Source: Roseivivax sp. THAF197b
GTDB taxonomy: Bacteria; Pseudomonadota; Alphaproteobacteria; Rhodobacterales; Rhodobacteraceae
NCBI RefSeq assembly: GCF_009363255.1
Contig: NZ_CP045318.1
Span: 1,154,001-1,218,000 of the forward strand
DNA length: 64,000 nucleotides
Direction: 5' to 3'
The translations under genes and the position numbers were made by a program. How positions within the stretch are numbered: position 1 is the stretch's first letter; each line of letters begins with the position of its first letter. The notes under the pieces are model-generated. The model searched no databases. It saw only the letters and a list, made by a program, of their open reading frames with translations, and had not been told where the DNA came from. This document shows, piece by piece, positions 1-64,000 of this stretch.

Positions 1-1
1 G

Positions 2-175
2 CGCCGGATCGCCGATGCCGACGGGCTGGCCGAGGCGCTGACGGCGTTGGGCGATCCCGCGGACCAGGTGCGGCAAGGGCAGGCGGCACAGCAGGCGCTG
101 CAGCCCGAGGCCGATCTCGATGCGCTCCTCGCCGCGATCCTGCAGCGGCTGCCGGAGCGGTCGGGCATGGCTTGA
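2..175 (+). CDS. C-terminal end of a protein, possibly a glycosyltransferase (partial)
   Basis: An open frame enters from the left edge and stops with TGA at 173-175, giving the last 57 residues of a protein. The tail is an Ala/Leu/Gln-rich helix (DADGLAEAL, DPADQVRQG, LDALLAAILQ). It resembles the last helices of GT-B glycosyltransferases such as the KDO transferase WaaA, which end with a 'DPxxRxxxGxxAxxxL' pattern. No catalytic residue lies inside the window, so the family assignment is a guess. The DUF1178 gene starts 50 bp downstream on the same strand. Confidence 0.4.
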   Translation, partial: RRIADADGLAEALTALGDPADQVRQGQAAQQALQPEADLDALLAAILQRLPERSGMA

Positions 176-225
176 AGGCCTTGGGCGATGCAATATCTTT
201 AAAGGTAGAAACTCAGAGCCAGTCC

Positions 226-681
226 ATGATCAGCTACACGCTCAAATGCGCGTCGGGACACAGCTTCGACAGCTGGTTCCAATCCGCCACCGCCTTCGAA
301 ACCCTGCAGGCGCAGGGCATGGTCTCCTGCGCGATCTGCGGGGACACGAAAGTGGAAAAAGCGTTGATGGCGCCTGCCGTGTCCAAGTCGACGTCAAAGG
401 ACGAACAGGCCAAGCCCATAGCGGCGCCGGACCGGCCAGGGCCGCTTTCTGCGCCGAAAAGCCCGGCGGAACAGGCGATTGCCGCGCTCAAGGCGCATGT
501 GGAGAAGAACCACCATTATGTCGGCAAAAGCTTCGCCAGCGAGGCGCGCGCGATTCATGACGGTGATGCGCCCGAACGCCCCATCTGGGGCGAGGCGCGG
601 CCTGACGAGGCGCGCAAATTGGCAGAGGACGGGGTACCCATCGCCCCCTTGCCATTCACCCCGACACGCAAAAGTAACTGA
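226..681 (+). CDS. DUF1178 family protein
   Basis: A 151-residue cytosolic protein of the DUF1178 family, widespread in Alphaproteobacteria and of unknown function. The N-terminus MISYTLKCASGHSFDSWF, with a CxxGH and then a CAIC pair near residue 42, suggests a small zinc-ribbon-like head. The middle is low-complexity (Ser/Lys/Pro), and the C-terminal half (AIAALKAHVEKNHHYVG...) is the conserved family core. An in-frame start further upstream (172) would add 18 residues that do not look like the family, so ATG 226 was chosen. An SDR gene follows after 6 bp, so the two are probably co-transcribed. Confidence 0.88.
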   Translation: MISYTLKCASGHSFDSWFQSATAFETLQAQGMVSCAICGDTKVEKALMAPAVSKSTSKDEQAKPIAAPDRPGPLSAPKSPAEQAIAALKAHVEKNHHYVGKSFASEARAIHDGDAPERPIWGEARPDEARKLAEDGVPIAPLPFTPTRKSN

Positions 682-687
682 GGTAAC

Positions 688-1335
688 ATGGCGCGGATAT
701 TGATCACGGGTGCCAGTCGCGGCATCGGCGCGGCGCTGGCCGAGCGCATGGAGACGCAAGGACACGAAGCGATCCGCACCTCGCGGGCAGGGGGCGGTAC
801 GGTCGCCCTCGATGTGACAGACCCGGCCTCGATCGCGAACCTTGCCACGCGGATCGGGGAGGACAGCCTCGACGTGCTGGTCTGCAATGCGGGCATCTAC
901 CCCGACAAGGCAGAGGCGCTCGACAATGGCTATCCGCCGCAAATGTGGGCCGACGCCTTCGCCACCAACGTCACCGGCGTCTTCGCCACGATCCAGGCGC
1001 TTTTGCCCGCGCTCCGGCGCTCGAAGGCCGGCAAGATCGCGATCATCTCCTCGCAGATGGGATCGTCCGAACGCGCGCCGGGCGGCAGCTATATCTACCG
1101 CGCCACCAAGGCGGCGGTGACCAATCTGGGGCGCAACCTTGCCGCCGATCTACGCGATGACGGCATCGCCGTGGGTATCTACCATCCCGGCTGGGTGCGC
1201 ACCGATATGGGCGGGCAGGGGGCGAGCATCTCGCCCGAGGCGTCCGCTGCGGGCCTTGCAGACCGGATCGCGGAGCTGAGCCTCGAGACGACCGGCGCCT
1301 TCCTGACCTGGGACGGAGAGGTGCATCCGTTCTGA
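688..1335 (+). CDS. Short-chain dehydrogenase/reductase (SDR)
   Basis: A 215-residue NAD(P)-dependent oxidoreductase of the classical SDR superfamily, cytosolic. The Rossmann glycine motif TGASRGIG is at residues 7-14, the NAG motif near 66-68, the catalytic serine in IISSQMGS, and the YxxxK pair in YRATK. It is shorter than typical 250-residue SDRs and resembles the CsgA/sniffer-like subgroup. The substrate cannot be read from the sequence. It starts 6 bp after the DUF1178 stop, so it is likely in the same operon. Downstream is a 150-bp gap before lysC. Confidence 0.9.
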   Translation: MARILITGASRGIGAALAERMETQGHEAIRTSRAGGGTVALDVTDPASIANLATRIGEDSLDVLVCNAGIYPDKAEALDNGYPPQMWADAFATNVTGVFATIQALLPALRRSKAGKIAIISSQMGSSERAPGGSYIYRATKAAVTNLGRNLAADLRDDGIAVGIYHPGWVRTDMGGQGASISPEASAAGLADRIAELSLETTGAFLTWDGEVHPF

Positions 1336-1485
1336 GCCCGCCCCCCGGGTCTGTGCGCAACATCCTGAGGCACGCGTCATAGCGGCATCCGGGCCAGCCC
1401 CGCGCCGCGGATGCAAGCACGCTCTTGCGCGTGTTCGACCCCCCGATTAAAGGGCGAGGCGAAGTCAGTCCCCGGGAGGCGCGCC

Positions 1486-2721
1486 ATGCCCGTTCTCGTG
1501 ATGAAGTTCGGCGGCACGTCCGTCGCCACGCTCGATCGTATCCGCCGCGCGGCCAAACGCGTGGGCGTCGAGGTATCCAAGGGCTATGACGTGATCGTCA
1601 TCGTCTCCGCGATGTCGGGCGAGACCAACAAGCTCGTGGGCTTCGTGAACGAGACCTCGCCTTTCTACGATGCGCGCGAATATGACGCCGTGGTGTCCTC
1701 GGGCGAGAACGTGACCGCGGGGCTGATGGCGCTGACGCTGCAGGAAATGGACGTGCCTGCGCGCTCCTGGCAGGGCTGGCAGGTGCCGCTTCTGACTACC
1801 TCGGCTCATGGTGCGGCCCGGATCGAGGACATCCCCACCGACAACATCAACGCCAAGTTCGGCGAGGGCATGCGCGTCGCGGTCGTGGCGGGCTTTCAGG
1901 GCATCAGCCCCGAGGGCCGGATCACCACGCTGGGGCGCGGCGGGTCTGACACGACGGCGGTGGCCTTTGCGGCGGCCTTCGGCGCGGAGCGTTGCGATAT
2001 CTACACCGATGTGGACGGCGTCTACACCACCGACCCGCGCATCTGCGAGAAAGCCCGCAAGCTTGACCGCATCGCCTTCGAGGAGATGCTGGAACTGGCC
2101 TCGCTCGGGGCCAAGGTGCTGCAGACCCGGTCTGTCGAGCTTGCGATGCGCTACAAGGTGCGCCTGCGGGTTCTGTCGAGTTTCGAGGAAATGGATGACG
2201 CGGCAGGTACGCTTGTCTGCGACGAGGAGGACATCATGGAAAGCAAGGTCGTGGCCGGTGTGGCCCATTCGCGCGACGAGGCGAAGATGACGCTCGTTTC
2301 GGTTGCGGACCGTCCGGGCATTGCCTCGGCCATCTTCACCCCGCTCGCCGAGGCGGGGGTCAATGTGGACATGATCGTGCAGAACATCTCGGATGACGGG
2401 CGCACCGACATGACCTTCTCCTGCCCCGTGGACCAGGTGAAGCGCGCGCAGAAGGCGATGGATGACGCGAAGGCCTCGGGCGCGATCAACTTCCATGACC
2501 TCGTGGCCGATACCGGCGTGGCGAAGGTGTCTGTCGTGGGGATCGGCATGCGCAGCCATGCAGGTGTCGCCGCCAAGATGTTCCAGACGCTGGCGCAGGA
2601 AGGCGTGAACATCAAGGTCATCGCGACCTCGGAAATCAAGATTTCCGTCCTGGTCGATCGCAAGTACATGGAACTCGCGGTGCAGGCACTGCATGACGCG
2701 TTCGAGCTGGAAAAAGCCTGA
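1486..2721 (+). CDS. lysC: Aspartate kinase
   Basis: A 411-residue aspartokinase that phosphorylates L-aspartate, the first step toward lysine, threonine and methionine. The N-terminal amino-acid-kinase domain opens with MPVLVMKFGGTSVA (KFGGTS motif) and contains GRGGSDTTA near residue 150. Two ACT domains follow (about 265-410), with VSVADRPGIASAIF and VVGIGMRSHAGVA marking their starts. The length matches the monofunctional, feedback-regulated alphaproteobacterial enzyme. ATG 1486 is chosen because it has a GGGAGG ribosome site 7 bp upstream; an in-frame upstream ATG at 1411 would add 25 unrelated residues. A strong hairpin follows the stop. Confidence 0.97.
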   Translation: MPVLVMKFGGTSVATLDRIRRAAKRVGVEVSKGYDVIVIVSAMSGETNKLVGFVNETSPFYDAREYDAVVSSGENVTAGLMALTLQEMDVPARSWQGWQVPLLTTSAHGAARIEDIPTDNINAKFGEGMRVAVVAGFQGISPEGRITTLGRGGSDTTAVAFAAAFGAERCDIYTDVDGVYTTDPRICEKARKLDRIAFEEMLELASLGAKVLQTRSVELAMRYKVRLRVLSSFEEMDDAAGTLVCDEEDIMESKVVAGVAHSRDEAKMTLVSVADRPGIASAIFTPLAEAGVNVDMIVQNISDDGRTDMTFSCPVDQVKRAQKAMDDAKASGAINFHDLVADTGVAKVSVVGIGMRSHAGVAAKMFQTLAQEGVNIKVIATSEIKISVLVDRKYMELAVQALHDAFELEKA

Positions 2722-2757
2722 TATCCCAAGGATTAGGCGGAATTTGCCGCCGCATGC

Positions 2758-2787
2758 ACCTTTCGCATGCGAAAGGTTCTAGTTTTT
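2758..2787 (+). terminator. Rho-independent terminator of lysC (20-bp perfect palindrome)
   Basis: A perfect palindrome, ACCTTTCGCATGCGAAAGGT (2758-2777), starts 37 bp after the lysC stop and is followed by TCTAGTTTTT. The stem plus T-run is a good intrinsic terminator between lysC and ptsP. The exact symmetry means a regulator site cannot be excluded. Confidence 0.65.
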
Positions 2788-2871
2788 CAACTCAAGGGTT
2801 AGTACGTCTTCCCCTCGACGGGCTGCATCGCCTATAACCGGGGACAGCCGATTTCATAGCTGGGAATTGAT

Positions 2872-5115
2872 ATGCCGGATCGCGGCGAAAGCGAGAGCGA
2901 AAGCCGGAAATTGCTGCGCCGGCTGCGCGACACCATGGCCGAGGAAGCCGCCGGACAGGCGCGCCTCGACAAGATCACGCATCTGACCGCCGATTCCATG
3001 GGGACGGAGGTGTGTTCCGTCTACCTGTTCCGCGACCCCGAAACCCTGGAGCTCTGCGCCACGCATGGCCTCAAGAAAGAGGCCGTGCACCAGACTCGCA
3101 TGCGGATCGGAGAGGGGCTCGTGGGCCGTGTCGCGCGCTCGGGCGAGGCGGTCAATGCCGCCGACGCGCCGTCCCAGCCCGGTTTCCGCTACATGCCCGA
3201 AACCGGCGAGGAAATCTTCTCGTCCTTCCTGGGCGTGCCGGTTCAGCGCCTGGGCGAGACGCTGGGCGTTCTGGTCGTGCAGTCCAAGGAGGCACGCGAA
3301 TTCTCCGCCGATGAGCTATACGCGCTTGAAGTGGTGGCCATGGTGCTCGCCGAGATGGCCGAGCTGGGCGCCTTCGTGGGCGAGGGCGCGGCCCTGCAGG
3401 CCCGCCACACCGAAGCGCGGCTCATTCGCGGCACGCAAGGGCAGGAGGGCACCGCCGAGGGCCATGTCTGGCTGCACGAGCCGCGCGTCGTCGTTACCAA
3501 CCTCGTGGCCGACGATCCGCAGAAGGAACATGCGCGGCTGACCGAAGCAGTGCAATCGCTGCAGGTCTCCGTCGATGATCTGTTGGCCTCGGCCGAAGAT
3601 CCCGAACAGCGCGCGATCCTCGAAGCCTACCGCATGTTTGCGGCCTCCAAGGGCTGGGTCCGGCGCATGCAGGAAGATATCGACCGGGGCCTTTCGGCGG
3701 AATCGGCGGTCGAAAAGCAGCAATCCAACGCCCGCTCGCGGATGTCCCAATCCACCGATCCCTATCTGCGCGAACGGCTGCAGGACCTCGACGATCTGTC
3801 GAACCGGCTGCTCCGGATCCTGACGGGGCAGGGCAACCATACCGGCGCGGAGATGCCCGCCGATCCCATCCTCGTGGCGCGCAATATCGGCCCCGGCGAG
3901 CTTCTGGAATACGGTCGCAGCCTGCGCGGCATCGTGCTCGAGGAAGGCTCGGTCGGCAGTCACGCGGCGATCGTGGCCCGCGCGCTGGCCATTCCGCTCA
4001 TCATCCATGCGGGCAATATCACCACCGAGGCGCTGAACGGCGATCACATCATGGTCGACGGGGATCAGGGCATCGTGCACCTGCGCCCCGACGAGACCGT
4101 GGTCGGCGCCTTCCGCGACAAGATGGCGATGCAGGCCAAGGCGCAGGAGCGCTACGCCTCCATCCGCGATGCCGATTGCGTGGCCGCTTGCGGCACCCGG
4201 GTGCATCTGAACATGAATGCGGGCCTGATGGCCGATCTGCCAAGCCTCGATGGCTCCGGCGCCGAAGGGGTCGGTCTGTTCCGCACCGAGCTGCAATTTC
4301 TGGTGCGCAACAAGATGCCCACGCGCACCGAGCTCGCCGCGCTTTACGCCCGCGTCCTCGATGCGGCCCATGGCAAGCGGGTGAATTTCCGCACGCTCGA
4401 CATCGGTTCGGACAAGGTGCTGCCCTACATGAAGCCCAACGACGAGCCGAACCCGGCGTTGGGCTGGCGGGCGATCCGCGTAGGCCTCGACAAGCCGGGC
4501 GTGATGCGGATGCAGCTGCAGGCGCTCTTCCGCGCGGCCAATGGCCGACCGCTGACGCTGATGTTCCCCTTCGTGGCCCAGCTGGATGAATTCCGCGCGG
4601 GCCGCGCCGAGGTCGAAAAAACAATCGCCCGCGAAAAGCGCCTGGGCCATCCGGTGCCCGAGACGCTGGAAGTGGGCGCCATGCTGGAGACGCCGAGCCT
4701 GGCCTTCGCGCCGCGGAAGTTCTTCGAGGAGGTCGATTTCCTGTCCATCGGCGGCAATGATCTCAAGCAGTTCTTCTTCGCCGCCGACCGCGAGAACGAG
4801 CGCGTGCGCCGCCGCTACGACACGCTCAATTGTTCCTTCCTGACCTTCATCGAGGGGATCGTGGACCGCTGCGCCGAGACGGGCACGCATCTGTCCTTCT
4901 GTGGTGAGGATGCGGGCCGACCGATCGAAGCCGCCTGCCTTGCGGCGGTGGGTCTGCGGACGCTGTCCATGCGCCCGGCCTCCATCGGCCCCGTGAAGCA
5001 CCTTCTGATGCGCGTGCGCCTCGATGAGCTGCGCGAGGTCATCAAGGGCGCCTGCCATGACGGCCACCAATCGGTGCGCGGGCCAGTGATGGACTATCTC
5101 GCCCGCGCAAGCTGA
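2872..5115 (+). CDS. ptsP: Phosphoenolpyruvate-protein phosphotransferase PtsP (EI-Ntr)
   Basis: A 747-residue Enzyme I-Ntr, the cytosolic kinase that passes phosphate from PEP to NPr in the nitrogen-related PTS. An N-terminal GAF domain (about 20-165) is expected to sense the glutamine/2-oxoglutarate balance. It is followed by the PTS-EI N-terminal helical region (about 200-330) and the phosphohistidine swivel domain with SHAAIVARALAIP, where His364 is the likely phosphorylated residue. The PEP-binding TIM barrel (about 410-740) shows GVGLFRTE and the C-terminal SFCGEDAG with the active-site cysteine. The length agrees with other alphaproteobacterial PtsP proteins. It stands alone; the partners ptsN and npr are not in this window. 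Confidence 0.95.
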   Translation: MPDRGESESESRKLLRRLRDTMAEEAAGQARLDKITHLTADSMGTEVCSVYLFRDPETLELCATHGLKKEAVHQTRMRIGEGLVGRVARSGEAVNAADAPSQPGFRYMPETGEEIFSSFLGVPVQRLGETLGVLVVQSKEAREFSADELYALEVVAMVLAEMAELGAFVGEGAALQARHTEARLIRGTQGQEGTAEGHVWLHEPRVVVTNLVADDPQKEHARLTEAVQSLQVSVDDLLASAEDPEQRAILEAYRMFAASKGWVRRMQEDIDRGLSAESAVEKQQSNARSRMSQSTDPYLRERLQDLDDLSNRLLRILTGQGNHTGAEMPADPILVARNIGPGELLEYGRSLRGIVLEEGSVGSHAAIVARALAIPLIIHAGNITTEALNGDHIMVDGDQGIVHLRPDETVVGAFRDKMAMQAKAQERYASIRDADCVAACGTRVHLNMNAGLMADLPSLDGSGAEGVGLFRTELQFLVRNKMPTRTELAALYARVLDAAHGKRVNFRTLDIGSDKVLPYMKPNDEPNPALGWRAIRVGLDKPGVMRMQLQALFRAANGRPLTLMFPFVAQLDEFRAGRAEVEKTIAREKRLGHPVPETLEVGAMLETPSLAFAPRKFFEEVDFLSIGGNDLKQFFFAADRENERVRRRYDTLNCSFLTFIEGIVDRCAETGTHLSFCGEDAGRPIEAACLAAVGLRTLSMRPASIGPVKHLLMRVRLDELREVIKGACHDGHQSVRGPVMDYLARAS

Positions 5116-5296
5116 CCCGCGCGGGTTCAGACAGGCCTGCGGCAGGATTGACACCCATTGCGGGACTTTCGAGGAAACGCGCTAAGTCATGCAGTGATTG
5201 CATACCGGCTATTCACCCAGCGCGGTTTCACCACAGCCTGAATCCCGATAGGCGCCGGGGCTTGCGATACTTCTGTCCGTTGGAAAAGGCCCCTTC

Positions 5297-6925
5297 ATGT
5301 CCCGTGCCCCGCTCGCCCGCTTCGCGCAAAGCCTCTCCTCGGCGGATCTGAACATCCTGCCGCAGGGCAAGTTGAGCCCGTCGCAGCTCAAGACCGAACT
5401 CCTGTCGGGCTTGACCGTCGCACTGGCGCTGGTGCCCGAAGCGGTGGCCTTCGCCTTCGTGGCCGGCGTGCATCCGCTGGTCGGTCTTTACGCGGCCTTC
5501 CTTGTCGGTCTGATCACCGCGCTGATTGGCGGACGCCCCGGCATGATCTCGGGTGCGACGGGCGCGCTGGCGGTCGTGATGGTGGCGCTCGTGGCGCAGC
5601 ACGGGGTGGAATACCTCTTCGCGACCGTGGTCTTGATGGGCATTCTGCAGATGACCGCCGGTGTCCTTGGCTGGGGGAAATTCATCCGGCTCGTGCCGCA
5701 TCCGGTGATGCTGGGCTTCGTGAACGGGCTGGCCATCGTGATCTTCCTCGCGCAGCTCACGCAGTTCCAGGTGCCGGGCACCGCCGAGGTTTCAGGGCAT
5801 GGCGCATCGGGCGGGCAATGGCTGCCGATGGCGCAGATGATCCCGATGCTGGCCCTCGTCGCGCTGACCATGGGCGTGATCTGGCTGCTACCCAAGCTGA
5901 CCAAGGTCGTGCCCGCGCCGCTCGTGGGCATCGTGGTCACGGCGGGTATTGTCATCGGCTTCGGCATCGACGTGCCGCGCGTGGGCGATCTGGCCTCGAT
6001 CCAGGGCGGCTTGCCGAGCTTTCATGTCCCGACCGTGCCACTCAATCTCGAAACGCTCGAGATCATTCTGCCCTACGCGGTGATCCTCGCCGCGATCGGT
6101 CTCATCGAAAGCCTGCTGACGCTCAACCTCGTGGGCGAGATGACGGGCCGGAAGGGCGGCGCGAGCCAGGAATGCGTGGCCCAGGGTGTGGCCAATACCG
6201 TGACCGGCTTTTTTGGCGGCATGGGCGGTTGCGCGATGATCGGCCAGTCGATGATCAACGTGAAATCGGGCGGGCGGACCCGGGTCGCAGGCGTTGCTGC
6301 CGCCTTGTTCCTGCTGGTCTTCATCCTCTTCGCCGCTCCGCTGATCGAGCTCATCCCGCTCGCTGCGCTGGTGGGCGTGATGTTCATGGTGGTGATCGGC
6401 ACCTTCGCCTGGAACTCGCTGAAGATCCTCACCCGCGTGCCCAAGATGGACGCCTTCGTGATCGGCCTCGTGACCGTCGTGACGGTGCTCGAAGACCTCG
6501 CCGTGGCGGTGGTGGTGGGCGTGATCGCCTCTGCGCTCGAATATGCCTGGACCAATGCGCGCCGGATCTCGGCCAAGACCTACACCACGCCCGAAGGCGC
6601 GAAGGTCTACCAGGTCAACGGGCCGCTCTTCTTCGGCTCGGCCGACGGGTTCAACGAGATGTTCGATCCCGAGAACGATCCGGGTCTCGTCATCGTGGAT
6701 TTCGCCGACAGCCGCGTGGCCGATCAATCCGCCCTGCAGGCGATCGAGGCGGTGGCCGAGAAATACGAGGCAGAGGGCAAGCGGATCGAGCTGCGCCATC
6801 TCTCGCGCGATTGCCACTGGCTGCTGAAGAAATCCGGGCACCTCGTGATCGAGGCCGATGACGACCCAGATTACGGCGTCGCGGTGAATTACGGCGTGCG
6901 CACGGGCATCATCGGCGGGCACTAG
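5297..6925 (+). CDS. SulP family anion transporter with STAS domain
   Basis: A 542-residue inner-membrane transporter of the SLC26/SulP family. The first half is a run of hydrophobic helices with the family features LTVALALVPEAVAFAF (near residue 40) and GATGALAVVM. The C-terminal part (about 435-535) is a cytoplasmic STAS domain with the pattern IVDFADSRVADQSALQAIE. Members move sulfate, bicarbonate, dicarboxylates or chloride. The substrate cannot be decided here, and no sulfur-assimilation or carbonic anhydrase gene is adjacent. It is monocistronic in context, with 180 bp upstream and a gene-free repeat region downstream. Confidence 0.92.
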   Translation: MSRAPLARFAQSLSSADLNILPQGKLSPSQLKTELLSGLTVALALVPEAVAFAFVAGVHPLVGLYAAFLVGLITALIGGRPGMISGATGALAVVMVALVAQHGVEYLFATVVLMGILQMTAGVLGWGKFIRLVPHPVMLGFVNGLAIVIFLAQLTQFQVPGTAEVSGHGASGGQWLPMAQMIPMLALVALTMGVIWLLPKLTKVVPAPLVGIVVTAGIVIGFGIDVPRVGDLASIQGGLPSFHVPTVPLNLETLEIILPYAVILAAIGLIESLLTLNLVGEMTGRKGGASQECVAQGVANTVTGFFGGMGGCAMIGQSMINVKSGGRTRVAGVAAALFLLVFILFAAPLIELIPLAALVGVMFMVVIGTFAWNSLKILTRVPKMDAFVIGLVTVVTVLEDLAVAVVVGVIASALEYAWTNARRISAKTYTTPEGAKVYQVNGPLFFGSADGFNEMFDPENDPGLVIVDFADSRVADQSALQAIEAVAEKYEAEGKRIELRHLSRDCHWLLKKSGHLVIEADDDPDYGVAVNYGVRTGIIGGH

Positions 6926-7086
6926 CCCCGCCGCGCGCGCCGCACCGCGTCTTCGGCAAGAGGCCCGGGCAGGAAGCGGCGTCCTTCGTCTCAGAGCGGA
7001 CCCCGCCCGTGGCATTCTTACCCGGACCTGCAAACACCGGGCGGGCCACGTTGCGCTTCACCTTTCCCGTAAACCGCCGGGGTGAA

Positions 7087-7130
7087 TTGGCGGGCCCGGC
7101 CCGCCAAGAGGGGCAGGGCCCCTCCCTCCC
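7087..7130. repeat. GC-rich intergenic double hairpin (REP-like)
   Basis: Between the SulP gene and the flavin reductase is a 10+1+10 perfect inverted repeat (TTGGCGGGCC/GGCCCGCCAA, 7087-7107), followed by a second hairpin, GAGGGGCAGGGCCCCTC (7108-7124). The second unit recurs almost unchanged at 34996-35018, which suggests a dispersed element. It may also end transcription of the convergent genes, although there is no T-run. The rest of 6926-7086 holds nothing I recognise. Confidence 0.6.
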
Positions 7131-7346
7131 CGGATCTCACTCGCCCGGGCGTTTGAGGGCGAACTTTTCGCGCACCACGGTGTAGTCGCGATGCCCCATG
7201 CGCGAGAGCGGGTTGTAGCGCAGCACGTCGAACACCCCCGGATCTCACTCGCCCGGGCGTTTGAGGGCGAACTTTTCGCGCACCACGGTGTAGTCGCGAT
7301 ACCCCATCCGCGAGAGCGGGTTGTAGCGCAGCACGTCGAACACCCC
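7131..7346. repeat. 108-bp tandem duplication spanning the 3' end of the flavin reductase gene
   Basis: Two directly adjacent 108-bp copies (7131-7238 and 7239-7346) differ at only two bases by eye. Copy 2 encodes the last 33 codons and stop of the minus-strand flavin reductase. Copy 1 lies just past that stop and repeats the same codons and stop in the same frame, since 108 is a multiple of three. One difference would change Tyr to His in copy 1 (MGYRD to MGHRD); the other is silent. A slippage or unequal-exchange event is the simplest origin. Confidence 0.93.
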
Positions 7347-7850
7347 GTCGACCAGGCAATCGTCGCGCAGATGCACGCCCGTCACCTCGCCGAAGACGGC
7401 GAAATTGGCCTCGCCCGGCAATTGGACGATCTGCGTCAGCTTGCATTCGAGGTTGGCCGGTGCCTGCGCCACCCGCGAACAGGCGATGCTTTCACATTCC
7501 GCGCGCTCGATCTGGGCGAGGGTGAATTCGTCGGTGTCTTTGTCCCAGGCGCCCGAGGTCTGGTTCATCGCGTCGCGCATCTCGTATTCGACGATATTCA
7601 CGCAGAAGACGCCCGTATCGCGGATATTGGCGACGCTGTCCTTGGTGTCGCCGCGATCCTCTTTTGCCGAGGTCGAGGCGAACATGACCTGCGGCGGCAC
7701 ATAGGCCACGGCATTGAAGAACGAATAGGGCGCGAGGTTCTCCGAGCCATCCGCCCCACGGGTCGAAATCCAGCCGATGGGCCGCGGAGTGACCACGGCG
7801 TTGAAGGGGTTGTGCGGCAGGCCGTGGCCGTCTTCGGGGCGATAGAACAT
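7245..7850 (-). CDS. Flavin reductase family protein (FMN-binding split barrel)
   Basis: A 201-residue cytosolic protein of the flavin reductase-like, FMN-binding split-barrel family. The signature HNPFNAVVTPRPIGWISTRG at residues 13-32 and the N(L)APYSFFNAV segment are typical. Members reduce flavins with NAD(P)H or bind FMN for a partner oxygenase; no partner gene is adjacent. The start ATG at 7850 has AGGAG 5-6 bp upstream. Its final 33 codons plus stop are duplicated in tandem beyond the stop codon, so loss of the TGA would lengthen the protein by 36 codons. It diverges from the GNAT gene. Confidence 0.9.
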   Translation of the reverse strand: MFYRPEDGHGLPHNPFNAVVTPRPIGWISTRGADGSENLAPYSFFNAVAYVPPQVMFASTSAKEDRGDTKDSVANIRDTGVFCVNIVEYEMRDAMNQTSGAWDKDTDEFTLAQIERAECESIACSRVAQAPANLECKLTQIVQLPGEANFAVFGEVTGVHLRDDCLVDGVFDVLRYNPLSRMGYRDYTVVREKFALKRPGE

Positions 7851-8028
7851 GCTTTCTCCTCGGATGCGAATTCAGCCACAGGTAGACCGTACTGGCGCGG
7901 GGCCGACAAGTCCCCGGCAGCGGTTTGCCGAAGGGCCACGCGCATGTTACCCGGCGAAGCGGCCCGCAAGGGCCAATGAGCGGGCCGCATGGGCCAAGGG
8001 GCAGGGCCGCGAGGGGGCGGGCAGGGAT

Positions 8029-8514
8029 TTGTACATCCTCGATCAGGAACGCGCGGCGGATTGGTGGGAGGTCGAGGCCCTCTTCGATCTGTCCTTCGCG
8101 CCGGGCCGCACGGCGCTTTCCTCCTACCGCCTGCGTGAGGATGTGCCGCCCGTGGCGCAGCTCTGCCGCGTGGCCCGCGCGGAAGATGGCGGACAGGTCG
8201 GCGGCGCGATCCGCTATTGGCCGGTCCAGGTGGGCGGCACCGATGCGCTGCTGCTCGGCCCCATCGCCGTGCACCCGACTGCGCAGGGCGAGGGCCTGGG
8301 CGGTGCGCTCATCCGCGACAGCCTGGAACGCGCGCGCCCCATCTGCCCGCGGATCCTGCTGGTGGGCGATGCGCCTTATTACAGCCGCTTCGGCTTTGCC
8401 CGCGCCACGGGCGTCGAGATGCCGCCGCCCACGAACCCGGACCGCGTGCTGCAGCTGGCCCTGACGGACGGCGCCTGGGACGGGGTTGCGGGCACGGTTA
8501 CGCGCGCCGCTTGA
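8029..8514 (+). CDS. GNAT family N-acetyltransferase
   Basis: A protein of about 161 residues with the GNAT acetyltransferase fold. The acetyl-CoA-binding motif A is seen as LGPIAVHPTAQGEGLGGALI, and the YYSRFGF segment near the C-terminus is typical of the YhbS-like subgroup. The substrate is unknown. The frame stays open upstream to an ATG at 7849, but that stretch is Arg/Ala-rich, unlike the family, and overlaps the divergent flavin reductase start. Homology-like sequence begins at YILDQERAADWW, so a TTG start at 8029 with GAGGGGG 11 bp upstream is proposed. The start is the uncertain part. Confidence 0.8.
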   Translation: MYILDQERAADWWEVEALFDLSFAPGRTALSSYRLREDVPPVAQLCRVARAEDGGQVGGAIRYWPVQVGGTDALLLGPIAVHPTAQGEGLGGALIRDSLERARPICPRILLVGDAPYYSRFGFARATGVEMPPPTNPDRVLQLALTDGAWDGVAGTVTRAA

Positions 8515-8546
8515 AACCGCCTGTCCGAGCGCCGATCTTCTAGCCC

Positions 8547-9311
8547 ATGACCGGCACCGACCTGATCCCGACCTCGACCGACACGGAAATCGCGGCCCTC
8601 GCGCGCCGTCACAAGCGCGCGGGCGGTGTGGGGCTTCAGCTTCTCAACGTGCTGGGCAGCCAGGCGGAGAACCTGCTCGAACGCCTGCCCGACCGGGTCA
8701 AGGACCGGCTCGAGGCATCGACCCAGCGCGCGCTCGAGACGGCGATGCGGGCAGCCTCGTCCTCGCGCAGCGTCGTGCCGGATCAGAAAAGCTGGCTCAA
8801 CACCGCGCTCACGACCGCGATGGGCGCGGCCGGCGGCGCGGGCGGTCTGCCCACCGCGATGGCCGAGCTGCCGGTGACGACCACGGTCCTTTTGCGCGCG
8901 ATCCAGGGCATCGCGGCCGAGCATGGCTTCGATCCTGCCGATCCCGAAATTGCCAAGGAATGCCTGATGGTGTTCGGCTCGGCGGGCCCTTTGGAAGCAG
9001 ACGACGGCGCGGATATGGCCTTCCTGTCGGCGCGCGTCACCCTCACGGGCGCCACGGTGCACGGTGTGATCGCGCGGGTCGCCCCCCGTCTTGCCACGGT
9101 GCTGGGCCAGAAGCTCGCCGCGCAGACCATTCCGATCCTCGGCGCGGCAGCAGGGGCCGCCACCAACTACGCCTATACCAGCTATTACCAGGAAATGGCC
9201 CATGTGCATTTCGGCCTGAAGAAGCTGGCCGAGCAGACGGGCACCCCGCGCGAGGCGCTCATCGCCCAGCTGCGCGACGCGGTCGAGCGTCAGCCCCGCC
9301 GGTCCCGGTAG
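8547..9311 (+). CDS. EcsC family protein
   Basis: A 254-residue protein matching the EcsC family (named from Bacillus EcsC, biochemical role unknown). It is rich in short hydrophobic, Gly/Ala-dense segments (AMGAAGGAGGLPTAMAELPVTTTVLLRAIQGIA near 90-125 and PILGAAAGAATNYAYTSYY near 200-220) and is probably membrane-associated. An N-terminal amphipathic helix precedes these. It lies 32 bp behind the GNAT gene and could share its transcript. The annotation rests on the overall pattern rather than on catalytic residues. Confidence 0.8.
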   Translation: MTGTDLIPTSTDTEIAALARRHKRAGGVGLQLLNVLGSQAENLLERLPDRVKDRLEASTQRALETAMRAASSSRSVVPDQKSWLNTALTTAMGAAGGAGGLPTAMAELPVTTTVLLRAIQGIAAEHGFDPADPEIAKECLMVFGSAGPLEADDGADMAFLSARVTLTGATVHGVIARVAPRLATVLGQKLAAQTIPILGAAAGAATNYAYTSYYQEMAHVHFGLKKLAEQTGTPREALIAQLRDAVERQPRRSR

Positions 9312-9437
9312 CAACCTCCTCTAGGAATACCGGGCAGCAACGCCCGCTAGCCTGTTGCGCAGTCCTGCGGGCGGGCATTGCCAAGAGCGGGACAAGCTGG
9401 TTCTCTGCCGCGCAACAAGCGGCACGGGGATGAGCGC

Positions 9438-10319
9438 ATGCAGGCACGGCTTGGCGTGATCGGTGGATCGGGGGTCTATGCGCTCGACGGGTTGGAAGAG
9501 GCCCGGTGGGTCGCGGTCGACACGCCTTGGGGGGCGCCCTCGGACGAGATCCTCACAGGCACGCTCTCCGGACAGCCCATGGCCTTCCTGCCGCGCCACG
9601 GACGCGGCCACGTGCACGCGCCCTCCGATGTGCCTTACCGCGCCAATATCGCCGCACTGAAGCAACTGGGTGTCGCCGATATCGTCGCCGTGTCGGCCTG
9701 TGGCTCTTTCCGGGAGGACATGGCGCCCGGCGATTTCGTCATGGTCGACCAGTTCATCGACCGCACACGCGCGCGCCCGGAATCGTTCTTCGGGGCGGGA
9801 TGCGTGGCGCATGTCTCCATGGCGCATCCGGTCTGTGCGCGGCTCTCGCAGATCGCGGGCGCCGCCGCCGAGGCTACGGGTGTCACGGTCCATCCGGGCG
9901 GTACGTATCTCGCGATGGAAGGCCCGCAATTCTCGACCCTCGCCGAAAGCCGGATGTATCGTGACGCCTGGGGCGCGGACGTGATCGGCATGACCAACAT
10001 GCCCGAGGCCAAACTCGCCCGCGAGGCCGAGATCTGCTACGCGCCCGTGGCGATGGTCACCGATTACGATTGCTGGCATCCGGGGCACGAGGCGGTCGAG
10101 GTGACGGATGTCATCCGCGTCCTGACCGCGAATGCGGAGCATGCCCGCGCGCTGGTCAGGGGCCTGCCCGAGCGGATGACGACCCGGGAGGTGCCCTGCG
10201 CTTGCGGCTGCGACCGCGCGCTCGAACATGCGATCATCACCCAGGATGCCGCGCGCGATCCGGCCATGGTCCGGAAACTGGCCACCATTGCAGGCCGCGT
10301 CCTGCCCGCACCGGACTGA
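9438..10319 (+). CDS. mtnP: S-methyl-5'-thioadenosine phosphorylase
   Basis: A 293-residue purine nucleoside phosphorylase-family enzyme that splits methylthioadenosine into adenine and 5-methylthioribose-1-phosphate. Diagnostic segments are [14 protein letters not shown] at the N-terminus, [20 protein letters not shown] (phosphate site) and [18 protein letters not shown] (substrate site), which favours MTA over other nucleosides. ATG 9438 gives the family N-terminus [10 protein letters not shown]. The adenine phosphoribosyltransferase gene follows after 34 bp, so the adenine released here would be recycled to AMP by its neighbour. That pairing supports the assignment. Confidence 0.95.
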
Positions 10320-10353
10320 CACAGACAGCCTCAGAGGAAGGGACCGAACCCCG

Positions 10354-10884
10354 ATGAAAAAGGTCGAGGATTACATCCGCACCATCGCCGATTTTCCCCA
10401 TGAGGGGATCATGTTCCGCGATGTCACCACGCTTTTTGCCGATCCGCGGGGCTTTCGCATGGCGATCGATCAGCTTCTGCACCCTTACGCGGGCGTGCGC
10501 TTCGACAAGGTCGTGGGGCTCGAGGCGCGGGGCTTCATCCTGGGCGGAGCGGTGGCGCACCAGCTTTCGGCGGGCTTCGTGCCCATTCGCAAGAAGGGCA
10601 AGCTGCCGGGCAAGGTGATCTCCGAAAGCTATACGCTGGAATACGGGGAAGCGGTGGTCGAGGTCCATGATGACGCGCTGCAGCCCGGTGAAAAGGTGCT
10701 CGTGGTCGACGATCTTCTGGCCACGGGCGGCACGGCCGAGGCGGGCATAAAGCTCTGTGAACGGCTGGGCGCCGAGGTCATCGGCTGTGCGTTCATTGTC
10801 GATCTGCCCGATCTCGGCGGGCGCGCGAAGCTCGAAGGCATGAACATGGAGGTGCATGCGCTTTGTGCATATGAGGGCCTGTGA
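10354..10884 (+). CDS. apt: Adenine phosphoribosyltransferase
   Basis: A 176-residue type I phosphoribosyltransferase converting adenine and PRPP to AMP in the cytosol. The N-terminus [21 protein letters not shown] and the PRPP-binding loop [14 protein letters not shown] (about 125-138) are characteristic of Apt. ATG 10354 is preceded by GAGGAAGGGA. It sits 34 bp after mtnP, forming a small methylthioadenosine/adenine salvage operon. A possible promoter for glcB lies about 20 bp past its stop. Confidence 0.96.
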
Positions 10885-10906
10885 GCGTTATCATCCCGAC
10901 CTGACA

Positions 10907-10935
10907 TTGCCCGGACCGGTCTGCCCCGCTATATG
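10907..10935 (+). promoter_or_regulatory. Possible sigma-70-type promoter of glcB
   Basis: TTGCCC (10907-10912), 17 bp, then TATATG (10930-10935) lie 40 bp upstream of the glcB start, with a purine-rich ribosome site AGGGAGGA at 10963-10970. The boxes match the consensus only partly and the assignment is by eye. Confidence 0.35.
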
Positions 10936-10974
10936 GGCCGTCGACGAGTGTATACAGAATTCAGGGAGGAATTT

Positions 10975-13122
10975 ATGGCAGACCGGACCGAGCGGCACGG
11001 ATTGCAGGTCGACACGCTGCTGTGCGACTTCATCGAGGGTGAGGCGCTGACAGGGACCGGCATCGACGCGGATACCTTCTGGGCCGGGCTTGCGAGCCTC
11101 ATCGAGGAGATGACGCCGGAAAACCGCGCCCTTCTCGAGACCCGCGACAAGCTGCAGACCCAGATCGATGCCTGGCACCGGGAGCGCGCCAATGCGCCGC
11201 GCGACCACGAAGCCTACAAGGCTTTCCTGCAGGAGATCGGTTACCTGCTGCCCGAGGGCCCCGATTTCGAGATCGGGACCGAGAATACCGACCCTGAAAT
11301 CGCCACCGTGCCCGGCCCGCAGCTCGTCGTGCCGATCACCAATGCGCGCTATGCGCTCAACGCCGCCAATGCGCGCTGGGGCTCGCTTTACGACGGGTTC
11401 TACGGCACCGACGCCATGGGCTCCGTCCCGCCTGCGGGCGGCTATGACCGGGGCCGGGGCGCGCGGGTCGTGGCGCGGGCGCGCGTCTTCCTCGATCAGG
11501 CCTTCCCGGTCGAGGGCACGAGCCACGCGGATGCGCGGCGCTACCACATCTCCAAGGGGCAGCTTCTGGTTGATGACAAGCCGCTGGAATCCCCTGAGAA
11601 ATTCGTGGGATATCGCGGCCATCCGAAAGCGCCCGACGCGGTGCTCCTGCGCAATAACGGCCTGCATGTGGAGCTCGTCTTCGACCGCACGCACAATATC
11701 GGCGCGCGCGATCAGGCGGGTCTGGCGGATGTGCGGCTGGAATCGGCGGTCTCCGCCATCATGGACTGCGAAGATTCGGTCGCTTGCGTCGATGGCGAGG
11801 ACAAGACTCTCGCCTATCGCAACTGGCTGGGCCTGATGAAGGGCGATCTGCAGGACAGTTTCGAGAAGGGTGGCAAGACCGTCACCCGCGCGCTCAACCC
11901 CGATCCGGTTTATACCGGACCCGATGGCAAGGAGTTCAGCATCAAGGGCCGCGCGCTGATGCTGGTGCGGAACGTGGGCCACCTGATGACCAACCCCGCT
12001 ATCCTCGACGCCGAGGGCCGCGAGGTCTTCGAGGGGCTGATGGATGCCATGGTCACGGTGCTGATCGCCAAGCATGACCTCGCCAAGACCGATGGGCCGC
12101 GCAACTCTGTCAAAGGTTCGGTCTACGTGGTCAAGCCGAAGATGCACGGCCCCGATGAGGTGGCCTTCACCGACCGCATCTTCACCGCGGTCGAAAAGGC
12201 GCTGGGCCTGCCGCAGAACACCGTCAAGATCGGCATCATGGACGAGGAGCGGCGCACCTCCGTCAACCTCAAGGAATGTATCCGGGCGGCGCAGAACCGC
12301 GTGGCCTTCATCAATACGGGCTTCCTTGATCGCACGGGCGACGAGATCCATACCTCGATGGAAGCAGGGCCCTTCAGCCGCAAGGATTACATCAAGCGCA
12401 AGGGCTGGATCGACGGCTACGAGACCCGCAATGTCGATATCGGCCTGAAATGCGGGCTCTCGGGCAAGGCGCAGATCGGCAAGGGCATGTGGGCCATGCC
12501 GGACAAGATGGCGGCCATGCTGGAGGCCAAGATCGGCCATCCGAAGGCGGGCGCGAACTGCGCCTGGGTGCCGTCACCCACCGCCGCCACGCTGCATGCG
12601 CTGCATTACCACCAGGTCGACGTGATGGCGCTGCAGGAGAAGATGAAGGCGTCGGACAATTACGCGCAGGTCGATGCCATCCTGGATATCCCGCTCGCCG
12701 CCTTCCGAAAGTGGAACGAGGATCAGATCCGCCGCGAGGTGGAGAACAACGCGCAGGGCATCCTGGGCTACGTGGTGCGCTGGGTCGACCAAGGCGTGGG
12801 CTGCTCCAAGGTGCCCGACATCAACAATGTGGGCCTGATGGAAGACCGCGCGACCTGCCGGATCTCGGCGCAGCACATCGCCAACTGGCTGCACCACGAC
12901 GTGGTGAGCCGCGAGGAGGTGATGGAGATCATGCGCCGCATGGCGAAGGTCGTCGATGAGCAGAACGCGAGCGATCCGGCCTACCGGCCCATGGCGCCCA
13001 ACTTTGATGGGATCGCCTTCCAGGCGGCCTGCGACCTGGTCTTCAAGGGGCGCGAACAGCCCTCCGGCTATACCGAGCCGGTGCTGCACCAGCGGCGTCT
13101 CGAGTTGAAGGCGGCGGGATAG
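10975..13122 (+). CDS. glcB: Malate synthase G
   Basis: A 715-residue cytosolic enzyme condensing glyoxylate with acetyl-CoA to malate, the second step of the glyoxylate shunt and of glycolate use. The length fits the single-chain G isoform. Family segments include [47 protein letters not shown] and the late [25 protein letters not shown] 10975 has a strong AGGGAGGA site. The downstream gene encodes a GlcG/HbpS-like protein, a common neighbour of glycolate genes. No isocitrate lyase or glcDEF is in the window. Confidence 0.97.
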
Positions 13123-13152
13123 GATCGGATCCGGCCTTTTGGCCGGACCCGA

Positions 13153-13204
13153 GTGGGGGCTCTGCCCCCACACCCCCGGAGGTATTTTTGGTCCGAACGT
13201 GACA
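13153..13204. repeat. Dispersed intergenic element: G-rich hairpin plus CCCCGGAGGTATTT tail
   Basis: A hairpin GTGGGGGC-TCT-GCCCCCAC (13153-13171) is followed by CCCCGGAGGTATTTTTGGTC at 13174-13193 and then CGAACGTGACA. The 31-bp tail (13174-13204) recurs with three differences at 35165-35195 and again, inverted, at 34923-34953. It lies between glcB and the GlcG-like gene and may double as a terminator or processing site. Confidence 0.7.
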
Positions 13205-13244
13205 GGGGCAGGGTCCCGGCGGCTCGGCGAAAAGGGAGGACGAC

Positions 13245-13673
13245 ATGGCAGAGATTTCGCTGCGCCGCGCGCGCACCATCATCCGCAAGACGCTGGAGCA
13301 CGGCAAGGAGGCGGGCATGAAGCCGCTTTCGGCCATTGTGCTCGATGCGGGCGGCAACATCCAGGCTTTCGAGCGCGGCGACGGGGCGAGCCCCGGCCGC
13401 TTCCAGATCGCCCATGGCAAGGCATACGGCGCGATCATGCTGGGCATGGCGGGCACCGCGCAGATGCAGCGCGCCGAGGCGCAGGCCTATTTCATCGCCT
13501 GTGCCAACGGTGCGTTCGGCGGCCAGCTCGTGCCGGTGCCGGGGGGCGTTCTGGTGCATGACGCCAAGGGCAAGCTTCTGGGCGCGGTCGGCGTGACCGG
13601 CGACAGCTCGGATAACGACGCGGCTGCCGCGAAAGCGGGCATCGAGGCGGTCGGGCTGACGGCGGAGATCTGA
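13245..13673 (+). CDS. GlcG/HbpS family heme-binding-domain protein
   Basis: A 142-residue protein of the GlcG/HbpS (Haem_degrading) family. The typical pattern is clear: AIVLDAGGNIQAFERGDGA, then SYxxA-like GKAYGAIMLGM, then GGVLVHDAKGKLLGAVGVTG near the C-terminus. Relatives bind heme or corrinoids, or are encoded in glycolate operons with no proven activity. It has no signal peptide, so it should be cytosolic. It lies 122 bp after glcB in the same direction, separated by the dispersed hairpin element, which fits a link with glyoxylate metabolism but does not prove it. Confidence 0.88.
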   Translation: MAEISLRRARTIIRKTLEHGKEAGMKPLSAIVLDAGGNIQAFERGDGASPGRFQIAHGKAYGAIMLGMAGTAQMQRAEAQAYFIACANGAFGGQLVPVPGGVLVHDAKGKLLGAVGVTGDSSDNDAAAAKAGIEAVGLTAEI

Positions 13674-13741
13674 GCAGCCTTCACCTTTGGCGGGCAATGC
13701 CTTAGAAACAGGCAACTCTGTTCAGGCTCTGCGAGGCATCC

Positions 13742-14518
13742 ATGGCGCGGCCCGTCATCGGCATCATCACCAATCACCACCTGATCAACGATCAGTACGC
13801 GGCCCATGCGGGTGGCTCGATGAATTCCGAAGCGGTCAGCAAGGTGTCGGGCTGCCTGCCGCTTCTCGTGCCGGCCGATCCGTCGGTGGTGGCGCTGGAC
13901 GAGCTTCTGGAGGTCTGCGACGGCTTTCTTCTGACCGGCGGGCGTCCGAACGTGCATCCCGAGGAATACGGCGAGGCCGCGACCGAGGCGCATGGGGCCT
14001 TCGACCGGGACCGTGACGCGATCACGCTGCCGCTCGTGCGGGCCTGCGTTGAGCGTGGGCAGCCCGTCTTCGGGGTCTGCCGCGGCTTTCAGGAGATGAA
14101 CGTCGCCATGGGCGGCACGCTCTATCCCGAGATCCGCGACCTGCCGGGACGCATGAACCACCGGATGCCGCCCGATGGCACGCTCGAGGAAAAGTTCGCG
14201 CTGCGTCACAAGGTGGCCTTCACCGAAGGCGGCGTCTTTCATCGCCTGCTGGGGGCGCGCGAGGTCATGACGAACACCCTGCACGGGCAGGGGATCAAGG
14301 CCGCGGGGCACCGCGTCGTGATCGACGGATACGCGCCCGACGGCACGCCCGAGGCGACCTATATCGACGGCGCGCCGGGCTTTTCGCTAGCGGTGCAATG
14401 GCATCCCGAATGGCAGGCCGGGAACGACCCGGTCTCGCGGCCCCTGTTCGAGGCCTTCGGCGCCGCGGCCCGGGACTGGGCTGCGGGCAAGCGGCCGGAG
14501 GCGCGGCTCTCGGCGTGA
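13742..14518 (+). CDS. Gamma-glutamyl-gamma-aminobutyrate hydrolase family protein (class I amidotransferase-like)
   Basis: A 258-residue cytosolic hydrolase related to PuuD and to class I glutamine amidotransferases. The nucleophile elbow GVCRGFQEMN places the catalytic cysteine at residue 113, and AVQWHPEWQ near the C-terminus supplies His and Glu. The insertion NHRMPPDGTLEEKF is typical of PuuD-like peptidase C26 proteins. PuuD cleaves gamma-glutamyl-GABA in putrescine breakdown, but no other puu gene is nearby, so the physiological substrate is open. It converges on an SDR gene across a short hairpin. Confidence 0.88.
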   Translation: MARPVIGIITNHHLINDQYAAHAGGSMNSEAVSKVSGCLPLLVPADPSVVALDELLEVCDGFLLTGGRPNVHPEEYGEAATEAHGAFDRDRDAITLPLVRACVERGQPVFGVCRGFQEMNVAMGGTLYPEIRDLPGRMNHRMPPDGTLEEKFALRHKVAFTEGGVFHRLLGAREVMTNTLHGQGIKAAGHRVVIDGYAPDGTPEATYIDGAPGFSLAVQWHPEWQAGNDPVSRPLFEAFGAAARDWAAGKRPEARLSA

Positions 14519-14527
14519 TCGGGGTTT

Positions 14528-14545
14528 GGTGGGTTTTCACCCACC
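14528..14545. terminator. Short hairpin between convergent genes
   Basis: GGTGGGT-TTTC-ACCCACC (14528-14545) lies 10 bp past the amidotransferase-like stop and 39 bp from the end of the convergent SDR gene. It could serve both strands. No long T-run follows, so termination is inferred from position. Confidence 0.5.
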
Positions 14546-14583
14546 CTACAGTAAGTGTCGACAGTGGTGCGCGTCTTGGGGCT

Positions 14584-15336
14584 TCACACCTCCCCGCCCG
14601 CGATCTGGATCGCCTGACCGTTCACGCTGCCGGAATTCGGCCCGCAAAGGAACATCGCCGCCTCGGCCACTTCCTCGGGGCGGATCAGGCGGCCATGGGG
14701 GTTCACGCCGACCATGGCGCGGGTCGCGTCTGCCTCGGACATGCCCGTGCGCTCCATGATCTTGGTCACGTTCGAGGACACGATATTTGTGTCCACGTAA
14801 GCGGGGCAGAGCGCGTTGAATGTGTAGGGTTTGCCCGCGTAATCGGCGGCGAGCGCGCGGATGAGGCCGATCATGCCATGCTTCGAGGCGGTATAGGTCG
14901 GCGCGCCCTTCAGTCCGCGGATGCCCGCGATGGACGACACCGCGATCACTCGGCCCCAATCGGTCTCGCGCATCGAGGCGAGCGCCTCGCGGATGGTCAG
15001 AAAACAGCCGTCGAGATTGATCGCCATCATGTGGCGCCAGAAATCGAGGTCGGTCTTGTGCAGCGCGCGGCCTTCGGCGACGCCCGCATTCGCGACGCAG
15101 ATCTGCACCGGGCCGTGGGCGGCGACCGCTGCGGCGATGCCGTCGCGTACAGACGCTTCCTCGGCGACATCCATGACCCGGCCCGTGATGCGCAGCCCTT
15201 CTGCCGCGCCCAGAACCTCCGCCCGGCGTCCGGTGATGGTGACATGGGCGCCCGCATCCGCCAGCGCCCGTGCGATGGCGAGCCCGATCCCGGTGCCGCC
15301 GCCCGTGACCAGCGCGTGTTTGCCTGCCAGATGCAT
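14584..15336 (-). CDS. SDR family oxidoreductase (hydroxybutyrate dehydrogenase-like)
   Basis: A 250-residue classical SDR. The cofactor motif TGGGTGIG is at residues 12-19, with VANAGVA near 87, the catalytic serine in AVSSIAGIRG and YTASK as the YxxxK pair. The C-terminus (RPEEVAEAAMFLCG...GQAIQIAGGEV) is that of the 3-hydroxybutyrate/3-hydroxyacyl dehydrogenase-like group. Substrate specificity cannot be assigned more closely. The start at 15336 has AGGGAGGA upstream and gives the normal N-terminus MHLAGKHALVTGG. It is a single gene, divergent from the small methyltransferase gene. Confidence 0.9.
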   Translation of the reverse strand: MHLAGKHALVTGGGTGIGLAIARALADAGAHVTITGRRAEVLGAAEGLRITGRVMDVAEEASVRDGIAAAVAAHGPVQICVANAGVAEGRALHKTDLDFWRHMMAINLDGCFLTIREALASMRETDWGRVIAVSSIAGIRGLKGAPTYTASKHGMIGLIRALAADYAGKPYTFNALCPAYVDTNIVSSNVTKIMERTGMSEADATRAMVGVNPHGRLIRPEEVAEAAMFLCGPNSGSVNGQAIQIAGGEV

Positions 15337-15455
15337 GGTTTTTCCTCCCTTTGTTCGGCCCGAGCCTAGGGGCGCGGGGCAGGGCTCACAAGGCGCTTGC
15401 CGCCGTCTTGTCGCTGGGGCAGGGTCCGCCGGACGCAACAGGCCGGGGACCCGCG

Positions 15456-15887
15456 ATGAAATGGATCGACATGCCGCCCGTCTGGCTTCTCGGTGCGCTG
15501 ATCCTCGCCCGGATCGGCGCCGGGATCGGGCCGCTGCCCGCGCTGCAATTCTCGGGCACGATTTTCGTCGCGATGGGGCTGATCATGATCCTCTTGGCGG
15601 CCTGGGAGTTTCGCCGTGCCCGCACCACGATCATCCCCCGCCAAGCGCCCTCCGCGATAATCCGCACAGGCATCTTCGCAAAGACGCGCAATCCGATCTA
15701 TCTGGGCGATGCGCTGATCCTGCTGGGCGCAGCGCTCTATTGGGGGTCGATCCTAGGGCTGGTCCTGGTTCCGGTCTTCATGATGTTGATAAACAAGCGT
15801 TTTATCGAGAAGGAGGAGGCGCTGCTGAGAAGCACGTTTCTTGCTGAATTCGATACTTATGCGCAACAAGTGCGAAGGTGGCTTTAA
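15456..15887 (+). CDS. Isoprenylcysteine carboxyl methyltransferase (ICMT)-family membrane protein
   Basis: A 143-residue integral-membrane protein of the ICMT/PEMT-like methyltransferase family. It has three or four hydrophobic stretches, and the diagnostic GIFAKTRNPIYLGD (the RxPxYxG SAM-binding region) is followed by EKEEALLRSTF and a terminal YAQQVRRWL. Bacterial members methylate unidentified small or lipid substrates. ATG 15456 gives a short cytoplasmic N-terminus. It precedes pntA by 139 bp containing a hairpin and direct repeats, so it is probably a separate unit. Confidence 0.87.
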   Translation: MKWIDMPPVWLLGALILARIGAGIGPLPALQFSGTIFVAMGLIMILLAAWEFRRARTTIIPRQAPSAIIRTGIFAKTRNPIYLGDALILLGAALYWGSILGLVLVPVFMMLINKRFIEKEEALLRSTFLAEFDTYAQQVRRWL

Positions 15888-15960
15888 CTTTGCCGCGACC
15901 TATGGTCTAGGGCCGACGAGGTTGAGACTTACCGGGCGGCAGGATATGCCTGCGGCCCGA

Positions 15961-15988
15961 GTTCTGTATGCAAAAACGTTCTGTATGC
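15961..15988 (+). promoter_or_regulatory. Direct repeat upstream of pntAB
   Basis: GTTCTGTATGC occurs exactly twice, at 15961-15971 and 15978-15988, with a 17-bp period, each followed by A-rich DNA, 39 bp before the pntA GTG. Tandem sites with near-helical spacing suggest binding of a regulator. No family is identified. Confidence 0.45.
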
Positions 15989-16026
15989 GAAAATAACGAA
16001 TGATGTATCGAAAGGGGATCTGACCT

Positions 16027-17601
16027 GTGAAGATTGGTACACCAAAAGAGCTGATGGAGGGCGAGGCGCGGGTCGCGATGACGCCTGACAGCGCCAAGAT
16101 GCTGCAAAAGCTCGGCTATGACTGCGCCATCGAGACCGGCGCGGGCGAAAAGGCCGGGTTCCCGGATGCCGTCTACGAAGAAGCGGGTGTCGAGATCGTC
16201 AAGAGCGCGGATGCGCTCTGGTCCGGTGTCGACATCATCGCCAAGGTGCAGCCACCGACTGATGCCGAAGTCGGGCAGCTCTCCGAGAACAAGACGCTGA
16301 TCTCCTTCTTCTGGCCCGGCCAGAACGAGGATCTGATGAAGGCAGCCGCCGACAAGGGCGCATCGGTCATCGCGATGGACATGGTGCCGCGCATCTCCCG
16401 CGCGCAGAAGATGGACGCGCTGTCCTCGATGGCCAATATCGCGGGCTATCGCGCCGTGATCGAGGCGGGCAACAATTTCGGCCGTTTCTTCACCGGCCAG
16501 GTGACCGCCGCAGGCAAGGTGCCGCCCGCCAAAGTGCTCGTCGTGGGCGCCGGTGTGGCCGGTCTTGCGGCCATCGGCACGTCCACGTCTCTGGGTGCGA
16601 TCACGCTGGCCTTCGACGTGCGCCCCGAAGTGGCCGAGCAGGTCGAGTCGATGGGCGCCGAGTTCGTCTATCTCGACTTCGAGGAAGAGCAGACGGATGG
16701 CGCGGAATCGGGTGGCTACGCCAAGCCGTCCAGCCCTGAATTCCGCGAGGCGCAGCTTGCGAAGTTCCGCGAACTGGCGCCCGATGTGGACATCGTCATC
16801 ACCACGGCGCTGATCCCCAACCGCGAAGCGCCCGAGCTCTGGACGCAGGACATGGTCGAGGCGATGAAGCCCGGCTCGGTCATCGTGGACCTTGCCGCCG
16901 AGAAGGGTGGCAACTGCAAGCTCACGCTGAAGGACAAGAAGATCGTCACCGACAATGGCGTGACGATCATCGGCTATACCGACTTCCCGAGCCGGATGGC
17001 CAAGCAGTCCTCCATGCTCTACTCGACGAATATTCGTCACCTCATGACCGATCTGACGCCCGAGAAGGACGGCCAGGTCAATCACAACATGGAAGACGAC
17101 GTGATCCGCGGCGCGACCATCGCGCACGCGAAGGAGGTCACCTTCCCGCCACCGCCGCCCAAGACCAAGGCGATTGCGGCACAGAAGCCCAAGCCCAAGG
17201 AAAAGGAGCTGACGGCGGAAGAGAAGCAGGCGCAGGAAGCGGCGGCCTTCAAGAAGCAGACCACCCAGCAGGTGGCGCTTCTGGGCATCGGCGCGGCGCT
17301 GATCCTCGGCGTGGGTCTGATCGCACCGGCGAGCTTCATGCAGCACTTCATCGTATTCGTGCTGTCCGTGTTCGTGGGCTTCCAGGTGATCTGGGGCGTC
17401 AGCCACTCGCTGCACACGCCGCTCATGGCCGTGACCAACGCGATTTCGTCGATCATCATTCTGGGCGCGCTGATGCAGATCGGATCAAGCTCGTTCCTGG
17501 TGATCTTGCTCGCCGCGCTTTCGGTCTTCATGGCCGGGATCAACATTTTCGGCGGCTTCCTCGTCACCCGGCGCATGCTCGCCATGTTCCAGAAATCGTA
17601 A
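16027..17601 (+). CDS. pntA: NAD(P) transhydrogenase subunit alpha
   Basis: A 524-residue alpha subunit of the proton-translocating transhydrogenase, which uses the proton gradient to drive NADH-dependent reduction of NADP+. The N-terminal NAD(H)-binding domain I shows KIGTPKELMEGEARVAMTP and VLVVGAGVAGLAAIGT. After a charged Lys/Glu/Gln linker (about 375-420), four hydrophobic helices form the membrane part. The undivided alpha subunit contrasts with the split PntAA/PntAB of some relatives. The start is GTG 16027 with AAAGGGG upstream. pntB follows after 15 bp. Confidence 0.96.
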   Translation: MKIGTPKELMEGEARVAMTPDSAKMLQKLGYDCAIETGAGEKAGFPDAVYEEAGVEIVKSADALWSGVDIIAKVQPPTDAEVGQLSENKTLISFFWPGQNEDLMKAAADKGASVIAMDMVPRISRAQKMDALSSMANIAGYRAVIEAGNNFGRFFTGQVTAAGKVPPAKVLVVGAGVAGLAAIGTSTSLGAITLAFDVRPEVAEQVESMGAEFVYLDFEEEQTDGAESGGYAKPSSPEFREAQLAKFRELAPDVDIVITTALIPNREAPELWTQDMVEAMKPGSVIVDLAAEKGGNCKLTLKDKKIVTDNGVTIIGYTDFPSRMAKQSSMLYSTNIRHLMTDLTPEKDGQVNHNMEDDVIRGATIAHAKEVTFPPPPPKTKAIAAQKPKPKEKELTAEEKQAQEAAAFKKQTTQQVALLGIGAALILGVGLIAPASFMQHFIVFVLSVFVGFQVIWGVSHSLHTPLMAVTNAISSIIILGALMQIGSSSFLVILLAALSVFMAGINIFGGFLVTRRMLAMFQKS

Positions 17602-17616
17602 GCGGGAGACAGGACA

Positions 17617-19053
17617 ATGGATTTCGGATTTACGACAGCGGCCTATGTGGTCGCGGCAGTTCTCTTCATCCTGTCGCTCGGCGGTCTGAGCGGTCAGGAA
17701 AGCGCAAAACGCGCGATCTGGTACGGTATCGTCGGCATGGCTTTGGCCGTGGTGGCGACGCTGGTGGGCCCCGGTTCGGGCCTGTGGGTGGTGTCGGTCA
17801 TACTGATCGCCATGGGCGGCGTGATCGGTTGGCAGCTGGCCACGCGGGTACAGATGACCCAGATGCCCGAGCTTGTGGCGGCGATGCACAGCCTCGTCGG
17901 TCTCGCGGCGGTCTTCGTGGGCTTCAATGCGGATTTCACCATCAACATGGTCGAGGCCGCAAAGGCCGGTGGCGAGATGGTCGAGGGCAACTTCGCGGAG
18001 CTCGTCGCCAAGAAGACGGGCGTGGAGATCGGCATCCTGATGGTCGAGCTTTCGCTTGGCATCTGGATCGGTGCAGTGACCTTCACCGGCTCCATCATCG
18101 CCTATGGCAAGCTTGCCGGTAAGGTCGACACCTCGGCCAAGCAGCTGCCTGGCGGGCACATGCTGAACCTTGCCGCAGTCATCGGCTCGGTGCTGATGCT
18201 GGTGCTCTACATGTCCGGCTCGGGCTCGTGGACGCTGTTCATCATGGCGGCACTCGCGCTCTTCATCGGCTACCACCTGATCATGGGCATCGGCGGCGCC
18301 GACATGCCCGTGGTGGTGTCGATGCTGAACTCGTACTCGGGTTGGGCCGCGGCGGCGATCGGCTTCTCGCTCGGCAATGATCTGCTGATCGTCGTGGGTG
18401 CGCTGGTGGGCTCCTCGGGTGCGATCCTGTCCTACATCATGTGCAAGGGCATGAACCGGTCCTTCGTCTCGGTGATCCTGGGCGGCTGGGGCGGCTCTGC
18501 CGCCGGTGAGCAGGCCGCGGTCGAGGGCGAACAGGTCGCCATCGACGCCGATGGCGTGGCCTCCGCACTGGACGAGGCCGACAGCGTGGTGATCGTGCCG
18601 GGCTACGGCATGGCCGTGGCGCAGGCGCAGAACGCCGTGTCGGACCTGACGAAGAAGCTGCGCGGGCAGGGCAAGGAGGTGCGTTTCGCCATCCACCCCG
18701 TCGCGGGCCGTCTGCCGGGCCACATGAACGTGCTGCTGGCCGAGGCCAAGGTGCCCTACGACATCGTGCTCGAGATGGAAGAGATCAACGACGACTTCCC
18801 GGATACGGACGTGGTCATCGTGATCGGTTCGAACGACATCGTGAACCCGGCCGCACAGGACGACCCGAACTCGCCCATCGCGGGCATGCCGGTTCTGGAA
18901 GTGTGGAAGGCCAAGAACGTCTTCGTCTGCAAGCGCGGCCAGGGCACGGGCTATTCGGGCATCGAGAACCCGCTGTTCTTCAAGGACAACACGCGGATGT
19001 TCTACGGCGATGCGAAGGCCACGATCAGCGACCTGCTGACGAAGATCGGCTGA
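17617..19053 (+). CDS. pntB: NAD(P) transhydrogenase subunit beta
   Basis: A 478-residue beta subunit. Its N-terminal two-thirds contains about nine membrane helices, and its C-terminal domain III binds NADP(H) with [10 protein letters not shown] (near residue 330) and [18 protein letters not shown]. It pairs with PntA in the inner membrane to supply NADPH. ATG 17617 is 15 bp after the pntA stop with a GGGAGACAGG site, so the two genes are one transcript. A clear intrinsic terminator follows. Confidence 0.97.
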
Positions 19054-19077
19054 TCGTCGGTTTTGAGAGATGCGAAG

Positions 19078-19105
19078 CGCCCCGGCTGGAAGGCCGGGGC
19101 GTTTT
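19078..19105 (+). terminator. Rho-independent terminator of pntAB
   Basis: CGCCCCGGC (19078-19086), loop TGGAAG, GCCGGGGCG (19093-19101), then TTTT begins 25 bp after the pntB stop. A nine-pair GC stem with a T-run is a textbook terminator. Confidence 0.9.
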
Positions 19106-19630
19106 GCGTTTGGGTGGAGCGACCATAGACCAGAGGCCCGCGGCTGGAACGCCTGCCCGCGGGATGGCGCAGCTACGTATGAACGTCAGCGCTTTATGGC
19201 AGCCAAATACCTCCGCAGAAGGAACGTCAGCGCCTGCGTTGACAAAGCGCCAGCCCGTTGGGGCGGGCAGGCGCTAAGCGCGGCGGCAGCAAGCTGCCTT
19301 GATTCCGCGCCTTGGGGTTCACCACTCCGGAAAAGGAGGGCTTGATGTCCAAGCGCTCGTGAATGCGAGGGTTTACACGCCCATCTTTCCATTCGTCCAC
19401 GCAAGGTCTCGTAGCGCCTAGAAAATACGCGCTCAACGGGCGTAGGGCCCGCCCTTCGACGACCCTGATGCGCCCCAAGCACTTGGTTTTCTTGATAAAG
19501 CCAGTGTTGATAGGCGCGATCAGTATACTGTTGCATCCTTCCAACCCATTGAAATCGATAAAAAATCCCTTTGCCGCTGCCAGAGGGCAGTTTACATGCG
19601 TAGGAAAGCTCTCCCAAGTAAGGCCCCCTC
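19106..19630. other. 525-bp stretch without a recognised gene
   Basis: Base composition is visibly less GC-rich than on either side. On the minus strand, 19227-19544 is open for 105 codons (starting MEGCNSILIAPINTGF and rich in Arg/Pro toward the end), but I recognise no domain and see no convincing ribosome site. GAACGTCAGCGC occurs twice (19180-19191 and 19220-19231). The minus strand also carries GCGGAGGTATTTGGC near 19202-19216, echoing the tail of the dispersed hairpin family. It may be a decayed gene or a repetitive element; it also carries the promoter region of the DUF3422 gene. Confidence 0.4.
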
Positions 19631-20932
19631 ATGCCGCCGATCCAAGACCATCCGCTGCGCTACAAGCTGGCAAACGAGCTGCATGCCCGGCCCTTTCCGG
19701 CGCTGAAGCCGCCCTGCCGGGCGGTCTATCTCGCGATCAAGAAAGCCAAGGGGGCGGCCGGGCGGGACCGCTCGCTCGATCTCAAGCACCTGACGGATCT
19801 GCTGGACCGCTACGGCACGGCGCATCCGCAGCCGGGCGCCACGCATTACCAGACGAAGATCGGCCAGCACATGCTCAAATGGGAGCAGCATACCGAGTTC
19901 GTCACCTATACCGTCTTCATGAACGGGCTGACCGACCGGCCCTTCGACCCCGCGGATTTCGAGGTGTTCCCGAGCGAATGGCTCGATGACGCGCCCGGCG
20001 TGCGCATCACATCCTGCCTGATCCGCTGCTGCCAGCGGCCCGACGACGACACACAGATCGAGCCGATGCTGAACGATTGGTTCGTGCCCGAAAGCCTCGC
20101 CGTGTCCTCGGTAATCGACGACGAGGCGGTGATCGCGGGCGATTTCCGCATCGATCCTGCGGGGCACATGCGCTTCGGCGTCTTCACCAAGCCGCATGTG
20201 GGCGAACGCCGCGTGGGCCGCATCGTGCAGCGGCTCTGCGAGATCGAGACCTACAAATCCATGTCCATGCTGGGCTTCACGCGCATCAAGTCGCTGAGCC
20301 CGAAGATGGGCGATCTCGATACCGAACTCAGCCACCTGATGGAGGCCATGACCCATGGGCAGGGGGCCGCCGAGGACACTCTGAAGGCGCTGCTGTCAGT
20401 CTCGGCGCGACTGGAAAGCCTCTCGGCGCAGACGTCGTTCCGGCTGGGGGCCACGGGCGCCTACGAGGCCATCGTGGCGCAACGCATCGAGGTCCTGCGC
20501 GAGGAGCGCTGGCGCGGCCGCCAGACCTTCGAGGAATTCATGACCCGCCGCTACGATCCGGCCATGCGCACGGTGAAGGCCACGGAAAGGCGGCTGGGTA
20601 CCATGGCTGAACGGGCGATGCGGGCGGGGGATCTCTTGCGCACGCGGGTCGAGGTGGAACGCTCCGCCCAGAACCAGCAGCTTCTGGAAAGCATGAACCA
20701 GCGCGCGGACATGCAACTGCGCCTGCAGCGCACGGTCGAGGGGCTCTCGGTCGTGGCGATCAGCTATTACGCGGTTTCGCTCGTCTCCTACCTCGTCTAT
20801 CCGCTGGCAGAACTCCTGGGCATCTCCCGCGGTGTGCTGATCGCGGGGATCACCGTGCCGGTGGTGCTGGGCGTGTGGTACATGATCCGGCGCATCCGGG
20901 TGCAGATGGAAAAGCAGGGGCCCGATCTCTAG
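19631..20932 (+). CDS. DUF3422 family membrane protein
   Basis: A 433-residue protein of the DUF3422 family, common in Alpha- and Betaproteobacteria and without a known function. The N-terminus DHPLRYKLANELHARPFPAL is a family hallmark (ELHARPF). Two hydrophobic helices near the C-terminus (about 370-420) anchor it in the membrane, ending in a short basic cytoplasmic tail. A long helical, charged segment (about 270-360) precedes them and may form a coiled coil. It converges on the YeeE/YedE gene across a shared terminator. Confidence 0.88.
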   Translation: MPPIQDHPLRYKLANELHARPFPALKPPCRAVYLAIKKAKGAAGRDRSLDLKHLTDLLDRYGTAHPQPGATHYQTKIGQHMLKWEQHTEFVTYTVFMNGLTDRPFDPADFEVFPSEWLDDAPGVRITSCLIRCCQRPDDDTQIEPMLNDWFVPESLAVSSVIDDEAVIAGDFRIDPAGHMRFGVFTKPHVGERRVGRIVQRLCEIETYKSMSMLGFTRIKSLSPKMGDLDTELSHLMEAMTHGQGAAEDTLKALLSVSARLESLSAQTSFRLGATGAYEAIVAQRIEVLREERWRGRQTFEEFMTRRYDPAMRTVKATERRLGTMAERAMRAGDLLRTRVEVERSAQNQQLLESMNQRADMQLRLQRTVEGLSVVAISYYAVSLVSYLVYPLAELLGISRGVLIAGITVPVVLGVWYMIRRIRVQMEKQGPDL

Positions 20933-20945
20933 GCGGGGCATGAAA

Positions 20946-20971
20946 AAAGGCGGACCCGAGGGCCCGCCTTT
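20946..20971. terminator. Bidirectional terminator between DUF3422 and YeeE/YedE genes
   Basis: AAAGGCGG (20946-20953) pairs with CCGCCTTT (20964-20971) around an ACCCGAGGGC loop. An A-run precedes and a T-run ends the stem, so it can work on both strands between the two convergent genes. Confidence 0.8.
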
Positions 20972-20992
20972 CGAAATCGCGTCAGAACCGCC

Positions 20993-22045
20993 TTACTCAG
21001 CGGGATGCATGATGCCTGCACGCGGCGCACGGACGAGGATCGCCTGCATGGCAAACGCGCCTGCCGCTATGGCACCCAGCGCCAGAAGCGCCGCGACGGA
21101 CAGGGTCGGCACACCGGCCAGACCCGCGCCCACGGTGCAGCCGCCCGCCAGCACACCGCCCACGCCCATCAGGGCTGCACCTGCACCGTAGCGGCCAGTT
21201 TGAGCGGGGCTTTCGAAGCTCTGCCACGCGAAACGGCCAGCGATCAGCGCGGAGACCAGCGCACCGGCCAGCACGCCACCGATCAGGCCCACGCCGAAAC
21301 CCGCCGGGATCGAGGTCGAGGCCACGGTGAAAAACAGCGTGTCGGCCCAGGGTGCTGTGAAGGACAGGCTTTCCATCGCGACGGGATCGAAGTCGTCATA
21401 AAGGACGAAGCCCGTGCCGACCCAACCCGCGGGCACCAGAAGGCCCAGAAGGGCCGCGAGGCCGAGCATCACGGGACGCGTGCCGGAACGCACGGCGAAG
21501 GCCAGCGCGGCAATGGCCAGAAGCGCCGTCCAGAGGGCGGCACCGCCGGGCAGGGCGGCCAGCGATACGGCCTCACCCAGCGGGACGGTCACGGCGCCCA
21601 GCGAGGTGCGCAGCGGCGCAAGAACGCCCTTCAGCGTGGCATGGGCCACGATGGCGAAGAGGACGAGCACGAAAAGCCCGCGCAGGTTGCCGCTGGCGGT
21701 CAGGACCGTGAGGCGCGAGACGCAGCCGCGCGTCAGCACCATGCCGGCACCGAACAGGAGCCCGCCCACGGCGATGGCCAAAACCGGCAGATCCGCGGCC
21801 ATGAAGCGATGCGCGTCGAAGCTGACAAGGCCCGTCAGAACGGCGGCCTGCGTGCCAAGAAGGGCGGCGGCGAAGGCGGTCAGCCAGACACCTGCGGCGG
21901 AGCGGCGATCCTCGCCCACCAGCGCGCGGCGGAAGCAGAAGCGGGTGATCTCGGCCAGGATGCCGAAGAGAACGCCAAGGCCAAGACCGAAGAAGATGGC
22001 GGCCTGCGGCGCGGTCAGGGTCTCGAATCCGAAATCAGCGAACAT
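20993..22045 (-). CDS. YeeE/YedE family (thiosulfate/sulfur) transporter
   Basis: A 350-residue inner-membrane protein with about nine hydrophobic helices and the family's conserved cysteines: RFCFRRA (near residue 37), TRGCVSR (near 108) and GGCTVGAG (near 310). Characterised relatives such as TsuA import thiosulfate through a row of cysteines. The length and the two-fold repeated layout fit a fused TsuA-like protein. The start at 22045 is preceded by GAGGTGA and, just upstream, an inverted repeat that could control expression. No sulfurtransferase gene is adjacent. Confidence 0.9.
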   Translation of the reverse strand: MFADFGFETLTAPQAAIFFGLGLGVLFGILAEITRFCFRRALVGEDRRSAAGVWLTAFAAALLGTQAAVLTGLVSFDAHRFMAADLPVLAIAVGGLLFGAGMVLTRGCVSRLTVLTASGNLRGLFVLVLFAIVAHATLKGVLAPLRTSLGAVTVPLGEAVSLAALPGGAALWTALLAIAALAFAVRSGTRPVMLGLAALLGLLVPAGWVGTGFVLYDDFDPVAMESLSFTAPWADTLFFTVASTSIPAGFGVGLIGGVLAGALVSALIAGRFAWQSFESPAQTGRYGAGAALMGVGGVLAGGCTVGAGLAGVPTLSVAALLALGAIAAGAFAMQAILVRAPRAGIMHPAE

Positions 22046-22052
22046 GGGATCA

Positions 22053-22086
22053 CCTCGATGAGAACAATCGGTCTCATCTGCCGAGG
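22053..22086 (-). promoter_or_regulatory. Inverted repeat just upstream of the YeeE/YedE ribosome site
   Basis: GATGAGA (22057-22063) and TCTCATC (22072-22078) form a perfect 7-bp inverted repeat, flanked by CCTCG and CGAGG arms (22053-22057, 22082-22086). It sits about 12-40 bp upstream of the start codon, where it could be an operator or an RNA hairpin acting on translation. Confidence 0.45.
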
Positions 22087-22255
22087 TTTTCCCCTCCGTT
22101 CAAGGGGGAGGGGGGTCAGAACAGAAGCGCTTTCGAGAACAAAATTCCGGTTCGCGCGCAAAAGCCGTAATCGCGGTTCTGCTCAGCGGTCCAGCGCGCA
22201 ACACGGCTCCTGCGCCGACCGCGCAGTCGTTGTCTCTGTCCTTATTTCAGCGGTC

Positions 22256-23236
22256 TCACCGACCGCGCAACCGCGGATCGAGCGCATCGCGCAGCCCGTC
22301 GCCCAGGTAGTTCACCGACAGTACCGTGAGCGAAATGGCGATGCCGGGCAGCATCACCCGTTCGGGAAATTCGGACATGCGCGGGACCGCATCGGCCAGC
22401 ATCTTGCCCCATGTCGGGAAGTCCGAGGGGAAGCCCACGCCCAGGAAGGACAGCGCACTTTCGGTGATGATCGCGGTGGCGAGGCCGAGCGTCGCGGAGA
22501 CCATGATGGGCGAAAGGACATTGGGCAGCAGGTGGCGCCGGATGATCTTGCCCGATGTCGTGCCGATGGATTGCGCGGCCAGGATGAATTCGCGCTGCTT
22601 CAGCGCCAGCACATCGCCCCGCACGATCCGCGCCGTGGGCATCCACGAGGTGATGCCGATGATCGTCACGATGAGGATGAACATGCCGCCCTCGGCGCCG
22701 AAATTCGCGCGCAGCGGTTGACGGAAGAGCGTCACCGCGACCAGCAGAAGCGGCAGGATGGGCAGGGACAGAAACAGGTCCGTCAGGCGCATGAGCGGCC
22801 CGTCGAGCCTGCGGAAATACCCCGCAACCACACCGATCGTGGCGCCGATCACGAGGCTCAGCACCATCGCGGCCCAGCCCACGGCGAGCGAGGCGCGCCC
22901 GCCCGCGATCATCTGGGCGAGCTGGTCCCGGCCCAGATTGTCGGTGCCGAAGGGATGCCCCCAGGCGGTCTTGGCGGTGCCGTCCCACAGAAGCGTGTAG
23001 ATCGGCCGCAGATCCTTGTTGCGGATATCGAGCCGCTGGGGATCGAGCGTCCAGATATAGGGGCCGAAGATCACCGCAAGGGTGATGAAGACCAGAAAGC
23101 CGCCGCCCACCATGGCGCCCTTGTGCTTCTTGAACTGCGCCCAGATATCGGCGGCCTGGCTTGTGGGCGGGGCGAGGGGGCCTTCGTCGCGCAGCGCCTC
23201 GATGGCCTTGGGGCTTGCGGGAACGGGCTCAGTCAT
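22256..23236 (-). CDS. Peptide/nickel-type ABC transporter permease (DppC-like)
   Basis: A 326-residue inner-membrane permease of the OppC/DppC family. It has an N-terminal helix (GGGFLVFITLAVIFGPYIW), the periplasmic GTDNLGRDQLAQMIAGGR motif typical of DppC proteins, and the EAA loop with LLPNVLSPI before the final helices. The ATG at 23236 overlaps the end of the upstream permease gene by 8 bp (ATGACTGA), so the two are translationally coupled. With the binding protein upstream and the divergent double ATPase it makes a complete oligopeptide importer. Confidence 0.94.
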   Translation of the reverse strand: MTEPVPASPKAIEALRDEGPLAPPTSQAADIWAQFKKHKGAMVGGGFLVFITLAVIFGPYIWTLDPQRLDIRNKDLRPIYTLLWDGTAKTAWGHPFGTDNLGRDQLAQMIAGGRASLAVGWAAMVLSLVIGATIGVVAGYFRRLDGPLMRLTDLFLSLPILPLLLVAVTLFRQPLRANFGAEGGMFILIVTIIGITSWMPTARIVRGDVLALKQREFILAAQSIGTTSGKIIRRHLLPNVLSPIMVSATLGLATAIITESALSFLGVGFPSDFPTWGKMLADAVPRMSEFPERVMLPGIAISLTVLSVNYLGDGLRDALDPRLRGR

Positions 23237-24266
23237 AGCGGATCCTCGGGTCGAGCACGCCGTAAAGGACATCGGCGATCAGGTTGAACAGCACGATGAG
23301 CACGGCGAAAATGAAGGTCAGCGTCATGACCATGGGCAGGTCATTGGCAAAGAGCGCGGTGATCAGAAGCTGGCCGATCCCGTTCACCTTGAAGACGTTC
23401 TCGGTGATGATTGCGCCGCCGAAAATGGCCGGAACGCCAAGCGCGATGACCGTCACAACGGGGATCATCGAATTGCGCAGGACGTGGATATTGACCACGA
23501 CCGCCTCGGACAGGCCCTTGGCGCGGGCGGTCCGGACGTAATCCGCGCCGAGGTTGTCGAGCATGGAGGCGCGCATGTAACGCGAAATCTGTGCCGTGGT
23601 CTGCAGCGCCAGCACCATGACCGGCATGATCATCTGCTGAAGCTGCACCACAAAGCTGTCCCAGTCGGTGACTTCGTGGGTGGTGTCGTAGATCGACGGG
23701 AACCAACCGAGACCGACGGAGAAGATCACGATCAGAAGCGGGCCGGTGAAGAAGGGCGGGATCGAAAAGCCGATCATCGTCACGAAGGTGCCCGCCTGGT
23801 CGAAAACGGAATATTGCCGGTAGGCGGAATAGACGCCGATGGGCAGGGAAATCAGCACGCCCACCACATAGGCCAGCCCTACGACCCAGAGTGTCTGCGG
23901 CATGCGCTGCACGACGATATCCATGACCGGCGAGCGGGTCTGCCAGGAAATGACGCGCAACTCGCCCTGATAAAGCGCTGTGTCGGGCAGCCAGGAAAAC
24001 AGCGTCGAGGATGTGGTCAGGTAGTCGATCAGCACCTTGGGCTCGATCCAGAAGACCTGCACCAGCCATTTCCAGTATTGCACCAAGGGCGGCTCGCCGA
24101 GGCCCAGGGCCTCGCGCATCTTTTCCTTCACCGCGTCGGGCACGGTCAGGGGCACCTGCGCCATCGGATCGCCGGGTGCGAGCTGCAACAGCATGAAGAC
24201 CGCGAAAGAGATGAACAAAAGCGTCGGGATCGAGAGAAGCAATCGTCTCGCGATGAATGTCAGCAT
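23229..24266 (-). CDS. Peptide/nickel-type ABC transporter permease (DppB-like)
   Basis: A 345-residue permease of the OppB/DppB family. The N-terminus is a membrane helix (RRLLLSIPTLLFISFAVFMLLQ) followed by the family motif PGDPMAQ. The EAA-type loop shows ARAKGLSEAVVVNIHVLRNS near residue 255. It carries a larger than usual periplasmic insertion after the first helix (about 40-130). Its stop TGA lies within the start of the next permease gene. An 81-bp gap with a strong hairpin separates it from the binding-protein gene. Confidence 0.94.
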   Translation of the reverse strand: MLTFIARRLLLSIPTLLFISFAVFMLLQLAPGDPMAQVPLTVPDAVKEKMREALGLGEPPLVQYWKWLVQVFWIEPKVLIDYLTTSSTLFSWLPDTALYQGELRVISWQTRSPVMDIVVQRMPQTLWVVGLAYVVGVLISLPIGVYSAYRQYSVFDQAGTFVTMIGFSIPPFFTGPLLIVIFSVGLGWFPSIYDTTHEVTDWDSFVVQLQQMIMPVMVLALQTTAQISRYMRASMLDNLGADYVRTARAKGLSEAVVVNIHVLRNSMIPVVTVIALGVPAIFGGAIITENVFKVNGIGQLLITALFANDLPMVMTLTFIFAVLIVLFNLIADVLYGVLDPRIRYD

Positions 24267-24305
24267 ACGGCGCCTCGGGTCAGATCTTTCGGAAGTGCGG
24301 CTTGG

Positions 24306-24336
24306 CGCGCAGGCCGGTGCGGTACCGGCCTGCGCG
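24306..24336 (-). promoter_or_regulatory. Strong intercistronic hairpin between binding-protein and permease genes
   Basis: CGCGCAGGCCGGT (24306-24318) pairs perfectly with ACCGGCCTGCGCG (24324-24336) around a 5-nt loop, 12 bp after the binding-protein stop. There is no T-run. Such stems often protect the upstream mRNA or partly terminate, raising binding protein over permease; that role is inferred. Confidence 0.65.
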
Positions 24337-24347
24337 TGTGGATCGGA

Positions 24348-26045
24348 TCAGTCCTTACGGTACCAGTCCGCGACGTTCCACAGCTCGCTGTCCCAAACAT
24401 TGAGGACAACGCCGCCGAGCGAGTTGGACGCCGCCGAGATGCGCCCGCGATGCACGAGCGGGATCATCATGCCGTTCTCGAAAGCCATCGTGTTCAGCTC
24501 CTGGGAGATGCGCACGCGCTCATCGGGATCGTCGGTCTCGGTCAGCTTGGCGTGGAGGGCATCATATTCCTCCATGCAGAAGCGCGACACGTTCTCGCCC
24601 TGCCATTGGGTCGCGGGCGAGGGGATCTTGTCGCAGAGGCCGTTGCCGAAATAGCTTTGCGGATCGGTGCCGTCGAAGGTGTTCTGGTACATCTCCACAT
24701 CGGCATAGAACTTCTGGAACGTGTCCGGGCTGCCCGGATCGCCGCCGAAGAAGACCGACGCGTCGATGTTGCGCAGCTCGGTTTCGATGCCGATCTCGGA
24801 CCACCACTGCTTGATCAGGGCCTGGAAGTCCTGGCGCACGGCGTTGGTCGAGGTCTGGAAGACGAGCGACATGGGCACGCCATTGGCCTCGCGGATGCCG
24901 TCGCCATCGCTGTCGACAAAGCCCGCCTCGTCGAGCATCGCATTGGCGCCCGCGATGTCCTGCGTCAGGCAGCCTTCGGGCGAGATGCCGTAGATCTCAG
25001 GGCCTGCGACCCAGGAACAGGTGGGCTTGCCCGCCTCGCCATAGCCCACTTCCGACAGAAGCGTGCGGTCGATGGCCATGGACATCGCCTTGAAGACCGC
25101 GGGTTCCTGCAAATAGGGGTGCGGGCCGATCACGGCGCGCTCATCGGGGCCGAGCGACGGGTCGGGGTTGGTCCAATTGAGCATGATCCGCTCGACGCCG
25201 GTGCCGAAGCCTGCCACGGGCACGCCCTGGCCGCCTTCCTGCATGGACGCGATCACGTCGGGCGCAAGCTGCAGGTTCCAGGCATAGTCGAACTCGCCCG
25301 TCTCCATCACCGCGCGGCCTGCGGCCGTCGCATCGCCACCGCCCTTGAAATTGACGGTCGCGAAGGCAGGCTTCGCAGGATCGCGATAGTTGTCATTCGC
25401 CTCGAAGGTGATGACGTCATTGGGCTTGAACTCGGCCACGGTGAAGGGGCCTGTGCCAATGGGATTGAAGTTCTGCTCGGTGCAGGAGGGGGCGTTCGCG
25501 CCCATGCAATCGGCGAATTGCGCCTGCTGCAGGATCGGGCTCTGACCGCCGACGAAGGGCTGGTAGGGGTTCGAGGTGGGGCTGTTGAAGGTCACAACCA
25601 CGGTCAGGTCGTCGGGCGTCTCGACGCTCGCGATATTCTCGAACTTGGAAAGCTGCGCGCAGCCGCCCTCGGGGTCGGTGCAGTAATCATAGGTGAATTT
25701 CACATCCGCCGAGGTGAAGGGCGTGCCGTCGGACCAGACGATCCCGTCCTGCAGCGTCCAGGTGATCTGCGTCTTGTCCTCGGAGAAGCCGCCATTGGCC
25801 AGCGTGGGCACTTCGGCTGCGAGCCAGGGGACCAGCGCGCCGGTCTCGTCATAGCGCGCGAGCGGCTCCAGCACGAGCGAGGCCGCCTCGATATCCTTGG
25901 TGCCGCCCGACAGGAACGGGTTCAGGATTGAGGGCGCCTGCCAATAGATGATATTCACCTGGCCGTCTGACGCGCGCTCCGCGAAAGCGGCGGGCGCAAG
26001 CCCGGTCACAGCCACTGCTCCCATGAGCAGAGTTTTGAGTTTCAT
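24348..26045 (-). CDS. Peptide/nickel-type ABC transporter substrate-binding protein
   Basis: A 565-residue periplasmic solute-binding protein of family 5 (DppA/OppA-like). A Sec signal peptide is clear: MKLKTLLMGAVAVTGLAPAAFA, with cleavage after AFA near residue 22. The mature protein shows family segments such as LEPLARYDETGALVPWLAAEVP, WSDGTPFTSADVKFTYDY and NFNPIGTGPFTV. Size and order (binding protein first, then permeases) are standard. The ligand, whether peptide, opine or another solute, cannot be determined. It is divergent from the ATPase gene across 337 bp that must hold both promoters. Confidence 0.94.
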   Translation of the reverse strand: MKLKTLLMGAVAVTGLAPAAFAERASDGQVNIIYWQAPSILNPFLSGGTKDIEAASLVLEPLARYDETGALVPWLAAEVPTLANGGFSEDKTQITWTLQDGIVWSDGTPFTSADVKFTYDYCTDPEGGCAQLSKFENIASVETPDDLTVVVTFNSPTSNPYQPFVGGQSPILQQAQFADCMGANAPSCTEQNFNPIGTGPFTVAEFKPNDVITFEANDNYRDPAKPAFATVNFKGGGDATAAGRAVMETGEFDYAWNLQLAPDVIASMQEGGQGVPVAGFGTGVERIMLNWTNPDPSLGPDERAVIGPHPYLQEPAVFKAMSMAIDRTLLSEVGYGEAGKPTCSWVAGPEIYGISPEGCLTQDIAGANAMLDEAGFVDSDGDGIREANGVPMSLVFQTSTNAVRQDFQALIKQWWSEIGIETELRNIDASVFFGGDPGSPDTFQKFYADVEMYQNTFDGTDPQSYFGNGLCDKIPSPATQWQGENVSRFCMEEYDALHAKLTETDDPDERVRISQELNTMAFENGMMIPLVHRGRISAASNSLGGVVLNVWDSELWNVADWYRKD

Positions 26046-26382
26046 AGAGATGGTCTCCCACGTTGGTTGTCGTGTCGGCCGTTATGTTTGATCGTTGCAA
26101 GCGGTCGGTTCGGCCACGCCGTCCATTGGATGATGAGGGGCCGGGCGCCACGCGGCGGCCGCGACCTTCCCACAAGTGTCCGACGAAACCACAGACCGCT
26201 GAAATTGCAACCCTTGCCTTGCGGCAATCGGCTCCTGTCGGGCGGGGCGCGCATTCCTTGTTCATCCGGGATGCATCCCGCGCCTTCCCCGTCGTCACCG
26301 CGTGCCGCGCAGCGGGGAAGGTTTGACACTTCCATGCCGGTGTTCTTACCCTCGCATTTCGACGCCGGAAGAAGGAGCTCCC
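26046..26382. other. Divergent promoter region of the peptide importer
   Basis: There is no gene between the binding-protein and ATPase starts. A 9-bp inverted repeat CCTTCCCCG/CGGGGAAGG lies at 26283-26291 and 26313-26321, followed by TTGACA at 26323-26328, about 55 bp before the ATPase ATG, a possible -35 box. A ribosome site GAAGGAG precedes ATG 26383. No clear -10 box could be fixed for either direction. Confidence 0.4.
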
Positions 26383-28221
26383 ATGCTTGATGACGCGCCA
26401 CGGGGCCCCATTGCCCGGATCGAGAACCTGCGGGTCGAATTTCAGACGCGGGCGGGCACCGTCGCAGGCGTGAAGGATCTGTCCTTCTCCATCGATCCCG
26501 GAGAGACGGTCTGCGTCGTGGGCGAAAGCGGATCGGGCAAGTCCGTCTCCTCGCTGTCGCTGATGCGGCTCATTGAATTCTCGGGCGGGGCGATTGCGGG
26601 CGGAACGCTGGTTTTCGACCGCAAGGAGGGCGGCACGCTCGATCTGGCAGGGGCCGAGCAGGACCTGATGCGCACCATCCGAGGCAACGAGATCGGCATG
26701 ATCTTCCAGGAGCCGATGACCGCGCTGAACCCCGTCTTCACCATCGAACGGCAGCTCACCGAAGGGCTGCGCGTGCATCGTGGCATGGACCAGAAGGCTG
26801 CCCGCGCCCGTGCGCTGGAGCTTCTGCGCGAGGTGCGCATTCCCGAACCCGAACGCCGCCTGAAGCAATATCCTCACGAGCTTTCGGGCGGCATGCGCCA
26901 GCGGGTGGTGATCGCCATGGCGCTGGCCTGCAAGCCGCGGCTGCTCATTGCCGATGAGCCGACGACCGCGCTCGACGTGACGATCCAGGCGGAGATCCTG
27001 GCGCTGATCGACCGACTTAAGCGCGAAACCGGCACGGCGGTGATGTTCATCACGCATGACATGGCTGTGGTGGCACAGATGGCCGACCGCGTCGTGGTGA
27101 TGTTCCGGGGCGAGAAGGTAGAGGAGGGGCCCGTGGCCGACATCTTCGCAGCGCCCACGCATCCCTATACGCAGGCGCTTCTGGCGGCGGTGCCGAAGCT
27201 CGGAGAGATGGCGGGCACGGATGCGCCAGCCCCCATGAAGCTCGTGGGGCGCGACGATCAGGCGACCGATCCGATCCCCGGCACGGACGAGACGCTGTTG
27301 CGCGTCGAGGGGCTGACCACGCGCTTTCCGGTGCAGGGCGGGTTCTTCCGCCGGACGGTGGCCAATGTGCACGCGGTCGAGGATCTGTCCTTCACGATCA
27401 ATCGCGGCCAGACGCTGAGCCTTGTGGGCGAATCGGGCTGCGGGAAATCCACCGCGGGCCGGTCCATTCTGCGGCTGGTGGAGCCGCTTTCCGGCAGTGT
27501 CGACCTCGATGGTACGGATATCATCGGGCTGAATGACCGCGATCTGCGCCGCGCGCGGGTCGATATGCAGATGATCTTCCAGGATCCCTTCGCCTCGCTC
27601 AACCCGCAGATGCAGCTGGCCGATCAGGTGGCGGAGCCCTTGTGGAATTATGACGGGCTGGGGCTGCCCAAGGATGGCATCCGCGACAAGGTGGCGAACC
27701 TGTTTGACCGGGTGGAGCTGCCGCGCAGCTTCATGCAGCGCTATCCGCACGAGTTGTCGGGCGGGCAGCGCCAGCGGATCGCCATTGCCCGGGCGCTGGC
27801 GCTCAATCCGAAGCTGATTGTCGCGGATGAGGCGGTCTCGGCGCTCGACGTGTCGGTGCAGGCGCAGGTCCTGAACCTGATGCTGGAGCTGCAGGCCGAA
27901 ATGGGGCTGTCCTTCCTGTTCATCTCCCACGACATGGCGGTGGTCGAGCGCGTCTCGCATTACGTGGGCGTGATGTATCTGGGCCGGATCGTCGAGATCG
28001 GCCCCCGCCGCGCGGTCTTCGAGGACCCGCGCCACCCCTATACGCAGGCGCTGATGAAAGCGGTGCCCATTGCCGATCCCGCGCGGCGCAAATCCGAGCG
28101 GGACCTGAACTTCAAGCCGATCCCGTCACCCATTCACCCGGTGGGGTATGAGCCTGTGGCGAATGTGTACGAGGAAGTGGGGCCGGGGCATCGGGTACTG
28201 GTGTCGGAGAGTGGCTACTGA
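26383..28221 (+). CDS. ABC transporter ATP-binding protein with two fused ATPase domains (DppD-DppF-like)
   Basis: A 612-residue cytoplasmic protein joining two oligopeptide-type ATPases. Domain 1 has Walker A GESGSGKS (residues 47-54), signature LSGGMRQR and Walker [13 protein letters not shown]. Domain 2 has Walker A GESGCGKS (about 349-356), signature LSGGQRQR and [12 protein letters not shown]. In domain 2 the usual Glu-Pro of Walker B is Glu-Ala (DEAVSALD), common in such fusions. It should power the two permeases encoded divergently. ATG 26383 has a GAAGGAG site. The last 178 bp of the gene occur a second time 1,243 bp downstream. Confidence 0.95.
28044..28221. repeat. Direct repeat copy 1: 3' end of the ATPase gene
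   Basis: This 178-bp segment, the last 58 codons and stop of the ATPase gene, is repeated at 29287-29464 with the same length and 15 base differences counted by eye. About 70 bp in the middle are identical. Most differences outside the first 35 bp fall in third codon positions. Confidence 0.95.
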
Positions 28222-28368
28222 GGGAACGCCTTCGGTGGGGTCGCGGGCGTTCGTTGCACGAACCCAAAACCGGGTTCTCATTCGTGTGACGGTGCAAGCC
28301 CTATACAAGCGATTCCCGTTATGCGAGTCTCAAATACATAACTAAAACACCATATAATTGAGGTAGTT

Positions 28369-29157
28369 ATGAGAACGATCGGGACAGCCGTGGCTATTGT
28401 CGCGGCCAGTGCATCATTTGCGCACGCACAGGAAAAAGTGTTCGGTGAAGTCGGGCTCGGCTATGGCCGGGCAACCAGCGAAGACTTCGACGGCGCGGCT
28501 GATACGATAACCCTCCAGGGCGGTGCGGCCTTCGTCTCCGGCGCGGGTCTCGGGATCCAGCTCGACGGATTTGCGGCCAACACCCATGTCGATGATTACG
28601 GCGATCTCGATACCAGCTATTTCGCGACGCATATCTACGGCGATTTCGGCCGCGGCAAGGTCGGTCTGTTCGGCGGCTCGCTCAATCTCGGTGAGATCGA
28701 GATCTATGATGTCGGCTCGGCGGACCTGGATCAGACGGTCTCCACCTACGGGATCGAGGGCCAGATGACGCAGGGTCTCTATACCTTCGGTGGGTATCTC
28801 GGCTCTGCGGATATCGAGGGCGTGGACGATGTCGACGTGACCCTGATCGGTGTCGGCGGCGACGTGGCCCTGTCCGAGACGCTTCAGCTGAGCGCGAACT
28901 ACGACTCGCTGTCCGCGTCCCTCGACGGGGTCGACGACAATCTCGACGTCAACACGCTCTCCGTCGGGGGGAATTACTTCGTGGCGGCAGGGGATGCGCC
29001 GGTGAGACTATCCGCCGGTCTGTCGCGCAGCTCTGCAAGCTTTGGCGGCGAGACCTCCAATGCCACCTCCGTGAATGTGGGCGCGACGCTGCTGTTCGGC
29101 GGCTCCCGCAATGCCAACCGCGAGAGCCTGTTCGACTCGTTCCGCGTTCCGTTCTGA
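28369..29157 (+). CDS. Small outer-membrane beta-barrel-like protein
   Basis: A 262-residue exported protein. A signal peptide is evident (MRTIGTAVAIVAASASFAHA, cleavage after AHA near residue 20). The mature part is an Asp/Gly/Ser-rich series of alternating strands (VFGEVGLGYGRATSEDF, GIQLDGFAANTHVDDYG, LQLSANYDSLSASLDG) and ends in the aromatic residue Phe, as outer-membrane barrels do. It resembles short porin-like proteins of Rhodobacteraceae; no specific family is claimed. It lies between the two copies of the ATPase 3' end and has its own terminator, so it is probably a single-gene unit. Confidence 0.75.
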   Translation: MRTIGTAVAIVAASASFAHAQEKVFGEVGLGYGRATSEDFDGAADTITLQGGAAFVSGAGLGIQLDGFAANTHVDDYGDLDTSYFATHIYGDFGRGKVGLFGGSLNLGEIEIYDVGSADLDQTVSTYGIEGQMTQGLYTFGGYLGSADIEGVDDVDVTLIGVGGDVALSETLQLSANYDSLSASLDGVDDNLDVNTLSVGGNYFVAAGDAPVRLSAGLSRSSASFGGETSNATSVNVGATLLFGGSRNANRESLFDSFRVPF

Positions 29158-29183
29158 GGCCATCCCCGCCTGTGTTCGGAGGG

Positions 29184-29217
29184 AAACCGGGTCGCGCGCA
29201 AGCGCGGTCCGGTTTTT
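29184..29217 (+). terminator. Rho-independent terminator of the barrel gene
   Basis: AAACCGG (29184-29190) and CCGGTTT (29209-29215), with an inner GCGC-GCAA-GCGC stem and a following T-run, start 27 bp after the stop. Confidence 0.85.
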
Positions 29218-29286
29218 CGTTTTTCTTGAGGGGTATGTGACGCGCTTGGCTTGCGGTCTCGGCCTGTGCACATATCATCGGGTGAT

Positions 29287-29464
29287 GCAGGCGCTGCTGG
29301 CCGCGGTGCCGGTTGCGGACCCAGCGCGGCGCAAATCCGAGCGGGACCTGAACTTCAAGCCGATCCCGTCACCCATTCACCCGGTGGGGTATGAGCCCGT
29401 GGCGAATGTGTACGAGGAGGTGGGGCCGGGGCATCGGGTTTTGGTGTCGGAGAGTGGGTATTGA
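29287..29464 (+). pseudogene. Truncated second copy of the ATPase 3' end
   Basis: This 178-bp stretch reads [15 protein letters not shown]... and ends in the same ...LVSESGY stop as the fused ATPase gene, without any ATPase domain before it. The frame is intact and the changes relative to the full gene are mostly silent or conservative (MKAVPI against LAAVPV). That suggests it comes from a related functional gene rather than from drift of a recent copy. It cannot encode a working ATPase. It marks the right edge of the barrel-gene segment and abuts the AT-rich gene. Confidence 0.85.
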
Positions 29465-29557
29465 GTGGAGAGTTTTTGAAAACTAGAGATGCAAGATAGT
29501 TACTGTTATTGTGCCTGCCGAATAAGACGTGTTCAAGAAAAATTTCATGAGGTGTAA

Positions 29558-30670
29558 GTGTCTAATAGAAATAGTCTTAAAAGAAATGAATTGTTGAGAA
29601 AGACGCCAGCATGGAGCGGATTTTACCTGCATTTTACTGGTGGATTTTATGCCTCTATGATTTCGAAGGGTCTCTGGGATATTGGGCCGATTTTATACGA
29701 AGGGCGGCCCGCTATAAGTGGAAGCTATTCTATGGGCGAAGTTCAGGCAATAGCACGTCGAAGTTCGTTTCGGGCGTTAGGATTTCAGCAATCTGGTATA
29801 ATTGATGGGAGTTACTACTCCTCTTGGATTCCAGTGATGGACGGAAAGAATAATCACTCTGAATCACCGGTTATGTTATGGGGTAATATCGCATCGCATT
29901 TATTAAAAGAGCGAAAAGAACGGTTTAGTGATAGTCGTTTGTGCGCGGATGATATCGACATGGAAAAGATATTTGATAGTCGAGGGGGTATTGAGGCTCT
30001 GGCCCACTTCATTCGTCTAAGCCTCGAGAGTATGGATATAACGGTAGAAGCTCTGGCGTCATACTATAACGAACAGCTTCTCAATGGGATGTTTGACGGT
30101 AGAGTGTCTGGTGAGCGTTCGGATAATACGCAGTCGCGGCTACTATATGCAAATATCCATGCATTTTTTGTTCATATTGGCGCTGCGAGGGACTATCTGG
30201 CAAAATTTATTGCTTTACGCAATCACAACATATCAAACAAATGCGATTCTATGGTGAAATTAGTGAGGTCTCTCAGTGTGGAAAGTTTTCCTGATGATGC
30301 AATGTTGAAGTTTCTCCTTGATTCGAAGTGTATAATTAGAAGCAGTAGCGGTAAGGGAGACTTTGAATTTTCGGGCTGGTTGAAGGATCTGTCAAGCTTA
30401 CGAAATAAGTTCATTCACCGTGAGCCGTTTGGTACTCGATCATCAGAAATGTTTGGTTCGGTAAAGCCCGCTTCGTTAGAAGATAATACAATGAGATATT
30501 TTCGGAATGTGGAAATTGAAGGGCAAGATGAGGTTGATGTTCTGGACCTCGTAGCTCGAATATATACTTTTGGTTCATACTTGTTTCACGAAATGGCCAG
30601 ATTGTCAGGTTTGAATTCTAGTGTTCAGACTCTTACGGATAAAGATTTAGTATCGCTACGAATTTCATAA
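29558..30670 (+). CDS. Orphan AT-rich gene with HEPN-type RNxxxH motif, function unknown
   Basis: A 370-residue protein that I cannot place in a named family. The start is GTG 29558 behind a weak TGAGG. The DNA and codon use are strongly AT-biased, unlike every neighbour, indicating recent transfer. There is no signal peptide or membrane helix. The C-terminal half is helical, and LRNKFIHRE contains R282-N-K-F-I-H287, the Rx4H pattern of HEPN ribonucleases. An earlier helix, AARDYLAKFIALRN (209-222), is also HEPN-like. The N-terminal half (about 1-130, Gly/Ser/Trp-rich) is unassigned. HEPN proteins are frequent toxins or defence effectors, but no antitoxin, nucleotidyltransferase or integrase is adjacent, so the role is inferred. 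Confidence 0.7.
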   Translation: MSNRNSLKRNELLRKTPAWSGFYLHFTGGFYASMISKGLWDIGPILYEGRPAISGSYSMGEVQAIARRSSFRALGFQQSGIIDGSYYSSWIPVMDGKNNHSESPVMLWGNIASHLLKERKERFSDSRLCADDIDMEKIFDSRGGIEALAHFIRLSLESMDITVEALASYYNEQLLNGMFDGRVSGERSDNTQSRLLYANIHAFFVHIGAARDYLAKFIALRNHNISNKCDSMVKLVRSLSVESFPDDAMLKFLLDSKCIIRSSSGKGDFEFSGWLKDLSSLRNKFIHREPFGTRSSEMFGSVKPASLEDNTMRYFRNVEIEGQDEVDVLDLVARIYTFGSYLFHEMARLSGLNSSVQTLTDKDLVSLRIS

Positions 30671-30804
30671 TATTTGAGGTTTGGTGTGCGCGGCATGAAG
30701 ATCATTGGCTCACTGTATTGCTAGTCTCTGACTAGAACCTCTCCGCGGTTGAATAGGTGAGTAGCTACTTCCCCCCACCACCCCCCTCCGCTATCACCCA
30801 CCCC

Positions 30805-31602
30805 ATGACCCGAACCAACATCATCTGCATCAAGTGGGGCACGCTCTTCGGGCCGGAATATGTCAACCGGCTCTATTCCGGCGTGCGGCGGAACCTCGGC
30901 ACCCCCATCCGCTTCCTCTGCATGACCGAACACACAGACGGCCTGCACCCCGATATCGAGGTGCTGAGCCTCCCCGAAGAGCCCTTCCGGGCCGAAATGG
31001 ACGCGGCGCTTGCGGTCGCCAACCGGCAGGGGGCCATGCGCAAGACCTCGCTCTTCCGCGAGGGGCTCATCCCGGATCTCGACGGGCCGGTGCTGGGCTT
31101 CGATCTCGACGTGGTCATCACCGGCGATCTGCAACCGATCCTCGAGCTTGCGCCGGGCCATGTCGCCATGCGCCACGACTGGACCGAGAAGCGGAAGGGG
31201 CGGCCCACCGGGCATGGCTCGGTCTTCCGGTATGACCCGGGCGTGCACGGCTTTCTCTATGACGATCTGGCGGAGAACCCTTATGCGGAGGTCGAAAAGG
31301 CCCGCGGGTCCGAGCAGCGCTACACCTCGCACAAGGCGATGGATCGGGGTGTCTTCACCTATATCCCCGAGGATTGGGTCGTGTCCTACAAGTACGATTG
31401 CAATCCGTTTCCGGGCAATTACCTGCGCCCGCCCATCTTGCCCGAGGAGGCGCGTGTCGTGTGTTTTCACGGCCATCCCAAGATGGATGAGGCGATCGAC
31501 GGCTATCGCGGCTCGCTCATCCGGTACTCGAAGCCGTGCCCCTGGCTGCGCGAGCACTGGATCGACCGGACGGCGGCGGATCTGGGGCCGGACTGGGCGT
31601 AG
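30805..31602 (+). CDS. Glycosyltransferase-like protein (GT-A, DxD motif)
   Basis: A 265-residue cytosolic protein starting MTRTNIICIKWGTLFGPEYVNRL, a pattern seen in small proteobacterial glycosyltransferases. GFDLDVVITGDL near residue 112 supplies a DxD-type metal/nucleotide-sugar site, and CFHGHPKMDEAI near the C-terminus resembles the end of GT-A domains. The acceptor and sugar are unknown. No polysaccharide operon surrounds it. It starts a GC-rich block after the AT-rich island and is followed by short hairpin repeats. Confidence 0.72.
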   Translation: MTRTNIICIKWGTLFGPEYVNRLYSGVRRNLGTPIRFLCMTEHTDGLHPDIEVLSLPEEPFRAEMDAALAVANRQGAMRKTSLFREGLIPDLDGPVLGFDLDVVITGDLQPILELAPGHVAMRHDWTEKRKGRPTGHGSVFRYDPGVHGFLYDDLAENPYAEVEKARGSEQRYTSHKAMDRGVFTYIPEDWVVSYKYDCNPFPGNYLRPPILPEEARVVCFHGHPKMDEAIDGYRGSLIRYSKPCPWLREHWIDRTAADLGPDWA

Positions 31603-31631
31603 AGGACCGGGCTTTATCCGGTGAGTGGTCT

Positions 31632-31700
31632 GGCGGCCTTCCGCCGAACCCCGTTTTGGCGGCATCCCGCCGAGACTATGTTTTGCGGCATCCCGCCGCG
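31632..31700. repeat. Cluster of three short GGCGG...CCGCC hairpins
   Basis: GGCGG-CCTT-CCGCC (31632-31645), then GTTTTGGCGGCATCCCGCCG (31653-31672) and a 19-nt near-copy lacking one G (31680-31698), lie between the glycosyltransferase gene and fabF. The last two units are 27 bp apart. It may act as a terminator or as a repeat element. Confidence 0.6.
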
Positions 31701-31786
31701 GTGCGGCACCGTCCCGGTCTTGCTCCAGCGCAGCCCGCGCGATAAGAGCCGGGCCTGACAGAGATTTGAGCGAAAAGGGCCGCCTC

Positions 31787-33046
31787 ATGCGTCGCGTTGT
31801 CGTCACCGGAATGGGCCTCGTGACCCCGCTTGCTACTGGGGTCGAGGAAAGCTGGAGCCGCATCCTTGCGGGGAAATCGGGCGCGGGCACGATCTCCAAG
31901 TGGGACGCCTCGCATCTCGCCACGGATTACGCCTGCGAGGTGATCTGGGGCGACGGGTCGGACGGCACGTTCAATCCGGACGAGTGGATGGCCGTGAAGG
32001 ACCGCCGCAAGGTCGACGACTTCATCCTCTACGGCATCGCCGCGGCAGAGCAGGCCGTGCAGATGGCGGGTTGGACGCCCGAGGGCGAAGAGGACCGTTT
32101 GCGCACGGGCGTCATGATCGGCTCGGGTATCGGCGGGCTGAACTCCATCGCCGAGACCGCCATCCTGATCAAGGAGAAGGGGCCGCGACGCGTGTCGCCG
32201 TTCTTCATTCCCGGCGCGCTGATCAACCTGATCTCGGGCCAGGTGTCGATCAAGTACGGCTTCAAGGGGCCGAACCATGCGGTCGTGACGGCGTGTTCCA
32301 CCGGCGCGCATGCCATCGGCGACGCCTCGCGGCTCATCCAGCATGGCGACGCCGACGTGATGATCGCGGGCGGCGCGGAGGCGGCCATTTCCGAGATCGG
32401 CATCGCGGGCTTCAACGCCTGCAAGGCGCTTTCTACCAAGCGCAGCGACGATCCCGCAAAGGCGAGCCGTCCCTATGACGCGGATCGCGACGGTTTCGTG
32501 ATGGGCGAGGGCGCGGGCGTCGTGGTGCTGGAGGAATACGAGCACGCGGTCGCGCGCGGTGCGACGATCTACGCGGAAGTGGCGGGCTACGGGCTTTCCG
32601 GCGATGCCTACCATATCACGGCCCCCTCCGAGGACGGCGAGGGCGGCGAGCGGTCCATGCGCGCGGCGCTGAAGAATGCCGGGCTGGAGCCTGCCGATAT
32701 CGACTACATCAACGCGCATGGCACCTCGACCATGGCTGACGTGATCGAGCTGGGCGCGGTGGAACGGATGATGGGCGACGCGGCCTCCAAGGTCACCATG
32801 TCCTCAACCAAATCCGCCACGGGCCACCTTCTGGGTGCTGCCGGTGCGATCGAGGCGATCTTCTCGATCCTCGCGATCCGCGATCAGGTGGCGCCGCCGA
32901 CGATCAACCTCGACAACATCGCGGTCGAGACGAAGGTGGACCTTGCGCCCAACGCCAAGGTCGAGCGCGAGATCACCCATGCCTTGTCGAACTCCTTCGG
33001 CTTCGGCGGCACCAATGCCAGCGTGGTTTTCTCCAAGGTCGGCTGA
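31787..33046 (+). CDS. fabF: Beta-ketoacyl-ACP synthase II
   Basis: A 419-residue condensing enzyme of fatty acid elongation. The thiolase-fold triad is complete: Cys170 in VVTACSTGAH, His311 in NAHGTST and His347 in SATGHLLGAAG. The C-terminus SNSFGFGGTNASVVF is standard. It condenses malonyl-ACP with acyl-ACP in the cytosol. In many bacteria acpP directly precedes fabF; here a glycosyltransferase gene and hairpins precede it instead. mltG follows 118 bp downstream, a common arrangement. ATG 31787 gives the normal start MRRVVVTGMG. Confidence 0.96.
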   Translation: MRRVVVTGMGLVTPLATGVEESWSRILAGKSGAGTISKWDASHLATDYACEVIWGDGSDGTFNPDEWMAVKDRRKVDDFILYGIAAAEQAVQMAGWTPEGEEDRLRTGVMIGSGIGGLNSIAETAILIKEKGPRRVSPFFIPGALINLISGQVSIKYGFKGPNHAVVTACSTGAHAIGDASRLIQHGDADVMIAGGAEAAISEIGIAGFNACKALSTKRSDDPAKASRPYDADRDGFVMGEGAGVVVLEEYEHAVARGATIYAEVAGYGLSGDAYHITAPSEDGEGGERSMRAALKNAGLEPADIDYINAHGTSTMADVIELGAVERMMGDAASKVTMSSTKSATGHLLGAAGAIEAIFSILAIRDQVAPPTINLDNIAVETKVDLAPNAKVEREITHALSNSFGFGGTNASVVFSKVG

Positions 33047-33164
33047 AATCCGCGTGACCATGCCCGGCCCCGGGCTTTTCTCCGGCAGCCGGGGCGGGCA
33101 CATATAGATCGAAGGGGGCGGTCGCTCGGCCGCGCCTGTCGCAATAAAGAGCAGGGCAATATCC

Positions 33165-34325
33165 ATGTGGCGCAACATCGCCTCGAACGCGCTGACCTTC
33201 CTGGTCGTGGTCGTCTTCCTATTCGGCGGCATGCTGATCTGGGCGCAGCAGGAATACGAGGCGGCGGGCCCCCTGGGCGAGCCCATCTGCCTCGAAGTGC
33301 CGCGCGGCACCAACATGACCCGGGTTTCTGACAATCTCGCCGAGCAGGGCGCGGTGTCCTCCGGCATGCTGTTTCGCTTGGGTGCGGATTACGCCGACAA
33401 GACGCAGGAGCTGAAAGCGGGCTCTTACCTGGTGCCGGAAGGCGCCTCGATGCGCGAGATCGTCGACATCGTGACCCGCGGCGGCGCCTCGACCTGCGGC
33501 ACCGAAGTGGTCTACCGCATCGGTGTCACCGCGGCCGAGGTGGAAGTGCGCGAACTGGATCCGGCCACGGGCCGCTTCGTGGAGATCGCGGAATTCAACC
33601 CTGCCGCCGAAGAGGCGCCGCAAGCCTACCAGGACGTGCGCGCCCGGGCCGACACCCGCTACCGCGTGACCCTGGCCGAGGGTGTGACAAGCTGGCAGGT
33701 CATCGAGGAGTTGAAATCCGTCGATGTGTTGCAGGGCGAGGTCGAGGTCCCGGCGGAGGGATCGCTCGCGCCCGACAGCTATGAGGTCGCCGAGGGCGAT
33801 ACCCGCGCAAGCCTGATCGAGCGGATGCGCCGCGCGCAGGACATCATCCTTGCCGATGCCTGGGCCAATCGTGACGACGACCTGCCGCTGGAAAGCCCGA
33901 CCGAGGCGCTGATCCTCGCCTCGATCATCGAGAAGGAAACGGGCGGCGCAGAGGAACGTCCGCAAGTGGCCTCCGTCTTCATCAACCGCCTGCGGCAGGG
34001 CATGCGCCTTCAGACCGACCCGACGGTGATCTACGGCATCACGGGCGGCGAGGGCACGCTGGGCCGTGGCATCCGCCAGTCGGAGCTGCGCGCGGAGACG
34101 CCCTACAACACCTATGTCATCGACGGGCTGCCGCCGACACCCATCGCCAATCCGGGCCGGGCCTCGATCGAGGCGGCACTGAATCCCGACGAGACCGAGT
34201 ACCTCTTCTTCGTGGCCAAGACGCTCGATCCGTCCGACGGGCATCTCTTCGCGCAGACCCTGGCCGAGCATAACGAGAATGTCGCCGCCTACCGGCGTCT
34301 CGAGGCCGAGCGCGCCAATCAGTAA
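33165..34325 (+). CDS. mltG: Endolytic transglycosylase MltG
   Basis: A 386-residue inner-membrane-anchored murein transglycosylase that cleaves nascent glycan strands. An N-terminal membrane helix (FLVVVVFLFGGMLIWAQ, about 12-27) is followed by a LysM-like region and the YceG domain. The catalytic Glu256 lies in LASIIEKETGGAEERP, with SVFINRLRQGMRLQTDPTVIYG and GLPPTPIANPG downstream. There is a family-typical insertion around 115-165. It follows fabF, with a short GC hairpin between them, and is followed 21 bp later by the broken asparaginase-like gene. Confidence 0.95.
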   Translation: MWRNIASNALTFLVVVVFLFGGMLIWAQQEYEAAGPLGEPICLEVPRGTNMTRVSDNLAEQGAVSSGMLFRLGADYADKTQELKAGSYLVPEGASMREIVDIVTRGGASTCGTEVVYRIGVTAAEVEVRELDPATGRFVEIAEFNPAAEEAPQAYQDVRARADTRYRVTLAEGVTSWQVIEELKSVDVLQGEVEVPAEGSLAPDSYEVAEGDTRASLIERMRRAQDIILADAWANRDDDLPLESPTEALILASIIEKETGGAEERPQVASVFINRLRQGMRLQTDPTVIYGITGGEGTLGRGIRQSELRAETPYNTYVIDGLPPTPIANPGRASIEAALNPDETEYLFFVAKTLDPSDGHLFAQTLAEHNENVAAYRRLEAERANQ

Positions 34326-34346
34326 AGCCGCGAAAGGATCGCCGGG

Positions 34347-34843
34347 ATGAAAGAGCTGCGCGTGATCGTGACGGGCGGGACCATCGACAAGGTCCACGAT
34401 CCGGCGAGCGAAGGGCTGTCCTTTTCGCCCGACGGCGCTACGCATCTGCCGGAGATGCTGCGCATCGGGCGCTGCCATTTCCCGGTGGTCGAAAAGCTGA
34501 TGCTGAAGATTCGCTTTATTTCGACGATGCGGATCGGGCCGCCATCGCGGAGGCGGTGCGTGCCGCACCCGAGCCTTCAATTGTGCTGACACATGGCACC
34601 GGTACGATGGGGCAGACGGCGCGTTATCTCGCCGCGGAATTGGGCGACACGGACAAGTGCGTGGTGCTGACAGGCGCGATGCGGCCCTTTTCGCTTTATG
34701 CCTCGGATGGCGAGTTCAATCTCGGCGCCGCAATCGTCGCGGCACAGATCCTGGAGCCGGGGGTCTGGGGCGTGATGAACGGCCGGGTCTTCCCGGCGGC
34801 GCGGCTCGACAAGAACGTGGATCAGGGCCGCTTCGACATCTGA
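34347..34843 (+). pseudogene. Asparaginase-like gene with a single-base frameshift
   Basis: The first frame starts MKELRVIVTGGTIDKVHDP (TGGTI nucleophile motif) and runs to ...VVEKLMLK at about 34508. The next frame continues with DSLYFDDADRAAIAEAV, THGTGTMGQTARYL and LTGAMRPFSLYASDGEFNLG, ending at 34843. Adding one base at 34508 (AAGAT to AAGGAT) restores a continuous 165-residue asparaginase N-terminal-domain protein. Such short, one-domain versions occur in this lineage, so only the frameshift is abnormal. It is either a recent inactivation or a sequencing error. Confidence 0.85.
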
Positions 34844-34922
34844 AGCGCGGCGTCTGATTTCAGGACGCGCCACAAAACCTCCTCGCCTGCGCGTTCCACA
34901 CCGTCGCTTAGGCGCCACACCC

Positions 34923-35195
34923 TGTCACGACCGGACTATAAATATCTCCGGGGTCGTCATTGTCGCGCCATTGGTCCGAGAGACAATGGCGACCGAGGGG
35001 CAGGGCCCCTCGCTCCCTCAATCGTCATGTCTTTAAACGCTGGTGTCGGTATCCGGACGGCGACACAGGCGGCTGACCGAGGCCTCGAGTGACGCGGTCG
35101 GAATTTTGAGATCACCCTTCGATGCCGTGGCGGGGGCAGGAGCGAGGGGCCGGCCCCTCGCGCTCCCCGGAGGTATTTATGGTCCGGTCGTGACA
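34923..35195. repeat. Inverted pair of dispersed hairpin elements
   Basis: The 405-bp gap between the asparaginase remnant and yebC holds no gene. Its left part, 34923-34953, is the reverse complement of 35165-35195 with two mismatches in 31 bp (CCCCGGAGRTATTTATRGTC core). Inside lie a hairpin around CCATTG/CAATGG (34968-34988), GAGGGGCAGGGCCCCTC (34996-35012, shared with 7108-7124) and a 20-bp perfect palindrome, GCGAGGGGCCGGCCCCTCGC (35142-35161). The same tail is found at 13174-13204. Confidence 0.8.
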
Positions 35196-35248
35196 TCGTG
35201 CTGCGCAGAACCGCCAGAGGTGGGACGCGCGGATGGAGAGGGGGCGGC

Positions 35249-35989
35249 TCAGAGCTGGGCCATGACCTCGTCGGAGGCTTCGAAATTCGTCGTCACGCGC
35301 TGCACGTCGTCGTCATCCTCGAGCGCGTCCACGAGCTTCATCAGCGATTGCATGCCATCGAGGTCAAGCTCGGTCGTGGTGGAGGGTTTCCAGACGAGGC
35401 GCGTGGTCTCGGACTCGCCCAGCTCGGCCTCGAGTGCGGTCGAGACCTCGTTGAGATCCGTATCGGCGCACCAGATCACGTGACCGTCCTCGGAGCTTTC
35501 CACGTCCTCGGCGCCTGCCTCGATCGCGGCCATCATCACGGTGTCCGCATCGCCCACGGAGGCCGGGTAGATCACTTCGCCCTTGCGGTCGAACATGAAA
35601 CCCACGGAGCCCGTCTCGCCCATATTGCCGCCATTCTTCGAAAACGTGGAGCGCACGTTCGAAGCGGTGCGGTTGCGGTTGTCGGTCATCGCCTCGACGA
35701 TCACCGCGACGCCGTTCGGCCCGTAGCCTTCGTAGCGGATTTCCTCATAGGCTTCGCTGTCGCCGCCGGTGGCCTTCTTGATCGCACGCTCGATCACGTC
35801 CTTCGGCACCGATTGCGACTTGGCTTCCTTCACCGCGAGCCTGAGGCGCGGGTTCTTCTCGGGGTCCGGATCGCCCATCTTGGCGGCGACGGTGATTTCC
35901 TTGGACAGCTTCGAGAAGAGCTTGGAGCGCGCGGCGTCCTGGCGTCCCTTACGATGCTGGATATTCGCCCATTTGGAATGGCCGGCCAT
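35249..35989 (-). CDS. yebC: YebC/PmpR family transcriptional/translation regulator
   Basis: A 246-residue cytosolic protein of the YebC (TACO1) family, linked to transcription control and more recently to relief of ribosome stalling. The start [23 protein letters not shown] is invariant in the family, which fixes the ATG at 35989, although the frame stays open far upstream. Later segments [20 protein letters not shown] and the acidic C-terminus agree. The length is normal. It is a single gene, convergent with the repeat-filled region and divergent from the LysE exporter gene. Confidence 0.96.
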
Positions 35990-36107
35990 GTTTGCCTCAC
36001 TCACGTCTGTCTGAAAGTCGAGGCTCATATAGGGGAGGAGGCGGGGCGGGGGCAAGCCCGTGCGGCGCGGTCCTTGCAGATACGGGCGCGCCGGGCCATG
36101 AGGAGGC

Positions 36108-36701
36108 ATGCAATCGATCCTTGCGGGCTTCACGCTCGGCTTTTCCCTGATCCTGGCCATCGGCGCGCAGAACGCTTTCGTTCTGCGGCAGGGGCTGATG
36201 CGTCTGCATGTGCTGCCGGTGGTTCTGACCTGTGCTGTCTCGGATGCGGTGCTGATCGCGGGCGGGGTCGCGGGCTTCGGCGCGCTGGTGGAGCGGCTGC
36301 CCTGGCTCGAGAATGCGATGCGGCTTTTCGGGGCGGCGTTTCTGTTCTGGTACGGGAGCCGCGCGCTGATCGCGGCTTGGCGGGGTGGCACGGCGCTCGA
36401 GGCGGGGCAGGCGGCGCCGTCGCTGCAGGGCTCCATCGTGACCTGTCTCGCGCTCACATGGCTCAACCCGCATGTCTATCTCGACACGGTGGTGCTTCTG
36501 GGCGGGATATCGGCGCAATATCCCAGCGCGCTGCGCTTTGCCCTGGGCGCGATGACCGCGTCTTTCGTCTTCTTCTTCTCGCTCGGATACGGGGCGCGGG
36601 CCCTGGCGCCGCTTTTCGCGCGGCCGCGGGCGTGGCAGGTGCTCGATGCGCTCGTGGGACTGACGATGTATGCAATCGCGGTCTCGCTTCTTCTTGGCTG
36701 A
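36108..36701 (+). CDS. LysE/ArgO family amino-acid exporter
   Basis: A 197-residue inner-membrane protein with about six helices. The N-terminal [23 protein letters not shown] is diagnostic for LysE/ArgO exporters of basic amino acids, and [17 protein letters not shown] near residue 125 is also conserved. ATG 36108 has AGGAGG directly upstream. The substrate is likely arginine or lysine by family, not shown here. An EamA transporter gene follows 43 bp later on the same strand. Confidence 0.92.
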
Positions 36702-36744
36702 GCGGCCCCTTGCAATCCCGCCGCGTCCCGCGCTTGATGGCGCC

Positions 36745-37647
36745 ATGACGGACAGCATGCAGCGCCCGCTTCAGGGCATCCTTTGGATGGTCGTGACCGG
36801 GATCTGCTTCGTGATGGTCACGGCGCTCGTCAAAGCGCTGGGGACCCGCATACCGCCCACCGAAAGCGCGTTTCTCCGCTATCTCCTCGGGCTTGTATTC
36901 CTGATCCCGGTCTGGCGCGTGCTGGTGGCGGCACGGCTCAGCCGACGGCAATGGACGTTGTTTTCCATCCGCGGGCTGATGCACGGGCTGGGCGTGATCT
37001 GCTGGTTCTTTGCCATGACGCGCATTCCCATCGCCGAGGTGACGGCGATGAATTACCTCAACCCCGTCTTCGTGAGCGTACTGGCCGTGCTCTTTCTGGG
37101 CGAGCGGATCCGCGCGCCGCGCATCCTGGCCATCGTGGCGGCCCTGCTCGGTGCGCTCATCATCCTGCGGCCCGGCATGCGCGTGCTCGATCCGGGGCAT
37201 TTTGCGATGATGGTGACGGCGCTGACCTTCGCGGGGGGCTATCTTCTGGCCAAGATCCTGTCGGACGAGGTGTCGGCATCGGTCGTGGTGGCGATGCTGT
37301 CGGTGAGCGTGACACTGGTGCTCTTTCCCTTCGCGCTCGTGGGCTGGGTCTGGCCCACGCTTTGGGAGTTCGGCATCCTCTTCGCCGTCGCCTTCTTCGC
37401 CACGGCGGGGCACTACACGATGACGCGGGCCTTCGCGGCAGCCCCCGTCACCGTGACACAGCCGGTGATCTTCCTGCAGCTTGTCTGGTCCGTTCTGATC
37501 GGTGCGGCCTTTTTCGGCGAGCCGCCCGATCCTTTCGTGATCGCGGGCGGGACCCTGATCATCGTGGCCGTCAGCTTCATGACCTGGCGGGAGGCGCGCG
37601 CCAACCGCCGCCGGGTCACACCTGCGTTTCACGCAACGAAGCATTGA
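36745..37647 (+). CDS. EamA/DMT family transporter
   Basis: A 300-residue inner-membrane protein with about ten helices arranged as two EamA repeats (about 10-145 and 155-290). The first repeat ends with MNYLNPVFVSVLAVLFLGERI and the second with VIFLQLVWSVLIGAAFFGEPP, both typical of the drug/metabolite exporters. The substrate is unknown. An upstream in-frame ATG (36670) would overlap the LysE gene and add non-family residues, so ATG 36745 is used. Confidence 0.9.
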   Translation: MTDSMQRPLQGILWMVVTGICFVMVTALVKALGTRIPPTESAFLRYLLGLVFLIPVWRVLVAARLSRRQWTLFSIRGLMHGLGVICWFFAMTRIPIAEVTAMNYLNPVFVSVLAVLFLGERIRAPRILAIVAALLGALIILRPGMRVLDPGHFAMMVTALTFAGGYLLAKILSDEVSASVVVAMLSVSVTLVLFPFALVGWVWPTLWEFGILFAVAFFATAGHYTMTRAFAAAPVTVTQPVIFLQLVWSVLIGAAFFGEPPDPFVIAGGTLIIVAVSFMTWREARANRRRVTPAFHATKH

Positions 37648-37772
37648 CCAAGCCTTAACTGTTTCCATTCCAGAAATGATCACAGGGGCGGCACGATCCT
37701 GCCCCAATTGCGCGGAAAGGTGAGATCACAGACCCGAAGAGGTCCGAAAAACGGTGTAACGGAGTGCAAGAT

Positions 37773-37970
37773 ATGTTCGCTAACAACCAATTGACCGAGA
37801 ATTTCGACGATGTCGCCAGCTTCGCTCTGGGTGAGCGCGCAAAGGTGTTGTCCGACACGGAATGGCGGTTCCGCATGCGCGGCTACGGCTACAATCTGCG
37901 TCGGACGGATCATGGCTACGAAGTGGCCCGCCTGCCGCAGATGAGCGTTCTGGGAATGATTGAGGCCTGA
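37773..37970 (+). CDS. Small conserved hypothetical protein
   Basis: A 65-residue protein starting MFANNQLTENFDDVASFALG, with a basic aromatic middle (WRFRMRGYGYNLRRTDHGYEV). I recognise no domain. It is supported by a good ribosome site (GGAG, 8 bp upstream of ATG 37773), codon use like its neighbours and a strong terminator right after the stop. A GTG at 37764 is an alternative start that overlaps the ribosome site. Confidence 0.7.
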   Translation: MFANNQLTENFDDVASFALGERAKVLSDTEWRFRMRGYGYNLRRTDHGYEVARLPQMSVLGMIEA

Positions 37971-37999
37971 TCGAGTATATGAATATCGCTGAACGCTGA

Positions 38000-38029
38000 C
38001 GCCCGGAGCCATTGGCTGCCGGGCGTTTT
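38000..38029 (+). terminator. Rho-independent terminator
   Basis: CGCCCGG (38000-38006) pairs with CCGGGCG (38019-38025), with an inner AGCC-ATT-GGCT stem, followed by TTTT. It ends the small hypothetical gene and isolates the bet cluster. Confidence 0.9.
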
Positions 38030-38057
38030 CATGTCTGGCCTGCGCTCTTTCGGGATA

Positions 38058-38077
38058 TTGATTGACGAGTCAATCAG
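38058..38077. promoter_or_regulatory. BetI-like operator upstream of betC
   Basis: TTGATTGA-CGAG-TCAATCA (38058-38076) is a perfect TGATTGA/TCAATCA inverted repeat with a 4-bp spacer, 38 bp before betC. The TetR-family repressor BetI, which responds to choline, is known to bind TTGATTGA-type palindromes in proteobacteria. No betI gene lies in the window, so control would be in trans. Confidence 0.7.
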
Positions 38078-38114
38078 TGCGCATTACCTCTGGGTCACCA
38101 ACCGAGGAAATGCG

Positions 38115-39623
38115 ATGAACCGGCCCAACATCCTTGTCGTCATGGTCGACCAGCTGAACGGAACGCTGTTTCCGGACGGCCCGGTGGATTGGCTCCATAC
38201 GCCCAATCTTGCCGCGCTGGCTGCGCGCTCGACCCGTTTTGCCAATGCCTACACGGCCTCGCCGCTCTGCGCGCCGGGGCGGGCGGCCTTCATGTCGGGG
38301 CAATTGCCCTCGGAGACGGGCGTCTATGACAACGCGGCCGAGTTCGCGTCGTCCATCCCGACCTATGCGCATCACCTGCGCCGTGCGGGGTACCAGACCT
38401 GCCTCTCGGGCAAGATGCATTTCGTTGGGCCGGATCAGCTCCACGGCTTCGAGAGCCGCCTGACCACGGACATCTACCCCGCAGATTTCGGCTGGACGCC
38501 GGATTACCGCAAACCCGGTGAGCGGATCGACTGGTGGTATCACAATCTGGGATCCGTGACCGGCGCGGGCGTGGCCGAGATCTCGAACCAGATGGAATAT
38601 GACGACGCGGTCGCCTTCGAGGCGGAGCAGAAGCTCTACGATCTGGCGCGCGGACAGGATGCGCGGCCGTGGATGCTGACCGTCAGCTTCACCCATCCGC
38701 ATGATCCTTACGTGGCGCGGCGCAAATACTGGGACCTTTACGCGGATTGCGCCCATCTGGAGCCGGACGTTCCCGCGATGGATTATGCCGATCACGATCC
38801 CCATTCGCAGCGCATCTTCGACGCCAACGATTGGCGCAGTTTCGAGATTTCCGAGGACGATATCCGCCGGTCGCGGCGGGCGTATTTTGCCAATATCTCC
38901 TACCTCGACGACAAGATCGGCGGCATCCTCGACGTGCTCGAGCGTACGCGGCAGGAGGCCATCGTGGTCTTCGTCTCGGATCACGGCGACATGCTGGGCG
39001 AGCGGGGCCTCTGGTTCAAGATGAGCTTCTACGAGGGCTCGGCAAGGGTGCCGCTGATGATCGCGGCGCCGAATATGGCGCCGGGTCTTGTGGAAACGCC
39101 CGTATCGACCATCGATCTGTGCCCCACGCTTTGCGATCTGGCCGGTGTCTCCATGGCCGAGGTGATGCCCTGGACGACCGGGGAAAGCCTCGTGCGGCTG
39201 GGGCAGGGTGGGGCGCGCAAGAGCCCCGTGGCGATGGAATATGCCGCCGAAGCCTCCTACTCGCCGCTTGTGGCCCTCCGGCAGGGGCGGTGGAAATACA
39301 CCAACTGCGCACTCGATCCCGAGCAGCTTTTCGATCTCGACGCCGATCCGCATGAATTGACCAATCTCGCCGAGGATCCGGCCCATGCCGCGACGCTGGA
39401 GGCTTTCCGGCTGGAAGCCGCCGCGCGCTGGGATCTGGAGTCCTTCGATGCCGAGGTGCGGAAAAGCCAGGCCCGCCGCTGGGTCGTCTACGAGGCGCTG
39501 CGGCAGGGTGGCTATTACCCGTGGGATTTCCAGCCGCTGCGCGACGCGTCGGATCGCTACATGCGCAATCACATGGACCTCAACGAGGTTGAAACCAACC
39601 AGCGTTTCCCGAGAGGAGAATGA
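38115..39623 (+). CDS. betC: Choline-sulfatase
   Basis: A 502-residue sulfatase releasing choline from choline-O-sulfate. The N-terminus [21 protein letters not shown] is typical of BetC. The formylglycine site is SPLCAPGR, with Cys52 the residue to be matured. Metal-binding [23 protein letters not shown] and the long C-terminal tail ([22 protein letters not shown]) also match. The cytosolic location fits the absence of a signal peptide. It heads the betC-betB-betA cluster behind a BetI-like site, and betB starts 3 bp after its stop. Confidence 0.95.
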
Positions 39624-39625
39624 CG

Positions 39626-41089
39626 ATGGACATCGAGTACGACACGCAACCCAAAGCCAGCCATTACGTCGATGGCGCCTATCTCGAAGATGACGCGGGC
39701 GAGGTGATCGAGGTCATCTATCCCGCGACGGGCGCAGTGATCGGGCGCGTGCATCAGGCGACCGATGGTTTGATCGAGAAGGCTGTCGCGGCAGCCAGGC
39801 GCGCGCAGGCCGAATGGGCCAAGGTGAGCCCGCGCGAGCGCGGCCGCATCCTGACGCGCGCCGCGCAGATCATGCGCGAGCGCAACCGCCCGCTGTCGGT
39901 TCTGGAAACCTACGATACCGGCAAACCGTTGCAGGAGACGCTGGTGGCCGATGCGACCTCCGGTGCCGATGCGCTCGAGTATTTCGGGGGCATCGCGGCG
40001 GGGCTGACCGGTGAGCATATCCCGCTGGGTGAGGATTGGGCCTATACAATGCGTGAGCCGCTGGGGGTTTGCGCAGGCATCGGCGCGTGGAACTACCCCA
40101 CGCAGATCGCCTGCTGGAAGGCCGCACCGGCGCTCGCCTGCGGCAACGCGATGATCTTCAAACCGTCCGAGACCACGCCGCTTTGCGCGCTCAAGGTGGC
40201 CGAGATCCTGACCGAGGCGGGATTGCCCGACGGGCTGTTCCAGGTGCTGCAGGGCATGGGGCCCGTGGGCGCCGCGCTCTCGACCCATCCCGGCATCGAC
40301 AAGGTGTCGCTGACAGGATCCGTGCCGACAGGGCAGAAGGTCTATGCGGCGGCCGCCGGTGAGCTGAAGCACGTCACCATGGAGCTCGGCGGCAAATCGC
40401 CGATGCTGGTCTTCAACGATGCCGATCTCGACGATGCGGTGGGCGGCGCAATCCTGGGGAATTTCTATTCCTCGGGGCAGATCTGTTCGAACGGCACCCG
40501 CGTCTTTGTGCAGAAGGGGCTGAAGGATCGTTTCGTCGAACGGCTGCAGGAGCGGTTGGAAGGCGCGGTGATCGGCGATCCCTTGGACGAGGCCACGAAT
40601 TTCGGGCCGATGGTGAGCCAGAGGCAGATGGAGATCGTGCAGGGCTACCTTGAGAAAGGCGTGGCCGAAGGCGCGCGGCTGGTCACGGGCGGCAAGCGGC
40701 TTGACCAGGACGGCTTCTGGCTGACGCCCGCGATCTTCGACGGGGTAACCGACGAGATGACCATTGCGCGCGAGGAGATCTTCGGGCCCGTGCTATCGGT
40801 CTTCGAATTCGAGACCGAGGAAGAGGGCATCGCGCGGGCCAATGATACGCCCTTCGGGCTGTCGGCGGGTGTCTTCACCCGCGATATTTCGCGCGCGCAC
40901 CGGGTGATCGGGGAATTGCAGGCCGGGACCTGTTTCATCAATTCCTACAACGATGCGCCGGTGGAAATGCCCTTTGGCGGCGTGAAGATGTCGGGTGTGG
41001 GGCGCGAGAACGCCAAGGCCGCCATCGAGCATTATTCGCAGGTGAAGTCGGTCTATGTGCGCATGGGCCGGGTGGAGGCGCCGTTCTGA
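39626..41089 (+). CDS. betB: Betaine-aldehyde dehydrogenase
   Basis: A 487-residue NAD-dependent aldehyde dehydrogenase converting betaine aldehyde to glycine betaine. Catalytic Cys287 is in [11 protein letters not shown] and Glu253 in [29 protein letters not shown] is typical of BetB. Two starts are possible: ATG 39620 overlaps the betC stop (ATGA), while ATG 39626 has AGGAG at a better 7-bp spacing and is preferred. It sits between betC and betA, so choline sulfate can be taken to the osmoprotectant betaine by this cluster alone. Confidence 0.95.
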
Positions 41090-41184
41090 GGCTGCTCCTC
41101 CGCCCTCGCGGGCGTCCTCGCAGGGATTGCGACCTGCGATCCCGCGGGCCGCGCGGGCGGGGGATTTCGGATATTTGCTGGGGA

Positions 41185-41218
41185 GGCGCTTGAGGGGCAG
41201 GTCTGCCCTCAAGGCGCC
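41185..41218. repeat. Hairpin in the betB-betA gap
   Basis: GGCG-CTTGAGGG-GCA pairs with TGC-CCTCAAG-GCGCC across a GGTC loop (41185-41218). Two further small hairpins (CCGCGGC/GCCGCGG near 41261-41277, GGCCCT/AGGGCC near 41279-41292) follow. The 241-bp gap between betB and betA is otherwise empty. It may be a REP-like insertion or an attenuator. Confidence 0.6.
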
Positions 41219-41330
41219 ATGACAAGTGTGAGGTGGCTCCGGCGCGCCTCAAGGACAGGCCGCGGCCAAGCCGCGGTGGCCCTGAAGGGCCATCCTTGAC
41301 CCGCCCCGGAGCCACGCGAAGGAGCGTGAG

Positions 41331-42971
41331 ATGCAAGCGGAATACGTGATCGTTGGCGCGGGCAGTGCGGGCTGCGCCATGGCCTACCGTCTGGCCGAGG
41401 CGGGCCGGTCGGTGATCGTGATCGAGGAAGGCGGCTGGGATGGCGGGCCGTTCATCCAGATGCCGGGGGCGCTCAGCTACCCGATGAACATGAAGATGTA
41501 CGACTGGGGTTACGCGTCCGAACCCGAGCCGCATCTCGGCGGACGCCGTCTGGCCACGCCGCGCGGCAAGGTGATCGGCGGGTCCTCCTCGATCAACGGG
41601 ATGGTCTATGTGCGCGGCCATGCGAAGGATTTCGACCATTGGCGCGATCAGGGCGCCGATGGCTGGGGCTATGCCGACGTGCTGCCCTATTTCAAGCGCC
41701 TGGAGACGTCGCATGGCGGACAGGCGGGCTGGCGCGGCACGGACGGGCCGCTCCATGTCACGCGCGGGCCGCGCGACAACCCGCTGACGCAGGCCTTCGT
41801 GGAGGCGGGGCGCCAGGCGGGCTACGAGACCACCGACGATTACAACGGCGAGAAGCAGGAAGGTTTCGGGCCGATGGAGGCCACGATCCATCGCGGAGTG
41901 CGCTGGTCGGCGGCCCATGCCTATCTGCGCCCGGCGCAGAAGCTGGGGGCGGAGTTGGTGCGCGGGCTCGCACGCCGGATCGTGATGGAAGATGGCCGGG
42001 CAACCGGCGTGGAAGTGCGCTTCCCGAACGGGACGGAGATCGTGCGCGCGGGCCGGGAGGTGATCGTCGCGGCGTCCTCGCTCAATTCGCCGAAGCTGCT
42101 GATGCAGTCGGGGATTGGCCCTGCCGCGCATCTGGCCGAGCATGGCATCGACGTGGTCGCGGATCGGCCGGGTGTCGGGCAGAACCTGCAGGACCACCTG
42201 GAGCTTTACATCCAGATGGCCGCGAAACAGCCCGTCAGCCTCTTCAAGTACTGGAACCTTCTGGGCAAGGCCTATGTAGGGGCGCGCTGGCTTTTCACGA
42301 AGACCGGGCCTGGGGCCTCGAACCAGTTCGAAAGCGCGGCCTTCATCCGCTCGGAGGCGGGCGTGGATTACCCCGATATCCAATACCATTTCTTGCCGCT
42401 CGCCGTGCGCTACGACGGCAAGGCCGCGGCCGAGGGGCATGGCTTCCAGGCGCATGTGGGACCGATGCGGTCGAAATCGCGCGGGGCGGTGACGCTGCGT
42501 TCGGCAGATCCCGAAGACGCGCCCAAGATCGCGTTCAACTATATGAGCCACGAGGACGACTGGGCCGAGTTCCGCCGCGCAATCCGCCTCACGCGGGAGA
42601 TCTTCGCGCAGGACGCGTTCAAGCCCTATGCGGATTTCGAGATCCAGCCGGGCGAGGCGGTGCAGAGCGACGCGGCGCTGGATGATTTCGTGCGCGAGCA
42701 TGCGGAAAGCGCCTATCACCCCTGCGGCACCTGCCGGATGGGGCGCGCGGATGACCGCCATGCGGTGGTCGATCCGCAGGGTCGCGTGATCGGCGTGGAG
42801 GGTCTGCGCGTTGCCGACAGCTCGATCTTTCCGCGCATCACCAACGGCAATCTGAACGGCCCCTCGATCATGGTCGGCGAGAAGATCGCGGATCACGTTC
42901 TGGGCCGTTACCTGCCGCCGGAGAACGCGGAACCCTGGCTGCATCCAGACTGGCAGACCGCGCAACGATGA
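41331..42971 (+). CDS. betA: Choline dehydrogenase
   Basis: A 546-residue FAD enzyme of the GMC oxidoreductase family oxidising choline to betaine aldehyde, normally membrane-associated. The dinucleotide motif [14 protein letters not shown] is at residues 7-20, the GMC signature [19 protein letters not shown] near 80, and the active-site region [13 protein letters not shown] near 460. The C-terminal [21 protein letters not shown] is typical. ATG 41331 has GAAGGAG upstream. It ends with a strong terminator. The choline transporter gene and betI are not in the window. Confidence 0.95.
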
Positions 42972-43004
42972 AGACCGGACCGGGCCCCAGCGCCCGGTCT
43001 TTTT
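42972..43004 (+). terminator. Rho-independent terminator of betA
   Basis: AGACCGG (42972-42978) pairs with CCGGTCT (42994-43000) and is followed by a T-run, directly after the betA stop. Confidence 0.9.
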
Positions 43005-43092
43005 TCGCGATACGCGGCGCGGATTGATCCCGGTCAAGGAAGGGGTGGGGGCATGTGACCGAGATTGGGTCCGACACAAACAGGAGCCCAAC

Positions 43093-43338
43093 ATGACTCA
43101 CGTTCCCCACCAGCTTGTCGAAGACTTCCCCGAACACCGTGCCCGCATTGCCGAGCTGCGCCAGTCGGATGCGCATTTCGCGCGGATGGCGGATGAATAT
43201 GCCGCGATCAACGGCGAGATTCACCGCATGGAGACGGATGTATCGCCCACGGATGATGCCACTCAGACGGCCAAGCGCAAGGCGCGTGCGGCGTTGAAGG
43301 ATCAGCTTTACGCCGCGCTTACCCGCGTGCCGGGCTGA
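43093..43338 (+). CDS. YdcH family protein (DUF465)
   Basis: An 81-residue, highly helical, charged protein of the YdcH/DUF465 family. The patterns LVEDFPEHRARIAELRQSDAHFARM and the late KRKARAALKDQLYAAL are characteristic. The family function is unknown and members are small cytosolic proteins. ATG 43093 follows AGGAGCCC. Its last 20 bp overlap the end of the convergent glutathione peroxidase gene. Confidence 0.9.
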   Translation: MTHVPHQLVEDFPEHRARIAELRQSDAHFARMADEYAAINGEIHRMETDVSPTDDATQTAKRKARAALKDQLYAALTRVPG

Positions 43339-43849
43339 GCAGGGCCTCGATCTCGCGCGTCAGAACGGGGGCGAGAGGGCGGGTGGTCGAGCCATAGGTC
43401 GCGACCACCGCGCCATCGGGGCCGATCAGGACCTTGTTGAAGTTCCATGTGGGCTCAAACCCGGTTTCCGCACGCAGCCAGGCATAGAACGGATGCGCTG
43501 CTGCACCGCGCACGGAGGTGATCGTGGTCATCGGCAGATCAAGGCCGAAATTGACCTCGCAGAATTCCTTCACCTCTTCCTCGGAGCCCAGTTCCTGGCG
43601 GAAATCCCCCGAGGGCACGGTCAGGACCACGAGACCCTGATCGCGATACCGGTCGTACAATGTCTGCAACGCATCGTACTGGCCGGTGAAGGCGCAGCGC
43701 GAGGCGGTATTGACCACAAGCACCGGCTGGCCGTCCCAGTCCGACATCTCGACCGTCCCGCCATCGATGGAGGGGAAGCTGAAATCGAGCGCGGCCACCG
43801 GAAGGGCCGACAGCAGCAAGGCCACGAAGGGCGCGATCAGTCGCGTCAT
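43319..43849 (-). CDS. Glutathione peroxidase family protein, exported
   Basis: A 176-residue thiol peroxidase of the GPx family. The N-terminus is a signal peptide (MTRLIAPFVALLLSALPVAA, cleavage near residue 20), so it should act in the periplasm. The peroxidatic Cys52 is in VNTASRCAFTGQY, and WNFNKVLIGPDG holds the conserved Trp/Asn. It uses cysteine, not selenocysteine. An exported GPx probably draws on thioredoxin-like partners. The start at 43849 has GGAGAG upstream. Confidence 0.9.
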   Translation of the reverse strand: MTRLIAPFVALLLSALPVAALDFSFPSIDGGTVEMSDWDGQPVLVVNTASRCAFTGQYDALQTLYDRYRDQGLVVLTVPSGDFRQELGSEEEVKEFCEVNFGLDLPMTTITSVRGAAAHPFYAWLRAETGFEPTWNFNKVLIGPDGAVVATYGSTTRPLAPVLTREIEALLSPARG

Positions 43850-43949
43850 GGAAAACTCTCCTCTGTGTGCCTATGTTTTAGCGTGGAATGGCCACGGTCA
43901 AATCACGCCTGCGTCGGCGGATATCCCGGGGCCGATGGAAGGGTCGGAC

Positions 43950-44219
43950 ATGGCAGGCGGATGGAGCCGCGACGGCGCGGTCAGCGAACAGATCGAAGCG
44001 TCGATCAGCGACGAGCTTGCGCGGCTGAAGGCGCGGCGCGGCCCCGTCGGTGAGAGCCGCACGCATTGCGCCGAATGCGACGAGCCCATTCCCGAAGCGC
44101 GCCGCGTGGCGATCCCGGGTGTCAAGCTATGCATCGATTGCCAGTCGGAACGAGACGGCCGTGCGGCGCCGCGCGGGGGCATCAACCGACGGGGCTCCAA
44201 GGACAGCCAGTTGAAGTAG
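43950..44219 (+). CDS. TraR/DksA-type C4 zinc finger protein
   Basis: An 89-residue protein with the DksA/TraR C-terminal zinc finger HCAECDEPIPEARRVAIPGV followed by CIDCQSE, that is Cys-x2-Cys, 17 residues, Cys-x2-Cys. The short helical N-terminus matches the TraR-like subgroup, which reaches into the RNA polymerase secondary channel and changes initiation, often together with ppGpp. ATG 43950 with GAAGGG 7 bp upstream is preferred over ATG 43935. It is a single gene, divergent from the peroxidase. Confidence 0.85.
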   Translation: MAGGWSRDGAVSEQIEASISDELARLKARRGPVGESRTHCAECDEPIPEARRVAIPGVKLCIDCQSERDGRAAPRGGINRRGSKDSQLK

Positions 44220-44362
44220 CCCATCGCGCCGAGGGCGAATCCTTTTTGCAACAAGACGTTGAAGAAGTGGCCGTAAGACCGCCACTGGCTCCCTGCAACC
44301 TTGCCGCGCTGCGGCCCGCTGGGCCATCCTGCCCTAAAAAAACACGAAAAGGCAGGCAGAGC

Positions 44363-45187
44363 ATGGGCAAGGCAACGTATCTGTTGTCCACGGGACGCGT
44401 TTCGACGCAGAACATCTACAACACAATCCGCAAGTCGAATTTTCGCGGGCTGGTCGAGCATGAGCCGCTGCGCGTGCATTTCAATCCGCGCCAGACCTTT
44501 CGCAAACCCAAGATGTGCGCCGAAATCAAGCGTCGCGACCCGCTGATCGACGCAAAGCTCAACGAGATCGAAAGCGTGCTGGCGCGCGGGGAGCGCTACG
44601 TGTCGGCGGGCTGGACCACGTTCACCTGGGCCACGTTCCTGAAATGGCGCTTCGGCGGCGCCGTGTCCTTCGTCGGTCTGGTGCGCAACCCCTACAAGGT
44701 CGCGGCCAGCTTCCTCACGCACGATCTGTTTACCGGTGCGCGGCAGGACACGATGCAGCGCTGCGGATTTATCCGGGGCGGCGATCCACGCGTCTATCAT
44801 GGCGCGTTGGGGGCGGACTGGGCCGACTTCTCGCCCTTCGAGAAATTGCTGTTTCACTGGCTGGAGGCGAACACGCTGATCCTCGAGAGCTGCCGCGCCT
44901 ATGACGCGCCGCTCTACCGGTTCGAGGAGCTCTACGGCACGAAGACGACGGCCATGCCGATGTTCTATTTCGATCTCGCGGGCATCCATATCCCGAAACC
45001 CGACGACGAGCGCGACGCCTATAATTTCGCGCTCAAGGGCGATTACGATTTCACGGTGCGCCCGGCGCTGCGGGACGCCTGCGCGGCGCTCTGCATGGAG
45101 CTTGGCTATTCGCGTGACTTTGTTGCGGGGGCCGAAAATGGGCTGGAGCGCTTGCCGGATACCTATTCCAAGGCGCGCGTGGCCTGA
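44363..45187 (+). CDS. Sulfotransferase-like protein of unknown function
   Basis: A 274-residue cytosolic protein. LSTGRVSTQNIYNTIR near the N-terminus and FVGLVRNPYKVAASFL near residue 108 resemble the 5'- and 3'-phosphosulfate-binding loops (R..S) of PAPS-dependent sulfotransferases, but the match is partial and no substrate is suggested. The C-terminal end shows no known domain. ATG 44363 follows AAAGGCAGG. The gene stands alone between the DksA-like gene and pepF, so the context does not help. Confidence 0.55.
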   Translation: MGKATYLLSTGRVSTQNIYNTIRKSNFRGLVEHEPLRVHFNPRQTFRKPKMCAEIKRRDPLIDAKLNEIESVLARGERYVSAGWTTFTWATFLKWRFGGAVSFVGLVRNPYKVAASFLTHDLFTGARQDTMQRCGFIRGGDPRVYHGALGADWADFSPFEKLLFHWLEANTLILESCRAYDAPLYRFEELYGTKTTAMPMFYFDLAGIHIPKPDDERDAYNFALKGDYDFTVRPALRDACAALCMELGYSRDFVAGAENGLERLPDTYSKARVA

Positions 45188-45315
45188 AGGCGCGCCGTTC
45201 CACCGGTTGTGCGGGACGGCGGCGATGGATTGCGTTTATCTGGAAAGGTGAAGGGCAGGGGCAGCAAGAGCCGCCGCTGGGGGCTCTGGCTTCAGAGACG
45301 GGAACCGAGGGCGGC

Positions 45316-45343
45316 AAAACGGCGCGCGAGAGACCCGCGCGCC
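45316..45343 (-). terminator. Rho-independent terminator of pepF
   Basis: Read on the minus strand, GGCGCGCG (45343-45336) pairs with CGCGCGCC (45328-45321) and is followed by GTTTTG. It starts 16 bp after the pepF stop. Confidence 0.75.
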
Positions 45344-45358
45344 GGTCTGGCGGGGCGA

Positions 45359-47170
45359 TCAGTCCTCCATCGCCTCCAGCTCATCGATAAAGCCCGAGAT
45401 CATCGACAGGCCCTTGTCCCAGAAGGCGGGATCGGTGGCGTCGAGGCCGAAGGGCTTCAACAGATCGGTGTGGTGCTTCGACCCGCCCGCTTTCAGCATG
45501 TCGAAATACTTCTCCTGGAAGCCCTCGGGCGCCTCTTCGTAATTGGCGTAAAGCGCGTTCACGAGCCCGTCGCCGAATGCATAGGCGTAGACATAGAAGG
45601 GCGAATGCACGAAATGCGGGATGTAGGCCCAGAAGGTCTCGTACCCGTCCATGTACTCGAAGGCGGGCCCGAGGCTTTCCGCCTGAACGCTCATCCAGAG
45701 CGCGTTGATATCGTCGGGCGTCAGCTCACCGCCACGGCGCGCCTCGTGCAGCTTGCACTCGAAATCGTAGAACGCGATCTGGCGCACGACCGTATTGATC
45801 ATGTCCTCGACCTTGCCCGCGAGCATGACCTTCTTCTCGGCATCCGTCTTGGCGTTGCGCAGCATGCGGCGGAAGGTCAGCATCTCGCCGAAGACCGATG
45901 CTGTTTCGGCCAGGGTCAGCGGCGTCGAGGAGAGCATCTCGCCCTGATCGGCGGCCAGCACCTGGTGCACGCCGTGCCCGAGCTCATGCGCGAGCGTCAT
46001 TACGTCGCGCGGTTTGCCGAGGTAGTTCAGCATGACGTAGGGGTGCACGTCCGTGACGGTCGGGTGCGCGAAAGCGCCGGGCGCCTTGCCCGGTTTGACG
46101 GCGGCATCGATCCAGCCACGGGTGAAGAACGGCTCCGCGATCTCGGCCATCTTGGGGTCGAACTCGGAATAAGCGTTCATCACCGTCTCGCGCGCCTCGT
46201 CCCAATCGACGATGCGCGTCGTCTCCATCGGCAGGGGGGCGTTGCGGTCCCAGACCTGCATGACCTCGAGGCCCAGCCATTTGCGCTTCAGCTCATAATA
46301 GCGGTGCGAGAGCTTCGGATAGGCCGCGACAACCGCGTTGCGCAGGGCCTCCACCACCTCGGGCTCCACGTCGTTGGACAGGTGGCGTCCCGTCTGCGGG
46401 GTGGGCATGCCGCGCCAGCGATCGAGGATTTCCTTCTCCTTGGCCTGCGTGTTGTGCACGCGCGCAAAGGTGCGGATATTGGCGCCGAACACGCGGGCCA
46501 GCTCACGGGCCGCGGCTTCGCGCGTGTCGCGATCCTGCTCGGTCAGGTTGTTGAGCGTGGCCTCGATCCCCATGATCTCGCCACCGACGTCGAATTCTAG
46601 CCCGGAGATCGTCTCGTCGAAGAGCCGCTCCCAGGCGTCGCCCACAACGCCCATGTCGTGCAGGAACTTCTCCATCTCGTCGGACAGCTGGTAAGGCTTC
46701 ATCGCGCGGACGCGGTCAAAGGCGGGCTTGTAGCGCGCAAGCCGGTCATCGGTGAACAGATCCGCATAAGCGTCGTCGTCCACACGATTGAGTTCCAAGG
46801 AGAAAAACACGAGCGGCGTCGTGTAGACAGTGATCTTTTCCTGCGCGTCCGACAGAAATTTCGCGCGCCCGGAATCGGTGGTGTTCTGGTAGTAGCGCAG
46901 GCCCGCGAAAGACATGATCCGACCTGCGATATTCTCGATCTTCTCGTGCCGCTCGATCATCTCGACGAAGGCGCCCGCATCGAGATCCGCGATCTTGCCC
47001 TCGTAATCCGCGGCGAAGCTCTGACAGGCCTGCTCCAGCCAGTCGAGATCCCGCTTCAGTTCGGCGGCGTCCTCGCTCGGATAGAGGTCGGTCAGATCCC
47101 ATTCGGGCAGATCGCCCAGGTCGCGACCCCCGGCTGAGGCATTGGCGTCGAAAAGCGGGCGTGCGGTCAT
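45359..47170 (-). CDS. pepF: Oligoendopeptidase F family metallopeptidase
   Basis: A 603-residue cytosolic zinc peptidase of family M3B that hydrolyses short peptides. The zinc motif HELGHGVHQ (HExxH) is near residue 393, with the downstream glutamate in LTLAETASVFGEML. The N-terminal helical part (DLTDLYPSEDAAELKRDLDW) is typical of PepF. The length is normal. It is monocistronic, with its own terminator, and starts at ATG 47170. A role in peptide recycling or signal-peptide clearance is known for the family but not specific here. Confidence 0.95.
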   Translation of the reverse strand: MTARPLFDANASAGGRDLGDLPEWDLTDLYPSEDAAELKRDLDWLEQACQSFAADYEGKIADLDAGAFVEMIERHEKIENIAGRIMSFAGLRYYQNTTDSGRAKFLSDAQEKITVYTTPLVFFSLELNRVDDDAYADLFTDDRLARYKPAFDRVRAMKPYQLSDEMEKFLHDMGVVGDAWERLFDETISGLEFDVGGEIMGIEATLNNLTEQDRDTREAAARELARVFGANIRTFARVHNTQAKEKEILDRWRGMPTPQTGRHLSNDVEPEVVEALRNAVVAAYPKLSHRYYELKRKWLGLEVMQVWDRNAPLPMETTRIVDWDEARETVMNAYSEFDPKMAEIAEPFFTRGWIDAAVKPGKAPGAFAHPTVTDVHPYVMLNYLGKPRDVMTLAHELGHGVHQVLAADQGEMLSSTPLTLAETASVFGEMLTFRRMLRNAKTDAEKKVMLAGKVEDMINTVVRQIAFYDFECKLHEARRGGELTPDDINALWMSVQAESLGPAFEYMDGYETFWAYIPHFVHSPFYVYAYAFGDGLVNALYANYEEAPEGFQEKYFDMLKAGGSKHHTDLLKPFGLDATDPAFWDKGLSMISGFIDELEAMED

Positions 47171-47364
47171 GGAATGCTCCTGTTCATCTGTCTTATCGAT
47201 AGGTGGCGCGAAGCTGGCCCGGGTTCAAGGGGCCGTGATCCGAGGCAGTCGCTTGGTGCGGGGCGTTTGCCGCCTGAGCTGCGGTGCGTCCGGCTCGCGG
47301 CGCGTGCAACACGAGGATGCGTTTGTCCGGCGCTTTTCCCAGATGTCTCCCCCCCCGGGAGCTG

Positions 47365-48963
47365 TCATCCATAGGCGGCGAGGATGGCCTTCAGATCGTC
47401 CAGCGTGTTCGCTTCGGCCAGCGGTTTGTCCTGCCGCCAGCGGGACATGCGGGGAAACCGCAGCGCCACGCCGGATTTGTGCCGTGGGCTTTCGTGAATG
47501 CCTTCGAAGGCGATCTCGAAGACATGGTGCGGCGTGACCTGCCGCACCGGGCCGAAGCGTTGCTGGGTGTTCTTGCGCACCCAGGCCGTGATCTTGCGGA
47601 ATTCCGCGTCGGTCAGGCCGGAATAGGCCTTCGTGAACGGTACGAGCGCGTCGCCATCCCAGACCGCGAAGGTGAAATCGGTGAAGAGATTGGCGCGGCG
47701 GCCGTGGCCCTGCTGGGCATAGATCATCACTGCATCAATGGTGAGCGGATCGAGCTTCCATTTCCACCAATCGCCCTTCTTGCGGCCCGACAGATAGGGG
47801 CTGTCCTTGCGTTTCAGCATGACACCTTCCGCGCGCATCTCCCGCGCCTGGGCACGGGTCTCGGCGAGCACGTCCCAGGTATCGAAGTCGATCAGACGGG
47901 AGGGGCGGATCGGGGCCTCGGCGGGCAATTGGCCCAGCATCCGGTCAAGTCGCGCGCGCCGATCCGCCATGGGCGTATCGCGCAGGTCCCGGCCGTCCGC
48001 TTCCAGCACGTCATAGGCCAGCAGGATCACGGGCGCGTCTTTCAGCAGCTTCTTCGGCACGGTCTTGCGGCCAATGCGGGCCTGCAAGGTATTGAAAGGG
48101 AGCGGGATTTCGTCCTCGGCATTCCAGGCCACGATCTCGCCGTCGAGCACGGTGCCCTCGGGCAGGTAGTCCCGCGCGCGGGCAAGTTCGGGGAAGCGGT
48201 CGGTCATCAGCTCCTCGCCGCGCGACCAGACGTGGTGTTCGCTGCCGCGGATCAGAAGCTGACCGCGAATGCCGTCCCATTTCCACTCCGCCTGCCACTC
48301 TTCCGGCGGGCCGATATCCACGGGGCCGTCGTCAAGCTGGTAGGCCAGGTAGAACGGGTAGGGGCGCGAGGCATCCGCGGCGGGGTCGTCTGCTTCGATG
48401 AGCGCGTGATAGGTGATGTCGTCCGGGGTCCATTTGCCCATGAGTTTATGGGCCAGAACGGCCTCTTCCTGCCCGGTGGCCTGCGCCAGGGCGCGGGTCA
48501 TCAGCTTCTGGCTGACCCCGATCCGGAAACCTCCGGTAATGAGCTTGTTGAAGAGGAAGCGCTCGGTCGTATCGAGCCGGGCCCATGCATCGAGGATGCG
48601 CGTCTTGCGCTCCGCGATATCCACCTGAGACAGCGACTTAAGCTTGAGTATCCAGTCGGTTAGCGGACGGTCTTCATGTATTTTCGCATCCGGAAGCACA
48701 AGCGCGATCGTCTCGGCAAGATCGCCGACAATGGGATAGCTTTCCTCCAGCAGCCAAAGCGGAATGCCTGCGCGCTCCGCCGCCCATTCGCGCAGCTGGG
48801 TCGTGTTGACCGCACGTTTCGGGCGTCGGCCCGAGAAAAGCGCGATGGTCCAGAGCTTGTCGGTATCGGGCGCGGTCCGGAAATACTCCGCCAGCGCCTT
48901 GGTCTTGAGGGTGGTCTTCGTGGTCTGGTCCACGGCGGTGAAGAGTGCTGCGAAATCCTTCAC
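47365..48963 (-). CDS. ATP-dependent DNA ligase (cisplatin/ligase-exonuclease type)
   Basis: A 532-residue ATP-dependent DNA ligase. The adenylation lysine is Lys228 in EWKWDGIRGQLL (KxDG motif), with VLDGEIVAWN and EGVMLKRKDSPY as later motifs and WWKWKLDP before the OB fold. An N-terminal ligase_N helical domain is present (about 1-175). The start is GTG 48963, overlapping the TGA of the upstream exonuclease gene (GTGA), so the pair is translationally coupled. In many bacteria this pair works with an Lhr-type helicase and a phosphoesterase in DNA repair; those two are absent here. Confidence 0.94.
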   Translation of the reverse strand: MKDFAALFTAVDQTTKTTLKTKALAEYFRTAPDTDKLWTIALFSGRRPKRAVNTTQLREWAAERAGIPLWLLEESYPIVGDLAETIALVLPDAKIHEDRPLTDWILKLKSLSQVDIAERKTRILDAWARLDTTERFLFNKLITGGFRIGVSQKLMTRALAQATGQEEAVLAHKLMGKWTPDDITYHALIEADDPAADASRPYPFYLAYQLDDGPVDIGPPEEWQAEWKWDGIRGQLLIRGSEHHVWSRGEELMTDRFPELARARDYLPEGTVLDGEIVAWNAEDEIPLPFNTLQARIGRKTVPKKLLKDAPVILLAYDVLEADGRDLRDTPMADRRARLDRMLGQLPAEAPIRPSRLIDFDTWDVLAETRAQAREMRAEGVMLKRKDSPYLSGRKKGDWWKWKLDPLTIDAVMIYAQQGHGRRANLFTDFTFAVWDGDALVPFTKAYSGLTDAEFRKITAWVRKNTQQRFGPVRQVTPHHVFEIAFEGIHESPRHKSGVALRFPRMSRWRQDKPLAEANTLDDLKAILAAYG

Positions 48964-49988
48964 GCGCGCACCTCCTCCGACTCTTGCGAGACGTCGTCGG
49001 CATCTTCCGATCCGAACTCGGTCGACAGGACATGCGCGTCATAGCCTTCAGACTTCAGCCATCGCGCGAAGATCTCCGTGTAACCATGTGTGCAGAATAC
49101 TTTTTCCGCCCCGGTTTCCCGAATCGCCCAGAGCAGGCCGTCCCAATCCGCATGGTCGGAAATCACGAAGCCCCGGTCCATCGCCCGCCGTCGCCTGACC
49201 CCCCGGAGCGCCATCCATCCGGACGCGAAGGATTGGCTCGACGGGCCGAAGCGACGCATCCAGGGCGTGCCCAGAGCCGAAGGGGGCGCGATGATCAACG
49301 GATTCTTTACGGATTTCGGATCTATATCGGATGTGACCTGCGTGGTCTCGGGCAAGGGCAGGCCCTGATCGCGCAGGATACGATTGGTGGCCTCGACGGC
49401 CCCGTGGGTCAGGATCTGACCGATTTCGGGATCGATCAAGGACAGAACCCGCTGGGCCTTGCCGAGGGAATAGGCACCCAGAACCGATGCGCGTCCTTCC
49501 GCCGCGTTGGTGGCCCACCACTCGTTAACTTCCGCGGCGACCTCGGCTTCGGGGCGCCATTTGAAAACCGGCAGGCCGAAGGTGCATTCGGTGATGAAAG
49601 CGTGGCAGGAGATGGGCTCGAAGGGCTCGCACAGGCGATCGGGCTCGGTCTTGTAGTCGCCGGAAACGACCCAGACCTCACCGCCGACCTCCACGCGGAT
49701 CTGAGCCGATCCGGGGATGTGACCTGCCGGATGGAAGGAGACGGTTGCGCCGCCGATCTTTCGCGGCTCGCCCATGGCGATCGTGTCGAGGGAGACATCG
49801 CCAAGACGGTAGCGCATGACCGGGGCGGCGGCTTCGGTTGCGAGGTAATGGGCGTGGCCCCAGCGGGCATGGTCGGCATGCCCATGCGTGATGAGCGCGC
49901 GGTCGACCGGGCGCCAGGGATCGATGAAGAAATCGCCTGCGGGGCAGTAGATGCCACGCTCTGTGAAGGTCAGGACGGGGTCGGACAT
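48960..49988 (-). CDS. Ligase-associated DNA exonuclease (metallo-beta-lactamase/beta-CASP)
   Basis: A 342-residue metallo-beta-lactamase-fold nuclease of the ligase-associated exonuclease family, related to SNM1/Pso2. The metal motif HGHADH is at residues 35-40, with HPAGHIPGSAQI and VSGDYKTEPD following and a beta-CASP segment with VISDHADWDGL and CTHGYTEIFARWL. It shares a 4-bp overlap with the ligase gene, which supports a joint repair function. ATG 49988 has no strong ribosome site visible. Confidence 0.93.
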   Translation of the reverse strand: MSDPVLTFTERGIYCPAGDFFIDPWRPVDRALITHGHADHARWGHAHYLATEAAAPVMRYRLGDVSLDTIAMGEPRKIGGATVSFHPAGHIPGSAQIRVEVGGEVWVVSGDYKTEPDRLCEPFEPISCHAFITECTFGLPVFKWRPEAEVAAEVNEWWATNAAEGRASVLGAYSLGKAQRVLSLIDPEIGQILTHGAVEATNRILRDQGLPLPETTQVTSDIDPKSVKNPLIIAPPSALGTPWMRRFGPSSQSFASGWMALRGVRRRRAMDRGFVISDHADWDGLLWAIRETGAEKVFCTHGYTEIFARWLKSEGYDAHVLSTEFGSEDADDVSQESEEVRA

Positions 49989-50055
49989 GGCCTTTAGGAT
50001 AGGGCGGTCCGGCGCGGTGCCAATGCCGGGGATCGTCGCGGCACCGGGGTGCGGG

Positions 50056-51030
50056 TCAACCTGTCGCCGTGGCGTCCGCGGTGCTGCCGGAGGTGTTGAA
50101 ATGCGCGATGATCTCGCGGATGACCCGGCCGCGAACTTGCGGCCCCTCCATGAGGACCTCGTGTTCGCCGCCCGGCACGCGTTCGAGACGCCCCTTGGGC
50201 CAGGCCTTCATGCGGGCCTCGATCCGGGGCACGTCGACGATGCGTTCATTGGTACCGACGAATGTGAGGCAGGGGTAGTCCGGGCTCGGCAGACGCGACA
50301 GGGCGCGGCATTCCTTCAGCGCCTCGTTCAGCCAGCGCAGGGACGGGCCACCGAGTTGCAGCTTCGGCTCTGCCAAAACCTGCGCGCGCATGTAGTCGAA
50401 CATGTCGCGATCGCGGGTCAGCATGTTATCGTCGAAACCTTCCGAGACGATGTAGCTCTCGGGTCGGGTTCCGGGCGCGATTTGATGGCCCATGCCAACC
50501 TGCGCGCCCCCCCAGCTCAGCGCCCAGGCGGCGGGGCGCATGACGGGCGAGATCCGGATGCCCCACATCGGGCCCGTGAAGACGGCCGAGGCGACGGGCA
50601 GGCGGTTCATCAGCGACCGCAGGCCGATACAGCCGCCCATGGAATGGCCGATCAGGTGCCAGGGCTGCGGCAATCCTTCGGCCTTGACCCATTCCATCAG
50701 CGCATCCGCATCGCGCTGATAATCGTCGAATACATCGACATGACCGGTGCGCGCATCGTCCAGAAGCCGGTCCGACAGCCCTTGGCCGCGCCAGTCGATG
50801 GTGACCGTGTGATAGCCGCCCGCCGCCAGATCAGCGGCGGTGCGGCCATATTTCTCGATATATTCCGTACGTCCCGGAAACAGCAGAACGGTCCCGCGCA
50901 CGGGCGTATCTGCCGCTGCCGGATAATGTCCGATGCGCAGCCTCTTGCCATCAACCGATTGGATCCACAGCGCCCGGGCCCCATCGGGCCCATGCGCGGC
51001 GTCGGTCAGGAAAGGGGCCGCATCCGACAT
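50056..51030 (-). CDS. Alpha/beta hydrolase, lysophospholipase/monoacylglycerol-lipase-like
   Basis: A 324-residue alpha/beta-hydrolase with GHSMGGCIGLR as the nucleophile elbow (serine near residue 130), DWRGQGLSDR before it, and GGEHEVLMEG near the C-terminus carrying the catalytic His. This pattern is that of PldB-like lysophospholipases. There is no signal peptide. Its start ATG shares one base with the stop of the upstream SCP2 gene (TGATG at 51030), so the two are coupled, which hints at a lipid-related role. Confidence 0.88.
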   Translation of the reverse strand: MSDAAPFLTDAAHGPDGARALWIQSVDGKRLRIGHYPAAADTPVRGTVLLFPGRTEYIEKYGRTAADLAAGGYHTVTIDWRGQGLSDRLLDDARTGHVDVFDDYQRDADALMEWVKAEGLPQPWHLIGHSMGGCIGLRSLMNRLPVASAVFTGPMWGIRISPVMRPAAWALSWGGAQVGMGHQIAPGTRPESYIVSEGFDDNMLTRDRDMFDYMRAQVLAEPKLQLGGPSLRWLNEALKECRALSRLPSPDYPCLTFVGTNERIVDVPRIEARMKAWPKGRLERVPGGEHEVLMEGPQVRGRVIREIIAHFNTSGSTADATATG

Positions 51031-51320
51031 CAGGCCAGCACGCCCGCGAGCTTCATCGCCATGCCCATATCGCCATCGATCGTTAGTTTGCCGGACATGA
51101 ATGCGGCGGTCGGGTTCATTTCGCCTTCGAGGATCTGGCGGAACGTGTCGGCGTCGGAGGTCATGGTGACATCGGCCTCTTCATCCGCGGCGCGCGCGCC
51201 AGAATCGTCCATCATGACGGTGCCTTCGCCCTCGATGTCGAACTTTGCCGTGCCGCCGATGTCCTGGCCTGCCAGCTTGTCGTTCAGGGCCGATACGGCC
51301 TCGTTGATGATATCGCTCAT
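51030..51320 (-). CDS. SCP2 sterol-binding domain protein
   Basis: A 96-residue protein consisting of one SCP2 lipid-binding domain: GGTAKFDIEGEGTVMMDDSG, ADVTMTSDADTFRQILEGEMNPTAAFMSGKLTIDGDM. Such domains bind acyl chains or sterol-like lipids. It is expressed with the hydrolase gene by stop/start overlap. The ligand is unknown. Confidence 0.92.
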   Translation of the reverse strand: MSDIINEAVSALNDKLAGQDIGGTAKFDIEGEGTVMMDDSGARAADEEADVTMTSDADTFRQILEGEMNPTAAFMSGKLTIDGDMGMAMKLAGVLA

Positions 51321-51389
51321 GCGCGCTGTCCTCCATGTGATCCGGTTCGGGTAGCAATTCCCGAACTAGGCGCTAATCTCATCGGGACC

Positions 51390-51965
51390 ATGATTAGGAC
51401 ACGCCCCGAATTCAATTCTACCGTTGCGGCATTTGCCGTGCTGGTCATGTTTTCCATACCCGCACAAGGCCATGCCGAAGCGACGAGCGATCGTGCCGCG
51501 GAACTGGCGCGCGATCTGGCCGAAGCCGTGGACGCCGCCGAAGCGCAGCGGCTGGAGCGCGAATTGCAGCTCGAATGGTCGAAATCCGGCTCCGCGGCCA
51601 TGGATCTCCTGCTGAAGCGGGGACGCGACGCGCTGGAGATCAACGAAACGGATCGCGCCATCGACCATCTCCTGGCGCTGACCGATCATGCGCCCGGATT
51701 CGCCCAAGGGTGGTACTCGCTCGCGCAGGCCTATTACGCGCAAGGGCAATACGGCCAGGCAGCGGATGCGCTGGAGCGCACGCTCGCCCTCAATCCGAAT
51801 CACTTCGGCGCCTTGCAGGGCATGGGGGCGCTTCTTGAACAATTGGACCGACAGGCGCTGGCCTATCGCGCCTACGCGGAGGCCGAGGCATTGCGTCCCT
51901 TCGACAAGGATGTGACAGAGGCGTTGAAGCGGCTGGATCTTGCGGCAAACGGCACCCGGCTCTGA
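51390..51965 (+). CDS. Exported tetratricopeptide-repeat protein
   Basis: A 191-residue protein with a probable signal peptide (VAAFAVLVMFSIPAQGHA, about 11-28) and two or three TPR units (about 70-185), e.g. GWYSLAQAYYAQGQYGQAADALERTLALNPNH. It is likely a periplasmic protein-interaction module. No partner is indicated. It starts 70 bp from the divergent SCP2 gene and is followed 27 bp later by the helicase gene, so co-transcription with the helicase is possible. Confidence 0.85.
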   Translation: MIRTRPEFNSTVAAFAVLVMFSIPAQGHAEATSDRAAELARDLAEAVDAAEAQRLERELQLEWSKSGSAAMDLLLKRGRDALEINETDRAIDHLLALTDHAPGFAQGWYSLAQAYYAQGQYGQAADALERTLALNPNHFGALQGMGALLEQLDRQALAYRAYAEAEALRPFDKDVTEALKRLDLAANGTRL

Positions 51966-51992
51966 TCCCGAGGCGGCAAAGGGCACATCCAT

Positions 51993-54941
51993 ATGGAAAT
52001 GAGATCCCGCGTGGCGGCGGTGCTCGGTCCGACAAACACCGGCAAGACGCATTACGCGATTGACCGGATGCTCGGGTATCGCACCGGCATCATCGGCCTG
52101 CCGCTGCGCCTTCTTGCACGCGAAGTCTACGACAAGGTCGTCGCGGCGCGCGGCCCCGGCGTCGTGGCGCTTGTGACCGGGGAGGAGCGTATCGTGCCGC
52201 CCCGCGCGGCCTATTGGGTCTGCACTGTCGAGGCGATGCCCGAAGGCATGGGCACGGATTTCGCGGCCATCGACGAAATCCAGCTATGCGCCGATCCCGA
52301 GCGTGGTCATGTCTTCACCGACCGCCTTCTGCGCATGCGCGGCACGCACGAGACCCTGTTCATGGGCGCGGATACGATGCGCGGTCCGATCGCCGCATTG
52401 GTGCCGGGATGCGAGTTCATCGGCCGCGAGCGGATGAGCCAGCTGTCCTATCTCGGCTCGAAAAAGATAAGCAGGTTGCGCCCGAGATCGGCAATCGTCG
52501 GGTTCTCGGTTGAGAACGTCTATGCCATCGCCGAGCTGCTGCGTCGCCAGAAGGGGGGCGCTGCCGTGGTAATGGGCGCGCTCAGCCCCCGCACGCGGAA
52601 TGCGCAGGTCGATTTGTATCAGAACGGCGAGGTGGATTACCTCGTGGCCACCGATGCCATCGGGATGGGGCTCAACCTCGATATCGATCACGTCGCGTTC
52701 TCATCGCTGACGAAGTTCGACGGACGGCGGATGCGGCCGCTCGCCCCGAACGAGCTGGCGCAGATCGCAGGCCGGGCGGGGCGCGGCATGAGCCATGGCA
52801 CCTTCGGCGTGACGGGCGAGGCTCCGCCCTTGCAGGACGACGTGGCCGAGGCCATCTGCAACCACCGCTTCACGCCGATCAAGAAACTGAACTGGCGCAA
52901 TGCGAAGCTGTCCTTCGGGTCCATCGACGCGCTGATCGCATCGCTCGAGGCGGGCACCGATGATCCCATCCTCGTCAAGGCGCGGGAGGCCGACGATCTG
53001 CAAGCGCTGAAGGAGCTGTCCACCCGGGCGGAGGTGCGGGCGCGGGCCTCCGATGCGCGGTCGGTTCAGCTTTTGTGGGATGTCTGCCGCATCCCGGATT
53101 TTCGCGGTATCAGTCACGCGGAACATGCAGGCCTGCTCGACGTTATCTTCGGGTATCTGCACGAGAAAGGGAGCGTGCCCGATGATTTCCTGGCCCGGCA
53201 GGTGCACCGGATCGACCGGACCGAAGGCGATATCGACACATTGTCGAAACGATTGGCGTATATCCGCACATGGACATATGTCGCGCAGCGCAAAGGTTGG
53301 GTCGGTGATGAAGAGCATTGGCGCGACCGCACCCGAGCGGTAGAAGACAGAGTATCGGACGCCCTGCATGAGCGTTTGACGCAAAGATTCGTTGACCGGC
53401 GGACGAGTGTCCTCCTTCGCCGGTTGAAGCAAAAGGAGGCCCTTTTGGCCGAAGTGAACGACAAAGGTGAAGTGACCGTCGAAGGCGAATTCGTCGGCAG
53501 GCTCGAAGGGTTCCGGTTCCGGCAGGACAAGGACGCCCAGGGGCAGGAGGCCAAGACGCTGAAGACGGCGTCCTTGCAGGCGCTCAGCCCGCATTTCCAT
53601 CTGCGCGCGGACAGGTTCTACAACGCGCCCGACACGGAGATCGACTTCACCGAGCAGGGCGGCCTCATGTGGGGCGACCAGGCGGTGGGCAAGCTCGAAA
53701 AGGGCGATGATGCGCTCAAGCCGCGGGTCGTGGCCTTTGTCGACGACGAAGCCGGGCCCGATGTGCGCCAGAAGGTGGAGCGCCGCCTGCAGCATTTCAT
53801 CGACCGCAAGGTGGCGAGCCTCTTCGAGCCGCTGATCAATATCCAGCGCGACGAGACGCTGACCGGCCTTGCCAAGGGGTTCGCCTTCCGCATGGTCGAG
53901 GCGATGGGCGTGCTGCCGCGCGGTGCGGTGGCCAACGACGTCAAGGAGTTAGACCAGGACGCGCGTGGCGCATTGCGCAAGCACGGCATGCGGTTCGGTC
54001 AGTTCACCATTTTCATGCCGCTTCTGCTCAAGCCCGCGCCGACGCGCCTGCGTCTGGTTTTGTGGAGCCTCGCGCAGGGTCATGACGTTTTCCCCGAAGC
54101 GCCGCCGCCGGGTCTCGTGACCGTACCGGCCGAGGCGGGCACGTCGAACGACGCCTTCACCACGATGGGGTATCGCCGCGCGGGCAAGCGGGCCATCCGC
54201 ATCGACATGCTGGAGCGGTTGGCCGACATGGTCCGCGGCGAGGACAGCCGGGGCGGGTTCGAGGCCAAGGCCGACATGCTCTCGATCACCGGTCTCACGC
54301 TGGAGCAATTCGCGGATCTGATGGAAGGTCTGGGCTATCGCGCCGAGAGGGGCGAGCGGGCCAAGGAAAAGGCCGTCGATCAGGTAGTGCCCACCGATGA
54401 GGGTATCGCGCATGAGGCCGAAGTGCCCGCAGCCGACACGCCCGAGGAGGCGCCTGCCGCCGACACGCCGGTCTTCGACGCGGGACAGCCCGATGCCGCG
54501 GAGGCCGGTGCCATCACCGGCGAGGAAGCCACAGCGACGGCGACGGAAGGTGTCGAGGCGATCACCGATCACGGTGAAGCCCCGATCGCGGCAGAGCCTG
54601 CTCAGCCGCAGGACGAAGCGCCTGTCGATGCCGTCTCGGACGAGGAAACGCCGGTTGGCACAGCGCCTGACGCGGATATCGCAGGCCCCGAGATGGAGGT
54701 GTTCTATACTTTCACCTGGGTCGGCAATCGTAATCGCGGCGGTGGCAAGCCGCAGGGGCAGGGCCAAGGCCGGGGCCGGGGCGGCCCGCCGAAAGGCAAA
54801 GGCAAGCCCAAGGGCAAAGGGCCGCGCGATGGCGGGCCGAAGAAGGTCCAAAATTACGAGGCACGTCCGCAGAAGAAGGACAAGATCGACCCCGACAACC
54901 CCTTCGCCGCGGCGTTGCAGGGCTTCAAGGGCAAGTCTTGA
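51993..54941 (+). CDS. SUV3-type RNA helicase
   Basis: A 982-residue DExH helicase resembling mitochondrial SUV3, present in Alphaproteobacteria. Walker A is GPTNTGKT (12-19), motif II DEIQ (94-97), and the second RecA domain shows DYLVATDAIGMGLNLDIDHVAF and QIAGRAGRGMSHG. A middle region follows (about 330-780). The C-terminal 180 residues are low-complexity, first Ala/Glu/Pro/Thr-rich, then Gly/Lys-rich (RGGGKPQGQGQGRGRGG), probably an RNA-binding tail. The following S4 RNA-binding gene, ferredoxin and carD form a conserved run in this lineage. Confidence 0.92.
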   Translation: MEMRSRVAAVLGPTNTGKTHYAIDRMLGYRTGIIGLPLRLLAREVYDKVVAARGPGVVALVTGEERIVPPRAAYWVCTVEAMPEGMGTDFAAIDEIQLCADPERGHVFTDRLLRMRGTHETLFMGADTMRGPIAALVPGCEFIGRERMSQLSYLGSKKISRLRPRSAIVGFSVENVYAIAELLRRQKGGAAVVMGALSPRTRNAQVDLYQNGEVDYLVATDAIGMGLNLDIDHVAFSSLTKFDGRRMRPLAPNELAQIAGRAGRGMSHGTFGVTGEAPPLQDDVAEAICNHRFTPIKKLNWRNAKLSFGSIDALIASLEAGTDDPILVKAREADDLQALKELSTRAEVRARASDARSVQLLWDVCRIPDFRGISHAEHAGLLDVIFGYLHEKGSVPDDFLARQVHRIDRTEGDIDTLSKRLAYIRTWTYVAQRKGWVGDEEHWRDRTRAVEDRVSDALHERLTQRFVDRRTSVLLRRLKQKEALLAEVNDKGEVTVEGEFVGRLEGFRFRQDKDAQGQEAKTLKTASLQALSPHFHLRADRFYNAPDTEIDFTEQGGLMWGDQAVGKLEKGDDALKPRVVAFVDDEAGPDVRQKVERRLQHFIDRKVASLFEPLINIQRDETLTGLAKGFAFRMVEAMGVLPRGAVANDVKELDQDARGALRKHGMRFGQFTIFMPLLLKPAPTRLRLVLWSLAQGHDVFPEAPPPGLVTVPAEAGTSNDAFTTMGYRRAGKRAIRIDMLERLADMVRGEDSRGGFEAKADMLSITGLTLEQFADLMEGLGYRAERGERAKEKAVDQVVPTDEGIAHEAEVPAADTPEEAPAADTPVFDAGQPDAAEAGAITGEEATATATEGVEAITDHGEAPIAAEPAQPQDEAPVDAVSDEETPVGTAPDADIAGPEMEVFYTFTWVGNRNRGGGKPQGQGQGRGRGGPPKGKGKPKGKGPRDGGPKKVQNYEARPQKKDKIDPDNPFAAALQGFKGKS

Positions 54942-54972
54942 TCCTCGACGCACACGCTTTGCGATCAGCGCG

Positions 54973-54996
54973 ACCCGTCTCCACCGCGAGACGGGT
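54973..54996 (+). terminator. Possible hairpin after the helicase gene
   Basis: ACCCGTCT (54973-54980) pairs with AGACGGGT (54989-54996) in the gap between helicase and S4 genes. No T-run follows, so it may act as an attenuator or be neutral. Confidence 0.4.
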
Positions 54997-55009
54997 TGGC
55001 TGAGCCGCG

Positions 55010-55387
55010 ATGTCGGACCGCATCCGCATCGACAAATGGCTCTGGCATGCGCGATTTTTCAAGACGCGCAGCCTGGCCAACAAGCTGGTGGCCTCGGGCC
55101 GGGTGCGCCTGAACAGCCAGCCCGTCGCGAAACCGGCAGTTCAGGTAGCGCCGGGCGATGTTCTGACATTCCCGAAAGACGATCACGTCCGCGTCATCCG
55201 GGTCATCGCGCCGGGCGAGCGGCGCGGCCCCGCACCCGAGGCTCAGGCGCTCTACGAGGACCTCGATCCACCGCAACCGCGTGTGCGCGAGGTCCAACCG
55301 CATGTCCCGCGTTACGATGAGGGCGGGCGCCCCTCGAAGCGCGACCGCAGGCTGCTCGATCAAACCCGCCGTGATGCGCTTGAATGA
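55010..55387 (+). CDS. S4-domain RNA-binding protein (Hsp15-like)
   Basis: A 125-residue protein with an N-terminal S4 RNA-binding domain (RIDKWLWHARFFKTRSLANKL..SGRVRLN, about 4-60) and a basic C-terminal tail (SKRDRRLLDQTRRDAL). This is the Hsp15 (HslR) layout; Hsp15 binds free 50S subunits carrying a nascent chain. It starts 68 bp after the helicase gene and is followed by the ferredoxin gene after 51 bp. Confidence 0.92.
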   Translation: MSDRIRIDKWLWHARFFKTRSLANKLVASGRVRLNSQPVAKPAVQVAPGDVLTFPKDDHVRVIRVIAPGERRGPAPEAQALYEDLDPPQPRVREVQPHVPRYDEGGRPSKRDRRLLDQTRRDALE

Positions 55388-55438
55388 TGCGGGGCCTTGG
55401 TCTAGCTGTGCCAAAAGCTGAAGACGGACCCTGCTGAT

Positions 55439-55777
55439 ATGACCTATATCGTCAACGATGCCTGCATTGGCTGCAAATACACCGACTGCGTCGAGGTCTG
55501 CCCCGTGGATTGCTTCTACGAGGGGGAGAACATGCTCGTCATCCATCCCGACGAGTGCATCGATTGCGGCGTGTGCGAGCCTGAATGTCCCGCAGATGCG
55601 ATCCGGCCCGATACCGAGCCGGAGGCCGAGAAGTGGGTCGAGTTCAATCGTAAATATTCGGAAATGTGGCCGGTCATCATCACCAAGAAGGACCCGCTGC
55701 CCGAGGCCGAGGAACGCGACGGCGAAGAAGGCAAGCTCGAGAAGTACTTCTCCGAAGCGCCGGGCGAGGGCGGCTGA
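55439..55777 (+). CDS. fdxA: Seven-iron ferredoxin FdxA
   Basis: A 112-residue ferredoxin with two iron-sulfur clusters. [18 protein letters not shown] supplies the [3Fe-4S] side (CxxC.xxxC...CP arrangement) and [16 protein letters not shown] the [4Fe-4S] side. The long C-terminal extension ([17 protein letters not shown]) is typical of the 7Fe type. It carries electrons in the cytosol; the partner enzyme is unknown. It precedes carD by 296 bp with regulatory-looking DNA between them. Confidence 0.96.
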
Positions 55778-56073
55778 GCCTGATTCGCGCAGTGCAGCAC
55801 GACGGGGCGGCTTTCGCGGCGGTTTAGGCCGTTAAGCCCTTGAAACGCATTGACAATGGGTCGCTTTCTCAGGGCGCTGGGAAGTGGCTCATTTTTGTGC
55901 TATTGTGACAACTCAATGATAGCGCTTTATCCATATCAGTTTCGGGGCGTCTGCACCCATCTGTAAAGTCTGGCATTCCATGAAGTGATCGGAAATTGGT
56001 TTTTCCGTTCGCTTCTTTTCGTGCCGTTTGATGGGTCCGAGATATGGGAAGGCGCGCTGCCTGAGGAAGCAAT

Positions 56074-56589
56074 ATGTCGAAGTCGAACAAGTCCGAATTC
56101 CGCCCGAACGATTACGTGGTGTACCCTGCGCATGGCGTCGGTCAGATCATGTCGATCGAAGAGCAGGAGATTGCGGGCATCAAGCTCGAGCTTTTCGTGA
56201 TTTCCTTTGAGAAGGACAAGATGACCCTGCGCGTGCCGACGCACAAGGCGACCGAGGTGGGCATGCGTTCGCTGTCCTCGCCTGACGTCGTCAGCCAGGC
56301 CATGAAGACGCTGAAGGGCAAGGCCAAGGTCAAGAAGGCCATGTGGTCGCGCCGGGCGCAGGAATACGAGCAGAAGATCAATTCCGGCGATCTGATCTCC
56401 ATCGCGGAGGTCGTGCGCGACCTGCACCGTGCCGACGATCAGCGCGAGCAAAGCTATTCCGAGCGTCAGCTGTATGAAGCGGCCCTTGAGCGTCTGACCC
56501 GCGAAATCTCTGCGGTCTCCGGCGGCGACGAGGTCGCAGCTGCCAAGCAGATCGACGACGTGCTCGTGTCGCGCGCCGCCGCGGCCTAA
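56074..56589 (+). CDS. carD: CarD family transcriptional regulator
   Basis: A 171-residue RNA-polymerase-binding regulator. The N-terminal Tudor-like domain reads FRPNDYVVYPAHGVGQIMSIEEQEIAGIKLELF, and the C-terminal helical domain binds promoter DNA (about 70-165). CarD stabilises open complexes at rRNA and other promoters and is widespread in Alphaproteobacteria. The 296-bp gap upstream is less GC-rich and contains TTGACA near 55850 and several AT-rich stretches, so it probably holds the promoter, though the -10 box is not clear. A terminator follows. Confidence 0.95.
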   Translation: MSKSNKSEFRPNDYVVYPAHGVGQIMSIEEQEIAGIKLELFVISFEKDKMTLRVPTHKATEVGMRSLSSPDVVSQAMKTLKGKAKVKKAMWSRRAQEYEQKINSGDLISIAEVVRDLHRADDQREQSYSERQLYEAALERLTREISAVSGGDEVAAAKQIDDVLVSRAAAA

Positions 56590-56617
56590 GCGACACTCCT
56601 TCGATTACAATGCAAAG

Positions 56618-56646
56618 ACCGCGCTCCCACCGGGGCGCGGTTTTTT
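56618..56646. terminator. Terminator between carD and the Kef-type antiporter gene
   Basis: ACCGCGC (56618-56624) pairs with GCGCGGT (56635-56641) followed by a T-run, ending carD. The run reaches the stop codon of the convergent antiporter gene. Confidence 0.85.
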
Positions 56647-58532
56647 CATGCCTCCTCGGACTTGCTGTCGCGATTGGCCTGGCTGTCCAGCGCGGACAGA
56701 AGGGCCGTCTCCAGGTCTTTCTCCAATTCCTTGGCGCGCGCGATATAGGGCTCGTTTTCGCCTGCGGGCACACCGGGCCGCCAATGCTGCGCCAATTCGC
56801 GCACGGTCATCCGGTCGTGTTGGAAGAAGGTCTTCTCGGCTTCTGCCGCTTCGAACTCGGTCAGGCCCATATTCTCAAGGACATAGCGGCCCGCACGCAG
56901 GGAGCTGTCGAACAGCTCGCGCACGATGTCGTCGGCGCCCGCCTGATAGAGCTCGTAGACATGGGTGCGGTCGCGCGCGCGCGCCACGATGTGCAACTCG
57001 TCCCCACGCAAGCGCCGCGCATAGGCCACGATCCTGGACGTCGCGGCCGGATCATCCAGCGCAACGCAGAGCACGCGCGCCTTCTCGATGCCCGCGGCAT
57101 GAAGCAGATCCGGGCGTGTCGGATCGCCGAAGAAGCCCTTGAAGCCGAAGCGCCGCATGGTCTGGATCGTCTCCATGTCATGGTCGATCACCACCGTCTC
57201 GAACCCTGTGGATTGCAGCATCCGGTTCACGATCTGCCCGAAGCGGCCGATGCCCGCGATGATGACGGGCGCGGTCTTGTCGATCTCATCGTGCTCGCGC
57301 TGGGTGTCGCCGGAGCTCATGCGTTTGGACAACTGCTCATAGGCCATGAAGGCCAGCGGCGTGAACAGCATCGACAGCGCGATGACAAGCAGGATGCGTT
57401 CGCCGAGCGCGTCGGTCAGCACGTTCTGCTGGAGCGAGAAGGAGACGAGCACGAAGCCGAACTCGCCCGCCTGCGCAAGGCCGAGGGTGAAGAGCCATCG
57501 GTCCTTGCCAGTGAGGCCGAATATCACCCCGAGCACGTAAAGGATGACGCCTTTGAGCGCCATCATCCCGAGGGTCAGCGACAGGATCAGGAGGGGGGCT
57601 GCGAAGAAGGTGCCGAAGGAGATACCGGCCCCGACAGTGATGAAGAACAAGCCCAGAAGCAGGCCCTTGAAGGGTTCGATATCCGATTCCAGCTCGTGCC
57701 GGAATTCGGAATTGGCCAGCACTACGCCCGCAAGGAACGTCCCGAGCGCGGGCGAGAGGCCCACGAGCATCATCAGGAAGGCAATGCCCAGCACAATCAG
57801 CAGCGACACGGCGGTGTACATCTCGCGCAGGCGCGCCTGGTGGATGAAGCGGAAAAGCGGGCCGGTCAGGTAGATGCCCGCGAGGATGATCGCCGCGATG
57901 GCGCCCAGCGTCACGAGGGTCACGCCCCAGCCGGGCAGGCCTTCCACGAGGCTCATGGAATGATGCGCATCTTCCCCGTGCCCCACGCCGATGGAGCCGT
58001 CCTCGTTGATCGTGGCAGGCGCGGCAACCGCCAGAAGCGGCAACAGAACCAGCATCGGGATCACCGCGATGTCCTGCGTCAGAAGGACCGAGAAGGTGGA
58101 CCGCCCGCCGCTTGTCTGGATCAGGCGTTTCTCGGACAGGGTCTGAAGCACGATCGCCGTCGAGGACAGCGCGAAGATCAGGCCGATGGCGAGCGCGGTC
58201 TGCCAGACATAGCCGAACAGCATCACGAGGCCGGTCACGGCGAGCGTTGTAACGCTGATTTGCAACCCGCCCAGGCCCAGCAGCTTGTGGCGCATATCCC
58301 AAAGCGCGCGCGGCTCAAGCTCGAGGCCGATGAGAAACAGCATCATGACAACGCCGAATTCGGCAAAATGCTGCAGATCCTCGGTTGCATTCACGAGCCC
58401 CAGAACCGGGCCGATCACAAGGCCCGCGGCGAGGTAGCCCAGCACCGATCCAAATCCGAGACGGGCGGCAATCGGCACGGCGATGACCGCTGCGGCGAGG
58501 TAGATCGAGGCTTGGAACAGAAATGCGTCCAT
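56646..58532 (-). CDS. Monovalent cation:proton antiporter, Kef (CPA2) type
   Basis: A 628-residue inner-membrane protein. About 12 helices (residues 1-390) form the Na+/H+-exchanger-like domain with the CPA2 segments FGVVMMLFLIGLELEP and ALSSTAIVLQTLSE. A cytosolic RCK/TrkA-N NAD-binding domain follows (VIIAGIGRFGQIVNRML near 410). The C-terminal tail (LARDRT...EKTFFQHDRMTVRELAQHW) is as in KefB/KefC. Such proteins export potassium in exchange for protons, usually under glutathione-adduct control. No KefF/G ancillary subunit is adjacent. Confidence 0.93.
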   Translation of the reverse strand: MDAFLFQASIYLAAAVIAVPIAARLGFGSVLGYLAAGLVIGPVLGLVNATEDLQHFAEFGVVMMLFLIGLELEPRALWDMRHKLLGLGGLQISVTTLAVTGLVMLFGYVWQTALAIGLIFALSSTAIVLQTLSEKRLIQTSGGRSTFSVLLTQDIAVIPMLVLLPLLAVAAPATINEDGSIGVGHGEDAHHSMSLVEGLPGWGVTLVTLGAIAAIILAGIYLTGPLFRFIHQARLREMYTAVSLLIVLGIAFLMMLVGLSPALGTFLAGVVLANSEFRHELESDIEPFKGLLLGLFFITVGAGISFGTFFAAPLLILSLTLGMMALKGVILYVLGVIFGLTGKDRWLFTLGLAQAGEFGFVLVSFSLQQNVLTDALGERILLVIALSMLFTPLAFMAYEQLSKRMSSGDTQREHDEIDKTAPVIIAGIGRFGQIVNRMLQSTGFETVVIDHDMETIQTMRRFGFKGFFGDPTRPDLLHAAGIEKARVLCVALDDPAATSRIVAYARRLRGDELHIVARARDRTHVYELYQAGADDIVRELFDSSLRAGRYVLENMGLTEFEAAEAEKTFFQHDRMTVRELAQHWRPGVPAGENEPYIARAKELEKDLETALLSALDSQANRDSKSEEA

Positions 58533-58612
58533 CGGCGAGGGCTCCTTCGGGCGTCCTCCTCATTCTGCGCGTGCAGCACCGACATGCAAGGGCAGTGCAG
58601 AGGGGGCGGGCG

Positions 58613-59086
58613 TCACACCGGCAGGGGGGCGTCGCGTTTGAGCTGGTCCATCACGATCTGGCTTTGCACGCGGGCCACGGACGGATGGCTCAGCAGCACA
58701 TCGTGGATCAGCCGGTGCAAGCCCCGCAGATCGGGCGCATAGACCCGCAGGAGGTAATCCGCCTCGCCGGTCAGGGTCCAGGCGGAGACGATCTCGGACC
58801 GTGTGGCCACAAGGCGGGCAAAGCGTTTCGACTGATCGGCGCCATGGCTGCCAAGACTGACCTGGATGAAGGCCTGCACTGCGAGGCCCAGGCGTTCGGG
58901 ATCGAGATCGGCCCGGTAGCCCCGGATCGCGCCGATCTTTTCAAGCCGCTGACGCCGACGGCCAATCTGGCTTGCCGAGAGGTTGAGCATCTGTCCGAGC
59001 GCATCCGCCGTCAGATGCGCATCCTCCTGCAGGGCCGCGAGGAGGCGGGTATCGGTCTCGTCCAGATCGATGCGGGTATCTTGCAT
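58613..59086 (-). CDS. Lrp/AsnC family transcriptional regulator
   Basis: A 157-residue regulator with an N-terminal helix-turn-helix (LDETDTRLLAALQEDAHLTADALGQMLNLSASQIGRRRQRLE) and a C-terminal RAM ligand-binding domain (about 70-150). ATG 59086 gives the normal N-terminus; an upstream ATG at 59164 would overlap the promoter region. It is divergent from hppD with a 120-bp gap, the usual position for an activator of tyrosine catabolism, so it probably responds to an aromatic amino acid. That ligand is inferred. Confidence 0.9.
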   Translation of the reverse strand: MQDTRIDLDETDTRLLAALQEDAHLTADALGQMLNLSASQIGRRRQRLEKIGAIRGYRADLDPERLGLAVQAFIQVSLGSHGADQSKRFARLVATRSEIVSAWTLTGEADYLLRVYAPDLRGLHRLIHDVLLSHPSVARVQSQIVMDQLKRDAPLPV

Positions 59087-59206
59087 AATATGAGCATAGC
59101 GCGCGTGTCTTACGCAATCAACGTCACTATTCCGGTCAATTTCGCGCAATTTCAGCATGTGCAAACGGGTATGATACGGCCTACACCCAAGTCAGAGGAG
59201 AAGATG

Positions 59207-60304
59207 ATGGGCCCGTTCCCCCACGACGCGCCGCAGGCACAGATCACGTCCGAGAACCCTGCCGGGACGGATGGTTTCGAGTTCGTGGAATTTGCCCATC
59301 CCGACCCGGATGCGCTGCGCGATGTCTTTACGAAAATGGGTTATACCCATGTCGCTAACCACAAGACGAAGGCCGTGGAGCTCTGGCAGCAGGGCGATAT
59401 CACCTACGTTCTGAATGCCGAGCCGGACAGTTTCGCCGCGCGCTTCGTGGAGGAGCACGGCCCCTGCGCGCCCTCCATGGCCTGGCGTGTCCGCGATGCG
59501 CAGCACGCCTTCGAGCATGCCGTCGCGCAAGGGGCGGAGCCCTATGAGGGGAGCGACAAGACCGTGGATTGGCCCGCGATCAAGGGGATCGGCGGGTCGC
59601 TTCTCTACTTCACCGACCAATATTACGCGACCTCGCCCTACAACAGCGAGTTCGACTGGATCGCGACCTCCAAACCCGAGGGCGTGGGGTTCTGGTATCT
59701 CGATCACCTCACGCACAATGTCTTCAAGGGGAACATGGACAAGTGGTTCGACTTCTATGGCCGCCTGTTCAATTTCCAGGAAATCCGCTTCTTTGATATC
59801 GAGGGCAAGTTCACGGGGCTCTTTTCCCGTGCGCTGACCTCGCCCTGCGGACGTATCCGAATCCCGATCAACGAGGACCGTGGCGAGACCGGGCAGATCG
59901 TGTCCTATCTCAAGAAGTACAACGGCGAGGGTATCCAGCACATCGCGGTGGGGGCGAAGAACATCTATGATGCGACCGATGCGATTGCCGAGAACGGGCT
60001 CAAGTTCATGCCGGGCCCGCCGGACACCTATTACGACCTGAGCAAGACGCGCGTGGCGGGCCATGAAGAGCCCATCGACCGGATGAAGAAGCATGGCATC
60101 CTGATCGACGGTGAGGGCGTGGTAGATGGCGGCGAGACGCGAATCCTGCTGCAGATCTTCTCGAAGACGGTGATTGGTCCGATCTTCTTCGAATTCATCG
60201 AGCGCAAGGGCGATGACGGCTTCGGAGAGGGCAACTTCAAGGCGCTGTTCGAGTCCATCGAGGCCGAACAGATCGCCAATGGCGAGTTGGAAGGCACCGA
60301 ATAA
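59207..60304 (+). CDS. hppD: 4-hydroxyphenylpyruvate dioxygenase
   Basis: A 365-residue non-heme iron dioxygenase converting 4-hydroxyphenylpyruvate to homogentisate in tyrosine degradation. Two vicinal-oxygen-chelate domains are visible. The iron ligands are the His of LDHLTHNVF, the His of GIQHIAVG and the Glu of PIFFEFIERKG. Two adjacent ATGs are possible (59204 and 59207); the second has the better spacing from AGAGGAG. Homogentisate 1,2-dioxygenase is not in the window. It is divergent from the Lrp gene, its likely regulator. Confidence 0.96.
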   Translation: MGPFPHDAPQAQITSENPAGTDGFEFVEFAHPDPDALRDVFTKMGYTHVANHKTKAVELWQQGDITYVLNAEPDSFAARFVEEHGPCAPSMAWRVRDAQHAFEHAVAQGAEPYEGSDKTVDWPAIKGIGGSLLYFTDQYYATSPYNSEFDWIATSKPEGVGFWYLDHLTHNVFKGNMDKWFDFYGRLFNFQEIRFFDIEGKFTGLFSRALTSPCGRIRIPINEDRGETGQIVSYLKKYNGEGIQHIAVGAKNIYDATDAIAENGLKFMPGPPDTYYDLSKTRVAGHEEPIDRMKKHGILIDGEGVVDGGETRILLQIFSKTVIGPIFFEFIERKGDDGFGEGNFKALFESIEAEQIANGELEGTE

Positions 60305-60376
60305 GCCCGGTGCGGGACACTTCGAAAGTAGAGAGTGTCGCGCGGCCAAGGCTGCGCGACGGTGCCGCGTGCCGGA

Positions 60377-63300
60377 TCAGCCGCGCGGCATCTGAAGGGT
60401 CATGTTGCGCCCGCCCTTGACGTAGCGCAGCTGGCTTTCGCCGATGGCTGCAACGCGCCCGCCATCGAGACGGTCCCCGACAGACACTTTCACATATCGC
60501 CCGTTGGAAAGCCGGACGAGCGCGCTGCGGCTCGACGGCTGGCCATAGACGCCGATCAGGTTGATGCGGCGCAGGTTGATCGCATTCTCTTCCGTGGCGG
60601 CCCGCGCGACGGAGGTGTTGGACGGTATGCTGGGCGCCACGGTGCGGGGGGCCACGGCGGCAGCGGAGGCGACCTGCGTCGTGGGCGCGGGCGATGCCGC
60701 CTGACGCGCCTGGGCGGCGGCCACGATGCGCGCCATGTTCACGGGCCGGGAGCTGGGGCGTTCGGATACCGCGACCGCCTGATCGGTTGCAGTCACGTCC
60801 TCTTCCTGCGCGGTCTTCTCGGCGTCCGGGCGCAGGGCAGGACGGAACGCGGCCAGTTCGTTGCGGGAAAACCCGGTCAGGTTGGCGCGGTCGTTCTGTT
60901 CCTGCAGATCGCCGGGGCGGGTATTCGGGCGGAAATCGTCAAATTCCTGCAGGCGTTGGAAGATTTCCGTGGGTGCGGGTCGGCTGCCATCCGCGCGTTC
61001 CGGGATCGCCTCGACCACCGGAGCCAGCGCATCGCCCCGCAAGGGCGGCACGGCAGGGGGCAGACCCGCGAAGATGCGCACGCGGTCGGGGTTCACGGCG
61101 CCTTCCGGCGTGGCCCGCACGAGGCCGCGATCGTCAAGATCGAAGGGCGTGCCCGCAGGGGCCGGGATAGGCGGCGCATCATAGGCCGGATCGCGTGCCA
61201 CCCGCGCCATCGGCAAGGCATTGGCGTCGAATTGCGGCACGTCCGGATCGATGGAGGCGACATAGAGATCGCCTGCGTCGCTTTCGCGGATATCGACCGG
61301 GGCCTCGGGTGCGCGCTGCCAGATGCCAGTCGCGGCATAGGTCGCTTCGGCCTCCTCGGTGCTGAGCGCTTCGGGTTCCTGTTGGGGCTGCGGCGCCGCG
61401 ATGGCGGGATCGGATGTGAGGGTGGAAGGGGCCGGGGCGACCGGCTCGACCGCAAGGCTGGCTTCGCGCTGCGGTTCCGCATCGGGCGCTGCGCCGGGCG
61501 ATTCCAGGCCGGTCTCCGCGGTTTGCTCGGGCAGTGGTGCCGGATCGTCGGCCGGTGCGACGACCTCGGGCAGCGGATCCTCGGGAACCGCCGCGATCTC
61601 GCTTGGTGCGGGACTGCGGAAGAGGCGCGCAAGCCCATCCTCGAGAAAGACCGAGGCCCAGGCGGCAACGCCCAAAAGGAACAGCAGAAGGGCCGAAGTC
61701 AGCATCAGACCGAGGAAACGAGGCTTGCCGCCGACGTAATTGTCCTTCCGGCGCGCGCCGAAGACGGTCATCCGTTCGGCTTCGTTGGCGGCGGCGGTGG
61801 TGGCCTGCGCGCCGTTTGCGGACTGCGCAGCCTTGGTCTTCGCGTCTTTTCCGCCCAGGCCAATCCGCGCGCCCAATCCGCGGCGCGCTTCTTTTGTGGG
61901 GGCGGGATCCGCCGCGGCCCCCGGACGAAGGCCCGCAGAGCCCAACCGCGCGGAACTCGCAGCGAGCGCGGGGCTGTCGACGGCGGTCCCGACAGGTGCC
62001 GTGACGGATGCATCCCCCGCCGGGAGAGGCGCCGGATCGTTGGGGATATGCGCGGCCTCGAATTGGTCATGCCCGATGGGACGCGCCATGTCGCGCGGCG
62101 CGGGTTTGTCATCGGCAGCTTTGACTGCGGCAGCCTTGTTGCGGGTGGCCTGATCCTGCGCGGGCTGTCCGAAGGGGCCCGGCGTCAGATCGCTGTCCTC
62201 CGGCAGGACCGGCGGGGCCGGACGTGTCAGACTGTCGAGGACCTGCGGGTCGGGCGCCACGGGACTGTCGATCCGGTCCGCAGCCACCGGACGAACCGAC
62301 AGGCGCGGCGCACCGCTCGGGCTGTCATCGCGCGCACGTAGCGGTGCGGCAGGCGTCTTCGGGGCCGGTGGCGGCGCATCACGGCGGGCGCGCATCGACA
62401 CGAAGGCGGGTTTTTCCTCGGGCGGGGTCGAGGGCGCCTTGGCATCGGGGGGCGTTGGGGCGGCGGGCGCCCTGACCGGTGGCGCTGCCTTGGGATCGGC
62501 CAAGGGGTCAGCCGCACGGGCGCGAACGGGGTACGGCTTCGCCTCGGAGGGTACAGAGGGCTCGGTCTGCTCGGCTGAGGAAGCGTCGCTCTCATCCTCG
62601 CGGTCCAGCGTATCGACTTCCGCCTCAGTGTGTTTGTCGGCCTTCACCTCCGTGGGCTTGTCGGCCTTCGCGGCTTCGATTGCGGGCGGCTCAGGCGTTG
62701 GTGCTGCCGACTGGGCATCGCGGCCATGATCGGCTGCTGCGTCCGCTGGGTCGCTCTCGCGCGCTGACACCGGAGCTTCGGTCTGCTGAGGCGTTGTCTC
62801 CGGGGGCGTCGTCTCTAGGGGCGCTGTGCGCGCGTCTTCGGCGGATGCCTCGGCTGCGGTTTCTTCCTCCGGCGCGGGCTCAGCCTCACGCTCAGGTTCG
62901 GGCATCGGCACGATCCGCAGCGGCGTGCTGTCCGGCTTGAGGGCTTTGCCGCTCCAGCTTTCTGCGGATCCGAAGCACACTTCGCGCCCGAAACCGTTGC
63001 CCTGAGCGGCAACAAAGCCCATCGGCGCAAATCCGTGCTCGAGCGCGAAGGCTTCCGCTTCTTCGAGCGTCTCGACCGCGACGGCGGCGACATGCAGGCG
63101 TCCGTCCCGCTCCAGCGCGTCGATGCGCAACTCGGTCACAGCGTAGGGGGTCTGACCGTCAACCGCATCGCGCGCCGCCGCGTCGAGGGAGGCGCCTTGC
63201 GGCATGTCACGCTCGAGAAGCTTGATCTGGTCTTCGGGCAGGATCAGCTTGACCACGCCGTCGGTCTGTCCGGCCTTGGCCATCTCATCCCGCAGCGCGG

Positions 63301-63427
63301 CCATCTCGGCGGCGAGATCCCCGTCGAGCCCGGCCTGCCCTAGACGGGCCCAGCCCCCCTTCACCCGCTGGAGAAGCGTGATTCCGTCGAAGGAAAGGTT
63401 CAGGGCAAAATCAGGTCTCATGGCCAT
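60377..63427 (-). CDS. Large envelope protein with PilM/GspL-like head and PilP/GspC-like tail
   Basis: A 1016-residue protein. Residues 1-155 (ALNLSFDGITLLQRV, LPEDQIKLLERDMP, VDGQTPYAVTELRID, HVAAVAVETLEEAEAF) resemble the cytoplasmic actin-like part of PilM/GspL. Residues 160-565 are Ala/Pro/Glu-rich and look disordered. A single membrane helix spans about 571-594 (FLGLMLTSALLLFLLGVAAW). A second low-complexity stretch follows in the periplasm. The last 70 residues (INLIGVYGQPSSRSALVRLS, VKVSVGDRLDGGRVAAI) resemble the PilP/GspC homology region. No pilus or secretion gene adjoins it, so a role as a stand-alone inner-to-outer envelope connector is inferred. The start is 63427 or 63421. Confidence 0.75.
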   Translation of the reverse strand: MAMRPDFALNLSFDGITLLQRVKGGWARLGQAGLDGDLAAEMAALRDEMAKAGQTDGVVKLILPEDQIKLLERDMPQGASLDAAARDAVDGQTPYAVTELRIDALERDGRLHVAAVAVETLEEAEAFALEHGFAPMGFVAAQGNGFGREVCFGSAESWSGKALKPDSTPLRIVPMPEPEREAEPAPEEETAAEASAEDARTAPLETTPPETTPQQTEAPVSARESDPADAAADHGRDAQSAAPTPEPPAIEAAKADKPTEVKADKHTEAEVDTLDREDESDASSAEQTEPSVPSEAKPYPVRARAADPLADPKAAPPVRAPAAPTPPDAKAPSTPPEEKPAFVSMRARRDAPPPAPKTPAAPLRARDDSPSGAPRLSVRPVAADRIDSPVAPDPQVLDSLTRPAPPVLPEDSDLTPGPFGQPAQDQATRNKAAAVKAADDKPAPRDMARPIGHDQFEAAHIPNDPAPLPAGDASVTAPVGTAVDSPALAASSARLGSAGLRPGAAADPAPTKEARRGLGARIGLGGKDAKTKAAQSANGAQATTAAANEAERMTVFGARRKDNYVGGKPRFLGLMLTSALLLFLLGVAAWASVFLEDGLARLFRSPAPSEIAAVPEDPLPEVVAPADDPAPLPEQTAETGLESPGAAPDAEPQREASLAVEPVAPAPSTLTSDPAIAAPQPQQEPEALSTEEAEATYAATGIWQRAPEAPVDIRESDAGDLYVASIDPDVPQFDANALPMARVARDPAYDAPPIPAPAGTPFDLDDRGLVRATPEGAVNPDRVRIFAGLPPAVPPLRGDALAPVVEAIPERADGSRPAPTEIFQRLQEFDDFRPNTRPGDLQEQNDRANLTGFSRNELAAFRPALRPDAEKTAQEEDVTATDQAVAVSERPSSRPVNMARIVAAAQARQAASPAPTTQVASAAAVAPRTVAPSIPSNTSVARAATEENAINLRRINLIGVYGQPSSRSALVRLSNGRYVKVSVGDRLDGGRVAAIGESQLRYVKGGRNMTLQMPRG

Positions 63428-63579
63428 GGTTTAACACCGCTTTCAGCTGCGTGGGAGTCCGCATCCGCCAATCCAGAATATAGGGCAGGGACGCGCCGAC
63501 GCAAAGCCAAGACGCTTGCGCACGGGGCGGCATCGGAGGAAGGTATCGGGGCCTAGCCGATGCCACCGAAAGGATCGCC

Positions 63580-64000
63580 ATGCCGCGTCTCATCGCCGGA
63601 ATTCTCGCCCCGCTACTCGTCTCTGCCGCGCTTGTCGCGCCTGTGCCCGCGCCGGTTGCTGCGCAAGCACAAGCGCAGGAGGACATCCTTGCCCGGATGT
63701 CGGTCTCGGGACGCGGCGAGGCGGCCGCGGTGCCCGATATGGCGACGATCCGCTTAGGCGTCATGGCGCAGGAAGAGACAGCGGCAGAGGCACTCGATGC
63801 GACATCCGAGGTCGCGGGCCGGATCATCGCGCGGCTCGAAAGCTTCGAAATCGCGGCGCGGGACGTGCAGACCTCGGGGCTGTCCCTGCAGCCGGTCTAT
63901 ACCCGCTATGATCGCGACAACGGCAAGCCGCCGGAAATCACGGGCTTTCGCGCCTCGAACCAGGTCACGGTCCGGGTGCGCGATCTGGACATCCTGGGCG
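63580..64000 (+). CDS. SIMPL-domain (DUF541) protein, N-terminal part
   Basis: A frame begins at ATG 63580 (AAAGGA 6 bp upstream) and runs off the right edge after 140 codons. A signal peptide is clear (LIAGILAPLLVSAALVAPVPAPVAAQA, cleavage near residue 30). The mature part reads MSVSGRGEAAAVPDMATIRLGV, then SGLSLQPVYTRYD and ITGFRASNQVTVRVRDLD, the SIMPL/DUF541 pattern. These are periplasmic proteins sometimes linked to oxidative stress, with no settled function. It diverges from the large envelope gene by 152 bp. Confidence 0.9.
   Translation, partial: MPRLIAGILAPLLVSAALVAPVPAPVAAQAQAQEDILARMSVSGRGEAAAVPDMATIRLGVMAQEETAAEALDATSEVAGRIIARLESFEIAARDVQTSGLSLQPVYTRYDRDNGKPPEITGFRASNQVTVRVRDLDILG

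Follow-up and report, generated by a model that had tools for sequence, protein, structure and literature searches.

ApeA is a HEPN protein that provides defence as a single gene. The protein described here, 370 amino acids long and encoded in a stretch of 64,000 nucleotides from Roseivivax sp. THAF197b (the window), would resemble ApeA in that general description; it matches no PADLOC model (E ≤ 10).

The nearest described working model for the protein encoded at 29558-30670 is Tha, an anti-phage HEPN RNase of 301 amino acids from an S. aureus prophage which, going by the available text of its report, needs the motif histidine and is activated by phage tail proteins (PMC11087260). Both are single proteins with a C-terminal Rx4H motif (RNSIMH in Tha) and an N-terminal part without an assigned domain. 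In that same text Tha is encoded near a phage integrase with xis in between, and homologues of the present gene also lie beside integrases. The two proteins differ in length; in the one described here about 80 residues follow the motif, and the conserved N-terminal domain is its own. Tha was tried as a homologue and rejected: the family profile scored 13.4 against it and, when reversed, 15.0, and only the motif is shared. A second likeness is to AbiF/AbiD (Abi_2), for which the available text reports structural similarity to Cas13 HEPN domains, abortive infection and carriage on prophages and plasmids (PMC12373285). However, no Pfam match of our protein to Abi_2 was found at E ≤ 10, Abi_2 is absent among the 25 listed of 30 Pfam families weakly matched by 67 members of the protein family, and no shared flanking RNA as in AbiF/AbiD was seen (500-bp flanks, tandem repeats, Rfam). 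The core of the protein also gives profile matches, not significant ones, to HEPN_Swt1 (PF18731) and HEPN_RiboL-PSP (PF18735); four of the six HEPN_Swt1 members used lie in open frames of more than 1100 amino acids, unlike the 370 amino acids here.

Among the papers listed on HEPN defence, hotspots and prophage HEPN proteins, as far as their available text goes, none could be tied to the family. The sequence family appears to be new and its kind, single-gene HEPN defence, already known; a family unmatched by Pfam, NCBIfam and PADLOC would be added to this kind.

The gene and its HEPN-like core

The gene starts with GTG, and GAGG is found five bases 5' of it. A reading of the sequence alone had described the gene as unlike its surroundings in base composition and codon use, and this is indeed the case. 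Its G+C content is 41.8% and its GC3 38%, compared with a GC3 of 77-89% in eight other in-frame genes of the window. The window has a mean G+C of 64.5% (sd 3.6%, 1258 windows of 1113 bp), and the lowest value away from the gene is 57.4%; the shift in composition is therefore far outside the local range. The same reading knew no family for the protein, and searches of Pfam, PADLOC and NCBIfam at E ≤ 10 likewise gave no match. A direct sequence search of the PDB returned no credible relative, and in a promoter scan sites were not more frequent than in shuffles. The features of the gene are:

29558..30670, + strand: AT-rich gene, candidate HEPN-type RNase, 370 amino acids, GTG start
29585..29992, + strand: conserved N-terminal domain, residues 10-145, with FYLHFTGG, W..P, SSW.P and LW motifs (alignments)
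30143..30427, + strand: HEPN-like core, residues 196-290, with the acidic residue in ARDYLA and RNxxxH (alignments, profile comparison)
30191..30193, + strand: D212, conserved acidic residue upstream of the motif (84 of 84)
30401..30418, + strand: R282-N283-K-F-I-H287, Rx4H motif (sequence and alignments)

The motif R282-N-K-F-I-H287 is present as claimed, and the putative second HEPN-like helix, placed at 209-222, holds D212. Loss of R282/N283/H287 among homologues had been named beforehand as grounds for dropping the HEPN assignment; the three residues are conserved down to 21% identity. In an alignment of 84 rows from both subfamilies, R282 and H287 are each kept in 83, N283 in 79, and D212 and Y213 in all 84. 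This alignment leaves out P0001, members shorter than 310 amino acids and P0065, a degenerate member in which C and Q replace R and H. When degenerate and short members are kept, as in the 67-row alignment of the query and the members from the first profile search minus P0001, the counts are 64 of 67 for R282 and H287, 59 for N283 and 66 for D212. The exceptions at R and H are P0015 (R only), P0064 (gap), P0065 and P0066 (H only, a fragment).

HEPN proteins are described, in the available text of PMC3710099, by an Rx4-6H motif, a polar residue after the arginine and, in many families, an acid in helix 2 close to the motif. The family shows all three, that is the spacing, the polar residue and an upstream acid (D212, with a putative helix placement). 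The acidic motif departs from its typical Ex3[KR] form, and position 216 is mostly A. Y170 and W274, also invariant, are not HEPN hallmarks.

Profiles were built for comparison from genome hits, six sequences per Pfam family (PF18731, PF18735); for PF18730, also a HEPN family, no genome hit exceeded the cut-off. Residues 145-345 scored 20.3 against HEPN_Swt1 and 19.8 against HEPN_RiboL-PSP, compared with 12.7 and 11.3 for the reversed family profile, and scores as high were reached by one of 300 column shuffles for Swt1 and by none of 299 for RiboL-PSP. In hhalign the E-values were weak, at 0.016 (Swt1) and 0.034 (RiboL-PSP), each from one comparison, and as far as the alignments indicate they rest largely on the motif: the RiboL-PSP match has 35 columns, mostly motif, and the Swt1 match, 86 columns long, begins at the ARDYL stretch and reaches RNxxxH. 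Three HEPN families are among the 25 listed of the 30 Pfam families weakly matched by the 67 members (best E 0.017), and the one weak HEPN match that was located, in P0067 (E 0.097), covers RNxxxH. Against PADLOC, the 67 members matched eight families with one member each (best E 0.0051). Conserved hydrophobicity gave a mixed picture of helix periodicity. On the basis of sequence, we consider it quite probable that the core of the 370-amino-acid protein has a HEPN fold.

The N-terminal domain, residues 10-145, had no PDB match better than E 0.1. Searched alone in 270 genomes it was confined to this gene, and it is a candidate sensor or regulatory part of the protein.

The chromosomal site and its cargo

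The gene lies within a segment whose left edge is the stop of a second ABC-gene tail and whose right edge is a C-rich stretch before a glycosyltransferase-like gene:

28044..28222, + strand: 3' end of the intact ABC-transporter gene (named by inspection), first repeat copy
28369..29157, + strand: gene between the two ABC tails, weak porin match (E 0.0065, below the cut-off), G+C 63%
29287..29465, + strand: second copy of the ABC-transporter gene 3' end, abutting the cargo, putative recombination scar, 164 of 179 identical to the first
29466..30767, no strand: exchangeable AT-rich cargo segment, edges matching those in two sister genomes (G004, G007)
30757..31602, + strand: conserved glycosyltransferase-like gene (named by inspection), right flank, no Pfam match

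The porin-like gene, with its host-like G+C content, is outside the cargo. The glycosyltransferase-like gene is found in all nine genomes of the genus, our own included. In three of them (again with our own) no more than 2.6 kb separate it from the ABC gene upstream, and in two (G001, G008) the distance is about 4 kb, with G+C-rich DNA in between; in the 7.6-8.2 kb upstream of it in four genomes the ABC gene was not seen. All three genomes with the short interval carry an AT-rich gene at the site, with a G+C content of 42% in the window, 43% in G004 and 42% in G007. In G004 it is a gene for 505 amino acids (L028:6132-7649) that matches RT-TIR_XII of PADLOC (2.8e-162), in that database a single-gene retron-type system. 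In G007 it encodes 335 amino acids (L025:5765-6772) and matches DUF6602 (3.9e-25) as well as the PADLOC models PD-DExK (8.3e-22) and NucC effector (2.5e-17). The edges are near-identical among the three cargoes: all start right after GAGAGTGGGTATTGAG at an ABC stop, and the C-rich stretch at which all end (CTTCCCCCCAC...CCTCCGCTA) precedes the next gene. The 1.5 kb upstream of the gene was also read for G+C content and open reading frames in 26 more genomes of the family, and no further case of the arrangement was seen.

The sequence-only reading had suspected a variable site and, at that site, a single-gene defence system. Different AT-rich genes do sit between the same flanks within the genus, and the defence hypothesis gains support from sister sites that hold a retron RT-TIR gene and a gene for a NucC-like nuclease. 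This comparison, of three genomes, is the strongest evidence for a defence role. A retron, a NucC-like nuclease or the present gene between fixed edges in sister genomes amounts to a small natural experiment, and the contents between the same two flanking genes offer a route to further unknown defence genes. The DUF6602/NucC-like PD-DExK protein of G007 is itself a candidate single-gene defence nuclease. In G004, the ABC stop and the RT-TIR start are roughly 145 bases apart, and a retron non-coding RNA would naturally fit in this gap; Rfam gave no match on L028, the gap included, or on L025.

How the cargo may have entered is suggested by duplicated flanks. In G007 a second head of the glycosyltransferase-like gene adjoins the cargo, and it is identical to the head in the window at 114 of 124 positions but to its own full gene at only 101 of 123. 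Since the partial head is closer to the gene of the window than to its own, cargo and flank appear to have arrived together from another lineage via recombination in the flanking genes. Between the partial and the full copy lies a gene for a DUF2189 membrane protein (L025:6796-8006). Repeats were also found at two loci of homologues. In L092 the 3' end of the neighbouring gene is repeated directly on both sides of the homologue (8761-9256 and 10511-10877, 85-87%), and in L007 there is a 72 bp repeat (85%) that reads by eye as the terminator behind groEL. The repeats at these two loci and in the window suggest that homologues were inserted by recombination with foreign flanking DNA.

Homologues and their surroundings

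With the single sequence as query, a search of 5.8 billion proteins returned four relatives and an exact fragment of the query. A profile of five rows raised this to at least 67 proteins, and the 67-row profile then led to a second subfamily (P0071-P0095); 8000 candidates were scored in each case. The two subfamilies reached in this way have 30-44% and 21-25% identity, respectively, to the 370-amino-acid protein in the alignment. Hosts named among the matches listed are Shimia marina, Limimaricola, Sphingomonas, Mesorhizobium and Paraburkholderia, and loci with homologues also come from Ruegeria and Sulfitobacter. The gene is rare among the sampled genomes: matches were found in four of 394 genomes of the family-level sample (the query genome, G237 and two fragments) and in four of 398 of the phylum-level sample (the query genome, G237, G720 and G870). 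Tblastn searches, with three family members against plasmids and two against phages, found none, nor did a single-sequence scan of viral contigs; two alignment-based scans of the viral contigs arrived at the same two contigs.

Neighbours were surveyed at 14 loci with an intact gene (the window, L003-L010, L033 and L092-L095). PADLOC was run on 18 chosen genes in L003, L004, L005, L009, L010 and L092, and the neighbours in L006, L007, L008, L033 and L093 were read by eye. Genes matching PADLOC models lie near the homologue in four of the 14: PifA directly adjacent (2e-225) and PDC-M48B (1.5e-151) in L010, DruA (4.8e-201) in L005, PDC-S73 (5.7e-142) and PDC-S49 (2.1e-25) in L092, and E1-E2 (2e-17) and PDC-M48A (5e-51) in L003. 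In the viral contigs L094 and L095 the homologue is directly behind an integrase on the same strand (PF00589, 3.2e-24 and 7.2e-23), and both contigs carry a GpA-type terminase (1.3e-89 and 2.6e-95); they count as one lineage, because their homologue genes are 95.6% identical. In G021 a fragment of the family (from 2962281) begins about 240 bases after an integrase (domain at 2961653-2962045). In seven of the 14 loci, besides the window, neither a PADLOC-model gene nor an integrase was noted among the neighbours scanned or read. The survey of neighbourhoods that the sequence-only reading had proposed places some homologues near PifA, DruA or PDC-S73 or behind phage integrases, and this context, a count over chosen neighbours and not an enrichment, is suggestive of defence.

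In L004 a HEPN_RES_NTD1 gene lies near the homologue. In L009 the homologue is preceded on its own strand by an open reading frame of the HATPase type (3214-3714) and then by one that Pfam does not match (3942-5207), which stops 114 bp short of the homologue; L005 also has an open reading frame of the HATPase type near its homologue (6249-8318). PADLOC gave no match for these frames, which may be partners of the homologue in some loci. The distant homologue at L093:8796-9902 (in G870) is a lone AT-rich gene, with 40% G+C in a stretch of 57%, about 1.3 kb from an open reading frame that reads as the start of an IS3-type transposase.

Proposed function and alternatives

Based on these findings the gene most likely encodes a solitary HEPN RNase of the abortive-infection type and is passed on horizontally. 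That it is a solitary phage-defence protein of a new family, in which a C-terminal HEPN RNase and an N-terminal domain bring about abortive infection, we consider probable. The RNase would be metal-independent, with R282, N283 and H287 in its active site, aided by D212, and joined to the conserved N-terminal domain of about 140 residues. The enzyme, likely a dimer, would probably stay inactive in the cell until the N-terminal domain senses a product or an effect of phage infection; the activated HEPN dimer would then cut RNA, translation would stop and the infected cell would abort phage production. We infer all of this, from the HEPN fold and the RNase activity to the dimer, the sensing and the abortive outcome. 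The conserved R282, N283, H287 and D212 are clear residues to mutate. As a mobile immune gene it would have come to lie between the ABC-transporter gene and the glycosyltransferase-like one through recombination in these two neighbours. It is tempting to go further and to regard the protein as a one-protein immune receptor, in which the N-terminal domain (LHFTGG, W..P, SSW.P, LW) has a new fold for phage sensing and is coupled to the HEPN RNase, at a cassette site where AT-rich immune genes are swapped by homologous recombination in flanking core genes without an integrase; towards this bolder version we lean slightly to the negative.

A HEPN RNase might also be the toxin of a toxin-antitoxin system, restrained by a partner (an MNT protein, or an RNA antitoxin as in AbiF) and serving maintenance of its element and not phage defence. 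Precedents are described in the available texts, HEPN toxins with MNT antitoxins (PMC3710099) and AbiF of C. difficile, a prophage HEPN-like protein under the control of an RNA antitoxin (PMC12373285), and the occurrence of homologues on viral contigs would fit as well. However, the 1.3-kb segment has no plausible second open reading frame, its 12 others (≥25 amino acids) being below the gene threshold, and it contains no small nucleotidyltransferase gene; at the other loci none was recognised by eye. There are no tandem repeats at the locus and no Rfam match at 28000-31700, and a comparison of the 500-bp flanks of 12 loci showed common DNA in the close pairs L003-L010 and L094-L095 and otherwise nothing but two weak matches (19 and 25 bp) between unlike homologues, which were taken as chance. 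With no partner frame, repeats, Rfam match or convincing shared flanking DNA, a toxin-antitoxin pair becomes less likely, and we regard it as unlikely overall; an unlinked or antisense antitoxin, or an RNA specific to the family, is possible. More doubtful still is a protein of another fold, an enzyme or a binder of nucleic acids, in which RNxxxH is convergent and which would nevertheless be defence cargo, acting for example on DNA or nucleotides. The weak profile scores, the PDB search without a credible sequence match and the invariant Y170 and W274 speak for it, and the defence argument from the site is independent of HEPN. Against it, the three published HEPN features occur together in one protein, and column shuffles rarely score as high as the family.

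The site itself raises the question whether the gene has an immune role at all or is an accessory gene, metabolic or prophage-fitness cargo, at a place prone to recombination. The interval also took up ordinary genes, the porin-like one in the window and the DUF2189 gene in G007, and the seven loci without a PADLOC-model gene or integrase in what was scanned or read would be in keeping with such a role. But these ordinary genes have a host-like G+C content (63-70%), while the three cargoes with near-identical edges are AT-rich, and both of those that can be identified are immune genes; in addition, the conserved residues resemble an RNase active site. We consider an accessory gene highly improbable and favour the solitary HEPN RNase of the abortive-infection kind.

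Downstream of the site, the window has an asparaginase-like gene (named by inspection) at 34347-34843 that appears split into two overlapping open reading frames in different frames (34347-34589 and 34556-34843). Its counterpart in G007 keeps a single frame as far as the sequence there was read, and the apparent split in the window is possibly due to a frameshift or a sequencing error.
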